DNA of 40,539 nt. It comes from an uncultured Spirochaetaceae bacterium. GTDB lineage: Bacteria; Spirochaetota; Spirochaetia; Sphaerochaetales; Sphaerochaetaceae. The translations under genes and the position numbers were made by a program. The stretch lies in the NCBI GenBank assembly GCA_945910645.1, contig CAMDZB010000011.1, positions 1 through 40,539 of the forward strand, read 5' to 3'. Numbering within the stretch: position 1 is the stretch's first letter; each line of letters opens with the position of its first letter. Below are positions 1-40,539 of this stretch, in pieces. Below the pieces are notes generated by a model, which did no database searches, had not been told where the DNA came from, and saw nothing but the letters and a program-made list of their open reading frames with translations.

Positions 1-417
1 CACTCCCCTGAGGAGATCGAAACTGAAATCACTCACGAGAGCAAGTTCATCAACCAGATTGTACTTCACAACAGCGAAAATCCATACACTATTGCACTTG
101 TAACGCTCAACATCGATGATGTTAAGGAGCACATCAGAGCAAACGGAATCAATGATGAAAACGCACTCTATACATCGCTTGAGGAGGACTTCAACAGATA
201 CGTCAAGTCTACTAAGACCAACGTGATGTGGCAACCTGCCGTATTTATCATCACAGAGGGCGAATGGACTGATGCAGACGGCCTTGTGAACTCCACAATG
301 AAGCTCGTACGCTCAAAGGTTGCAGCTGCGTTCAAAGACCGTATGAACGAGAGCTACAGCAACAAAGACAGCGCTGTAATTACAAACAAAGCAATACTGA
401 AGAAAATGTTCTTCTAA
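1..417 (+). CDS. Long-chain acyl-CoA synthetase (AMP-forming), C-terminal end
   Basis: This reading frame is open from the first base and stops with TAA at 415-417, so only about 138 C-terminal residues are present. They read HSPEEIE, then SKFINQIVLHNSENPYTIAL, and later TEGEWTDADGLVNSTMKL followed by a Lys/Arg-rich end. That is the pattern of the C-terminal lid domain of AMP-forming acyl-CoA synthetases, where TxGEWT..DGL.NSTMK precedes the catalytic lysine region. The enzyme activates fatty acids with ATP and CoA. The stop codon overlaps the ATG of the next gene by one base, so the two are probably co-translated. The N-terminus lies outside the window. The family assignment is good; the chain-length preference cannot be seen. 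Confidence 0.8.
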   Translation, partial: HSPEEIETEITHESKFINQIVLHNSENPYTIALVTLNIDDVKEHIRANGINDENALYTSLEEDFNRYVKSTKTNVMWQPAVFIITEGEWTDADGLVNSTMKLVRSKVAAAFKDRMNESYSNKDSAVITNKAILKKMFF

Positions 418-971
418 TGAGTACGAGAGATGAACTTTTAAAAATCACTCTCAAAGAAGTTGCAAAACGCGGGATAGACGGTGTAAGCCTTTCTGATATT
501 GCGCGACGTGTAAACATAAAGCCATCGTCTATCTACGCTTTTTTTGAATCAAAGGATGCACTTATTAAAGAAAGCATCCTTATGGGGGGAGAAAGCAAGA
601 CTGCCCCTCCAATCAATATCGATTTTAACAAAGAACTTAAAGACATCCTTCTAGACCTCTACTCGCACTATATCGATAAGTACTCAGATGGCATCAAACG
701 CGACTACTTCGTGGTGCTATCAAAAGAAAGTTTTACTAACAAAGAAATATACAAAATGTACGAAAATTTGCTCTACTCAATCGAGAGCCAGATCAACCTG
801 ATACTGTCGTTAAAACTGAGCAATGTAGATAAAGAGAGCGAAAAGATACTCGCCCTATCAAACGTGCTCTCCTACGCCTTTGTACGCATAATGCTTTCGG
901 CAATCAACGAGGGTAAGGAGAGCGCAATTTGGGATGCAGAAGACCTGATTACTTCTTTGCTTTGCTCTTAA
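417..971 (+). CDS. TetR/AcrR-family transcriptional regulator
   Basis: The 184-residue protein starts TRDELLKITLKEVAKRG and continues with SLSDIARRVNIKPSSIYAFF, which is the TetR_N helix-turn-helix (about residues 5-50). The rest is a helical ligand-binding and dimerisation domain with no family I recognise. Length is typical for TetR proteins. Its ATG overlaps the stop of the acyl-CoA synthetase by one base, so it likely regulates fatty-acid or membrane-lipid genes in response to an acyl-CoA or similar ligand (inference). Its last 23 bases overlap the end of the convergent topA gene. Confidence 0.85.
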   Translation: MSTRDELLKITLKEVAKRGIDGVSLSDIARRVNIKPSSIYAFFESKDALIKESILMGGESKTAPPINIDFNKELKDILLDLYSHYIDKYSDGIKRDYFVVLSKESFTNKEIYKMYENLLYSIESQINLILSLKLSNVDKESEKILALSNVLSYAFVRIMLSAINEGKESAIWDAEDLITSLLCS

Positions 972-3288
972 AGAGCGCAAGTGCTTCTTTTTCTGTGATT
1001 GTAAACACATCTTTTGGATTCTTAAGCGACACAAAAGTACGCCCATGCGCAACGTAGAGTCCGTAACGACCAAGCCCTACTATAATGTCTTCGCCTGTCT
1101 CTTCGAACTTTCCAATCACGCGTGGGAGTGCAAAGAGTAAATCAATTTCATCAGTGCTCCAATCCTCAGCCTTTGTGTCACGTGGGACTGAGCAGAACCT
1201 CACGTTCTTAGTCTCCTTGATGTTACCAAGGATCCAGTATGGTCCGTGTTTGCCTTCAGCAGCGTAGTAGATGGCCTCACCTGTGGTTTTACTGTTGCCA
1301 ACGAATGCAAACTTCTCATCAAGCTTTTCGCTTGCTGTGCGTTTGTCATTTACGAGTGCCTCGAGTTTTTCGTTTGTAACGTCGCTTGGGAGCCAGTCTT
1401 TTGGAAATCCTCTATAGTCGCCCTTTTCACATTCAATATATGGCCCGAATTTGCCGTAATGCATCTCGTATTTGCTGTCTACTGTAGGAAGCGTGAATCT
1501 CTTAGCTTCAGATGGCTTAATCTCCTTCTTCTCCTTTGCAACGAGAGTCTCAAGTCCGTTATCACCCTTGAAGAATTCGTTAAGGTATGTTGATGAGTCA
1601 ACTTCATGATTAGCAATGTCATCAAGCGACTTTTCCATGTTAGCCGTAAAGTCGTACATAATGTACTTTTCAAAGTACTTTGATAGGAACTCGGAGAGTA
1701 AGACGCCAAGGAAGGTTGGAGCAAGTCCACCTGTCTTTTCAACGCGTGCAACGTACTGCTTGCTTATAAGGGACGAAACCGTGGTTGCATACGTGGATGG
1801 CCGTCCGATTCCAATGTCCTCCATCTTTTTGATAAGCGATGCTTCTGTATACCTTGAGATTGGCTGAGTCTCCTGAGATTGAATCTCAGTTTTTACATGC
1901 GTAAGCTCATCACCAACGTTGAGAGTTGGGAGCGTGTTCTCATCCTCATCGTCTTTGTCGTATGCCTTAAGGAATCCAAGATACTGAATCTTAACGCCCT
2001 TTGCTCTAAGGTGTCCCTTTGTGTTGTCGCTGAATGTCACATCAATTGTTGCCACTGTTGAAAGCTTAACAGATGGTTTCATCTGCGTGGCGATTGTACG
2101 TCTGTATATCAATGTATATAGCGTCTTTTCACGGTCTCTAAGCTTAGTCTCGTTTGGTGAGAGGAAGCGTCCTTCGTAGATTGCGGGTCTGATTGCCTCA
2201 TGTGCTTCCTGAGCGTTCTTATCCTTAGTTGTGAAGTTTCTTGCCTCATCAAGTAGATAATCGCCTCCAAACTCGTCTTGAACACTCATTCTTGCAGCTC
2301 TCACGCCGTCTTCAGAGAGCGATGGAGAGTCTGTACGCATGTACGTGATGAATCCCTTTTCGTAGAGGTTCTGAGCGATGCGCATAGTATCCCGTGTGGT
2401 GTAGTGAAGCTTTGTGTTTGCTTCCTGCTGTAGAGTTGATGTGATAAATGGTGCTGGGGCAAGCTTGATGCTCTCCCTTGTCTTTACATCCTCAACCACG
2501 AATTTTGCGCCATATAGTTTTGCCTTTATATTCTCGGACGCTTGGCTATCGAGTACAACGTATGGAGCGTCCGTTTTAAGCGTGCCTGTGACCTCGTCGT
2601 AGAACTCCTTACCTGTAACTACAGCTTTGCCATCGATTCCGTCAAGAAGCGTGATGAACTCCTTGCTGCCCCCTTTTGATAGCATCACTTTGAGAACATC
2701 GTATGAGCTTGTCTTATACGCCATACGCTCAAGCTCCCTCTCGACTATGAGTCTCAACGTTGGACTTTGTACGCGGCCTGCAGATAGCTTTGATACAGAG
2801 AGCTTACTCCAGAGAAGCGGCGATATTGAATAACCAAACAGACGATCAAGTACACGGCGCGCTTCCTGAGCGTTCACCATGTCTTTGTTGATGTCGCGGG
2901 TTGAGCTGAATGCCTCAAGTATGGCTTTTTTAGTAATCTCGTGGAATACCATACGCTCTGTTGGTACTGTTGGATTGAGCACATCAATGATGTGACGTGC
3001 GATACTTTCACCCTCTCTATCCTCATCGGTTGCGAGCACTAGTTTATCCGCATTCTCAAGGTGTTTCTTCAGCTCTTTTACAATAGCCTTTTTCTCTTGA
3101 GGGATTATATATTTTGGTGTGAGTGTTTCAAGATCAATTCCCATCTCGTCTTGAGGTAGGTCTCTGATATGCCCCTGTGATGCGATTACAACACAGTCGG
3201 GAAGCATTGCGCCAATGCTCTTTGCCTTTGTTGGTGATTCTACAACTATTAATGTTTTCTTACCGTTTTCTTCGCTTTTTGCTCTCAT
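949..3288 (-). CDS. topA: DNA topoisomerase I (type IA)
   Basis: This 779-residue enzyme relaxes negatively supercoiled DNA by transient single-strand cleavage. The N-terminal Toprim domain shows TLIVVESPTKAKSI and the acidic triad in LATDEDREGE (about residues 87-96). The catalytic tyrosine lies in GFITYMRTDS (about residue 315). The C-terminus carries two topoisomerase C-terminal repeats (HYGKFGPYIEC and GKHGPYWILG) rather than four-cysteine zinc fingers, as in many non-proteobacterial TopA proteins. The ATG at 3286-3288 has no clear ribosome-binding site, and the best promoter predicts a transcript starting only about two bases upstream. It converges on the TetR gene with a 23-base overlap. 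Confidence 0.95.
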   Translation of the reverse strand: MRAKSEENGKKTLIVVESPTKAKSIGAMLPDCVVIASQGHIRDLPQDEMGIDLETLTPKYIIPQEKKAIVKELKKHLENADKLVLATDEDREGESIARHIIDVLNPTVPTERMVFHEITKKAILEAFSSTRDINKDMVNAQEARRVLDRLFGYSISPLLWSKLSVSKLSAGRVQSPTLRLIVERELERMAYKTSSYDVLKVMLSKGGSKEFITLLDGIDGKAVVTGKEFYDEVTGTLKTDAPYVVLDSQASENIKAKLYGAKFVVEDVKTRESIKLAPAPFITSTLQQEANTKLHYTTRDTMRIAQNLYEKGFITYMRTDSPSLSEDGVRAARMSVQDEFGGDYLLDEARNFTTKDKNAQEAHEAIRPAIYEGRFLSPNETKLRDREKTLYTLIYRRTIATQMKPSVKLSTVATIDVTFSDNTKGHLRAKGVKIQYLGFLKAYDKDDEDENTLPTLNVGDELTHVKTEIQSQETQPISRYTEASLIKKMEDIGIGRPSTYATTVSSLISKQYVARVEKTGGLAPTFLGVLLSEFLSKYFEKYIMYDFTANMEKSLDDIANHEVDSSTYLNEFFKGDNGLETLVAKEKKEIKPSEAKRFTLPTVDSKYEMHYGKFGPYIECEKGDYRGFPKDWLPSDVTNEKLEALVNDKRTASEKLDEKFAFVGNSKTTGEAIYYAAEGKHGPYWILGNIKETKNVRFCSVPRDTKAEDWSTDEIDLLFALPRVIGKFEETGEDIIVGLGRYGLYVAHGRTFVSLKNPKDVFTITEKEALALFKSKAKK

Positions 3289-3296
3289 ATTCTATA

Positions 3297-3325
3297 TAAA
3301 TACACTTTTTATTTTTCTTTTTCAA
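3297..3325 (-). promoter_or_regulatory. Candidate topA promoter, near-leaderless
   Basis: On the minus strand TTGAAA (3320-3325) is followed after exactly 17 bases by TATTTA (3297-3302). With a start point about seven bases beyond the -10 box the mRNA would begin at about 3290, two bases before the topA ATG at 3288. No Shine-Dalgarno sequence is visible, which agrees with a leaderless message. The promoter sits directly after the ygeW terminator. Confidence 0.4.
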
Positions 3326-3326
3326 G

Positions 3327-3353
3327 TAAAAAAGGCACCCCGAAGGATGCCTT
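3327..3353 (-). terminator. Rho-independent terminator after ygeW
   Basis: On the minus strand AAGGCA and TGCCTT form a stem around TCCTTCGGGG, whose inner bases can also pair. The stem is followed by a run of T (3328-3333). It lies about 30 bases after the ygeW stop and before the topA promoter. Confidence 0.75.
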
Positions 3354-3380
3354 CATTGTTTAAATAATTACATTATTTAA

Positions 3381-4580
3381 TTATTTAATGCGTGGTTTAG
3401 CCTCATTGAGCAAGCTCTGAAGTTTATCAGCAGGATTGCGGAACTTTGAGAGGAAGATCATAGCTGCAATGATATATGGCTTGAATGATGCCTGCTTGTA
3501 AAGTGGGTCACGATAGCGATCAAATACTGATGCTGCAACCTCGCCTTCCTTACATGAAACGCCTGTGATATCAGCAGGTAGGCAGTGGAGGTAAAGAGCT
3601 TTACCGTCTTTTGTCTTTGCCATCATCTCTTCTGTGCATTCCCAGTTCTTATAGTTTGCGTTACCCTGGAGACATCTCTGTTCAAGAGCCTTGAGAGCTT
3701 CCTTGTCGCCTGTTTCAACGATCTTTGTTCTCTCTTCCATGATTGCATATGAAGCCCATGATTTTGGATATACGATATCAGCATTCTCAAATGCCTCTTC
3801 CATGGAGTTAACTTTCTTGAATGAACCGCCTGATTTCTTTGCGTTCTCGTAAGCAACCTGCTCTACTTCTGGCATTACGTCATATCCTTCTGGATGAGCA
3901 AGAACAACATCCATTCCGAAGCGTGTGAATAGACCAATAACGCCCTGTGGAACTGAAAGTGGCTTACCGTATGATGGACTGTATGCCCATGTCATAGCAA
4001 CCTTCTTACCCTTAAGCTTATCTACGCCACCGAAGTAGTTGATACAATGTAGCATATCAGCCATGCACTGTGTTGGGTGGTCGATGTCGCACTGAAGGTT
4101 AACGAGTGTTGGGCGCTGCTCAAGAACACCGTCTTTGTATCCCTGCTCTACGCTCTCTGCAACTTCTTTCATGTATGTGTAACCCTTGCCGATGTACATA
4201 TCGTCGCGGATACCGATTACGTCAGCCATGAAGCTGATCATGTTTGCTGTTTCACGAACTGTTTCACCATGTGCAATCTGGCTCTTTCCTTCGTCAAGAT
4301 CCTGAACTTCAAGACCAAGTAGGTTACAAGCTGAAGCAAAGCTGAAGCGTGTGCGTGTTGAGTTGTCACGGAATAGAGAAATTCCAAGACCTGAATCAAA
4401 CACCTTGCTTGAGATGTTGTTCTCTCTAAGACCACGTAGAATCTCTGCTACTGCAAATGTTGCTGCGATCTCGTCGTCTGATTCTTTCCATGTGTGGAAA
4501 AAATCGTTTAAGTACATCCTTGAAGTATTGTAACCTCTCAGCTGATCGATGTACTGCTTAATTGTATTCTTATCTTTCAT
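3381..4580 (-). CDS. ygeW: Knotted carbamoyltransferase, YgeW family
   Basis: The 399-residue protein has the carbamoyl-phosphate site as FRDNSTRTRFSFASA (about residues 70-84) and the carbamoyltransferase C-terminal signature HCLPADITG. It is longer than aspartate or ornithine carbamoyltransferases (about 310 residues). It matches the YgeW group of trefoil-knotted enzymes associated with anaerobic purine or hydantoin breakdown, whose physiological acceptor is not settled. No ssnA, hydantoinase or xanthine dehydrogenase gene is next to it here. The start is well supported: AGGAGG lies about seven bases upstream of the ATG, behind a strong promoter with an operator-like palindrome, and a terminator follows. 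It therefore appears to be a single-gene transcription unit. Assignment to the superfamily is secure; the exact substrate is not. Confidence 0.85.
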   Translation of the reverse strand: MKDKNTIKQYIDQLRGYNTSRMYLNDFFHTWKESDDEIAATFAVAEILRGLRENNISSKVFDSGLGISLFRDNSTRTRFSFASACNLLGLEVQDLDEGKSQIAHGETVRETANMISFMADVIGIRDDMYIGKGYTYMKEVAESVEQGYKDGVLEQRPTLVNLQCDIDHPTQCMADMLHCINYFGGVDKLKGKKVAMTWAYSPSYGKPLSVPQGVIGLFTRFGMDVVLAHPEGYDVMPEVEQVAYENAKKSGGSFKKVNSMEEAFENADIVYPKSWASYAIMEERTKIVETGDKEALKALEQRCLQGNANYKNWECTEEMMAKTKDGKALYLHCLPADITGVSCKEGEVAASVFDRYRDPLYKQASFKPYIIAAMIFLSKFRNPADKLQSLLNEAKPRIK

Positions 4581-4600
4581 TGCACCCTCCTAATGGTGTA

Positions 4601-4648
4601 AACAATATATTGTTAACTCATTATATACCATAAAAATTGTTTTGTCTA
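4601..4648 (-). promoter_or_regulatory. ygeW promoter with overlapping 14-bp palindromic operator
   Basis: On the minus strand TAGACA (4643-4648) and a perfect TATAAT (4620-4625) are separated by 17 bases, a near-consensus housekeeping promoter. The perfect palindrome AACAATATATTGTT (4601-4614) falls over the expected +1 to +20 region, where a bound repressor would block transcription. An AGGAGG ribosome-binding site follows. The binding protein is unknown. Confidence 0.65.
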
Positions 4649-4664
4649 TAAAAAAGTTTGAGCT

Positions 4665-5168
4665 TTAGAGGTCTATTCCAAGCGCCTTTATCGTCCTTAA
4701 CACAAAGGCTGTAACCACATCAAGACCTGCATCCAAATACATGGCGCCAAGGAGCGCTTCAAAGGTATCTCCGAGGGTGCTTGAAAGGGTTTGGATCTTA
4801 GTAAGTGACCCACCGTGTGAGAGAAGTAAATACTTATCAAGGTTGTAGTGACGGGCAGCTTTTGAAAGCGTCTCTTCCTTGATTAGATTTATGCGTTTCT
4901 GTGTGAGAACCCCTTCGCTCTCGTATGGGTACGCGTCGTATAAAAGCGTGGCTGTGACAACGTATATCACACTGTCGCCAAGGTACTCAAGGCGTTGGTT
5001 CGACTCGGAATGTGGAAGTCCGTTCTCACCTGTAAACGAGGGATGTATGAACGCCTGATTCAACAGATGCTTATTTGAAAAAACCACGCCCAGAGACTCT
5101 TCTAATTTCTTAAGCTTCTCCAAGCGTGATTGTGTAAAAACAGCCTTTGACTTATTGCTGCTTTTCAT
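4665..5168 (-). CDS. rnc: Ribonuclease III, catalytic domain only
   Basis: RNase III cuts double-stranded RNA in rRNA and mRNA processing. The signature NQRLEYLGDS and the second metal-binding segment GDTFEALLGAMYLDAG are both intact, so the catalytic acidic residues are present. The protein is only 167 residues and ends shortly after the catalytic domain. The usual C-terminal double-stranded-RNA-binding domain (about 70 residues) is absent, and the 85 bases before the ygeW gene leave no room for it in another frame. Its size resembles Mini-III, but it keeps the normal RNase III signature and the conserved rpmF-acpP-rnc position. It starts four bases after the acpP stop. Confidence 0.9.
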   Translation of the reverse strand: MKSSNKSKAVFTQSRLEKLKKLEESLGVVFSNKHLLNQAFIHPSFTGENGLPHSESNQRLEYLGDSVIYVVTATLLYDAYPYESEGVLTQKRINLIKEETLSKAARHYNLDKYLLLSHGGSLTKIQTLSSTLGDTFEALLGAMYLDAGLDVVTAFVLRTIKALGIDL

Positions 5169-5171
5169 TAA

Positions 5172-5420
5172 TTATTTGTTCTGTTCTTCTGCAATGAAGT
5201 TTACAACGTCGCCAACTGTGTTGAACTGTGTTGCCTGCTCATCCTCAATCTGAATGTTGAAGTCGTTCTCGATTGCATAGATGAGTTCGTATGTATCTAG
5301 GCTGTCTGCTCCAAGATCCTTGCGGAATGATGTTTCGAGTGTGATTGTTGATGGATCTTCGACCTCGAGAGTTTCAACCATTTTATTTTTAAGCGTGTTA
5401 AAGATTTCGTCTTTAGTCAT
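5172..5420 (-). CDS. acpP: Acyl carrier protein
   Basis: This small acidic protein of 82 residues carries growing fatty-acyl chains on a phosphopantetheine arm. The attachment serine is in GADSLDTYEL (about residue 40), and the four-helix ACP pattern is complete. It lies between rpmF (spacing two bases) and rnc, an arrangement seen in many bacteria, although plsX and fab genes are missing from between rpmF and acpP. Transcription probably starts upstream of rpmF. Confidence 0.95.
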   Translation of the reverse strand: MTKDEIFNTLKNKMVETLEVEDPSTITLETSFRKDLGADSLDTYELIYAIENDFNIQIEDEQATQFNTVGDVVNFIAEEQNK

Positions 5421-5422
5421 GA

Positions 5423-5608
5423 TTATTTGTCCTCCATACTTATGGCTTCTTTTCCATCATAAAACCCACATACCGGACAGATATTGTGTGGTAGTATCAT
5501 GTTGCCACAGTTTTCACACTTTGTAAGCGTTGGCTTTCTTAAGCGCATGTTTGCAGCCTTTCTTGATGCTGCTCTACTTTTTGATGTCTTAAATTTTGGT
5601 GTTGCCAT
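5423..5608 (-). CDS. rpmF: 50S ribosomal protein L32
   Basis: The 61-residue basic protein begins MATPKFKTSKSRAASRKA and carries a zinc-binding pair of CxxC knuckles, CENC and CPVC, separated by 11 residues. Both features are typical of the zinc-containing form of bL32. It heads the rpmF-acpP-rnc operon and is preceded by GAGGA before the ATG. The family match is clear. Confidence 0.95.
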   Translation of the reverse strand: MATPKFKTSKSRAASRKAANMRLRKPTLTKCENCGNMILPHNICPVCGFYDGKEAISMEDK

Positions 5609-5653
5609 TATTATATCCTCGTTTTATCTATTTCTATTTTCTTTTTCTTTAGT

Positions 5654-5682
5654 ATTCTAAGAGAGAATACAAAAAGTTTCAA
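5654..5682 (-). promoter_or_regulatory. Candidate promoter of rpmF-acpP-rnc
   Basis: On the minus strand TTGAAA (5677-5682) and TAGAAT (5654-5659) are spaced by 17 bases, about 45 bases upstream of the rpmF ATG. A perfect seven-base inverted repeat, GTATTCT (5653-5659) and AGAATAC (5664-5670), overlaps the -10 box and could act as an operator or hairpin. The upstream lipoprotein gene ends at 5687, with no T-rich terminator visible, so read-through is also possible. Confidence 0.5.
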
Positions 5683-5686
5683 GTAT

Positions 5687-7345
5687 CTATTCTCTATACG
5701 GTGTTGTAGAGATTGTGCGTGCAAGTCTAAAGCCGCGACTAGGACTTGATGAATACGTATTTGCTGTTTCTATCATAGTTGAGCCATTCGAAAAGGCATC
5801 ATCAAGGTCAAAAAAGCCAGACACACACGCTGAATATTCCTCATTATATCCTCCTCCCAAGGACATACGGTATGCATTTGTGCCTACTGAATAAAACATA
5901 TTCTCTGTACATTCAGATATATTACCTGTCATATCATATAGACCAATTGCATTTGTCAGCTTATCCGTATCTTTTTCACCAGTTTTAGTTGTTTTAATCT
6001 TTGCCTTTCCTACTATATCAGTGCCGTTGTCTATAACATCGGATTCAGTAAACAAGCCGTAATTATTTGAATTGATAGAGTATTTTGAAGCCGATTGTTC
6101 AACGACAGACGACTCTTTGTAACCTGCAGGCATATCTAGACGTAAAAGAGATGGATAAACAGAACTGTCCTGTTTCGATTGATATTCAGTAGAATTGTCA
6201 GGAATGACGGTTGCTGCAAACATCCATTCAGCAGTTGTTGGGAGTCTAAATCCTGTTGCTCCCTGTACATGCGATATTCTATGAGGAAAATCAGTATCTA
6301 TAACACCACGTGATGTTATATCATCCATTGCGTCAATCATACGAAGCTGTGCACTTGATGCTCTCACGCTCTTTATAGGTTTTCCCTTTGGTGTGCCATC
6401 CTCTGTATATGCAAAGGTAAGGTTTCCACCCCTTGTGGAGTTATACCACTCTGTGAGTGCGTTACAGAACACAACCATGCTATCCCATGCAAGGTAACAT
6501 GCAGGGTCGTATGCCGAATTTCTATTTTGTGGTTGGGTATCACTTCCTGATGAAACGCAATAAATGCCATACCATGGGAGGGGATCCGCTGTTGCATTAG
6601 GATATTGTCTATCAAAGCCAAAGTCATATCCTTTGTTGTAAAGATCATTCCAATCCATAATCAGCTTTAATAGAGCACCTGGCGTCTCTGTTTCTGCAAT
6701 AGCATAGTCCTCAACAACCCACTTGTTTGAATCTTGATAAGAACTCTTGTTTAGACCAACAAGCGATATGTATGATTGTCTCTCATCAAATTGGCTTTGA
6801 CGCGCCTGTAATGGAAGCATTATTTTATAGCCACCTGGGATTGATACAAAGTTCATTGTGATATCAACATCTGGCGCCTGGGATGGGTTCTCAGGATTGT
6901 ACTTGGACATATTTACATGCTGACCAAGCCCTGTTGATTTAATCTCATCAACTGTGAGCTTAAACATAGGTTTAAGCGTAAAGTACTTGCTGTAATCTGG
7001 CTTGAATGACGTGGCAAGTGATACATCCTGCCCTTCATATGCTTTTTCAAACACGCTGCCTTCTTTGATTAAGTCGGATGAACCATCAACGCTATACCCA
7101 TTAAAGACGTATCCCTTCCTATATGGAATAATTGGCGATACGTTTGTTGCCCCATTAGACTTGTCAGAAAGCGCTATAACGTTAGGGTTATTGTAGTTCA
7201 ATTTATCTTTTATCTCATCACTTCCCTGTCCTGTGAGTGAATAATCTACGTTTCCAACCTTATAGCCGTAGTCTACTTTAATATCATTATTACAGGATAC
7301 CAAAACGACGAGCAGAATGATTGATGTTATAATTCTATGTTTCAT
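5687..7345 (-). CDS. Lipoprotein with FGE/sulfatase-modifying-factor fold
   Basis: The 552-residue protein starts with a signal peptide ending in the lipobox VVLVSC (Cys 18), so it is probably lipid-anchored and exported. After an N-terminal part of about 150 residues with one InlB-like stretch, it has the formylglycine-generating-enzyme type fold: FVSIPGGYKI, GATGFRLPTTAEWMFAA, LYDMTGNISEC and the terminal SRGFRLART. In surface proteins this fold usually serves for binding rather than catalysis. I see no catalytic cysteine pair, so a non-enzymatic role is likely. It lies 13 bases after its paralogue, with a strong GGGAGGGG site before the ATG, so the two form one operon. Confidence 0.8.
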   Translation of the reverse strand: MKHRIITSIILLVVLVSCNNDIKVDYGYKVGNVDYSLTGQGSDEIKDKLNYNNPNVIALSDKSNGATNVSPIIPYRKGYVFNGYSVDGSSDLIKEGSVFEKAYEGQDVSLATSFKPDYSKYFTLKPMFKLTVDEIKSTGLGQHVNMSKYNPENPSQAPDVDITMNFVSIPGGYKIMLPLQARQSQFDERQSYISLVGLNKSSYQDSNKWVVEDYAIAETETPGALLKLIMDWNDLYNKGYDFGFDRQYPNATADPLPWYGIYCVSSGSDTQPQNRNSAYDPACYLAWDSMVVFCNALTEWYNSTRGGNLTFAYTEDGTPKGKPIKSVRASSAQLRMIDAMDDITSRGVIDTDFPHRISHVQGATGFRLPTTAEWMFAATVIPDNSTEYQSKQDSSVYPSLLRLDMPAGYKESSVVEQSASKYSINSNNYGLFTESDVIDNGTDIVGKAKIKTTKTGEKDTDKLTNAIGLYDMTGNISECTENMFYSVGTNAYRMSLGGGYNEEYSACVSGFFDLDDAFSNGSTMIETANTYSSSPSRGFRLARTISTTPYRE

Positions 7346-7358
7346 ACCTTCCCCTCCC

Positions 7359-9398
7359 TTAAACGTTAATTGACCTTACGAGTCTGAGGCCTGTCTTATC
7401 GATCATGTCCTTGTTGGCATTAAACTGATTTGTCCAATAAGAAACAATGCTAGATGGCTCTTTTTCTCCAGGTTCTGTCAGCTCTATTGTCTTTCTTGTA
7501 TCCTTAGAGAGATACACCTTGGCGCTCTCATCGCTAAAGTTGCCACCAACTGCGGTGAGCTTCTTTTCCTCCATAACTCTAGAGAAGATCATATCAACCC
7601 ATTCATCAACGTTTCCACTCATTCCCCTTACGCCGAAGTTATTTGGAAGGTATTTATTAATAGTAGACGTTGGTGCGTCAAGATACTGAAAACCAATTGG
7701 ATATGACTTGCCATTAAAATATGCGTATGATGCTTCACTGGTGCCTGCATTGTCACCTGAGACAACGTTTGTTCTGTTCTCAAACGATGGATATCTTGAG
7801 GTGCCTTCACCTGACACTCCTTCCTCATAATTACTAGGAATGTTGTTAACTGGCCTACCTGATGCAGCGCATACCCACTCTGCTGTTGTTGGGATTCTGA
7901 ATCCTGTTGCAGAGAGATCTGCACCAAAACCATCCACGTATTTATCTTCAGTTGTACCGGGCTTACGTGATGCAGATGTGATAAGAGCAACAGCATCCTC
8001 CATTGTTCTCACTCTTTCGTTGGTTTTTGGATTAATGTATGCGTATGTGAATCTTGATGTGCTCTGGTTATGTGCATTGTAATACTCTGTAAATGCATTT
8101 GCTATGATCATAGCCTGGAGTGGATTTACTCCAGTAAGCGGGCGCTCTGGATTGGCTTTTGCATCATTTCCAATAGGGAAATCAGGAAGATAATATCTTT
8201 GAAAGCCATATGGCTTGTCAGTTGTTAAATCCTGCCATCTCTGAAGTTCCATGTACATACCGCGTGTAATCACATGCTCGCCGATAGCAAAGTCGTGCTC
8301 AATCGGAGTGCTCATTGCATCATTTTCCTCATCTTTTAGGATGTCAGATCTCACGTAATAGCCCTTTGCCGGAATTTTAATCTCCGTGTATTTTGGATAG
8401 AAGAAGTAGCCTAATTGAGGTGTAGGAAGAGGTGTAGGAAGATAAGACTTTTTAAAGTACGGTGGGAAAAACACGCCGTTATTACTAAAATCTGTGAGCG
8501 TGTAGTAGTCAGCTGTGTCCCTCTCCCAAATTGCATAAAGATTTACAGCATTAGCCTTCTTGTTCTCTTCAGTCTCATCTCCTAAGTATCCGTCACTGAT
8601 GTCGAGTTCAAATGACTTTGATGCTGGGAATTCTGGGATAATTGCATCGAATTTTCTACTCCAACCAGCGAGTCTATAGCCGTGGCGTGTGATGGTGTAT
8701 GGAATTGTTACAGTTCTTGTGTATCCTTTAGCCTTGTCTGTAGCCTTGATTGATGTATTTAATTTAACATCTGAGTAGTCAATCTGTTTATTTGTAAAAT
8801 CATAATAGTCTGAATCAAGAATGTTCGTTCCGTCTATCTTAGTTGTGTTAAAGTTGAGGTTTACATACATGTTATACTCATCTTTAGGACTTCCTGGTGC
8901 TCCTTCTGGCCATTCGGCATAGAACGACGCAGAATCGTAGAGGACGTATGAGTAATGGAGGTCTTTATCAATGTCCACCTCCGTATTGTCTTTGTAATAC
9001 TTTGTTTCTACATCATAATATGCATAGAAGTTCACGTTTGTGGACTTAAGGCGTGAGGTGAATATCTCCTGCTTCCCGAGCGTGGATGAGAGTGACCATG
9101 TTTTTGTGTCGAATGTGTAGCGTTTTTTAACCTTGAGTGATCCATCTTTAATTGCAATTTCATCAACATCAACCTCAAATGAGTACTTTTCGCTATCTGG
9201 CACAGAGTACTCTACCTCTTGGTTATAGATGAACTTCTCTTTCTCCGCTGTGCCTTCTATAACCTTCCATTCCTTTGCGTCATTGTCGTAGTAGTTTACC
9301 TGCAGATGAACAGGAGGAAGTGCTTGCATACAGCTGAATAGAAAGCTTGATGCAATAATTATTGTCAGTAATAGTAATATTTTCCTCTGTTTTATCAT
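7359..9398 (-). CDS. Lipoprotein with InlB-like repeats and C-terminal FGE fold
   Basis: The reading frame can be extended to 9437 (GTG), but the ATG at 9398 is preceded by AAGGAG at good distance and opens directly into a signal peptide ending in the lipobox FLFSC. I therefore choose 9398 (about 679 residues). The N-terminal half has several Tyr/Trp-rich modules, including an InlB B-repeat (GYRLAGWSRKFD, then LYAIW). The C-terminal half has the FGE-type fold with ATGFRIPTTAEWVCAA, FGVRGMSGNVDEWV and KTGLRLVRS. It is a paralogue of the next gene and shares modules with the giant lipoprotein upstream. Its promoter carries a homopolymer in the spacer. Function is probably surface adhesion or binding (inference). 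Confidence 0.8.
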   Translation of the reverse strand: MIKQRKILLLLTIIIASSFLFSCMQALPPVHLQVNYYDNDAKEWKVIEGTAEKEKFIYNQEVEYSVPDSEKYSFEVDVDEIAIKDGSLKVKKRYTFDTKTWSLSSTLGKQEIFTSRLKSTNVNFYAYYDVETKYYKDNTEVDIDKDLHYSYVLYDSASFYAEWPEGAPGSPKDEYNMYVNLNFNTTKIDGTNILDSDYYDFTNKQIDYSDVKLNTSIKATDKAKGYTRTVTIPYTITRHGYRLAGWSRKFDAIIPEFPASKSFELDISDGYLGDETEENKKANAVNLYAIWERDTADYYTLTDFSNNGVFFPPYFKKSYLPTPLPTPQLGYFFYPKYTEIKIPAKGYYVRSDILKDEENDAMSTPIEHDFAIGEHVITRGMYMELQRWQDLTTDKPYGFQRYYLPDFPIGNDAKANPERPLTGVNPLQAMIIANAFTEYYNAHNQSTSRFTYAYINPKTNERVRTMEDAVALITSASRKPGTTEDKYVDGFGADLSATGFRIPTTAEWVCAASGRPVNNIPSNYEEGVSGEGTSRYPSFENRTNVVSGDNAGTSEASYAYFNGKSYPIGFQYLDAPTSTINKYLPNNFGVRGMSGNVDEWVDMIFSRVMEEKKLTAVGGNFSDESAKVYLSKDTRKTIELTEPGEKEPSSIVSYWTNQFNANKDMIDKTGLRLVRSINV

Positions 9399-9452
9399 AG
9401 GCCACTCCTTTTGTATAGCTATGCTTAAAATATGCACAGCTCCTCAAAAGAA

Positions 9453-9480
9453 ATTATATAGTAATTTTTTTTTTCGTCAA
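9453..9480 (-). promoter_or_regulatory. Lipoprotein-pair promoter with a ten-A spacer tract
   Basis: On the minus strand TTGACG (9475-9480) and TATAAT (9453-9458) are separated by 16 bases, ten of which are an uninterrupted A run (9465-9474). The boxes are near consensus, so the assignment is good. Gain or loss of bases in the run would change the box spacing and therefore promoter strength. Confidence 0.6.
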
Positions 9481-9510
9481 ACAATGTACACGTGCAGAGG
9501 CTTCTGGCAT

Positions 9511-9547
9511 TTATAAAAATGGAGGTGCATTCTTTGCACCTCCATTT
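9511..9547 (-). terminator. Strong Rho-independent terminator of the giant lipoprotein gene
   Basis: A perfect 13-bp stem (9517-9529 with 9535-9547, five-base loop) is followed on the minus strand by TTTTTAT. It lies 28 bases after the stop of the giant lipoprotein gene. Confidence 0.9.
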
Positions 9548-9574
9548 ACACCATCTCTGGTGAGGTTCAGTTGA

Positions 9575-12500
9575 TTATACATCGGTGAGCGTGGAGATCT
9601 GATACTTAGCGCCCGTAAGGGTGATCTTTTCTGTGATGTTATTGCCTCTGAGGAAAGGCTCAGCAAGCATCGAGTCTGGACCAGAAAGGTAGAGCGTGAT
9701 GTTCGTAGTCTGTGGTGTAAGAAGCGCAACTTTCTTATCACCTGTGTACTTAAGCTTTGCCGTGGATGGCGATGAAAGACTATCAAGAGCGATAGAATAT
9801 GCAACTGCCTCTCCAAATACGCCACCATCATCAACGGCTGTCTCGTGAGAGGCGTTAAGGGCGTGATCAGCTGTGTCCTTTAGATTGAACTCGAGTCCGT
9901 TTGAAAGCGTGATCGTTACGCTGTTAGACTCGCTAGGTAACGTGCTGTTACTAAAGGCGTAGATCTCACCAGAGAGCGAGCCTGCTACTGTGTTGAGGAA
10001 GTAGCTCTTAACAGGTTCTGCACTATCCTCAGGGATAGTGTCTATGTATGCAAGGGGTGCTGATCTCCATGAATTAGTATCACCAGTGGATTCAGTAGAT
10101 GCTGCTACTGCAGATATGAGCTGATCCCATGAGCCCTGATACTTCATCTCTTTAAGAGACGAACAAGCAACAACGAAATCTTGTGCAAATGAAGCAAACG
10201 GTGGCACTGTAAGCTCAACAAGCTCTTTACAATTCCAAAACATCCCTATAAAGCTACCTGTACTCATTTCCTTTGGAAGCTTAATAGACTGAATGTTGGA
10301 AAATGCGAACGCATACGCATATGCTGATGTTATCGTCTTTGGAATGTCTATAGTGACAAGACCGTCGTTGTTATAGTTTCTAAGCTCTCTTGAGTGGAAT
10401 GCGTATTGTGCAATCATGGTAATATCATCACCTATCCTCTCTGTTGCATTTGTTGCAAGGATGAGGCGCCCTTCATTGGCTGTGCCCTTCTTTGATTTAA
10501 GATAGCCATTTTCAACCTCATATGCTGGGTTTTCACCCGATACTATGATTGTCTCAAGCTTTGGGCAGGCAAACGCTACATTTCCTACACCTAATTCTGT
10601 ACCAAAGTCTGTGAGGTTCTTTCCTATTGTGATGCTTTCGAGATTCGGATTATCATGTAAAGCACCTTCCCCTATTTTCTTTAATGACTCAGGTAGCACA
10701 ATCGATGAAATATTATTATACGCAAGTGCGTTGACATTAAGTTCCTCAACATATGAGTATGGTGAGAACTTAATAGCCTGAAGCTCCTTACTGTCAAATG
10801 CATTTTCATCTGTATTGTAGCCTATCTGTTTAATTGGAAGCCATTCTTTATCAGCATCGCCAAATGATGCAGGGATGATGTAACCAAGCTCAGTCTTACT
10901 CATATCTCCAGCTTCAGACAAAATATAGCCCTGACTGTCGGTAGTAAGTTTGAATGATGCTAGTGTGCCGTCGATCACCACGCCGTCTTCAACCACCACC
11001 TGGAGTCCAGTGTCTGGGTTATCTGTATAGATGTCTGATGATATAGGCTTGATGTTCTCATCTCCGTTCACCGTTACCATATCGCGCGTTACAATAAATA
11101 CTGGCTTGACTAGGTTAATCTTGTCGTATCCGATTGTTGGAGTGCCAGAGAGGTACACATGTGCGGTTGAACAAGGAGTGCTTGTGCCGTCGTCGTTCTC
11201 TGACGGTCCGTCTGCAGAAATACGAGCTGTGATGTTCAGCTTTGCAAGCTCTGGCGATGAGATAGTCATGAGTTGGAGTGAGCGGAATGTGAGCCAGCTT
11301 GCAGAGTTGATGTTGATGTCGAAGTGATATGTCTTTGAAGATGATGCAACTTCCTTGAGGTTCTGCATAGAGATTACGTTTGCTGTTGTGGTTACAGAGC
11401 CGATGTGTACTCCTATTGTTGGGTTTGCGGTGATGTTGTAACCCTTAATTACGTTGTTATCTCTGAAGAGCTGACCGAATATATACTCGCCTGAGTTGAG
11501 GCTCGAGCCGTATTCACCCGATACTGTGATTTCACCATACGTCTTACCCTTAGCTGCTGTGAGTGTAAACTTAAGCTTGTTTGCCTCATCGTTTGGAATA
11601 GTCGTGCCGTCTGTTGTAACACGGGCAAGAACGTAATTGTTGAAGTCACTTGCGAACTCGAGATTCCTTGTAAGCTTAACCCTGATCGTTTCGTTGATTG
11701 GTGTTCCTCTGAATATTCTAATAGGATTGTCTGGGTAGTTCTCTGAGATGAGGAATTGGACTCTGCCGTACTTTACGTAGTATGGGAAGTCCTTACACTC
11801 GACGTATCCAAACTGTGGTGTGTTTACACACCATGCCTCTTCTGTAGTCTCGTCTGTTGTGTTATTCAGGTCTTTTGCACCTTGAACGCCAGCTATGTTA
11901 ATAAAGTCTGTGTATGATCCTTCGAATTTCACGTCCTTAAGAAGTGCAGAGTTGTTAAATGCACCCGCCTCAATTGACGTTACCGACGCAGGGATTGTGA
12001 ATGACACAAGGCTTGAACAGCCGTTGAATGCATTCATTTTGATCGTTTTAATAGTTGATGCAGGAAGCTCAACTGTTGTGAGTGAGGTACAATCCTTAAA
12101 CGTATTCTGGGCAATATTAGTTAGCTGTGTGTCCTTAAGGTTCACGTACTGAAGCGATGTACACCCTTCAAATACACCACCATATTGAAGATTAGTATCT
12201 TCTCCAAGACCTATAACTCCACTTGGAATAGTGATCATTGCAATAGATGTACAGCCTTTAAATGCACCATTGTTAATATTACTCAAACTCGATGGCAGGT
12301 TAATCTCTCTGAGTGATGTGCATTCGGCAAAAGTATTAGCATCAATTGTTGTAATACCCTCTTGGATAACAACTGATTCAAGCGATGTACATCTATAGAA
12401 AAGGCCTTCATGAAGCGATCCTGATGCAACTCCTTTAGGGAATGTAAATGTCCTAAGGCTTGTACATTCTCTAAATGCAGCTACATATATCACATCTACC

Positions 12501-15500
12501 GTGTCAGGAATGCTTACTGTTTCAAGAGATGAACATCCTTTGAAGGCTCCTGAGCCTATCTTTTGAAGACCACTCGGGAACACCACCGCCTGGAGACTTG
12601 AACAGTCGCCAAATATGTATGAGGGCAAGACAGTGTGATTGTCACTGAGTTTTATCACCCTAAGATTTGAAAGCTTTGAATAGACACTATTTTTTTCTTC
12701 ATAAGCCCCTCTGTAATCGCTTTCTTCAACATTCGAGTATTTTAAGACTGTGTTAGGTTCACGAATTGCTGTGATGGCATCGGCATTATTTCTCACATTA
12801 TCAAACATAGTGTTAGAAAGTACAGTGACCTTTTTGCGCCCATTTATATTATCACCTTTAACAGTTGATGGAATGGCGTAAGTGACGTCACTTCTGAACG
12901 CTGTATTATCAATTGTTTTTAACTGATACCCACTGTCTATCAGCTCATACGTCGCCTCAAATGGAATTGCATCCACCCACACGGCTTTAAGCTCAAGCCC
13001 ATTCTTATATGGAATAAATGGATCTTCAGCCCATACATCGCCTGTGGATGTGTCTGTGCTTGCTCTGTCGTACGTCCAGCCGTCGAAGGTGAAGCCGTCC
13101 TTAGCAATATCTTGAAGACCATCAACGAGCGCTTCAAAGTCACCCCATTGTGCTGTGATGACCGTATCTTTTGCTAATTTGTAATTTTCTTTTATTTTTC
13201 CGTCTGCTGTAACTACTTCGTCATTGCTATCATTCTCATCAATAAATCCTTTAAATGGAGCGATTGATTTTCCGTCTTGAGGGTTATCTACGCCTACCTT
13301 ATTTGAAATGAATCTGACGGTTCTCACCATCTCTGGAAGGAACGTCATTGCAGCGATGTCAACAGGGTTCTTAAGAACGCCCGCTTCAACGGTTGAATAC
13401 CACTGGCCATTATTAGCATTAGCATCAGGGTCGAAGTACAACGCGCTTGTGGTCCTCTTTGTGACGCCTTCCTGGCTCTGGTCGAATGTGAGCGTGAAGA
13501 ATGGTGATGACCACACGCCCTTGAGTGTAATTGTGTGTGCGCTATAATCAATTGCGCTAGCTTTTTCAAGATCAGCTCTTACTGGTGTGAACGAAACACC
13601 TGCAATTGCTGGTTTTGATCCTGTTGCGCTCCATCCTTCGAAGGTGTAATTTGCAGGTATTGTTCCACTAATACTATTTAAGGAAACAGTTGGCATGTTG
13701 CCGTATACAGCATTAACCTCTATGCCATTCTCTGCACTTGAGATAGATGTAGCAACAATTGTTCCATCTGCGCTTATGTATGAACCGTAGCCACTGAATG
13801 GTACTGTTAATGGTGTATCCTGAGGGCTTGTAATGCCATCCCCCGATACTGCACCGTGATAATTAACGTCATATGTAATGTTCCATGTGTTCTGAGGAAC
13901 CACAATCTTTGTGGCAGGGTTAGTGCCGTTTGTTGCATCGTCAAGCGTTAGGTACCACTTCCCTGTCTTTACGCTGTAGTAAATTGCTTCTGTTCCCTTC
14001 GTTTCTATATCTTCACCACCATAAGTACTATTGAGGTTTAGAGTATAGATGTCCTTTCTCTGCCATACTGCGTATAGTTTTACATTCTTTCCTTTAGGCT
14101 CGTATGTGAATCCTGTGTCTTTACTGCCGTCTAGCACCTCGCCGTTTGGCGTTTCAGACCAGCCGAGGAACTCGTATTTATCCGCCTGTGAAGATGTCTG
14201 TGTTGGAGGCATCGGAGTTACGGTGACACTATCTTTGAATTTGGCGATAAAGGTCACTTCTTTTGTTTTACCGTCATCCGTGATGCCACTATATTCACTA
14301 TGACCTGATATATCGCTTAAAGTAACGCCAGCGTCTGTTACATTAACTGTGATTGACTTGCCGTCGCTGCGTGCTTCTGATGTGTAGCTCTCTAGTGTAA
14401 ACGATGCCACTTCTGATGTTTTTGATAGCGATCCTGCATCGCTGTTGTACACGTCGAATGTTACGGTCCAGTCCTTCCTTGGAAGGAGGTTTACAGCTAT
14501 ATCTGGTGTTGGTGTTGCTCCAGGATTATTCATATCCGAAATGTCGTCGAACCATGCTTTTGTTACGACTTTATCTGTTTCGTTCTGTGTGTATTTGTAG
14601 TATCTCTTGATTGGAGATGTGTTTGATGTGACGGCGTCTTTCTCATCCGTGGTGAATGTGAATGTGTAATAGCGATTATCTCCCCATACTGCGTAGAATG
14701 TAAGGGTGTTGTCTGTAGTTGCGTTATCAAGATCGTCACTTGTTGGTCTGAATTCAGTTCCAGTCTTTATGTCTGTTCTTTCGTTTGCATCAAGACTCCA
14801 GCCGTAGAACTTATAGCCGTCAATTGCGATTTGTGGTAGTGCAATTGATCCCGTTGCCTCCCAGTCGACATAAGCTATAAACTCCTCTTTATTTGCCGTT
14901 CCTGCTAATTTATTAGAATGCTGGAAGACTCCCTGACTGTTGACGATGATATTGCGCTTGTTGATTATATCTTTTTTAAACTTGTCTTTCTCTGCCTGAT
15001 CAACAATAAATAATGATTTGAACTTATAGCTGTAATTCTTTGAATCGAGTGAATCACCTGTGACTGATTCGCCATTAACTCCTTCTGGGAGATTTTCATT
15101 AAATACAATGTTCACTTGCTTGGTTGGAACAGCAATTGAACTTGGATATTTTGTAAGGAAGGTTGGTTCACCATCGACACTTTCTGTGCTATCGTCTGTA
15201 TACCAGCAGCCATCATCCTTTCGGTAGAGTGCTGTGTCGAGAGGTAGAGGAGAGGAGTTTTTATCGTCATAGAAATTAAGTTTATAGTAATCCACCTTGC
15301 CCCAGTCTGCTGTAAATAAGGTATTTTCAGATACATCAACTTCATCACCAGCAGCGTATTTGCTACCATCAATACTGGATATCCAGCCTCCGAATTCCAA
15401 ACCTGGAGCTTGTTCAACATCTGGCAAAATAATTTTCGAGGTGGTTTCCCACTGAGCTATTGCCTTGTTTTCAACATACTCGTCATTTACAATATAACCA

Positions 15501-16411
15501 TTGCTATCGATAAACAACTCACCAGTACTTGCATACTTGTACCCTTTAAACGTGTAGTTTATCACGGTGCTTTCCGGCGTCTTGATGGGCTTACCACCTA
15601 CGTCGTACGAGACTGTAATGCTCTTTGTTGGGATTGTGATATGTGTGATGTTGTTGCTTTCTTCATCGTTCTTGTTTGCATACCACTTGCCATTAAAATT
15701 CCACTTATGAAGGGATGAGATGGAAGATGTTGTGGCAAAGACGTGGTCTAGTTCTACTGTGTTGTATGTGTTATCTCCCCATATGGCTACAAAGTTAAGC
15801 TCGTTCTTTTCAAACGCTGTTTGTAACTCAGGATCGTTAATATCAATTGTAACTCGTTCTAATGAAGGGTCAAATGGATCCGACTTGCCAGTTACGCGCC
15901 ATCCTCTAAAGAGATGGCTGTCGTATCGTTTAAGATCAACAACAATCTTGTCATTATTCCATGATGCAGATGCTGTATCACTTTCTTTTAAGCTTACACC
16001 TGGTACAATAGCACCAGTTGAATCAACGATCATTGTAGAGGAGTGATCAGGACCGTTGTAAATATAGAAACCGTCAAATCCCATGTTGAAAGTTGTTGCT
16101 TTGGGAAGGGGATATTTGCCATCATCAGCAACAGGAGGTGTGCCGTTCTGAGAATAGTTGATCGCTATCTGCCTCCTTGGTAGAGTTGGGATACTTGAGA
16201 TCTTCTTTGATGCGGCACTGTTCTCATACCAGGATTTGTCTGTGAGGTTGTAGTAGATTTTTCGTGGAGTGCTCTCCACTGATGCACCATTTCCGTCTAG
16301 CTCCAAAAATCTTAGGTTAGGAGCGTTGCTGTTACAAGATGCTGCAAAGAGCATAAGAACAACCAGTGCTGCAAGAAATACTGTTCTAATCGTTTTGTTA
16401 ACTTTCACCAT
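9575..16411 (-). CDS. Giant surface lipoprotein with InlB-like modules and BspA leucine-rich repeats
   Basis: The frame is open to 16453, but the ATG at 16411 has AAGGGGG eight bases upstream and opens into a signal peptide with lipobox LFAASC (Cys 26). This gives about 2278 residues. The first half (roughly 16.2-13.0 kb) holds about six composite modules. Each contains a short element with WY, a strand ending in a TYDV-like sequence, and an InlB B-repeat core such as FLGWSETPNG or FYGWSLDANE followed by LYAVW. Two BspA-type LRR_5 blocks follow (about 12.7-11.9 kb and 10.85-10.1 kb), with repeats such as IGSGAFKGCSSLETVSIP. The stretch between has Ig-like strands. Such proteins bind host or bacterial surfaces. 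It is flanked by its own promoter and a strong terminator. Confidence 0.85.
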   Translation of the reverse strand: MVKVNKTIRTVFLAALVVLMLFAASCNSNAPNLRFLELDGNGASVESTPRKIYYNLTDKSWYENSAASKKISSIPTLPRRQIAINYSQNGTPPVADDGKYPLPKATTFNMGFDGFYIYNGPDHSSTMIVDSTGAIVPGVSLKESDTASASWNNDKIVVDLKRYDSHLFRGWRVTGKSDPFDPSLERVTIDINDPELQTAFEKNELNFVAIWGDNTYNTVELDHVFATTSSISSLHKWNFNGKWYANKNDEESNNITHITIPTKSITVSYDVGGKPIKTPESTVINYTFKGYKYASTGELFIDSNGYIVNDEYVENKAIAQWETTSKIILPDVEQAPGLEFGGWISSIDGSKYAAGDEVDVSENTLFTADWGKVDYYKLNFYDDKNSSPLPLDTALYRKDDGCWYTDDSTESVDGEPTFLTKYPSSIAVPTKQVNIVFNENLPEGVNGESVTGDSLDSKNYSYKFKSLFIVDQAEKDKFKKDIINKRNIIVNSQGVFQHSNKLAGTANKEEFIAYVDWEATGSIALPQIAIDGYKFYGWSLDANERTDIKTGTEFRPTSDDLDNATTDNTLTFYAVWGDNRYYTFTFTTDEKDAVTSNTSPIKRYYKYTQNETDKVVTKAWFDDISDMNNPGATPTPDIAVNLLPRKDWTVTFDVYNSDAGSLSKTSEVASFTLESYTSEARSDGKSITVNVTDAGVTLSDISGHSEYSGITDDGKTKEVTFIAKFKDSVTVTPMPPTQTSSQADKYEFLGWSETPNGEVLDGSKDTGFTYEPKGKNVKLYAVWQRKDIYTLNLNSTYGGEDIETKGTEAIYYSVKTGKWYLTLDDATNGTNPATKIVVPQNTWNITYDVNYHGAVSGDGITSPQDTPLTVPFSGYGSYISADGTIVATSISSAENGIEVNAVYGNMPTVSLNSISGTIPANYTFEGWSATGSKPAIAGVSFTPVRADLEKASAIDYSAHTITLKGVWSSPFFTLTFDQSQEGVTKRTTSALYFDPDANANNGQWYSTVEAGVLKNPVDIAAMTFLPEMVRTVRFISNKVGVDNPQDGKSIAPFKGFIDENDSNDEVVTADGKIKENYKLAKDTVITAQWGDFEALVDGLQDIAKDGFTFDGWTYDRASTDTSTGDVWAEDPFIPYKNGLELKAVWVDAIPFEATYELIDSGYQLKTIDNTAFRSDVTYAIPSTVKGDNINGRKKVTVLSNTMFDNVRNNADAITAIREPNTVLKYSNVEESDYRGAYEEKNSVYSKLSNLRVIKLSDNHTVLPSYIFGDCSSLQAVVFPSGLQKIGSGAFKGCSSLETVSIPDTVDVIYVAAFRECTSLRTFTFPKGVASGSLHEGLFYRCTSLESVVIQEGITTIDANTFAECTSLREINLPSSLSNINNGAFKGCTSIAMITIPSGVIGLGEDTNLQYGGVFEGCTSLQYVNLKDTQLTNIAQNTFKDCTSLTTVELPASTIKTIKMNAFNGCSSLVSFTIPASVTSIEAGAFNNSALLKDVKFEGSYTDFINIAGVQGAKDLNNTTDETTEEAWCVNTPQFGYVECKDFPYYVKYGRVQFLISENYPDNPIRIFRGTPINETIRVKLTRNLEFASDFNNYVLARVTTDGTTIPNDEANKLKFTLTAAKGKTYGEITVSGEYGSSLNSGEYIFGQLFRDNNVIKGYNITANPTIGVHIGSVTTTANVISMQNLKEVASSSKTYHFDININSASWLTFRSLQLMTISSPELAKLNITARISADGPSENDDGTSTPCSTAHVYLSGTPTIGYDKINLVKPVFIVTRDMVTVNGDENIKPISSDIYTDNPDTGLQVVVEDGVVIDGTLASFKLTTDSQGYILSEAGDMSKTELGYIIPASFGDADKEWLPIKQIGYNTDENAFDSKELQAIKFSPYSYVEELNVNALAYNNISSIVLPESLKKIGEGALHDNPNLESITIGKNLTDFGTELGVGNVAFACPKLETIIVSGENPAYEVENGYLKSKKGTANEGRLILATNATERIGDDITMIAQYAFHSRELRNYNNDGLVTIDIPKTITSAYAYAFAFSNIQSIKLPKEMSTGSFIGMFWNCKELVELTVPPFASFAQDFVVACSSLKEMKYQGSWDQLISAVAASTESTGDTNSWRSAPLAYIDTIPEDSAEPVKSYFLNTVAGSLSGEIYAFSNSTLPSESNSVTITLSNGLEFNLKDTADHALNASHETAVDDGGVFGEAVAYSIALDSLSSPSTAKLKYTGDKKVALLTPQTTNITLYLSGPDSMLAEPFLRGNNITEKITLTGAKYQISTLTDV

Positions 16412-16466
16412 GTCAAGTCCCCCTTCTGGACGTAGTTGTGGCTTTGATATCAAGATTTTAAATTAA

Positions 16467-16495
16467 TAATAATATATTTACGCATTAGAAATCAA
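16467..16495 (-). promoter_or_regulatory. Candidate promoter of the giant lipoprotein gene
   Basis: On the minus strand TTGATT (16490-16495) and TTATTA (16467-16472) are spaced by 17 bases, about 55 bases upstream of the chosen ATG. The -10 box is weak, so this is a moderate prediction. Confidence 0.35.
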
Positions 16496-16505
16496 CGCAT
16501 TGAGA

Positions 16506-17252
16506 CTAAAATTGACACCACAAATTCAACATTATCCCTGTAGCGACAGAGACATTTATGGATCCTTTAAGGCCAAATTGAGGGATTGTAACTATGGAGC
16601 GCGACGCCTCTTTAAGGCGGGTATTTACCCCGAATTCCTCATTTCCGATGATGCAGATTCCCTCATCAGGAAAGCGGAACGAATTGATGTTTTCGCCTCC
16701 ACACTCAAGCGAGAACACGTGAAGGTTTGGATTGTTTTTGAAGAGTTCAAGTGCATCAAGTTCTGTGATAACCTCACTCTCGATGCTCTCGATGGTTCCT
16801 GAGCTTGTGCGAAGAGCACGAGGATGAGCGAGTGCGGATGAGCTTCCTATGATGTAAATTTTTTTGATCATGAATGACTCTGCCGATCTGAAGATTGCGC
16901 CGATGTTGTAAGGCGAGCGGATGTTATCAAGAACAAGGTAGCGTTCCTTTACAATTCGAGTCTTTCCTGAGGATGATCCCTTAATGTAGTCCCAGTTGAC
17001 ATCGCCCAGTCCTGAGAGTGCCTTAAGGTACTCTGCAATAAGAAGCGGGTTCTCCCCTCCCTCAACGCGCTCTATGAGTTCGTCCATTATAGACGGATCG
17101 ACAACGCCAATACTATACAGATGTTTATATACTTCCCTTGAATAGTCGTCAAGGACACTTTTCCCATCGTGGATTTTGGATGAGATTATCACTGTGGCTT
17201 TCTTTAAGGCAGTTGAGGGTTTTAACGCTTTAAATTTATCGATCTTTATCAT
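16506..17252 (-). CDS. SpoU/TrmH-family RNA 2'-O-methyltransferase
   Basis: The 248-residue protein has the three SPOUT motifs in order: LVLDNIRSPYNIGAIFRSAE (motif 1), CIIGNEEFGVN (motif 2) and IPQFGLKGSINVSVATGIML (motif 3), which form the knotted S-adenosylmethionine site. It probably methylates a ribose in tRNA or rRNA; the target cannot be read from sequence. The N-terminal 100 residues are helical and do not match the usual L30e-like extension clearly. It lies upstream of the giant lipoprotein gene but is separated from it by that gene's own promoter. Confidence 0.85.
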   Translation of the reverse strand: MIKIDKFKALKPSTALKKATVIISSKIHDGKSVLDDYSREVYKHLYSIGVVDPSIMDELIERVEGGENPLLIAEYLKALSGLGDVNWDYIKGSSSGKTRIVKERYLVLDNIRSPYNIGAIFRSAESFMIKKIYIIGSSSALAHPRALRTSSGTIESIESEVITELDALELFKNNPNLHVFSLECGGENINSFRFPDEGICIIGNEEFGVNTRLKEASRSIVTIPQFGLKGSINVSVATGIMLNLWCQF

Positions 17253-17296
17253 TTTAATATTCGCGCTGTTATATTTTCTTAACTTATTGTTATATT

Positions 17297-18262
17297 CTAT
17301 TTTGGCTCATGATTTATAACATCTGTTATTTTATCTGAATTCAAGTTTGTATTCATGCTGATTGCTCGTGCAAAACTCTCGGGGAATGGGTTTATATTTT
17401 TAAAGTTTGGCCTCCATTGTTCTTCGTTTGGATCGGGGTCCTGTTCAAATCCGTTTTCAATATCTGTGGAGTATAGGGCGTCTTTTATACGTTCAAGATC
17501 ATCATTGGTGAGTGGTTTTAATAGCGCCTCATCCCTTGTGTCTTTTGGAGGCAAAAACTGATACATGAGCGAGAATGCAAAGCTGTCTTTGTAATGCGCG
17601 TTGAAGTGATTAATTACATCTATGCTTTCATCGATAAATGCTGGGATCACAAGATGGCGCACTATTGCATCAGCCTTAAGAGCCTGAAGACACCTAATGC
17701 CATCCTCCTCAATCTCAGGGTAATTTTTAAAACCAAAGTACTTTTCTGCAATCAAGGGAGATAGCGTTTTCATATCCCAAAGCCAGATGTCGATGTATGG
17801 ATTTAAAAGCTTGATTGTATCCCTCTTCATGTAGCCTGATGTGTTGAATACAGTCTTGAGCTTTAAACCCTTTTCCCGTGCAATAATGATGCTTTTAATA
17901 ACGGATGGTGCAAAATGCTCTGCTGTTACAAAACTGATGGTAGCAGCACCGTTATTCTGAAGGGTGAGCATAACATCAGCCATTTCCTCCTCAGAGTAGT
18001 ACCTTCCGATGGTTTTATCCCTATCCTTACTGCTAATTTGAATATTCTGGCAGGTTTGGCATCCTAGAGTACAGCCTGTGAAAAAGAGCATACCGCTTCC
18101 GTTATCGCCAGAGATTGGCGGCTCTTCTCCCTTATGTAATCCAGTCCATGCAATATGAGGATGACTTGACTCTTTACAAAAACCTGTAGATCTCCTCCTA
18201 TCAACTTTACACTCGTGAGGACAGAGACTACAGGCGTTATATAACGAAAGAACGTCTTCCAC
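17297..18262 (-). CDS. PflX-type radical SAM protein (pyruvate formate-lyase activase-like)
   Basis: The 321-residue protein has an N-terminal Cys cluster (ACSLCPHECKVDR then GFC) followed by the radical SAM motif FFTGCTLGCQTCQN (CxxxCxxC). This layout is that of the COG1313/PflX group, related to glycyl-radical activases; the real substrate is unknown in the family. The start is a GTG at 18260-18262, placed immediately after the pta stop codon with no spacer. The N-terminal Cys cluster, conserved in the family, begins a few residues later and supports this start. Coupling with pta fits a role in anaerobic pyruvate/acetyl-CoA metabolism (inference). Confidence 0.8.
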   Translation of the reverse strand: MEDVLSLYNACSLCPHECKVDRRRSTGFCKESSHPHIAWTGLHKGEEPPISGDNGSGMLFFTGCTLGCQTCQNIQISSKDRDKTIGRYYSEEEMADVMLTLQNNGAATISFVTAEHFAPSVIKSIIIAREKGLKLKTVFNTSGYMKRDTIKLLNPYIDIWLWDMKTLSPLIAEKYFGFKNYPEIEEDGIRCLQALKADAIVRHLVIPAFIDESIDVINHFNAHYKDSFAFSLMYQFLPPKDTRDEALLKPLTNDDLERIKDALYSTDIENGFEQDPDPNEEQWRPNFKNINPFPESFARAISMNTNLNSDKITDVINHEPK

Positions 18263-19249
18263 TTAGGAAAGTGTAATTGCAGCTGTTGCTACTATGTCGT
18301 CTACAGAACAGCCTCTTGAAAGGTCTGAAACAGGATGTGCAAACCCCTGAAGGATTGGGCCGTATGCCTCTGCTCCTGCAAGGCGCTGTACAAGTTTATA
18401 GCCGATATTTGCAGCCTGAAGATCAGGGAAGATCAACACGTTTGCAGAACCTGCAACCTTGCTTCCTGGTGCCTTCTGGGATGCAACAGATGGAACAAGT
18501 GCTGCATCAAGCTGTAGTTCCCCGTCGCTCATGATTTCAGGATGGTTCTGTTTAAATATTTCTGCTGCAGTTCTCACCTTGTCTACAAGCTCGCCGCTTG
18601 CTGATCCCTTTGTTGAGTATGAAAGGAATGCAACTCGAGGCTCAGCCTCAAGGTACTTTTTGCAGCTTGCCGCTGATGCTGCTGCGATTTCTGCAAGGGT
18701 TTCTGCATCAGGATTTGGAATTGTAGCGCAGTCTGCAAAGATTAAAGAGCCGTTTACACCGTATTCCTTCTTTGGTGTTGCCATAACAAAGCATGATGAT
18801 GCCTTTTTAATGCCAGGAGCTGTTTTAACAATCTGGAACGAAGCCCTCAGCACATCCCCTGTGGTGTTAAAGGCACCTGCTACCATCGATGTTGCATCGT
18901 TCATGTGAACCATCATAGCGCCCCAGTGTAGTTCGCCATGCATGATCTTTTTGGCTTCTTCCTCAGTCATACCCTTGGCTTTTCTCAGTTCATAGTACTC
19001 TTTAACATAAGCATCTTTCTTTTCAGATGTGAATGGATCTGAAATCTCAATGCCAGTAAGGTCGACACCGAGCTCTTTTGCCTTCTTTTCGACATCGCTT
19101 GTTTTTCCTACAAGATAAACCTTTGTGGCTATCTTTTTGTCTGTGATAATGCGTGCAGCTTTGAGTGTTCTCTCCTCTGTTCCTTCTGCAAGCACGAGAG
19201 TTCCTTTGTTAGCTTTTGCTCTCTCTATCATCTTTTCGTTGAACGTCAT
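18263..19249 (-). CDS. pta: Phosphate acetyltransferase
   Basis: This 328-residue protein converts acetyl-CoA and phosphate to acetyl phosphate, the first step of acetate formation with ATP gain. It matches the short, catalytic-domain-only form: LVLAEGTEERTLKAA at the N-terminus, GAFNTTGDVLRASFQIV in the middle, and NVLIFPDLQAANIGYKL followed by GPILQGFAHPVSDLSRG at the C-terminus. The ATG is preceded by GAGGAG. No ackA gene is in the window. It is divergent from the solute-binding lipoprotein gene and directly abuts the PflX-like gene. Confidence 0.95.
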   Translation of the reverse strand: MTFNEKMIERAKANKGTLVLAEGTEERTLKAARIITDKKIATKVYLVGKTSDVEKKAKELGVDLTGIEISDPFTSEKKDAYVKEYYELRKAKGMTEEEAKKIMHGELHWGAMMVHMNDATSMVAGAFNTTGDVLRASFQIVKTAPGIKKASSCFVMATPKKEYGVNGSLIFADCATIPNPDAETLAEIAAASAASCKKYLEAEPRVAFLSYSTKGSASGELVDKVRTAAEIFKQNHPEIMSDGELQLDAALVPSVASQKAPGSKVAGSANVLIFPDLQAANIGYKLVQRLAGAEAYGPILQGFAHPVSDLSRGCSVDDIVATAAITLS

Positions 19250-19298
19250 AATATCTCCTCTTTTTTGATATATTTTACACCATTTTGCGGTTTAGTGC

Positions 19299-19318
19299 TA
19301 TAATTCAATATATAGGAG
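19299..19318 (+). promoter_or_regulatory. -10 box and ribosome-binding site of the 19.3-kb lipoprotein
   Basis: A perfect TATAAT (19299-19304) lies just upstream of AGGAG (19314-19318) and the ATG at 19327, giving a very short leader. TTTACA, 19 bases before the -10 box, is the only -35 candidate. The site lies in the 77-base gap shared with the divergent pta gene. Confidence 0.45.
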
Positions 19319-19326
19319 CGAATAAA

Positions 19327-20658
19327 ATGAAAAACAAAATTATATCGATTTTATTAGTCGTTCTAGTACTGCTTTCTTTTGTATCCTGTAAGGGCAAGAG
19401 CTCAAGCGGTGAAGAAATGTCTAAAGTAGATAAAGTTATTCAAGAAGCACAAAATATGACACTTGAAGAACTGGCTAAAAAAGCAATTGAGGAGTCTAAG
19501 GGTAAGACATTCTTTGGACTTGGTAACTCGTCGAGAGGAAAGAGTGCCCTACCACTATTTATATCATACCTTCAGACTATCGACCCAACATATACACTCA
19601 ACTACGAGTGGCAGCAGCCTAAGAACAACAAGATATTTGATCAGCTGACAGCAGATGGCGAGAAAGAGGTTGGAACATTCGCAATGACGCTAATTCAGGA
19701 TGGTAACCAGATTGAGTCTAAGATGGTTAGCCCTGGCATTCTAAAACGCTTTATTCCTAAGGATTGGGCTGATGCAAACGGCACAACTGCAGACAAATAT
19801 GATGGTTATCTTGCTCTTCAAACATTAAGCAAGGTATTTATGTTCAACAACAACGGAAATGCAACATACAAGAACGCTTGGGACTTTGTTGCACCAGGTG
19901 TACACCCATTGTTTATGGACATCGATTCTGAGGTTGTCGGAAAGAACTTCCTATACATGCTTACAAGCCCTGAGTATTCAAAATACATGAAGGAAGCATT
20001 CAGCGCTCTTGATTCAAATAAGCAGGCTCAGTTCCAGAATACAATCAATTCACTTGCTGACAAGGCTAAGGAACTCAACCTTAACGATGATGCTAAATAT
20101 TCACTCGCATGGATTAAACTCTGGGTTGAAAACTACAACGCACAGACTGATGATGGTCCAATTTGTAACACGCTCGTACAGCGTTCTGCAAAGGATCAGA
20201 GCGGACTTATCGTCTACTCAAAGATTCGTTCTGTTGAAGAGAGTGCTAACGTTTCTGTTAACAACGTGACTGTTGCTGCATATCAGGACGACTACGTTGG
20301 TATCGGCGGTTACGCTTACTGCCACTACCTCTTCCTCACAGACAACTCACCACTTCCATGGACAGCTTGTGCATTCATCGCATACATGACTTGTACAGTT
20401 GATGGCTTCTCGGCATGGGGTAAAGACATGGGCGGTTATTCATCTAACCCACTCGTTATGGCTGGAACTGAAGAGAAGTATCACCACAGCAGCGCTGGTT
20501 ATGTAAACGGCATCAACCTCTTCCCTGCAAAGAACGACAGAGGATACGACTGGTGGATTAACAAGGGTAAGCTTGTTGTTGAAGATCCTAAATACTGCGC
20601 AAAATCATCATTCCGCGTGGCAGCATGGATCGACTCTTTGAATAAGTACAACAAATAA
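19327..20658 (+). CDS. Extracellular solute-binding-type lipoprotein
   Basis: The frame can start at 19285, but the ATG at 19327 has AGGAG eight bases upstream and opens into a signal peptide with lipobox LLSFVSC (443 residues). The remainder looks like an ABC-transporter periplasmic binding protein: a Lys/Glu-rich start, an early GNSSRGKSALPLFISYLQ segment, and a long Trp/Tyr-rich C-terminal lobe with GKDMGGYSSNP. I cannot name the ligand. No permease or ATPase gene lies next to it, so its partner is elsewhere or it acts alone. It is a monocistronic unit between a divergent promoter and a bidirectional terminator. Confidence 0.7.
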   Translation: MKNKIISILLVVLVLLSFVSCKGKSSSGEEMSKVDKVIQEAQNMTLEELAKKAIEESKGKTFFGLGNSSRGKSALPLFISYLQTIDPTYTLNYEWQQPKNNKIFDQLTADGEKEVGTFAMTLIQDGNQIESKMVSPGILKRFIPKDWADANGTTADKYDGYLALQTLSKVFMFNNNGNATYKNAWDFVAPGVHPLFMDIDSEVVGKNFLYMLTSPEYSKYMKEAFSALDSNKQAQFQNTINSLADKAKELNLNDDAKYSLAWIKLWVENYNAQTDDGPICNTLVQRSAKDQSGLIVYSKIRSVEESANVSVNNVTVAAYQDDYVGIGGYAYCHYLFLTDNSPLPWTACAFIAYMTCTVDGFSAWGKDMGGYSSNPLVMAGTEEKYHHSSAGYVNGINLFPAKNDRGYDWWINKGKLVVEDPKYCAKSSFRVAAWIDSLNKYNK

Positions 20659-20700
20659 GAGTTGAAAATAGTATAACAAATAATCGTTTGACGATTAAAA

Positions 20701-20732
20701 AACAGGAGTATGAACTTACTCCTGTTTTTTTA
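20701..20732. terminator. Bidirectional Rho-independent terminator
   Basis: A perfect 10-bp stem (20701-20710 with 20717-20726, six-base loop) is followed by a T run on the plus strand and by TTTTTT on the minus strand. It ends both the plus-strand lipoprotein gene and the minus-strand glpB-like gene. A second small hairpin, CCGATT with AATCGG (20740-20757), follows on the plus side. Confidence 0.9.
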
Positions 20733-20776
20733 TTAAACCCCGATTGGATTTTAATCGGTTTTATTTCTGCTTTTGA

Positions 20777-22132
20777 TCAGTTTAGCTCTTGAAGAGATAC
20801 AGTGATTTTTGATGGAGAAAAATGTAAAATATCATTTCGTGCGATTCTGATTGAGTACACCACGTTTGGGAAAAGCGGTGACTTTAACACTTCCTCGTAT
20901 GGTTTTTGATCAAAAAACACCACAATTTTAGCACTTCTTACCACTTTACTCACTCTGAACGTTAGAGTGATGAACTCCTTAAGGTTTAATGTGTTAATAG
21001 TCATTGGAACAAGGCTCCTGATGCCATCCTCAACAAGCGTAATATCAGTGCCATTTTTATTAGCGCTGTTCTGATTTGTAGAAACATTACTCTGTAAGCT
21101 CTTGATATAGAGGTAAGCAAGCTTTCCTACAAAGAGCGCCTCCTCTGTGATATGCTCGATGATGTCGTGAACGTAAAGCGCGTTGCCGATCACAAAGAGG
21201 CCGTCTATAGCGCTTTCGAGGCTCTCATTGACGTAAGGTCCATTTGTGGATGGAGATAAGGATAATCCCAGGTCTTCAAGAAGCGAGCATTCTGGAATCA
21301 AACCCACGGATACCACAAGCGTGTCTACATCGATTTCAACATCCTTTTCAGTGGGGTTTTTGAGGTTTCTAATCTTCACTTTTTCAAGCTTCTTTTTGCC
21401 GATGATTGCAGATACAGTATGGGATAGTTTTAGTTCAATATTGTTGTTATCGATACTCTTTTCTTTGTTGTAGTTGCTGCCCTGGATAAAGTCCTGTGGT
21501 TCAAGGAATGCTTTAATTGTTACTCCGCTCTTTACAAGGCGATTTGCAACGCTCAGTCCCACATCATCCGATCCTAAAATCACCACGTCTTTCATCTTGA
21601 TGTTAGCACCTTCCTCAAGCAGCTTTTGAAGGCTTCCTGCAGAGTATACACCCTCGATTGGACGGCTTCCTGGTATGTTTAGAGATCCTCTTGACTTCTC
21701 TCGGGCTCCAAGTGCGTAGATTATACATTTTGCTTCAAAGCGCATCATTCCGCCGTCTGGGGATACCGCTTCGATGGTTTTGTCCTTGTTTATGGCTACA
21801 ACTGTTGTGTTGAGTTTATACGGGATTTTACACTCATCAATCTTCTTTACGAGGCGCGATACAAACTCCTTACCGCTGAGGCTCTCGTTTAACAGCTCCA
21901 TTCCAAAGCCGTCTTGAGTGCACGATGTGAGTACTCCTCCGAGCCTTCCTTCTCTCTCGAGAATCATTATGCTCTTTTCGCCGTTTTCGTAGAGCGAGAG
22001 TGCTGCAGATAGCCCTGACGGTCCTCCACCGATTATCACGGCGTCAAACTTACCCATAAATGATGCGACTACCTCTTTAATGTGTTTTACTACCCTAAGT
22101 TCCGACACCGTTTTGAGTGTTTTCTTATCCAT
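20777..22132 (-). CDS. GlpB-like FAD/NAD(P)-dependent oxidoreductase
   Basis: The 451-residue protein has an FAD-binding Rossmann motif (VIIGGGPSGLSAALSL, residues about 33-48), a second dinucleotide site (VVILGSDDVGLSVANRL), and the FAD motif near the end of the core (AIDGLFVIGNALYVHDIIEH). It belongs to the pyridine-nucleotide disulfide oxidoreductase fold found beside GlpA-like proteins in many gut anaerobes, probably passing electrons from glycerol 3-phosphate. It overlaps the glpA-like gene by eight bases. The last 90 residues are an extension I do not recognise; the usual third gene of the set (DUF1667 protein) is missing, and this tail may replace it (inference). Confidence 0.8.
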   Translation of the reverse strand: MDKKTLKTVSELRVVKHIKEVVASFMGKFDAVIIGGGPSGLSAALSLYENGEKSIMILEREGRLGGVLTSCTQDGFGMELLNESLSGKEFVSRLVKKIDECKIPYKLNTTVVAINKDKTIEAVSPDGGMMRFEAKCIIYALGAREKSRGSLNIPGSRPIEGVYSAGSLQKLLEEGANIKMKDVVILGSDDVGLSVANRLVKSGVTIKAFLEPQDFIQGSNYNKEKSIDNNNIELKLSHTVSAIIGKKKLEKVKIRNLKNPTEKDVEIDVDTLVVSVGLIPECSLLEDLGLSLSPSTNGPYVNESLESAIDGLFVIGNALYVHDIIEHITEEALFVGKLAYLYIKSLQSNVSTNQNSANKNGTDITLVEDGIRSLVPMTINTLNLKEFITLTFRVSKVVRSAKIVVFFDQKPYEEVLKSPLFPNVVYSIRIARNDILHFSPSKITVSLQELN

Positions 22133-23525
22133 GTAGCCCCCTCTTTTTCTTTGAAAGTGCCTCGTTGAGTATGTTCGTTATCTCAGGAAGACAGAAGCTG
22201 CCCTGACAGGCTCCCATAAGCGCTGTGGTGCGTTTTTTTATGCCGAGTATTGTTGTAGCTCCAACTGGCCTATTGATGCAGTCTAGGATTTCACCCTTTG
22301 TGATCTTATGGCATCTACAGACGATCTTTGCGTATTCCGGATGGAAAAGCACGAGTTTCTTGTACTCCTTACGGCTAAGCTCACGCGGATTGATCTGTGG
22401 TTTTCGCTCATTTTTAAAGCGTGGGTTAGCCTTAAGTGGCAGTATGTTTAGTACGATTTCTGATACCATTTCACCGATTGCCGGTGCGCTTGAAAGCCCT
22501 GGTGATTCAATTCCCATCACATCGATGAACCCTTTAACGTCCTTGTTCTCCTCGATAGTAAACTGGTGCCTTACGTCATGCGCCCTGAGGCCTGCAAATG
22601 AGGTGATCACCTTCGAAAGCGGCACGTCCTTCATGCTCTCTTTGCATTTCTTTTTGATTGTCTCGAGTCCTTCTGTTGTAGTTTCGGTGTTATCCTTATC
22701 CTCGGTATCCTTTGCCGTGGGGCCTAAGAGTACGTTGCCATGGATCGTAGGCGTAACGAGGATTCCCTTCCCCATCGCCGTAGGAAGCGGAAATATCGTG
22801 TGTTTTACAAAGTTCCCTACGCTTCTATCGAGCACCATGTATTCGCCCTTACGTGGAACTATCGTAGCCCTGTCCTTTGACACCATGTTGTGGATCACAT
22901 CGGCGTACACTCCACTTGCGTTGATCACAACCTTTGAGTAGTACTCGCTTTGGTCCTCAGTGCATACTCTGAATATCCCATCCGTCTTCTGAATGCCAAT
23001 TACACGCTTGTTGAATGCAAAATTTACCCCGTTAATTGCTGCAACCTCAGAGAGTGCGTATGTTAGCGTAAATGGACATATAATCGCGCTTGTTGGGGCG
23101 TAGAGCGCAAGAGTGACATCAGGTGATATGTTTTCTTCAATTTTACGAATCTCGTCTTTCTCGATGATCCTCAGGTCTCTAACGCCGTTTTTACGCCCAC
23201 GTTCAAGGAGTTCATCAAGGCGCGGCCTCTCGCTCTCGCTCTTTGCAACTACCATTGCACCATTACGCTTATAGGGGACGTTAAGGGTCTTTGCAAGCTC
23301 CTCCATCATCTGGCTACCCTTTACATTGAGCTCTGCCATAAGCGTGCCCGGTGTTGCATCAAAGCCTGCGTGGATAATTGCGCTGTTTGCCTTGGATGTT
23401 CCCTCGCATACGTCGTTCTCCTTATCAAGTACTAAGAATTTACCCTTGTAGCGCGAAAGGTTGTATGCTGTGGCTGCCCCTGTAACTCCAGCACCGATTA
23501 TGATGCAATCGTATATCTTTTTCAA
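22125..23525 (-). CDS. GlpA-like glycerol-3-phosphate dehydrogenase with BFD-type iron-sulfur domain
   Basis: The 466-residue protein starts with an FAD site (CIIIGAGVTGAATAYNLSRY) and continues with the DAO fold (KANSAIIHAGFD, ALYAPTSAIICPF). The C-terminal 100 residues contain CRCHKITKGEI and GACQGSFCLPEI, the four-cysteine [2Fe-2S] BFD-like domain typical of GlpA. It oxidises glycerol 3-phosphate to dihydroxyacetone phosphate, or a similar 2-hydroxy substrate. The start is TTG at 23525, and its AAGGA ribosome-binding site overlaps the rnz stop codon, so it is translationally linked to rnz. The following glpB-like gene overlaps by eight bases. Confidence 0.85.
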   Translation of the reverse strand: MKKIYDCIIIGAGVTGAATAYNLSRYKGKFLVLDKENDVCEGTSKANSAIIHAGFDATPGTLMAELNVKGSQMMEELAKTLNVPYKRNGAMVVAKSESERPRLDELLERGRKNGVRDLRIIEKDEIRKIEENISPDVTLALYAPTSAIICPFTLTYALSEVAAINGVNFAFNKRVIGIQKTDGIFRVCTEDQSEYYSKVVINASGVYADVIHNMVSKDRATIVPRKGEYMVLDRSVGNFVKHTIFPLPTAMGKGILVTPTIHGNVLLGPTAKDTEDKDNTETTTEGLETIKKKCKESMKDVPLSKVITSFAGLRAHDVRHQFTIEENKDVKGFIDVMGIESPGLSSAPAIGEMVSEIVLNILPLKANPRFKNERKPQINPRELSRKEYKKLVLFHPEYAKIVCRCHKITKGEILDCINRPVGATTILGIKKRTTALMGACQGSFCLPEITNILNEALSKKKRGLHG

Positions 23526-23534
23526 TGCGTATCC

Positions 23535-24458
23535 TTAGTCTTTCAGCGGTATTTCAAAGTGCATTCCGTCGTAACACATGAATGTTTTGTCGTAGACTTC
23601 CTGGCCTTCCTTTTCAAGCGCACGAAGGTCACGGTCGATGTAGCGTGGCGAGTGATGCATAAAGCCTGCGGATAGCACTTCGGCATCCTTTGCGATTGTG
23701 GCTGCTTCCACCATCGTGAGGTGCTTCTTCTCGTGTGCATCCTCGATTAGTGAGTGTTCAAACATACCTTCGATAAGTAGAAGATCGCTATTGTACACGT
23801 TTGCGGCAATGTCGTCCTTGTATGTAGTATCCGTAACGAATGAGAACTTACGCCCTTTACGCTTTGCGCCCATCACGTCTGCGCTTCTGATAATCTTGCC
23901 GTCAACCTCGATGTCCTCACCCTTCTGTAGACGCCCCCAGAGTGGACCCTGTGGCACGCCGAGGCTGATCACCTTGTCTTTGTTGAATTCACCAGGCCTG
24001 TCCTTTTCGATGAGCGAGTAGCCGTAGCATGGCTTTCTGTGGTCAAGTTCGAAGGTTTTTATGACAAATTCATCCTCATCCACGATCACCTCGTTCTTGT
24101 CTACTGTATGAACGATTATATCGTAGTTGATGTACATGTCGAGCAGTTTACGGTTTGCATCGATGTACTCATCAAGTGGAGACGGTCCATAGATGTGTAG
24201 CGGAGTGTCACGCTCAACCTGCGATGAGAGCATCAGAATACCTGGAAGCCCTGTAACGTGGTCTGCATGCATGTGTGATATGAATATTCTATTTATCTTC
24301 TTCCAATGTATCGAGAGTTTTTTGAGTGCAACCTGTGTTCCCTCACCCGCGTCAAAGAGGAATTCCTCACCCTTTCGCCTTACAAGTGCGCTGTTTAGAA
24401 AGCGTCTTGGGAGCGGTTGCATGCCTCCTGTGCCTAGCACGAATACTTCAAAGTCCAT
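23535..24458 (-). CDS. rnz: Ribonuclease Z
   Basis: The 307-residue metallo-beta-lactamase-fold nuclease removes the 3' trailer of tRNA precursors. Visible motifs are FLFDAGEGTQ, the zinc site SHMHADHVTGLPG (HxHxDH), the FVTDTTY aspartate and the late AGFMHHSPRY histidine region. Its length is typical of bacterial RNase Z. The ATG at 24456-24458 has no Shine-Dalgarno sequence, and the best promoter would start the mRNA only about four bases upstream. It is the first gene of a unit that continues into the glpA-like and glpB-like genes. Confidence 0.92.
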   Translation of the reverse strand: MDFEVFVLGTGGMQPLPRRFLNSALVRRKGEEFLFDAGEGTQVALKKLSIHWKKINRIFISHMHADHVTGLPGILMLSSQVERDTPLHIYGPSPLDEYIDANRKLLDMYINYDIIVHTVDKNEVIVDEDEFVIKTFELDHRKPCYGYSLIEKDRPGEFNKDKVISLGVPQGPLWGRLQKGEDIEVDGKIIRSADVMGAKRKGRKFSFVTDTTYKDDIAANVYNSDLLLIEGMFEHSLIEDAHEKKHLTMVEAATIAKDAEVLSAGFMHHSPRYIDRDLRALEKEGQEVYDKTFMCYDGMHFEIPLKD

Positions 24459-24468
24459 AGTTGGTATT

Positions 24469-24498
24469 ATTTTACATTATTTTGAGGGTGTTTTACAA
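24469..24498 (-). promoter_or_regulatory. Candidate rnz promoter, near-leaderless
   Basis: On the minus strand TTGTAA (24493-24498) and TAAAAT (24469-24474) are spaced by 18 bases. The predicted start near 24462 is about four bases from the rnz ATG at 24458, and no ribosome-binding site is present, as for topA. Confidence 0.4.
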
Positions 24499-24607
24499 AT
24501 AAGGGAGGTCAGAAGGATTTTATGATTTTTTAGAAGTCAGGGGCATAACTTTCTGTAAAAAAACTCAATAATCATACACCGCAAAAGTTTGTGGTTTTTA
24601 CATTTAT

Positions 24608-24808
24608 TTACAGCCACCCTCCTAAACTGTTGTATGTAACATAATCATTCATTTTTTGGATTACCTCGTTGATATTTGTATTATTCTCGCAATAATATAT
24701 AAAACCTCTTTTTCGGGTAATCAAAATTATTCTTGCACATCTAAACTTGTCCTTTGCTGTCTAATTCGTATTTAAAGAACTTGACTTTTGTGAACTATCA
24801 AGTACTTT
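24608..24808 (-). pseudogene. Possible frameshifted remnant of a small gene
   Basis: This lies in the 415-base gap between rnz and the amidohydrolase gene. On the minus strand one frame reads KVKFFKYELDSKGQ and stops at 24741; an overlapping frame continues FRCARIILITRKRGFIYYC and ends with NSLGGWL at 24608. Joining them needs one base shift between 24741 and 24763. No ATG or ribosome-binding site fits, and I do not recognise the product. The rest of the gap shows nothing I can support apart from the rnz promoter. Confidence 0.2.
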
Positions 24809-24873
24809 TGGACTGACAAGTCAAAAGACACAGGTGCGACAAGTAATGCTTCTGAAAATAAAGGAAATACCAT

Positions 24874-25650
24874 CTATTCCCCACGCTGTAAGGAACACAT
24901 AAGCGGTACAATTGCAGCCCATTGCTTTATGTATTTCTTATACAGCAAGGAATATGCATTCTCATCTTTATCATCAAACGATTTTGTTAAACAATTCACA
25001 AGAAAATCACTCCCAAATAGAAATTTATTATATAAAGATTTAGGACATTCTCTAACAAAAGCCTTTACATCCGAAAAAGCTACATCACCATATACGTTGT
25101 CGTATCTTTTCATCAATGTGAGATTTAAAGATAAATCCTTTGTATGACACAAGACAAATTTAACATCACTATACAAACTAAACCATTTTTCAAACTTGTC
25201 TGCTCTTTCAAAGTCGCAAAGACCTGTGTGTATAAAAACAGGCCATTTTTTATCACGTGCAAATTCAAACAACTCTTCACAAAACCGTAGAGTCGCCTGA
25301 TTATTAAAGTCCCACACATTTGCTCTTGGATGAATTTTAAGTCCACAATAGTTGGCATCACGAATCATTTCGGTCACGCTAACACCGGCACTATACATAT
25401 TAGGCACACACCACAACAAAGGCTTAAACCCAAAGCCTACGCTTTTGGCATATTCACACCCCTCGTAAAATTCGTCTTTTATATGGCTTATTATTAAATT
25501 CATCTCTTCTCTATTTTCCCACGTCATACAAGACGTTGTTGAAGATACAAAAGCTCCAGAAACACCAACTTCTTTTAATATCTTAACAACTCTGTATGGC
25601 TGAAAATATAAAGTTCCATACTGTCCAATATGAACATGATAATCAACCAT
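24874..25650 (-). CDS. Metal-dependent amidohydrolase of the RiPP cluster
   Basis: The protein (258 residues from this start) has an amidohydrolase/TIM-barrel metal-site pattern: VDYHVHIG at the N-terminus (HxH), LKIHPR, WPVFIHTG and FVLCHTKD further on, and the late aspartate in FGSDFLVN. It would hydrolyse an amide, ester or carboxyl group of an unknown substrate. Its ATG overlaps the stop of the radical SAM gene by eight bases; an upstream TTG at 25677 with GGGAG before it is the alternative start. The tight coupling suggests it acts on the modified peptide or a modification intermediate, for example leader removal or side-chain hydrolysis (inference). It is not a protease of a known RiPP class. 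Confidence 0.75.
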   Translation of the reverse strand: MVDYHVHIGQYGTLYFQPYRVVKILKEVGVSGAFVSSTTSCMTWENREEMNLIISHIKDEFYEGCEYAKSVGFGFKPLLWCVPNMYSAGVSVTEMIRDANYCGLKIHPRANVWDFNNQATLRFCEELFEFARDKKWPVFIHTGLCDFERADKFEKWFSLYSDVKFVLCHTKDLSLNLTLMKRYDNVYGDVAFSDVKAFVRECPKSLYNKFLFGSDFLVNCLTKSFDDKDENAYSLLYKKYIKQWAAIVPLMCSLQRGE

Positions 25651-27079
25651 TTTTTTTGTTTTTTCTATATTTTTCAACTATCTCCCTTTGAAGTTTGGCA
25701 GCCTCACATGTTGATGGTGGCACATCGAATATACTTCCCGTTTTTGATTCGTTTGAATTTCTTGCGATACACAATTTACAGTAATTTCTATCGTCACAAG
25801 TTAAGCATTTTGGAAAGTCTTTCATACGAAGCTTTCGTAAATACAACACCTCCGGGGAATTATCCCATATATCTTTAAGTGTTTGCTTATTCAAATCTCC
25901 ACAATGATACTCCTGCCACCCTGCACAAGGATACACCATTCCATTTGCAACCATGCATAGTGTTGACATTCCAACTCCACACACTTTGTCATCTGCACTT
26001 ATATCATATTTAGTACTGGTCTCTCCCTCTTTTATGCTTTTTTGAAAAAACACATCATTCTCCAGTTGTCTTTCAATTGCTGTTTTTATATCATCAGCAT
26101 CAAGACGATTAACAAGGTTGTCCGTTGAATGGTCATATCGTGCCATTATTTCAAGATCCACAACAACCATACATTTATTGTTTTGTCCCCAATTAATCAC
26201 GTCTTGAAAAGAATCTTTATTTTGTTTCATCACAGGACAATTAATTTGAAGAGGTATGTTATTAGCAATAAGCCGTTCTATATTATCTTTTGTTTTACAA
26301 AATGAGCCTTTTACAGTTGTTATCGCATCGTGTACTTCCGGAATCATTGAATATAATGACACATTTACTATTGAATCGTTTTTGTATTTTAATGCTTGAA
26401 TTATGTCGTCTGTTAACAAAGTTAAATTAGACAAAACGGTGACTTGTAAATCCAAATCTTTAGCGTACTTTAGAAATTCAATAAAATTTGGATGAACCAT
26501 AGGCTCCCCACCGGAAAAAATGACTGTTAACACTCCCATTTCACTGCATTGTTTCAGAACGCTTTTCATTAATTCGGGCTTTATATCCGCGTTTTTGTAT
26601 TGATGAGGAATATAACAATGAACGCATCGCTCGTTGCATTTACTTGTGAGTTCAATATGAAAGGTTTCAAGATGTGGATGCGTTTTAAAATACTCTCCTA
26701 AAAAATGAGAGGACGACTCTTCTAAGTTTGAGTTTAAAGACAAAAAGTTTAGTTTCCCATTTAACGTTGAGTATTCAAAGCCCTCTTCTTTAAAATTTTC
26801 AATAGAGTCTACAGAAAACAAAAAATTGTCTTTAACCAATTCTTTATAGAAATCTTCAGCATCCTTCTTTATTTCATCACGAGTGATATTAGATTGATAA
26901 AACATCTCATAAAGTTCATCTGCTATCGCATCTATGCTTTTAGGCTCTCTTGATAGACGTTCAACAAAAGTTGCTCCCGTGTTATTTAACACCTTTTCCA
27001 CAGAAGAAGCAGGTTTGATGAGTAGGCCTATATCTCCATATCGCCTAAAATAACAATCCTTTTTCAATCCAAAATACAT
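25643..27079 (-). CDS. Radical SAM/SPASM peptide maturase with N-terminal PqqD-like domain
   Basis: The 478-residue enzyme has three parts. Residues 1-90 resemble a PqqD-like RiPP recognition element (RYGDIGLLIKP, then SIDAIADELYEMF). The radical SAM core has SKCNERCVHCY (Cys 148, 152, 155). The SPASM domain at about 365-460 has nine cysteines, including 367, 375, 385, 393, 425, 428, 434, 437 and 458, enough for two auxiliary iron-sulfur clusters. Such enzymes make thioether or carbon-carbon links in small Cys-containing peptides. It follows the Cys-rich precursor gene after a hairpin and has AAGGGG before its ATG. The class (ranthipeptide, sactipeptide or other) cannot be decided from sequence alone. 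Confidence 0.88.
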   Translation of the reverse strand: MYFGLKKDCYFRRYGDIGLLIKPASSVEKVLNNTGATFVERLSREPKSIDAIADELYEMFYQSNITRDEIKKDAEDFYKELVKDNFLFSVDSIENFKEEGFEYSTLNGKLNFLSLNSNLEESSSHFLGEYFKTHPHLETFHIELTSKCNERCVHCYIPHQYKNADIKPELMKSVLKQCSEMGVLTVIFSGGEPMVHPNFIEFLKYAKDLDLQVTVLSNLTLLTDDIIQALKYKNDSIVNVSLYSMIPEVHDAITTVKGSFCKTKDNIERLIANNIPLQINCPVMKQNKDSFQDVINWGQNNKCMVVVDLEIMARYDHSTDNLVNRLDADDIKTAIERQLENDVFFQKSIKEGETSTKYDISADDKVCGVGMSTLCMVANGMVYPCAGWQEYHCGDLNKQTLKDIWDNSPEVLYLRKLRMKDFPKCLTCDDRNYCKLCIARNSNESKTGSIFDVPPSTCEAAKLQREIVEKYRKNKKNG

Positions 27080-27120
27080 CTAGTTTCCCCTTTTGTTGAT
27101 ATAAATTATTTTATTTATAT

Positions 27121-27144
27121 TAAAAATGGGCTCTTTCGAACCCA
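27121..27144 (-). terminator. Attenuating hairpin after the precursor peptide gene
   Basis: On the minus strand TGGGTTC, a GAAA loop and GAGCCCA form a 7-bp stem with one G-T pair, followed by TTTTT. It lies seven bases after the precursor stop and 42 bases before the maturase ATG. Partial termination here would give more peptide than enzyme, a common layout in RiPP operons. Confidence 0.7.
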
Positions 27145-27151
27145 CTTATGT

Positions 27152-27265
27152 TTAACTGCATCGGCACGTTGCACAACAACCATATCCGTACTTATCAACG
27201 CAACCAGCACTGAAATTGCCGTTTGCTTTAGTCCCAGCAATCACTAAGGGTTTTGTATAAGCCAT
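27152..27265 (-). CDS. Cys-rich RiPP precursor peptide, 37 residues
   Basis: This short gene has a strong AGGAGG six bases before its ATG and encodes 37 residues. The first 21 form a likely leader (MAYTKPLVIAGTKANGNFSA, then G). The core holds five cysteines at positions 22, 30, 31, 34 and 36, with a Gly/Tyr-rich spacer and the end CCATCRCS. It lies between the P-loop gene and the PqqD/radical-SAM/SPASM gene, the usual place for a radical-SAM-modified precursor. No double-glycine protease site is obvious, and no exporter is nearby. Thioether crosslinks at the cysteines are the most likely modification (inference). Confidence 0.82.
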   Translation of the reverse strand: MAYTKPLVIAGTKANGNFSAGCVDKYGYGCCATCRCS

Positions 27266-27293
27266 ATCTTCCTCCTTTTAATTTTATATATCC

Positions 27294-27316
27294 AATTACG
27301 TCTTAAAAACGTAATT
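27294..27316. promoter_or_regulatory. 8-bp inverted repeat upstream of the precursor gene
   Basis: AATTACGT and ACGTAATT form a perfect inverted repeat around seven bases, between the P-loop stop and the precursor ribosome-binding site. No T run follows, so it is more likely an operator or mRNA-stabilising hairpin than a terminator. A weak -10-like TATAAA follows near 27280. Confidence 0.35.
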
Positions 27317-27318
27317 GT

Positions 27319-27831
27319 TTATACCACATTTATTTCTTTAAGTATTTCGTTGGAATGTTTTTTTATATCCGAATCTATTCTCTTATCACCATTACCGTAA
27401 TGAGTTGCTTTTATCGTATAATCTAAAACTTTCTCGCCAACTCTTAGTCCATCTATGAATTTTTCATACAATGCTTCATTCCTTGGATGATCTGTATTCT
27501 CTGATAACAACCAAAAATCAATTGGAGAAGGAGCACCTTTTACAAGGCACTCCATGATAAATAACAAATTATTAATAATTTCTTTTTGGTTATCACCAGG
27601 GCTTGTTATAACAATAGATATTTCTTCCCCTGCCTTATTTTTTCCTTTGAGCAAACAACGATGATCAGATGCTTTGCAATTAGGATCTTGAGTCTTAATA
27701 ACTTGTTCATCTACTTTCTCATAAACGTTAAAACCATACGTCGTCTTTAATTCATTATACACCTTATCTAAAATAGATGTTTTACCAGAATTGCTTGCAC
27801 CACTAACTTTGATAATTTTATTGAAAAGCAT
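27319..27831 (-). CDS. P-loop NTPase of the RiPP cluster
   Basis: The 170-residue protein begins with a Walker A motif, GASNSGKTS (residues 11-19), followed by a helix and a strand ending VITSPGDN, which could be the Walker B/switch region. It resembles small dNMP kinase- or MobB-type P-loop proteins but I cannot assign it. Five acidic or Cys-containing turns (DPNCKASDHRC) are notable. It is first in the operon, 53 bases upstream of the precursor. The leader next to its ATG contains nine consecutive G (27838-27846), partly acting as ribosome-binding site. A role in peptide maturation energy supply, immunity or regulation is possible (inference). Confidence 0.6.
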   Translation of the reverse strand: MLFNKIIKVSGASNSGKTSILDKVYNELKTTYGFNVYEKVDEQVIKTQDPNCKASDHRCLLKGKNKAGEEISIVITSPGDNQKEIINNLLFIMECLVKGAPSPIDFWLLSENTDHPRNEALYEKFIDGLRVGEKVLDYTIKATHYGNGDKRIDSDIKKHSNEILKEINVV

Positions 27832-27837
27832 CTCTCA

Positions 27838-27897
27838 CCCCCCCCCTATTTTAACAAGACAGTGAGATTTTACAACAAAAAAAAAAAAACGTGTCAA
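27838..27897 (-). promoter_or_regulatory. RiPP operon promoter region with T13 and G9 tracts
   Basis: Two overlapping promoters can be read on the minus strand. One has TTGACA (27892-27897) and TAAAAT (27867-27872) with a 19-base spacer containing thirteen T (27877-27889). The other has TTGTAA (27870-27875) and TAAAAT (27848-27853) with 16 bases. A run of nine G (27838-27846) follows, six bases before the ATG of the P-loop gene. Both homopolymers are positioned to change transcription or translation when their length varies. Confidence 0.5.
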
Positions 27898-27971
27898 TAA
27901 GTCAACAAGAGAACGAAAATATGAAAACCCTTAATATTCCACCAATTACACAATACGACAATTTAATCAGG

Positions 27972-28187
27972 TGTTTTCCATACATCAATAATGCTTGTTA
28001 TTTCACAAAATTGCAATATTACGAAATAATGGGCGAATTTTCTCTCCGTTATTTCGCACATGATAGAGGTGAATCGGGCTTTTAAATACGATTCACCTGA
28101 TATACTAAACCTGCATCTTTCAACCAAAGAAGAACTATGGCATATCCGAAAAGTTATGCTTTGTGCACTACTTGAGGAAGGCCGTGC
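27972..28187. repeat. 216-bp repeat, copy 1
   Basis: It is about 97% identical, without gaps, to 31245-31460 (seven differences counted by eye). It contains a perfect 10-bp inverted repeat AGGTGAATCG/CGATTCACCT (28067-28098), an 8-bp inverted repeat CGAAATAA/TTATTTCG (28022-28056) and a further GAAATAA half-site. On the minus strand it ends in ATGGAAAAC, which here runs into a stop after four codons, whereas in copy 2 it is the start of fic. The open frames crossing it on both strands are short and not convincing. Confidence 0.85.
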
Positions 28188-28219
28188 TGACTTCAGAAAA
28201 GACGCCCAAGATCCAAGGA

Positions 28220-28966
28220 TTATTTTTTTACTTGCCACCACGATACACTATTAAGGCGTATAACCAATATAAACACCAACAACAGCAACAACTCGACCGT
28301 TATGAAAGACAAAAACAAGAACAAGTCGCAAAAGAACAAAGCTATAAGATGAAGAGTGAGCAACATGCTGAACAACACAAGAAAGAAAAATACAAAAATA
28401 ATGTTGAGTTTTGACGGTGAATACGGGCCACTGTCCAGTTTGAATATATCTTCAGTTTTATTAAATTCAGATGTTAGGTCCAAATTAGGATCGTTTGCAT
28501 AGTTCTTCATTTTATCAATTACTCCGTGCTCAGGAGTATATATTCTTGATTCAACAGCGTCATAAGTTCCTTTTGCTCCTCTTGCTATTCTAAACCAAAT
28601 ATATGACACAATAATCCCCATTGTTGAAATTACACTTGCCAATGAATTAAACAGCGAATCCGACAATAACATAGGAATATTTTTAATGGAATGCAATTCT
28701 ACTATTTTAATTAGCAAGGCTCCGTACCCCGTGAGTATCAACACCAGGAATGTTGATACAAACACAGAACGCTGCCAAAATAATTGTAACTCTGTGTCGT
28801 ATCGCTTGTTTTGAAATTCCAGGTATTTGTAAAAAGCTTCACGCTCTTTTTCATTCTTTGACTTTTTTCTTGAAATATTATTTCTATTTGACTTTTTGCT
28901 TGAAATATTATTTCTATTTGATTGAATAGCAACTATTATTTGATTTACTCTTAATGGTTTTGGCAT
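28220..28966 (-). CDS. Multi-spanning membrane protein, RipA-like
   Basis: The 248-residue protein has a basic N-terminus, then LEFQNKRYDTELQLFWQRSV and about four membrane segments (around residues 68-90, 105-125, 185-205 and 215-235), ending in SWWQVKK. The FWQR motif before the first membrane segment resembles the RipA-type octameric membrane proteins, but I hold this loosely. A 30-bp tandem duplication (28863-28922) repeats SNRNNIS.KK near the N-terminus. An AAAGGA site precedes the ATG. It is the last gene of a minus-strand operon starting at the zinc-ribbon gene. Function unknown. Confidence 0.55.
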   Translation of the reverse strand: MPKPLRVNQIIVAIQSNRNNISSKKSNRNNISRKKSKNEKEREAFYKYLEFQNKRYDTELQLFWQRSVFVSTFLVLILTGYGALLIKIVELHSIKNIPMLLSDSLFNSLASVISTMGIIVSYIWFRIARGAKGTYDAVESRIYTPEHGVIDKMKNYANDPNLDLTSEFNKTEDIFKLDSGPYSPSKLNIIFVFFFLVLFSMLLTLHLIALFFCDLFLFLSFITVELLLLLVFILVIRLNSVSWWQVKK

Positions 28967-28981
28967 AAAAATTTTCCTTTA

Positions 28982-29311
28982 TTATTTCCAAAACTTATCG
29001 TCCTTATGACCGTCGATATAACCTTGAAGATAATCACGGTTTTTTGAATCTGGTGCACTAGGTGTTGTGTTATTCTTCCTATCGTCTGCTCCTTGAATAT
29101 AGCCCTCATAGTATTCTGGTTTTTTCTTTATATCTTGATCAATTTCTTTCTTTTCAATACTAAGCGAAATAAACTTGCAAACAAGATGAATGACAATTGA
29201 TGCAACAACAATCAAAAATACAAAGAGAATAAATTTAATTATATTTTCTACACTATTAAACTTAAACAAATTAATAATATTAACTAGCATTATTTGAAAA
29301 TCATCTTTCAT
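28982..29311 (-). CDS. Small single-span membrane protein
   Basis: The 109-residue protein has one long hydrophobic segment (about residues 24-48: FILFVFLIVVASIVIHLVC) and a charged C-terminal half with two GYI.G elements (EGYIQGADDRKNN and QGYIDGHKDDK). GGGAG precedes the ATG. It lies 15 bases before the RipA-like gene, so they are co-transcribed. I do not recognise the family. Confidence 0.55.
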   Translation of the reverse strand: MKDDFQIMLVNIINLFKFNSVENIIKFILFVFLIVVASIVIHLVCKFISLSIEKKEIDQDIKKKPEYYEGYIQGADDRKNNTTPSAPDSKNRDYLQGYIDGHKDDKFWK

Positions 29312-29336
29312 TAATATTTTTCTCCCTTTTTACCAC

Positions 29337-29696
29337 TTACTGTATATTATACTGTATATCTCCGTCTGTACAGTGAACAACAGAGAGAGGAAAATCATCC
29401 GCCCAATAAGAATCTTTACTTACATTTCTCCACTGTTCCCTCGTACCGGTATAATGTATCTCAGTAAGACCACTACATCCAAAGAAGGCCTCATACCCTA
29501 TTTCCGTTACGCTGTCAGGTATCGTAATACTTGTAAGACCACTACATCCATAGAAGGCTTCCCCCCCTATTACCGTTACGCTGTCAGGTATAGTAATACT
29601 TGTAAGACCACTACATTTATAAAAGGCATCGTATCCAATTGACGTTATTCCATCTTGTAACACCACTTCACGTAGCGTTTCATTACCATCATCGTC
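29337..29696 (-). pseudogene. BspA-type leucine-rich-repeat fragment
   Basis: The frame contains three LRR_5 repeats of about 23 residues (for example FYGCSGLTSITIPDSV) and a C-terminal end (YTGTREQW, then VHCTDGD) usual for BspA-like proteins. There is no ATG or signal peptide. The frame is closed by a TAG at 29697, just after the zinc-ribbon stop, and begins in mid-domain with NETLREVVLQDGITSIG. It is best explained as the surviving tail of a longer protein, perhaps once fused to another N-terminus. A GTG at 29664 could in principle start a 109-residue protein. Confidence 0.65.
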
Positions 29697-29699
29697 CTA

Positions 29700-29942
29700 T
29701 TACCACCAACCCTTTTTCTTAGAGTTTCTTCTTGCCTTGTTATCATTATATCCTTCAGAAAATGTCCTCCAAAGACTTGCTCCAAAGCTCTGACTTGAAC
29801 CACAATATGGACAATGTTTGGCTTCTTCTGGAATTAAATTGCCACACACTTCACACTTTTTATTATTGCCTAATATTGCCCCGCAAGACATACAATAACT
29901 CATACCATCAGGATTCTCTTTGCCACATTTTTTGCAAATCAT
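29700..29942 (-). CDS. Double zinc-ribbon protein
   Basis: The 80-residue protein has two zinc ribbons: ICKKCGKENPDGMSYCMSCG (residues about 2-21) and CEVCGNLIPEEAKHCPYCGS. A basic tail ends KKKGWW. AAAGGAGGG precedes the ATG. It opens a minus-strand operon under a promoter with a twelve-T spacer. Such small zinc-ribbon proteins in gut bacteria often precede membrane or LRR domains; a specific function cannot be given. Confidence 0.75.
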   Translation of the reverse strand: MICKKCGKENPDGMSYCMSCGAILGNNKKCEVCGNLIPEEAKHCPYCGSSQSFGASLWRTFSEGYNDNKARRNSKKKGWW

Positions 29943-29972
29943 AATTTTCCCTCCTTTTACAGAATATGTGAA

Positions 29973-30000
29973 ATTTTACCAAAAAAAAAAAACAAATCAA
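29973..30000 (-). promoter_or_regulatory. Zinc-ribbon operon promoter with a twelve-T spacer tract
   Basis: On the minus strand TTGATT (29995-30000) and TAAAAT (29973-29978) are spaced by 16 bases, of which twelve are consecutive T (29981-29992). The sequence around the -10 box (GTAAAATTTCAC) matches that of the RiPP promoter (GTAAAATCTCAC), suggesting a shared promoter type. Confidence 0.55.
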
Positions 30001-30111
30001 CATTCGGAAAAGACATAGGATTATGCCTGTATTATATTACGAAAGCACCCGACATCAAGTCGCGGATTATTATCAAAAGACACATATGCAACGTTTTTAG
30101 TATCCGATTAC

Positions 30112-31254
30112 TCAAAGATTATGTTTAAGGATAGCCAAATATTCACCAACTCCAAACACCCTATTCCTTTGTTTTTTACCATTAATCTCATTAACAATTC
30201 CCAAGTCTTTCATTTTTAAAACTATTGAAGACACACCATTATATGACAAGTTCAAGTCGCTTTGTGCCTTTCCTATACTAAAAATCGGATGTTCTTTTAT
30301 GTAATCGAGAAACAACCTCTGAACCATAGTTTTAGGTTTCAATATGTTTTCATATTTCTTGAAAATCTGATTTATTGCCTTTGACGTTTGTGCAACGTCT
30401 ACGGCTGTTTCGCTGACACCTTTTATAAAGAACTTTACCCATTGTTCATAATTACCGTTTTTTCTTACCTCCCCCAAACGATCGTAATACTCCCTTTGAT
30501 TGGCTTTTAAATACAACGACATATACAGTATCGGTTTTTTAATACACTCATATGAAAGCAACATAAGTGTGATAAGCATTCGACCTATCCTGCCATTACC
30601 GTCTAAGAATGGGTGTATTGTTTCAAATTGATAATGCACTAGTGCAACTTTTAGAAGTGCAACCATATCGGATGTGTTTATAAACTTCTCAAGTTCACTC
30701 ATGCACTCATTCATATCACTGACATTAGGAGGAACATAAACAGCTGTGTTTATATTGCTTTTAGAATTACCAATCCAATTTTGGCTTTTTCTAAACTCTC
30801 CGCGAGCCTTTTCACTTCCTCTGGTATTATCAAGAAGAATGGAATGGGTTTCACATAACAGCCTTGATGAAATAGGCAAAACATTCATTCTCTCTAACGC
30901 ATAGTTTAGTGCCTTAACATAGTTAACAACATCCTTTATATCCTCATCACTATCTGATGCAAATTCCGGAGATAACACATCTTCAAGTGTAGCTTGTGTA
31001 CCTTCTATTTGACTGCTTAAAAGTGCCTCCCTTCTTACATATGAGGCAATAAATAAATCTGTGTTTGGAATAAGTTCTGATGTTATGTTCATTTCAGAAA
31101 TATCGTTATACGCTTTTGTAAGAATAAATAACAATTCATTATCAATATTAAGTGACGGATAAGGTGGCAAAGCGTTTGGCCGATAAGAATAATACGAGGC
31201 ATCTTCCAAATAAACCTTTACATATTTTCCACTTCGTGAACTTATGTTTTCCAT
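30112..31254 (-). CDS. Fic-family AMP-transferase with winged-helix C-terminus
   Basis: The 380-residue protein has the Fic active site HPFLDGNGRIGR (about residue 213), which transfers AMP from ATP to protein hydroxyl groups. The inhibitory-helix motif SSQIEG (about residues 79-84) is N-terminal, so this is a class II, self-inhibited Fic protein. The N-terminal DUF4172-type region and a C-terminal winged helix (YIKEHPIFSIGKAQSDLNLS) are typical of the group. The ATG lies at the edge of the 216-bp repeat, which thereby supplies its upstream region; no clear ribosome-binding site is present. Targets are unknown. Confidence 0.88.
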   Translation of the reverse strand: MENISSRSGKYVKVYLEDASYYSYRPNALPPYPSLNIDNELLFILTKAYNDISEMNITSELIPNTDLFIASYVRREALLSSQIEGTQATLEDVLSPEFASDSDEDIKDVVNYVKALNYALERMNVLPISSRLLCETHSILLDNTRGSEKARGEFRKSQNWIGNSKSNINTAVYVPPNVSDMNECMSELEKFINTSDMVALLKVALVHYQFETIHPFLDGNGRIGRMLITLMLLSYECIKKPILYMSLYLKANQREYYDRLGEVRKNGNYEQWVKFFIKGVSETAVDVAQTSKAINQIFKKYENILKPKTMVQRLFLDYIKEHPIFSIGKAQSDLNLSYNGVSSIVLKMKDLGIVNEINGKKQRNRVFGVGEYLAILKHNL

Positions 31255-31460
31255 ACATCAATAATGCTTGTTATTTCATAAAATTGCAATATTACGAAAT
31301 AATGAGCGAATTTTCTCTCCGTTATTTCGCACATGATAGAGGTGAATCGGGCTTTTTAATACGATTCACCTGATATACTAAACCTGCATCTTTCAACCAA
31401 AGAAGAACTATGTCATGTCCGAAAAGTTGTACTTTGTGCACTACTTGAGGAAGGCCGTGC
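31245..31460. repeat. 216-bp repeat, copy 2, upstream of fic
   Basis: It is the partner of 27972-28187 in the same orientation, with the same inverted repeats (AGGTGAATCG/CGATTCACCT conserved). Its minus-strand end holds the fic start codon. The remaining bases to 31585 hold the leader of the next plus-strand gene (TAAGGAGGG before its ATG) and no other feature I can support. Confidence 0.85.
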
Positions 31461-31585
31461 GATCCTCGGAAAGATTTATTAAAAGTCTACAGAATTTCTC
31501 GGAAATGACAATTATTGAACATTTTGATATATTTATATCTACAAACTGATAATATGTTGTTTTTTACGCATCATAAGGAGGGAAA

Positions 31586-33184
31586 ATGAAAAAGATACAT
31601 TCCGTTTTAATTGCATTAGCACTAAGCCTTTTATGTATCGGTTGCCCGACTGGTAGCAGCGGAAAACTCTCTGCACCAATTCTGTCGCATAAAACAGGAG
31701 AATATGACTCCCCTATAACCGTAACGGTTTATTCTCACGACAGTTTTGCTGTAATGTATTATACAACAGACGGTTCAAAACCCTCTAAAGATCACGGAGC
31801 CTTTATATACAGCGGAAACACCATAGACATTGATAAGAATACAACATTAAGAATTATATCAACAGCTCCGGGCTATACCGATTCCGAGGAAACCAAGGCG
31901 GTATACACAATTAATTATCTTGAAAAACCCATTATCAGTGTATCGGACGGCACATATGCATATCAACAAACCGTTACAATAACATCAAATGATCCCGAAG
32001 CAAAGGTTTTTTATTCAACAAATCCCCAGCTGACAAGTTATACAGAATATAGCGCCCCCATTGACATTACCACCGATACCAAAATAATGGCATTTGCAAA
32101 AAAAGGTGATATTATCTCCAACACCGCGATATCAGAAATAAATATTTATAACGGAAGCGAACAGTTAATAGTATTTGGCAGAAAAGATACCAACAAAGGC
32201 GTTTTATACAGAAATACCGGAACAAAAGAAGTATCCGACAAATACGGAGCAACAGAGATGATTGAACTATCTAACGGATCAATTGGTCTAATAGGCTCTA
32301 ACAATACAACAGGTTATTTTGCAACATTGGATGCAAGCGATGAGATAAAAATTTACAATCTGCCGCAGAGCGGAGCCGGAAGCGACATATGTGAATATAA
32401 CGGCAATACCTACATATCAGGATGGGCAAGAGCTACAGGAAAACGGGTGCAGGCATATCTGTTTTATAAACAGGATGCAGAAGAATCATTTACTCCTATA
32501 TGCTTGGAAGAAGACACTGTTACGTCATTTTCCAAAGCATTCGGCGTTACAACAAAAGATGGTATTGTTTATGTTGTAGGAACAAAAGACATTGATGGGG
32601 TGAAAAAGCCCTACTACTGGAAGGTTGACTTAAATGTTTTAAACAATCCGTCGGTTGAGGGTGGAATAATTAAAGACATTCAAGGAGAAGCAAAGGATAT
32701 TGCAATAAGCCAGGACGGAACATTTTATATCACAGGGCAACTTAATAATGATTCGTATATATGGTTTGGCAGCAGTTTATCTTCACTCACAGAGGGACTA
32801 TTGTGTATTGCAGGCACAGGTGCAAAACTGTCAGTATCAGGCAATCGCGTTTTTGCCGTAAACAGCACAGGTAATCTTGGCATGCTTTATGAAATAAATA
32901 AAGACGCTACGGAAGGACACTATACCGACAACGCCTATTCTTTTGACGATGTTAAATTTGCAAATGTGTACGCAAAAGATGAAAACAACATATATATCAC
33001 GGGTTCTAAAGTTGACATAGCACCAGATGAGAAAACAACGCTTGGTTATTCTCTTTGGACAAAAGCAACCAGAAATCCCACAAGCGACTATTTTGAATTT
33101 GGAGATGCTGTTCTGCTTGATTCTACTAAAATCTCAGGTACTTATACAGAAAGAAACTCAGCTGTTGCCGTTATTGTAAAATAG
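31586..33184 (+). CDS. Lipoprotein with chitobiase C-terminal-type domains and a propeller-like region
   Basis: The 532-residue protein has a signal peptide with lipobox LLCIGC (Cys 20). Two beta-rich modules follow: ITVTVYSHDSFAVMYYTTDG and TVTITSNDPEAKVFYSTN. These match the CHB_HEX_C_1 pattern of chitobiase C-terminal domains, each of about 75 residues. From residue 190 on there are about six short repeats of the type IYVVGTKDIDG, TFYITGQLND and NIYITGSKVD, suggesting a beta-propeller. It is exported and probably binds a glycan or protein. AAGGAGGG precedes the ATG. No operon partner is visible. Confidence 0.75.
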   Translation: MKKIHSVLIALALSLLCIGCPTGSSGKLSAPILSHKTGEYDSPITVTVYSHDSFAVMYYTTDGSKPSKDHGAFIYSGNTIDIDKNTTLRIISTAPGYTDSEETKAVYTINYLEKPIISVSDGTYAYQQTVTITSNDPEAKVFYSTNPQLTSYTEYSAPIDITTDTKIMAFAKKGDIISNTAISEINIYNGSEQLIVFGRKDTNKGVLYRNTGTKEVSDKYGATEMIELSNGSIGLIGSNNTTGYFATLDASDEIKIYNLPQSGAGSDICEYNGNTYISGWARATGKRVQAYLFYKQDAEESFTPICLEEDTVTSFSKAFGVTTKDGIVYVVGTKDIDGVKKPYYWKVDLNVLNNPSVEGGIIKDIQGEAKDIAISQDGTFYITGQLNNDSYIWFGSSLSSLTEGLLCIAGTGAKLSVSGNRVFAVNSTGNLGMLYEINKDATEGHYTDNAYSFDDVKFANVYAKDENNIYITGSKVDIAPDEKTTLGYSLWTKATRNPTSDYFEFGDAVLLDSTKISGTYTERNSAVAVIVK

Positions 33185-33219
33185 TATGGAACTATGTGCC
33201 ATAAGAAAAAGAAGAGCAA

Positions 33220-33290
33220 GAAAGAACAAAAAGAGCTAACTCATTGTCCTCGAAGTAGACTTCGTCGTCTTCTTTTTTGGCATTTGTGTT
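33220..33290 (+). terminator. Weak terminator-like hairpin after the chitobiase-domain lipoprotein
   Basis: CGAAG and CTTCG (33250-33263) form a 5-bp stem with loop TAGA, followed by pyrimidines and TTTTTT (33272-33278). It is weak. The 116-base gap holds nothing else I can support. Confidence 0.3.
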
Positions 33291-33300
33291 TTTTGCTAGT

Positions 33301-33816
33301 TTAAAGAGTTGTGCGACAGAATATTCCGGTATTCTTTTCCCATTGGTAAGCCCATCGTTCGTCCCCATTCTCCAGTTTGATTATTCCACAATATTTAAAG
33401 CCCAACTTTAGCACCGTTTTTTGCATCGGTATATTATCCTTATGCGTGTCTATCCTAACATTTGGATATTGCTTAAGGCACCACTCTATGCATTTTGTCC
33501 CAACCCCTTTTTGATAAACGGCAACTGCGATTCTATGTATAAACCCGTAAGGTTTATCGTTCAGCCATTCCCCGTTGTAAATCTTATTATACGTTGGTTC
33601 CTCCCCTATAAAAAAACAAAACACACCAAGGAGTACATCATTCTCAGTGCAAACGTAGCAATGTCCTGCCCTTATATCTTTTAAGACTTTATCTAATATT
33701 TGATCTATGTTTGACCATTGAGTTAAATTACCCTCACTAACCATAAATTCACGTGCACGTAAGTAAATTATTTTAATATCTTCATACTCTTCAACTTTTG
33801 CCTTCCGTATTTCCAT
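33301..33816 (-). CDS. GNAT-family N-acetyltransferase
   Basis: I choose the ATG at 33816, where the protein begins MEIRKAKVEEYEDI, the usual first strand of the GNAT fold; a longer frame from a GTG at 33888 adds 24 residues that do not fit the fold. The core shows GFIHRIAVAVYQKGVGTKCIEW, a variant acetyl-CoA site (Q-K-G-V-G-T), and IDTHKDNIPMQKTVLKLGF. The substrate is unknown. It stands alone between a lipoprotein and the recombinase gene. Confidence 0.8.
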   Translation of the reverse strand: MEIRKAKVEEYEDIKIIYLRAREFMVSEGNLTQWSNIDQILDKVLKDIRAGHCYVCTENDVLLGVFCFFIGEEPTYNKIYNGEWLNDKPYGFIHRIAVAVYQKGVGTKCIEWCLKQYPNVRIDTHKDNIPMQKTVLKLGFKYCGIIKLENGDERWAYQWEKNTGIFCRTTL

Positions 33817-33917
33817 AAGCGTATTGTAACAGAAAGGAATAAGATTTTTACAGAAAAAGGAAGGAATCCCAGAAAATATAGGTTTCACATTTATAATTCC
33901 CTAAACAAGGAGTATAA

Positions 33918-34835
33918 ATGATGAAATACAGAGAATGGTTAAAGATATGGCTTGAAAACTACATAAAACCGTGTGTGCGAGAACGGACATATATGCGATA
34001 TGAACAAATAATTCGAATACACATAGAACCCAAAATTGGCGATCTACAAATTAAAAAAATAACATCGCTGGTTTTACAAACCTTAATCACTGAATTGTTA
34101 AATAATGGGAACACAAAAACTAAGGCGGGATTATCAAGTAACACAGTAAACAATATCATTTCCGTTATACAAGGCTCCATTAAAATGGCACATATGCTTG
34201 GCTACATAAAAGAAAATACGTCTTACGCCATCAAGCGCCCCCGTATTGATGAACACAAAATAGAGTGTTTTTCGCTTATAGAACAAAAGAAAATTGAAAA
34301 TGCAGTATTAAAAAGTGCAAAAACAAAACTCTTCGGCATAATTATATGTTTGTACACCGGACTTCGCATTGGGGAATTAATGGCACTAAGATGGAAAGAT
34401 ATAAACCTAACAAATGGTGTACTTATCGTTTCACATTCTTCCCACGATTCGAAAGGAGGTATTGTTTTTGATGAACCCAAAACTGAAAGTTCAAAACGTA
34501 TAATTCCATTACCAAAACAACTATTACCAAGGTTAAAACATATACAGAAAAACACCCATTCGGAATTTGTTATATCAAATGGAACGTCCCCTATTTCAGT
34601 ACGTTCTTATCAGCGAACTTTTGAACTGCTCTTAAAAAAATTAAGCATTAAACACAGAGGATTTCACTCTCTTCGTCATACATTCGCAACACGAGCTTTA
34701 GAGTGTGGAATGGACGTAAAAACCCTATCTGAAATTCTTGGGCACAAAAACCCAACTATTACGTTAAACCGATATGCTCACTCTTTATTAGAACACAAAG
34801 TTACAATGATGAATCGTCTAGGAGAGCTCTTATGA
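33918..34835 (+). CDS. Phage-type tyrosine recombinase (integrase)
   Basis: The 305-residue protein has an N-terminal SAM-like DNA-binding domain (WLENYIKPCVRERTYMRYEQ) and the complete catalytic set: TGLRIGELMALRW (first Arg), the KTESSKR lysine, HSLRHTFATRALE (HxxR), LGHKNP and the nucleophile in LNRYAH. AAGGAG precedes the ATG. It resembles integrases of Tn916-type and prophage elements, though no excisionase or structural genes are near. It may have carried the restriction-modification and toxin genes that follow. The gap to 35037 holds an inverted repeat (ATGTTCA/TGAACAT, 34834-34864) and the next promoter. Confidence 0.92.
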   Translation: MMKYREWLKIWLENYIKPCVRERTYMRYEQIIRIHIEPKIGDLQIKKITSLVLQTLITELLNNGNTKTKAGLSSNTVNNIISVIQGSIKMAHMLGYIKENTSYAIKRPRIDEHKIECFSLIEQKKIENAVLKSAKTKLFGIIICLYTGLRIGELMALRWKDINLTNGVLIVSHSSHDSKGGIVFDEPKTESSKRIIPLPKQLLPRLKHIQKNTHSEFVISNGTSPISVRSYQRTFELLLKKLSIKHRGFHSLRHTFATRALECGMDVKTLSEILGHKNPTITLNRYAHSLLEHKVTMMNRLGELL

Positions 34836-34923
34836 ATGTTCATAAAATATGCCATTCGCTGAACATTTAGATTTATATAAGCAAACTTGATGCTTTTCAA
34901 CAATAGTCAACAAATAAAAAACA

Positions 34924-34952
34924 TTAACTTTTTCTCCGTTATAGTCTATAAT
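34924..34952 (+). promoter_or_regulatory. Promoter of the type III restriction-modification operon
   Basis: TTAACT (34924-34929) and a perfect TATAAT (34947-34952) are spaced by 17 bases, about 85 bases before the mod ATG at 35038. GGAGG lies ten bases before that ATG. Confidence 0.5.
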
Positions 34953-35037
34953 ACGTACATAAACTGGCATATTCGATGAACAAAACTGTTTCTCATAGGG
35001 TTCATGGAATACCAAAAATCCATGGAGGAACATCCCG

Positions 35038-36723
35038 ATGTCAACAAACGTTTCAAAAGAAAAGCGTGATGCACTCATTTCAAAAATAAATGCTATTAAA
35101 GAGTACATCTTGTCTCATTCACAAGATGAAAATGCTTTAAATCTTCTTTCTTACACAAACGAGATTGAAAATGAACTCCGTGCTAAAAGATTTGGTCTTG
35201 TATTTGAGGAACATCTTGAAAAAATTGATGAAGTACTTTCAAATCATTTGCCATATCTCAAAGAGGAAGAAAAACTGTTTATAGATAACGGTGGTGAAAT
35301 GAATTTTCTCATTGAAGGAGACAACCTGGCTTCCTTAAATTTGCTGTTGAAAACCCACAAGGGCAAGATTGATTTAATTTACATAGATCCGCCTTACAAC
35401 ACGGGCAACAAGGATTTTATATACGATGATAATTTTGTTGACAGCACAGATACATTCCGCCACAGCAAGTGGCTTTCGTTTATGGAGAAACGCCTTAGAC
35501 TTGCTAGAAAACTGCTCTCTGAAAACGGTGTGATTTTCATAAGCATTGATGAACACGAATTTGCTGAATTGAAGTTGTTATGTGATAGTGTGTTTGGGGA
35601 AGATAAATTTGTAGCGTGTGTTTGTGTAAAAGGTAATCCAAGAGGTCGCCAATCAAGTACATATTTTGCACAAGTTCATGATTCTTTACTCGTTTATAGA
35701 CGGACAGAAAAAACAATGCTTATGGGCTTTCCAATAAGTGATGATGAAAAGAAAAAACGATTTAATAAATTAGACGAAAACAATGTTCCATATGAAGAGT
35801 GGGAATTGAGAAAAAGAGGAGCAGACTCGAAAAGACAAGATTCCCCTAATTTGTGGTTTCCTATTTATTATAATATAAAGTATGGTATTTCTACTAATAA
35901 AAAGTCTGATGATGATATTGTTATTTTGCCAAAATTAAGCGATGGCTCGGATGGTCGTTGGCGTTGGAGTAAGGAAAAAGTAGAAAAAGATAAATGTAGA
36001 TTGTATGTTAGAAAGAACAATAAGGATATATACAACATATATGAACGCAAATATATTGAAGAAAAATCAAAGCAATTAGCACCTACAATTTGGGACTATC
36101 CCGAGGTTAATACAGAATTAGGGACTAAAATTTTAAAGGAATTGTTACAAGGAGAAGCGGAGTTTAATTTTCCCAAACCCATAGGGTTGATTATTCGTAT
36201 TTTACTTATGTACCCATCTTCCTCTTCCACCGTTCTCGACTTCTTTGCAGGCAGTGGCACCACAGGACACGCTGTGTTGAAACTGAATGCAGAAGACGGA
36301 GGAAAACGCAAGTTTATACTTTGTACAAACAATGAAAACAACATTGCCAGGAACGTGTGCTATGAACGTATTAAGCGTGTTATCAACAAAGAAGAATATA
36401 AAGCAAGCCTTAAATATTTCAAAGTAGACTATTTGTCTATCAGCGATAAACTATACTACGAATATGCCGATGAATTGTTAAAGCATGTTCGTGAACTTGT
36501 AGAGCTGGAAAACGGCATAAACTTTAATGACAATAGCGAAATTGCAATTATTCTTACTGAAGATGAACTTGACGAGTTTACAAAAACTATCCCGTCCTCA
36601 TGTAAAAAAATATACCTTGGACACGATATCTTACTTTCTCTTGACCAAGAACAAGAACTGAAAAAGCGAAACATTCAGATAAATATAATCCCCGATTACT
36701 ACTACAACGAGGAGAGCATCTAA
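35038..36723 (+). CDS. Type III restriction-modification methyltransferase (Mod)
   Basis: The 561-residue protein methylates DNA at adenine N6. The catalytic motif DPPYNTG (residues 117-123) comes before the S-adenosylmethionine motif DFFAGSGTTGHAV (about 400), the order of beta-class methyltransferases and of type III Mod proteins. The central region (about 200-340) is the variable target-recognition domain. The N-terminal 90 residues are helical. I see no simple sequence repeat in the gene that would make it phase-variable. It overlaps the res gene by one base (TAATG). Confidence 0.9.
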   Translation: MSTNVSKEKRDALISKINAIKEYILSHSQDENALNLLSYTNEIENELRAKRFGLVFEEHLEKIDEVLSNHLPYLKEEEKLFIDNGGEMNFLIEGDNLASLNLLLKTHKGKIDLIYIDPPYNTGNKDFIYDDNFVDSTDTFRHSKWLSFMEKRLRLARKLLSENGVIFISIDEHEFAELKLLCDSVFGEDKFVACVCVKGNPRGRQSSTYFAQVHDSLLVYRRTEKTMLMGFPISDDEKKKRFNKLDENNVPYEEWELRKRGADSKRQDSPNLWFPIYYNIKYGISTNKKSDDDIVILPKLSDGSDGRWRWSKEKVEKDKCRLYVRKNNKDIYNIYERKYIEEKSKQLAPTIWDYPEVNTELGTKILKELLQGEAEFNFPKPIGLIIRILLMYPSSSSTVLDFFAGSGTTGHAVLKLNAEDGGKRKFILCTNNENNIARNVCYERIKRVINKEEYKASLKYFKVDYLSISDKLYYEYADELLKHVRELVELENGINFNDNSEIAIILTEDELDEFTKTIPSSCKKIYLGHDILLSLDQEQELKKRNIQINIIPDYYYNEESI

Positions 36724-38924
36724 TGGAACTAATGGATTTTCAAAAAAATGCAATTAAAGAATTACTCAGTGCAATGAACGATGATAAAATTCGTGAAATC
36801 ATTCTAAAAAGCCCAACTGGAAGTGGCAAAACCATAATGCTCTCTCACTTTATGAGTAAATACACAAGAGAAAAGTCAAAAACCGTTTTCGTGTGGCTTA
36901 CTCCAGGAAAAGGAAATCTCGAAGAACAGAGCAAAACAAAAATGGATAAATACATTCACAATGCTTCCACTAAACTACTCTCCGATGTAATGACAAATGG
37001 TTTTGAAGAAAACGATTTTTGTTTTATCAACTGGGAAAAACTCACAAAAAAGGGCAACAATGCTCTTAAAGAAAGTGAAAGAACTAATTTTCTTGAATGG
37101 GTAGAAAAGGCATTAAACAATGGGCTTTCATTTAAAATAATAGTGGATGAAAGCCACCAAAACTTTACAGAAAAAGCCGATAGTATTATACAACTTTTTC
37201 ACACAGATAAAATCATTCGCTCGTCGGCCACTCCCAAAAAAGATAATAAAGCAAAACTTATTGAAATTAAAGAAGAAGATGTTATCGGCGAGGGACTTAT
37301 AAAAAAATTACTCGTTATAAACGAAAATTTTCCTCAAGTGATAAAAACAGACAATCAAACTTATTATCTTCTTGAACAAGCCGTAAAAAAACAAATAGAA
37401 ATTCAATCTGTTTTTGTATCAAAAGACACTTCTATTAATCCCCTTATTATTGTACAAATACCAAACAATAGCACCGCACTTTTAGAAACAGTAAAAAAGT
37501 ATTTTAAAGATCTTAATATTACAACTGAAAACGGAAAACTTGCAATTTGGCTTTCTGATGAGCACAAAAACATAGAAAGCATTTCTGATAACAATGCTGA
37601 GCAAAAAGTTTTAATTATGAAACAAGCCATAGCAACAGGATGGGATTGCCCAAGGGCCTACATCTTAGTGAAACTTCGTGAAAATATGGATGAAACTTTT
37701 GAAATTCAAACAATAGGTAGAATCCGTCGTATGCCAGAGGCAAAGCATTATGAAAATCATCTACTTGATTGCTGCTATCTTTACACATTTGACGAAAAAT
37801 TCGTATCCGGTGTTAAGATGGCATTAGGTAAAGGAGCACTAGAATCAAAAGAGCTTTTTCTTAAAAACGAATATAAAAATATCACATTAATATCAGAGCA
37901 AAGAGGAATATTAACAGACATAACCACAGATCAAAGAAGAACCAGAAGTTCCATAAACAAGCATTTCAGAAATACTTTCAATCTAACCAATGACAAGAAA
38001 AAAAATAAGGAACAACTAGCATCCCACGAATTCAAATTTTCAGATACTATAGATACTTACACTAAATCTGGAAATATTTCTAACATTTCAGAATCAAAAA
38101 GTGTCAATAATCTTAATATTATAACCGTCAAAGAAGTTCCTAACACACATAAACACGGTCAAGATTTACGTCATGCAATTGGATTAATCGCTCTTGAAAT
38201 TAACAAAGACTACAACACAACGAGAAGTATAATAGACTGCCTGTTCTTTGAGAAAATTCAATATCAGGACAAATTACTATCTTTAAATGCAAAAGAACTT
38301 TATTCTTTTGTATTAAACAATGTTGATTTGTTAAGACACAATTTTCGCAACGCTATGGCCACACAACTTCAAGAGAGAAATATCGATTCTCTTTCTCTCA
38401 AATCTCAAAAAGAATTCAAGATTCCTCACACTCTTAATTTTACATACAACGCAAACAGTAAAGACCAAAGTGAAAGTGAAAAAAATGTTTATAAAGGATA
38501 CCTGTTTTCAGCAGAACCACGTTCAGCCTCAGAAAAAAAATTCGAAAACTTTTGTGAAGAATCAAATGCAGTTGAATGGCTATATAAAAACGGAGATAAG
38601 GGGGGTGAATACTTTTCTATAGTGTACGAAGATAACAGCGGCAAACAAAAACTGTTCTATCCCGACTACATATTATCTGTAAAAGGTGAAACATGGATTG
38701 TGGAAACAAAAGGCGGATTTGACAAAGAAGGAAACAGCGAAGACATCGATATATTTTCAGAAAAAAAATTTGAGGCATTAAAAAACTATCTTCATACTTA
38801 TAAATTGAAGGGCGGTTTCGTCCGATACGACACAAAAAGCGAAAAACTTTGCATTTGCCTTAATAACTATACCAACGACATTAATTCTGATGATTGGCAA
38901 CTTCTTAAAAACGTTTTCCACTAA
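36723..38924 (+). CDS. Type III restriction enzyme, helicase/nuclease subunit (Res)
   Basis: The 733-residue protein has the helicase Walker A motif SPTGSGKT (30-37), IVDESHQNF (DExH box, about 141), SSATP (motif III) and IQTIGRIRRM (motif VI). The C-terminal nuclease motif is YPDYILSV followed by WIVETKGGFD (PD-(D/E)xK, about 645-665). With Mod it forms the restriction complex that cuts DNA bearing two unmethylated sites. Both subunits look intact. It is shorter than classical Res proteins (about 900-1000 residues). Its stop overlaps the convergent antitoxin gene by a few bases. Confidence 0.9.
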   Translation: MELMDFQKNAIKELLSAMNDDKIREIILKSPTGSGKTIMLSHFMSKYTREKSKTVFVWLTPGKGNLEEQSKTKMDKYIHNASTKLLSDVMTNGFEENDFCFINWEKLTKKGNNALKESERTNFLEWVEKALNNGLSFKIIVDESHQNFTEKADSIIQLFHTDKIIRSSATPKKDNKAKLIEIKEEDVIGEGLIKKLLVINENFPQVIKTDNQTYYLLEQAVKKQIEIQSVFVSKDTSINPLIIVQIPNNSTALLETVKKYFKDLNITTENGKLAIWLSDEHKNIESISDNNAEQKVLIMKQAIATGWDCPRAYILVKLRENMDETFEIQTIGRIRRMPEAKHYENHLLDCCYLYTFDEKFVSGVKMALGKGALESKELFLKNEYKNITLISEQRGILTDITTDQRRTRSSINKHFRNTFNLTNDKKKNKEQLASHEFKFSDTIDTYTKSGNISNISESKSVNNLNIITVKEVPNTHKHGQDLRHAIGLIALEINKDYNTTRSIIDCLFFEKIQYQDKLLSLNAKELYSFVLNNVDLLRHNFRNAMATQLQERNIDSLSLKSQKEFKIPHTLNFTYNANSKDQSESEKNVYKGYLFSAEPRSASEKKFENFCEESNAVEWLYKNGDKGGEYFSIVYEDNSGKQKLFYPDYILSVKGETWIVETKGGFDKEGNSEDIDIFSEKKFEALKNYLHTYKLKGGFVRYDTKSEKLCICLNNYTNDINSDDWQLLKNVFH

Positions 38925-39610
38925 CTCTCGCTGTTCACCCCACTCCAATTGTTCATTACATCCTTCATCGGGCTTTCTAGCAAATCCTCAACGCCACATC
39001 CAAGCACACGGGACAACTTATAAAGAGTGTGAGCCTCTGCTTTATCAATGTCGTTCACACGTTGTTCGTAAAGTTGTATTGAACGAATATTCACTCCCGA
39101 AAGATATGCAAGTTCACTCTGCGATAACTTCTTGTATTTACGGAATTTACGTAATTTTGTTTCCAACACGACGGCGTTATAACGCCTATCCATCTCATCA
39201 ATAAAACAAGTTATATCCATTTCGTGATATAGCGGATACATGGCGATAATCTCACTAAGTGGAATACGCCTGAAAATTTCCTTGAAACGTTTTGCGGTTT
39301 TCCATTGATATTGTGCCAATGCCCACCCCGCCCAATATTCAGGAGTACGACCTTTTGAAAATGTGGGATGGGGAAACTCAACGCCGGGATAAACCTCGCT
39401 TAAAATGTCCATCACGAGTTCAACACCAGACCGACCAGAAACTATCGCTGGATTTCCACGCTCAAATTGAACGGATTTATTTGACATAACAAACAGTTTC
39501 ATAAACCAATCAGAAGAGAATTTGCAGACATTTATTGCATAATCAAAAGCGTTTGCCAAACTTCTCTTCGCATCACTCAAATACAATTCGCTGTATGCGT
39601 GGATCGTCAT
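38921..39610 (-). CDS. Antitoxin-type protein with C-terminal XRE helix-turn-helix
   Basis: The 229-residue protein ends in an XRE-type helix-turn-helix (LRKFRKYKKLSQSELAYLSG, then IRSIQLYEQ, residues about 155-215). The N-terminal 150 residues are a conserved domain of unknown fold often found beside DUF3990 toxins (for example NPAIVSGRSGVELVMDILSE). It starts 38 bases inside the toxin gene, GAGG lying before the ATG, so it is translated after it. It likely neutralises the toxin and represses the operon through the palindrome at 40306. Confidence 0.75.
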   Translation of the reverse strand: MTIHAYSELYLSDAKRSLANAFDYAINVCKFSSDWFMKLFVMSNKSVQFERGNPAIVSGRSGVELVMDILSEVYPGVEFPHPTFSKGRTPEYWAGWALAQYQWKTAKRFKEIFRRIPLSEIIAMYPLYHEMDITCFIDEMDRRYNAVVLETKLRKFRKYKKLSQSELAYLSGVNIRSIQLYEQRVNDIDKAEAHTLYKLSRVLGCGVEDLLESPMKDVMNNWSGVNSES

Positions 39611-40271
39611 TTTTTATTTCCTCTCTTAAAATATCCATCACGAAGATATCATCCTTATATGAATGCTTTTGCTTTAATTCTTTTTGATATGTTGATCTTG
39701 CATTCCTATCTCTGTCGTTAAATTTTGTGTAGTATTCTTCTTTATCAACAGATTCTGAATTTATGAATTCAATTTGACTGAAAGCCTTTTCTGATATAAG
39801 AACAGTTTGCATTCCAAGTTTGCCAAGGTATAGAGCTTGATTTAAACTCCTTAACGGCAAAGTATTACTTACAAAAGATTCAGCATATGAAAAAAATGAA
39901 TCATCTGCACGGTATCCTATAACAACATCGTATCCACTCAAGTCCAATGCAAAGTTTTCAACAACATAATTTCTTGCATCTATAGCTATTTCATCTTGTA
40001 GTGTAAATAAACGGTTTTTAAGCAACAATCCTATCCAATTCAATACAGTGTAATTTCCGTCAAAAAGATTAATTACCTTCAATCCTTTGGTATTAAAGGA
40101 ATATTCATTAACAAAACCATCAGCATTATTTTTACAAGCCCATTCCCTTGCCATTTCAGGGATTTGTGTACAATAAAATCCTTGTCCATAATCATTGTGC
40201 TTCCTCCCTAAACCGAGTTGTGGTGTTTTAATAATATGATCGGATCCATGCAAAAGTTTAACAGTTGACAC
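39573..40271 (-). CDS. DUF3990-family toxin (ADP-ribosyltransferase fold)
   Basis: I choose the GTG at 40271, which has GAGGAG eight bases upstream; a longer frame from TTG at 40298 lacks one. The 232-residue product begins STVKLLHGSDHIIKTPQLGL and continues DYGQGFYCTQIPEMAREWAC, the DUF3990 signature. This family belongs to the ADP-ribosyltransferase superfamily and occurs as the toxin of toxin-antitoxin pairs. The late FDGNYTVLNWIGLLL segment is typical. It overlaps the downstream HTH gene by 38 bases. Its cellular target is unknown. Confidence 0.8.
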   Translation of the reverse strand: MSTVKLLHGSDHIIKTPQLGLGRKHNDYGQGFYCTQIPEMAREWACKNNADGFVNEYSFNTKGLKVINLFDGNYTVLNWIGLLLKNRLFTLQDEIAIDARNYVVENFALDLSGYDVVIGYRADDSFFSYAESFVSNTLPLRSLNQALYLGKLGMQTVLISEKAFSQIEFINSESVDKEEYYTKFNDRDRNARSTYQKELKQKHSYKDDIFVMDILREEIKNDDPRIQRIVFE

Positions 40272-40302
40272 AATAAGAGTCTCCTCTTCATTTATCAAAA
40301 TA

Positions 40303-40332
40303 ATTATATCATTACAATGATATAAATGTAAA
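40303..40332 (-). promoter_or_regulatory. Toxin-antitoxin promoter with 18-bp palindromic operator
   Basis: On the minus strand TTTACA (40327-40332) and TATAAT (40303-40308) are spaced by 18 bases. The 18-bp palindrome ATATCATTACAATGATAT (40306-40323, plus strand) fills the spacer and touches the -10 box, an ideal site for autorepression by the HTH partner. Confidence 0.65.
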
Positions 40333-40351
40333 TAGTCACAAAGATCACGCT

Positions 40352-40378
40352 AAATAAAAAAAAACACCTTTCGGTGTT
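40352..40378 (-). terminator. Terminator of tRNA-like unit 1
   Basis: On the minus strand AACACC, loop GAAA and GGTGTT form a 6-bp stem (40363-40378) followed by nine T. The same hairpin recurs at 40476-40491 with loop GCAA. Confidence 0.85.
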
Positions 40379-40386
40379 CTTCTTTT

Positions 40387-40464
40387 GGAGGTAAGGGGAC
40401 TCGAACTGGTGAACTCTCACTTCGTTTCTCTCTCGTGGTGGGTCACGGGTTCTTCGCCCCCTCC
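40387..40464 (-). ncRNA. tRNA-like RNA, unit 1 of a tandem array
   Basis: Read on the minus strand, the 78-nt unit begins GGAGGGGGCG and ends TTCGAGTCCCCTTACCTCC plus A, like a tRNA T-loop and acceptor 3' strand. The 5' and 3' ends can pair (GGAGG with CCTCC), but the T-stem does not form and no normal anticodon arm is clear. Two small hairpins (CGTG/CACG and GTGA/TCAC) lie inside. It is followed by a terminator. It is either a degenerate tRNA or a tRNA-derived small RNA. Confidence 0.45.
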
Positions 40465-40539
40465 AAATAAAAAAAAACACCTTGCGGTGTTCTTCTTTTG
40501 GAGGTAAGGGGACTCGAACTGGTGAACTCTCACTTCGTT

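What the first reader, a model, noticed from the sequence alone, without database searches (positions are those of the whole stretch)
24874..27831. Compact RiPP cluster: Cys-rich 37-residue precursor, PqqD/rSAM/SPASM maturase, amidohydrolase and P-loop NTPase
The precursor gene (27152-27265) is short enough to be overlooked. It has a perfect ribosome-binding site, a plausible leader and five cysteines in the last 16 residues, and it sits before an enzyme with a recognition-element-like N-terminus, a radical SAM core and a nine-cysteine SPASM domain. A metal-dependent amidohydrolase overlapping the maturase and a P-loop protein heading the operon are not standard parts of known ranthipeptide or sactipeptide operons, and no exporter or protease is present. 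The product class and the roles of the two extra enzymes may be undescribed.
Basis: partly seen in the sequence, partly recalled or inferred. Interest (0 to 1): 0.8.

Follow-up and report, generated by a model that had tools for sequence, protein, structure and literature searches.

The report
Radical-SAM peptide cluster with hypervariable core
A gut spirochaete carries a small gene set that makes and chemically modifies a cysteine-rich peptide; it belongs to a widespread family, absent from the protein-family libraries searched, in which the enzyme-guiding half of the peptide is conserved while the active half changes even between near-identical gene clusters.

Summary

The peptide is very probably a real RiPP precursor. 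A recognisable precursor with a conserved leader (M-x-Y-x-KP-x-V/I-x-A-Q…A-A-G-C) lies upstream of 80 of 85 related maturases. Four of the five exceptions have little or no upstream DNA.

The AH is a recurrent partner: it lies downstream of 44 of 79 scorable maturases, with its metal site intact. The P-loop protein is occasional (4 loci).

Leaders are conserved but cores diverge. Among pairs with maturases at least 90% identical, leaders average 96% identity and cores 54%. In one pair maturases and leaders are identical and cores only 33% identical. A sister clade does the opposite: an almost invariant peptide (…RPNSKPSGRPCNPP…), no AH, across several phyla and unannotated on seven conjugative plasmids.

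NCBIfam, Pfam and PHROGs have no model for the peptide, NCBIfam none for the maturase at its cut-offs, and the open papers searched do not describe it. Linkage chemistry, AH reaction and biological role are unproven. Verdict: new variant of a known kind (radical-SAM RiPP).

The parts
27319..27831 (-). P-loop NTPase, 170 aa, Walker A GASNSGKTS; first gene of the operon; occasional accessory
   Evidence: ORF; homologues next to the same maturase family in paralog locus C4 and in Treponema loci L041 and L057; in 393 spirochaete genomes its only other hits lie beside this maturase
27152..27265 (-). RiPP precursor, 37 aa; leader residues 1-22 (MAYTKPLVIAGTKANGNFSAGC), variable core 23-37 (VDKYGYGCCATCRCS)
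   Evidence: leader HMM hits upstream of relatives, 80 of 85 loci; single copy of this leader type in the genome
27110..27160 (-). Terminator-like hairpin (TGGGTTC-GAAA-GAGCCCA then TTTTT) between precursor and maturase; probable attenuator setting precursor in excess
   Evidence: fold -14.2 kcal/mol, z -4.7 against dinucleotide shuffles; similar hairpins in 18 of 80 loci versus 2% of shuffles
25643..27079 (-). Radical SAM/SPASM maturase, 478 aa, PqqD-like RRE at residues 31-86, CxxxCxxC at 148/152/155, SPASM Cys 367-458
   Evidence: Pfam; Cys conservation; alignment
24874..25677 (-). Amidohydrolase (Amidohydro_2), 267 aa, overlaps the maturase by 35 nt; invariant H16, H116, H150, H178, D224 and H14 in at least 90%
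   Evidence: Pfam; alignment of 42 homologues; TIM-barrel model pLDDT 91

Best explanation
This is a radical-SAM RiPP cluster. Shown by sequence: a conserved precursor, a maturase with a PqqD-type recognition domain and auxiliary Fe-S cluster motifs, and a downstream metal amidohydrolase recur as a unit. Inferred: the Y-x-KP-x-V/I leader docks on the PqqD domain; the maturase then installs radical cross-links at the conserved cysteines (GC near the leader junction and C-x-x-C near the C-terminus), tying the variable stretch between them into a loop; the AH acts next on the modified peptide, most simply as a trimming hydrolase, less likely as a decarboxylase. A hairpin after the precursor gene keeps precursor above enzyme. 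The P-loop protein is a lineage-specific accessory, not a core enzyme. The loop is under diversifying pressure, so the product most likely acts on a fast-changing partner, as a narrow-spectrum antagonistic or signalling peptide.
For: Precursor upstream of 80 of 85 related maturases. PqqD, Radical_SAM and SPASM domains with all AdoMet and seven SPASM cysteines conserved. AH downstream of 44 of 79 scorable loci, often overlapping the maturase, with conserved metal ligands. AH goes with cores bearing C-x-x-C: 40 of 42 AH-positive versus 9 of 32 AH-negative loci. Leader 96% versus core 54% identity in pairs with maturases at least 90% identical; L047 and L051 have 100% identical maturase and leader but 33% identical core. 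Same leader/core contrast in the genus's own paralog locus.
Against: No exporter or leader peptidase was recognised near the operon, so release of the product is unexplained; the relatives' flanks were not searched exhaustively for one. AH is missing downstream in several loci with the same core type (L027, L028, L046, L062), so it is not strictly required there or is encoded elsewhere. The AH/C-x-x-C association is confounded by ancestry: too few independent pairs for a test. No maturase family in NCBIfam matched above cut-off, so the cross-link chemistry is a guess.
Confidence: 0.6

Rival explanations
1. The peptide becomes a metal-binding or redox cofactor-like product (as PQQ or mycofactocin are made from peptides), serving the producer's own physiology.
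For: A sister clade has an almost invariant peptide across several phyla (mean core identity 83% while maturases average 68%), as expected for a fixed product. Cys-rich cores could bind metal.
Against: In the window's own group the core is the least conserved part and changes while enzymes and leader stay identical, unlike a cofactor.
Confidence: 0.15
2. The AH is an unrelated metabolic enzyme that shares the operon by accident.
For: PF04909 members are mostly small-molecule enzymes (general knowledge); the nearest structures are decarboxylases, hydrolases and an uncharacterised protein.
Against: It recurs beside this maturase in 44 loci of several phyla; in 61 related genomes the only other hits are weak (E 1e-4 to 1e-3).
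Confidence: 0.12
3. The P-loop protein is a core modifying enzyme, for example a kinase that phosphorylates or activates the peptide.
For: Found in the operon in four loci, including two paralogous loci of this genome with different precursors.
Against: Absent from about 95% of loci; shared by L041 and L057 whose cores differ, while L057's core resembles those of L039 and L043, which lack it. Fold search gave no significant match.
Confidence: 0.1
4. The maturase modifies a partner protein encoded between precursor and maturase, and the peptide is a decoy or regulator.
For: Many loci carry unrelated small ORFs in that position.
Against: Many other loci, the window among them, have no ORF there, and only the peptide is constant.
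Confidence: 0.05

Closest known systems
Sactipeptides / ranthipeptides (SPASM maturases such as AlbA, SkfB, CteB, PapB)
   Same: Cys-rich short precursor, radical SAM plus SPASM maturase, recognition domain at the N-terminus
   Different: Maturase below the curated cut-off of every such NCBIfam model that it hit; precursor matches no model; extra amidohydrolase; no exporter recognised beside the operon; linkage unknown
Bottromycin amidohydrolase PurAH/BotAH
   Same: A metal amidohydrolase inside a RiPP pathway; PurAH removes the follower peptide (PMC10885120)
   Different: Bottromycin has a follower and no canonical leader (PMC10885120); here PF04909, nearest solved relatives 3CJP and decarboxylase/PDC hydrolase folds; PurAH was not among the listed matches, which does not exclude kinship
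Lasso-peptide leader recognition by a PqqD-like B1 protein
   Same: Leader motif Y-x-x-P resembles the lasso recognition motif (from general knowledge)
   Different: RRE fused to a radical SAM enzyme; no lasso cyclase or B2 protease among the four genes
PQQ and mycofactocin maturases (PqqE, MftC)
   Same: PqqD-type recognition with radical SAM/SPASM
   Different: Score far below both models' cut-offs; variable rather than fixed peptide in this group (the sister clade's fixed peptide resembles them in that respect)

Membership tests
Radical SAM RiPP (general) | Short precursor gene with conserved leader and separate core next to the maturase | tested here: met
   80 of 85 loci; leader/core contrast
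Radical SAM RiPP (general) | Radical SAM core, SPASM domain and RRE domain | tested here: met
   Pfam above cut-offs; Cys conservation
Radical SAM RiPP (general) | Ribosomal peptide is actually modified | not testable with these tools
   needs mass spectrometry
Sactipeptide | Maturase matches a sactipeptide maturase model (AlbA, SkfB, StsB) | tested here: not met
   81, 66 and 73 bits against cut-offs 850, 300 and 625
Sactipeptide | Cys sulfur to alpha-carbon thioether | not testable with these tools
   chemistry unknown
Ranthipeptide | Maturase matches PapB-type model | tested here: not met
   64 bits against cut-off 340; other ranthipeptide maturases had no separate test here
Ranthipeptide | Cys sulfur to beta- or gamma-carbon thioether | not testable with these tools
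   chemistry unknown
Amidohydrolase superfamily (PF04909) | TIM barrel with HxH, His, His, Asp metal site | tested here: met
   Pfam 37.8 bits over cut-off 26.4; H16, H150, H178, D224 invariant, H14 at least 90%; model matches 3CJP at Z 17.6
PurAH/BotAH-like RiPP amidohydrolase | Structural or sequence kinship with PurAH | tested here: inconclusive
   PurAH not among listed structures; absence is not exclusion
Known NCBIfam/Pfam/PHROGs precursor families | Precursor matches a model | tested here: not met
   no hits for the window peptide in any of the three; none in NCBIfam for three relatives

The most novel reading that the evidence does not exclude
A distinct RiPP class in which a PqqD-radical SAM enzyme cross-links a peptide between a GC and a C-x-x-C anchor around a loop that is swapped or rapidly diversified, and a dedicated amidohydrolase performs a second, new reaction on it; the loops specify targets in bacterial competition, and a fixed-sequence branch of the same class travels as a two-gene cassette on conjugative plasmids.
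Probability: 0.3. Interest if true: 0.82.

Novelty: new variant of a known kind. Interest (0 to 1): 0.64.

Why it matters
The family spans Spirochaetota, Bacillota, Bacteroidota, Synergistota, Elusimicrobiota, Actinomycetota and Pseudomonadota by record title, largely in animal and insect gut communities. Its peptide is short enough to be missed by annotation: no feature is annotated under it on the seven plasmids that carry it. One leader and maturase family serving many different cores suggests a maturase tolerant of core sequence, useful for peptide engineering, and a dedicated amidohydrolase suggests chemistry not yet described with radical SAM peptides. The contrast between a hypervariable branch and a near-invariant branch makes the question of function directly testable.

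Tried and rejected
Fold search of the P-loop protein: no match at E below 0.001 (model pLDDT 75, four sequences), so no assignment. P-loop protein in plasmids and viral contigs: none. AH in plasmids: none. PADLOC: only the generic radical SAM core of the maturase matches viperins; not pursued because SPASM and precursor do not fit. ABC-transporter signature scan: it matched only the maturases' own GGEP motif and one unrelated protein; this is a crude test and no exporter search with family models was made in the relatives. A direct link between core and interposed gene (immunity pairing): L041 and L057 share the P-loop gene but not the core, while L039 and L043 share core and interval; mixed, so not claimed. 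E. coli genome collection: no copy of the plasmid cassette by megablast. Text search for peptide motifs and for amidohydrolase with radical SAM RiPPs in the open library: nothing relevant; subscription journals and preprints were not searchable. Empty-site comparison in sister genomes: the contig ends just past the metallo-beta-lactamase gene in G001; in G002 only that gene was identified as a match and no nucleotide-level synteny was found. The counts of synonymous and other changes were not used, because pairs are not independent.

Full report
Observation. The four ORFs exist as described on the minus strand and read in the order P-loop protein, peptide, maturase, amidohydrolase. Pfam confirms PqqD, Radical_SAM and SPASM in the maturase and Amidohydro_2 in the last gene, all above cut-offs. 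No NCBIfam model is met by any of the four proteins; the maturase's best score is 122 bits against a cut-off of 500.

Relatives. A scan of 84,980 species genomes with the maturase alignment found 375 related stretches, of which the best 80 were fetched; two viral contigs, the window, a paralog in the same genome (contig C4) and its orthologue in a sister species complete a set of 85. This set is chosen by similarity to the window maturase, so the proportions below describe near relatives, not all radical SAM enzymes.

Precursor. A leader profile finds a short ORF with a ribosome-binding site ahead of most maturases, and inspection adds a few; in total 80 of 85 loci have one. Of the five others, four have the maturase at or within about 100 nt of the contig end and one (L088) has 614 nt upstream without a recognisable precursor. 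The leader consensus in the main group is MAYTKPxVxAQNxxxGSYAAGC, followed by a variable stretch and C-x-x-C. The window's nearest relatives, from Clostridia (L015, L016), end in the same CRCS as the window peptide. The profile was built from a dozen leaders of these same loci, so its E-values for those are not independent evidence; the recurrence at the same place before the maturase is.

Hypervariable core. For pairs with maturases at least 90% identical, leaders are on average 96% and cores 54% identical (18 pairs); for 80-90%, 87% and 41%, with the core less conserved in all 91 pairs. Pairs overlap, so these are descriptive figures, not independent trials. L047 and L051 share an identical maturase and leader but have cores 33% identical; the DNA alignment shows divergence on both sides of the leader. 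The paralog locus of this genus shows the same: sister species share MKYxKPQAxKVVNMG but differ in the core, keeping two cysteines.

Amidohydrolase. It is downstream of 44 of 79 scorable maturases, often overlapping the end of the maturase gene. The metal ligands are conserved across 42 homologues. The model (pLDDT 91) matches 3CJP (an uncharacterised amidohydrolase) at Z 17.6, then decarboxylases, 2-pyrone-4,6-dicarboxylate hydrolases and isoaspartyl dipeptidases within about 3 Z units, so the fold does not choose between hydrolysis and decarboxylation. AH-positive loci nearly always have C-x-x-C cores (40 of 42 versus 9 of 32), but ancestry is shared and only about two independent pairs are informative.

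P-loop protein. It occurs with the maturase in the window, in C4, and in Treponema loci L041 and L057. It is therefore linked but optional. L041 and L057 share it with different cores, while L057's core resembles those of L039 and L043, which lack it; this argues against its being tied to one core.

Regulation. A hairpin followed by a T run sits between precursor and maturase (fold z -4.7). Comparable hairpins occur in 18 of 80 loci against 2% of shuffles and 7 of 79 control stretches. This fits partial termination that yields more precursor than enzyme, an inference.

Sister clade. Nineteen maturases form a supported clade in which no AH was seen; where a precursor was found (17) it is nearly invariant, M-x-Y-x-KPxxLAQSTxxMAECRPNSKPSGRPCNPPxPGGR, mean core identity 83% with maturases at 68%. 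Seven conjugative plasmids of E. coli, Salmonella and Photobacterium carry it with identical 38-aa peptides and no annotated feature there. In L097, L098 and L099 the two genes sit beside a recombinase gene.

Context. The operon lies in a stretch of about 33-36% G+C next to genes at 44-49%, with an 8xMP membrane protein, a Fic protein, a tyrosine integrase and genes of type III restriction-modification type upstream. The sister species searched lack this maturase copy. With nearest relatives in Clostridia and Synergistaceae, horizontal acquisition is likely.

Interpretation and limits. Membership in radical SAM RiPPs is well supported by gene content; assignment to sacti- or ranthipeptides is not, since the models tested were not met and the chemistry cannot be seen in sequence. 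The biological role is inferred from core variability. The library of papers is open-access only, so absence of a description is not proof of novelty.

Noticed in passing
L097:4809-6437, L098:4807-6428, L099: Unannotated 38-aa peptide (MSYSKPTVLAKSSTYMAQCRPNSKPSGRPCNPPGPSGR) plus maturase as a two-gene cassette on conjugative plasmids of E. coli, Salmonella and Photobacterium, beside recombinase genes.
   Followed up: partly
L064, L066, L068, L070, L072, L075, L076, L077, L079-L082, L090, L092, L093, L095, L096: Almost invariant precursor across phyla without an amidohydrolase; several have TPR-repeat protein genes nearby.
   Followed up: partly
L047:2604-3148 versus L051:229-773: Identical maturase and leader but different core, with the first part of the next gene (113 aa, one predicted membrane span) also diverged, as if a block had been exchanged.
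   Followed up: partly
L022:4582-5001, L029:4651-5001, L035:1871-2182, L037:4634-4975, L040:3418-3756, L061:794-1297: Unrelated small ORFs between precursor and maturase differ from locus to locus (one a PD-(D/E)XK nuclease); possible immunity or accessory genes.
   Followed up: partly
window 28220-38924: AT-rich island with an 8xMP membrane protein, Fic protein, tyrosine integrase and type III restriction-modification-like genes next to the operon.
   Followed up: partly
L002:1489-3484: Second, divergent P-loop/precursor/maturase locus in the same genome; maturase and precursor conserved in a sister species, no amidohydrolase.
   Followed up: yes
window 26237-26239 (maturase Cys281, minus strand): A cysteine outside the AdoMet and SPASM motifs is conserved in all maturases aligned; role unknown.
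   Followed up: no
L057:6464-8860: Two amidohydrolase genes flank an ion-channel-like protein (related to a PF00520 protein in L069) in one cluster.
   Followed up: no
L025, L035, L045, L047, L051, L061, L067, L089, L094: Clusters with one or more additional radical SAM genes beside the main maturase.
   Followed up: no

Follow-up and report, generated by a model that had tools for sequence, protein, structure and literature searches.

Homopolymer switches in described systems

Most known cases of phase variation concern pathogens, in their surface antigens, capsules and restriction systems, and in Mycoplasma hyorhinis a poly-A tract in the promoter region of the vlp genes acts as a switch. 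For T. pallidum tp0126, a published account (PMC7864442) places a poly-G tract between the -35 and -10 elements, with activity best at a spacing of 17 nt, and reports tprL tract lengths that vary in vivo; the same account describes a poly-G tract between -35 and -10 in Neisseria porA, where tract length switches the spacing. In M. tuberculosis, a +1 variant of a poly-G tract in the 5' UTR of espR raises translation (PMC11898584).

The sequence analysed here (the window, the whole stretch of 40,539 nucleotides, contig C11) belongs to a genome of 1,152,629 bases in 33 contigs and harbors a putative RiPP operon preceded by a T13 and a G9 tract. The locus resembles tp0126 and tprL in its spirochaetal host and in the presence of a promoter homopolymer (about 8-10 nt; PMC7864442), but the tract is poly-G and the product an outer-membrane protein in those cases, whereas here a poly-T tract lies in the spacer of a putative promoter before a peptide operon. 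The spacing-type layout is also that of Neisseria porA, with a different base, organism and type of gene. With the vlp system it shares an A/T homopolymer in the promoter, vlp encoding lipoproteins in a wall-less bacterium. The layout, the placement of the long T tracts before -10-like boxes and the length differences at sibling tracts make T13 a good candidate for a promoter switched by slipped-strand mispairing, in the manner of T. pallidum tp0126 or Neisseria porA.

The preliminary description of this locus had considered that switching of a peptide natural product in this manner would be unusual, an assessment that stands, since no open-access precedent was found. Searches of the open-access literature returned nothing on homopolymer phase variation of RiPPs or natural-product clusters, which is no proof of absence, and nothing on phase variation in Sphaerochaeta; the bacteriocin accounts found in the open-access bacteriocin and lantibiotic literature do not, in their available parts, concern homopolymer switching.

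FlaA (PF04620) was detected in 44/60 genomes of the class and in 0/14 controls, which shows the class to be spirochaetal. Its absence from the sampled genomes of the host family (0/4) points to a lineage that is Sphaerochaetaceae-like and non-motile, and that probably lives in the gut.

A putative RiPP operon preceded by two homopolymer tracts

The leader and the operon comprise the following elements.

27897-27892, minus strand: -35 hexamer TTGACA of promoter P1, matching the consensus at 6/6 positions
27891-27873, minus strand: P1 spacer of 19 nt, made up of CG, T13 and GTTG
27889-27877, minus strand: T13 tract within the P1 spacer, where a change in length shifts the -35/-10 spacing
27872-27867, minus strand: -10 hexamer TAAAAT of P1
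27875-27848, minus strand: rival promoter P2 from a consensus scan, TTGTAA, 16 nt and an extended -10 (TGTTAAAAT, TG before TAAAAT)
27846-27838, minus strand: G9 tract, the upstream portion of a Shine-Dalgarno sequence (GGGGGTGA)
27831-27319, minus strand: first gene, 170-aa P-loop protein (GASNSGKT)
27266-27321, minus strand: 11-bp hairpin between the first gene and the precursor gene (z -5.85)
27265-27152, minus strand: candidate RiPP precursor, Cys-rich and 37 aa long, preceded by a Shine-Dalgarno sequence of its own (AAAGGAGG)
27079-25643, minus strand: radical SAM (rSAM)/SPASM peptide maturase with an N-terminal PqqD-like domain
25677-24874, minus strand: amidohydrolase-family protein, its gene overlapping the maturase gene

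On the minus strand, the G9 tract is followed by TGAGAG and then by the ATG at 27831, leaving a gap of six bases. Both placements given in the preliminary description, G9 six bases ahead of the first start codon and T13 between the TTGACA and TAAAAT boxes, are exact to the base. T13 thus lies between the -35 and -10 elements of P1, as in spacer-type homopolymer promoters. The optimum for a promoter spacer is 17 nt, and that of P1 measures 19 nt. The consensus scan returned 11 promoter-like sites in the region for 15.3 expected, and hence no excess; the choice of P1 as the promoter rests on its perfect -35 and on a layout that the other long T tracts share. A plus-strand ORF (27921-28085), upstream of which the run reads as A13, was dropped as a candidate because most of it falls within a repeat whose flanks are different in the second copy and in a genus-mate (G001).

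The operon sets rSAM, SPASM and leader-binding domains next to a short Cys-rich putative precursor, the composition of an rSAM/SPASM RiPP cluster, and reached no NCBIfam equivalog cut-off. It resembles sactipeptide/ranthipeptide-type clusters (SkfB, AlbA), in which rSAM, SPASM and PqqD-like domains also occur beside a Cys-rich short ORF, and differs from them in a P-loop first gene without known family. An AlphaFold2 model of the P-loop protein, built from two sequences (pLDDT 72.6), had no PDB match at E <= 0.001; given that the matches obtained were weak and inconsistent, no function was assigned. The P-loop protein was found in 1/61 relatives and 1/139 family genomes, that one being its own genome, and had no match in genome_contigs, viral_contigs or plasmids, even with a two-row alignment search. 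For the rSAM protein, whose whole-genome search covered its own genome only, genome_contigs returned nothing usable. Rfam families had no match in window positions 24500-28300.

The hairpin at 27266-27321 lacks a T run after it and is therefore no plain terminator; together with the precursor's own Shine-Dalgarno sequence, it suggests separate handling of the precursor mRNA. The precursor gene may also have its own internal promoter, in which case switching would touch the first gene alone. Contig C4 carries diverged counterparts of the operon's first three genes (39% for the P-loop protein, 34-37% for the rSAM protein, with a short peptide ORF between them). No homopolymer tract is present in this paralogous operon, and a tract is hence not required for such an operon.

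Long T tracts and their association with -10 boxes

Pattern searches of the whole genome located G9 at two sites, runs of at least seven G at seven places and runs of at least 12 T at four sites, two of which (2/4) lie in the window. Extrapolation from the runs counted in 397,843 sampled bases of the genome predicts about 0.1 G/C runs of at least 9 nt and 1.4 A/T runs of at least 12 nt; plain base composition predicts 1.5 and 0.6, respectively, so that rarity alone is modest evidence. What goes beyond chance is the position of the tracts (the association of T tracts with -10 boxes) and the changes in length at orthologous tracts. Among 263 crudely predicted genes of the genome sample, the longest G run at -20 to -4 was 5. 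Elsewhere in the class, one relative of 5.7 Mb (G044) stands far above all other genomes, with 1041 matches to G9 when overlapping ones are counted.

The long T runs of this genome and of G001 define the following promoter-like sites.

Contig C11, RiPP promoter P1: TTGACA, T13, TAAAAT, spacer 19
Window, minus strand, -35 and T tract at 29981-30000, zinc-ribbon gene at 29942: TTGATT, T12, TAAAAT, spacer 16
Contig C2, before a TOMM-type operon: TTTACA, T13, CATAAT, spacer 18
Contig C4, before a lipoprotein-like gene: TTGTTT, T26, TAAAAT, spacer 28
G001, before the orthologue of the C4 lipoprotein-like gene: T19, spacer 21
G001, before a BspA-type LRR gene with a lipoprotein-like N-terminus: T15, spacer 14, homologous to the zinc-ribbon promoter of the window
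G001, before another lipoprotein-like gene: TTGAAA, T15, TAAACT, spacer 18

The seven spacers vary between 14 and 28 nt in length, far more widely than those of ordinary promoters; those of the C4 T26 run and of the three G001 runs, like the lipoprotein calls, were read by eye from the sequence. In the genome of the window, a -10-like box lies within 5 nt downstream of 4/4 runs of at least 12 T, and of none in a reversed-sequence control, with a box set picked after the hits had been viewed. Across both genomes, leaving out duplicates and runs less than 40 bases from the start or 60 from the end of a stretch, a -10 matching at least 5/6 positions follows 6/7 runs of at least 12 T against 637/10,527 runs of T5-T8 (p 3e-7). 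Such a -10 combined with a -35 matching at least 4/6 positions was observed for 5/7 and 276/10,527 runs, respectively; the T26 run falls short in its -35 (3/6), and one of the T15 runs of G001 in its -10 (4/6).

The most telling of these T-tract promoters is that of contig C2. Its operon (L028:2508-11685) encodes a 34-aa Cys-rich ORF, SagB, a SagC-like protein, YcaO, a CPBP-type protease and an ABC exporter, and its leader combines the T13 of the promoter with a G6 in the 5' UTR. The SagB dehydrogenase, SagC/E1-like and YcaO cyclodehydratase genes adjoin a Cys/Ser/Thr-rich candidate precursor (the 34-aa ORF, ending in CCCCTCSCSC), as in TOMM clusters. Profile matches exceeded the cut-off for TIGR03605, TIGR03882 and PF02624, and fell below it for TIGR03603 and TIGR03604 despite E values of 7e-29 and 8e-50. 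Because the C2 operon is of TOMM type, two unrelated RiPP operons of one genome carry a T13 promoter, and switching of a peptide natural product may, within this genome, be the rule rather than the exception. In G001, the YcaO gene is present (80%) on a contig that ends inside it, and the TOMM promoter region is absent from the 1,074,874 bases examined. A promoter-like site with a porA-like layout was also seen in a family-mate (G020, L076), where TTGACT and TATACT are separated by 19 nt containing G10.

Tract lengths in a sister species

Tract lengths were compared with one genus-mate, G001, which is a different species (many gene alignments at 72-86%). Alignments had to span at least 200 bases at 85% identity or more, and of overlapping ones only the best was retained, which left only about 21 kb. 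Within it, length differs at 6/8 orthologous long tracts and at 9/448 short ones (p 1e-8). Among A/T runs, 7/419 of 4-8 nt and 3/5 of at least 9 nt differ; the corresponding figures for G/C runs are 2/29 (4-6 nt) and 3/3 (at least 7 nt), one of these three, located after fur, being interrupted (G6 versus G10AGG). The orthologous lipoprotein promoter has T26 in the genome of the window and T19 in G001, with the -10 and flanks retained. Two further cases fall outside the 6/8 count: the G001 homologue (T15) of the zinc-ribbon/LRR promoter is 2 nt shorter, the aligner having nonetheless scored its T run as equal, and the ribosome-binding site (RBS) of a PNPOx-like remnant has G8 here and T followed by G6 in G001. 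The zinc-ribbon/LRR promoter lies downstream of a Fic segment that is 98.7% identical in G001.

The length differences at sibling tracts fit the statement that such tracts are prone to slipped-strand change. The searches returned no variant of the RiPP leader: none of the 61 relatives or 139 family genomes yielded a second allele, nor did genome_contigs, viral_contigs or plasmids, and an exact 25-base leader query had no match in viral_contigs. A metagenome-assembled genome (MAG) gives one consensus length per tract, and assembled homopolymer lengths can be wrong.

Two other loci present tracts that differ between the species. A gene for an MBOAT O-acyltransferase (Pfam; L002:1372-2837) carries near its 5' end a tract (C15:2981-2989) of G9, shortened to G8 in G001. 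Neither length is in frame, for which G7 or G10 would be needed. Tract length thus sets the frame of an otherwise intact gene, as in coding-tract phase variation. In both species the rest of the reading frame is open, with 97% identity between them, as would be expected of a gene retained for expression in another phase; codon changes amount to 9 synonymous and 12 non-synonymous, and a dN/dS near 0.4 by rough reckoning indicates mild constraint only. On this sequence evidence, the MBOAT gene is a second candidate phase-variable gene. At a fur-family gene (L008:1085-1507, contig C1), the RBS tract is G7 here and G5 in G001, and the G tract after the stop codon is the interrupted one mentioned above.

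The G9 tract and ribosome binding

The preliminary description had proposed that both tract positions would alter expression, and this is supported for T13 by its place in the -35/-10 spacer, by the -10-like boxes after all four long T runs and by the T26/T19 difference at a sibling promoter. For G9, computed anti-Shine-Dalgarno duplex energies, assuming the usual anti-Shine-Dalgarno sequence, are -15.2 at G5, -16.4 at G8, -17.9 at G9 and -17.7 at G10-G14, so that RBS strength is near flat from G5 to G14. As the tract extends on the upstream side of GGTGA, a change in its length also leaves the distance to the ATG fixed. The G tract was rejected as an on/off RBS switch on both grounds, and should be regarded as an overlong Shine-Dalgarno sequence that at most fine-tunes translation, unless transcription starts within it, as it would from P2. 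The espR tract, by contrast, lies away from the RBS and is thought to act through RBS-hiding hairpins (PMC11898584), whereas G9 is part of the RBS. A hairpin hiding the RBS does appear in computed folds of the leader; it requires a transcript start upstream of 27863, which is not favoured by the -10 of P1.

G tracts occupy the same RBS position before fur and the PNPOx-like remnant in this genome. In another species of the genus (G002), G13-TGAGGA-ATG precedes a 106-aa ORF (L087:1495-1840), resembling G9-TGAGAG-ATG in the window, and in G020 a G9 tract ends one base ahead of an ATG.

Readings of the RiPP leader

We favour, with moderate confidence, the hypothesis that P1 drives the RiPP operon through a slippage-variable T13 spacer, yielding a mixture of producers and non-producers, with G9 restricted to fine-tuning. 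From the layout, the rarity of the tracts, their positional association and the differences in length of sibling tracts between two species, we infer use of the promoter, slippage at the RiPP locus, an effect on expression and transcription as an operon. The minus-strand promoter at 27897-27867 would drive the P-loop protein, the Cys-rich precursor, the rSAM/SPASM maturase and the amidohydrolase. T13 would gain or lose T by slipped-strand mispairing, moving the -35/-10 spacing by single bases around its optimum; the assembled T13 (19 nt) would be weak, and T11-T12 (17-18 nt) strong. P1 would belong to a small set of poly-T-spacer promoters of the genus, also driving the TOMM operon and surface lipoproteins, and G9 would be one of the overlong Shine-Dalgarno tracts that vary in related genes and affect translation only slightly.

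Alternatively, P2 could be the real promoter, with T13 just upstream of its -35 like a UP element, and with G9 length and initiation slippage as the variable. In the consensus scan, P2 combines a spacer of normal length with a TG ahead of its -10, and its start would fall inside the G tract; in T. pallidum, the tprE/G/J and tprL promoters respond to poly-G length (PMC7864442). The -35 of P1 is however perfect, and other long T tracts have their -10 directly after the tract, fitting P1 rather than P2, which makes P2 distinctly unlikely as the operative promoter. The tracts could also be neutral, arising by mutation in AT-rich non-coding island DNA with no selected role, and G9 an overgrown purine-rich Shine-Dalgarno sequence. 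The GC content of the island (about 33%, versus 42% in the genome sample), the variation of the long tract after fur, where function is unlikely, and the tract-free paralogous operon on C4 are all in keeping with neutrality. Long T runs nevertheless sit before -10 boxes, as T5-T8 runs do at only 6%, and 2/4 runs of at least 12 T precede RiPP operons; moreover, even neutral variation of the spacer would alter promoter strength. We consider neutrality unlikely.

Very improbable, in turn, is an origin of the MAG length differences in assembly or sequencing error, with the high-identity segments representing cross-binned contigs. Segments of 90-98.7% do occur among gene alignments of 72-86%; yet these alignments show length differences at only 9/448 of the shorter homopolymers, and on contig C11 the combination of two non-island alignments at 78 and 86% with island segments at 96-99% fits gene exchange.

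Beyond the T13 switch at P1 that we favour, it is possible, and proposed here only tentatively, that RiPP production is a contingency trait of this lineage of FlaA-less gut spirochaetes, with the unrelated rSAM and TOMM operons and surface lipoproteins placed under one class of poly-T-spacer promoters. Producing and non-producing cells would then arise at random within a clone, so that the cost or risk of antagonistic peptides is spread. If RiPP clusters of gut commensals switch in this way, peptides may escape both bulk genomics and screens of single isolates when the cultured clone is off, and bet-hedging of chemical warfare would be testable by counting tract lengths in reads, for which the RiPP, TOMM, lipoprotein, zinc-ribbon/LRR, MBOAT and fur tracts provide a ready list of sites.

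Island context

From about 24 kb onward, the GC content of the window drops from 40-48% to 33-37%, outlining the island that holds the RiPP operon. A 228-nt direct repeat, present upstream of the RiPP promoter (27972-28199) and at 31245-31472 with 95% identity, bounds a 3.3-kb stretch from the RiPP promoter to the Fic gene, and related copies occur in G001. Several segments are 96-99% identical to G001 (window 33317-35398, 36219-40539 and 29953-31460; L005 6247-9004; L008) among neighbouring gene alignments of 72-86%, reflecting either recent exchange of island DNA between the species or cross-binning. The Fic protein (30112-31254) matches PADLOC SoFic (E 1e-109), and genes for a phage-type integrase, a DNA methyltransferase and a ResIII-type restriction/helicase protein at 33918-38924 indicate an integration and restriction island. 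Tandem 69-nt LRR repeats, one of them with an in-frame G7, were observed at 29464-29670.
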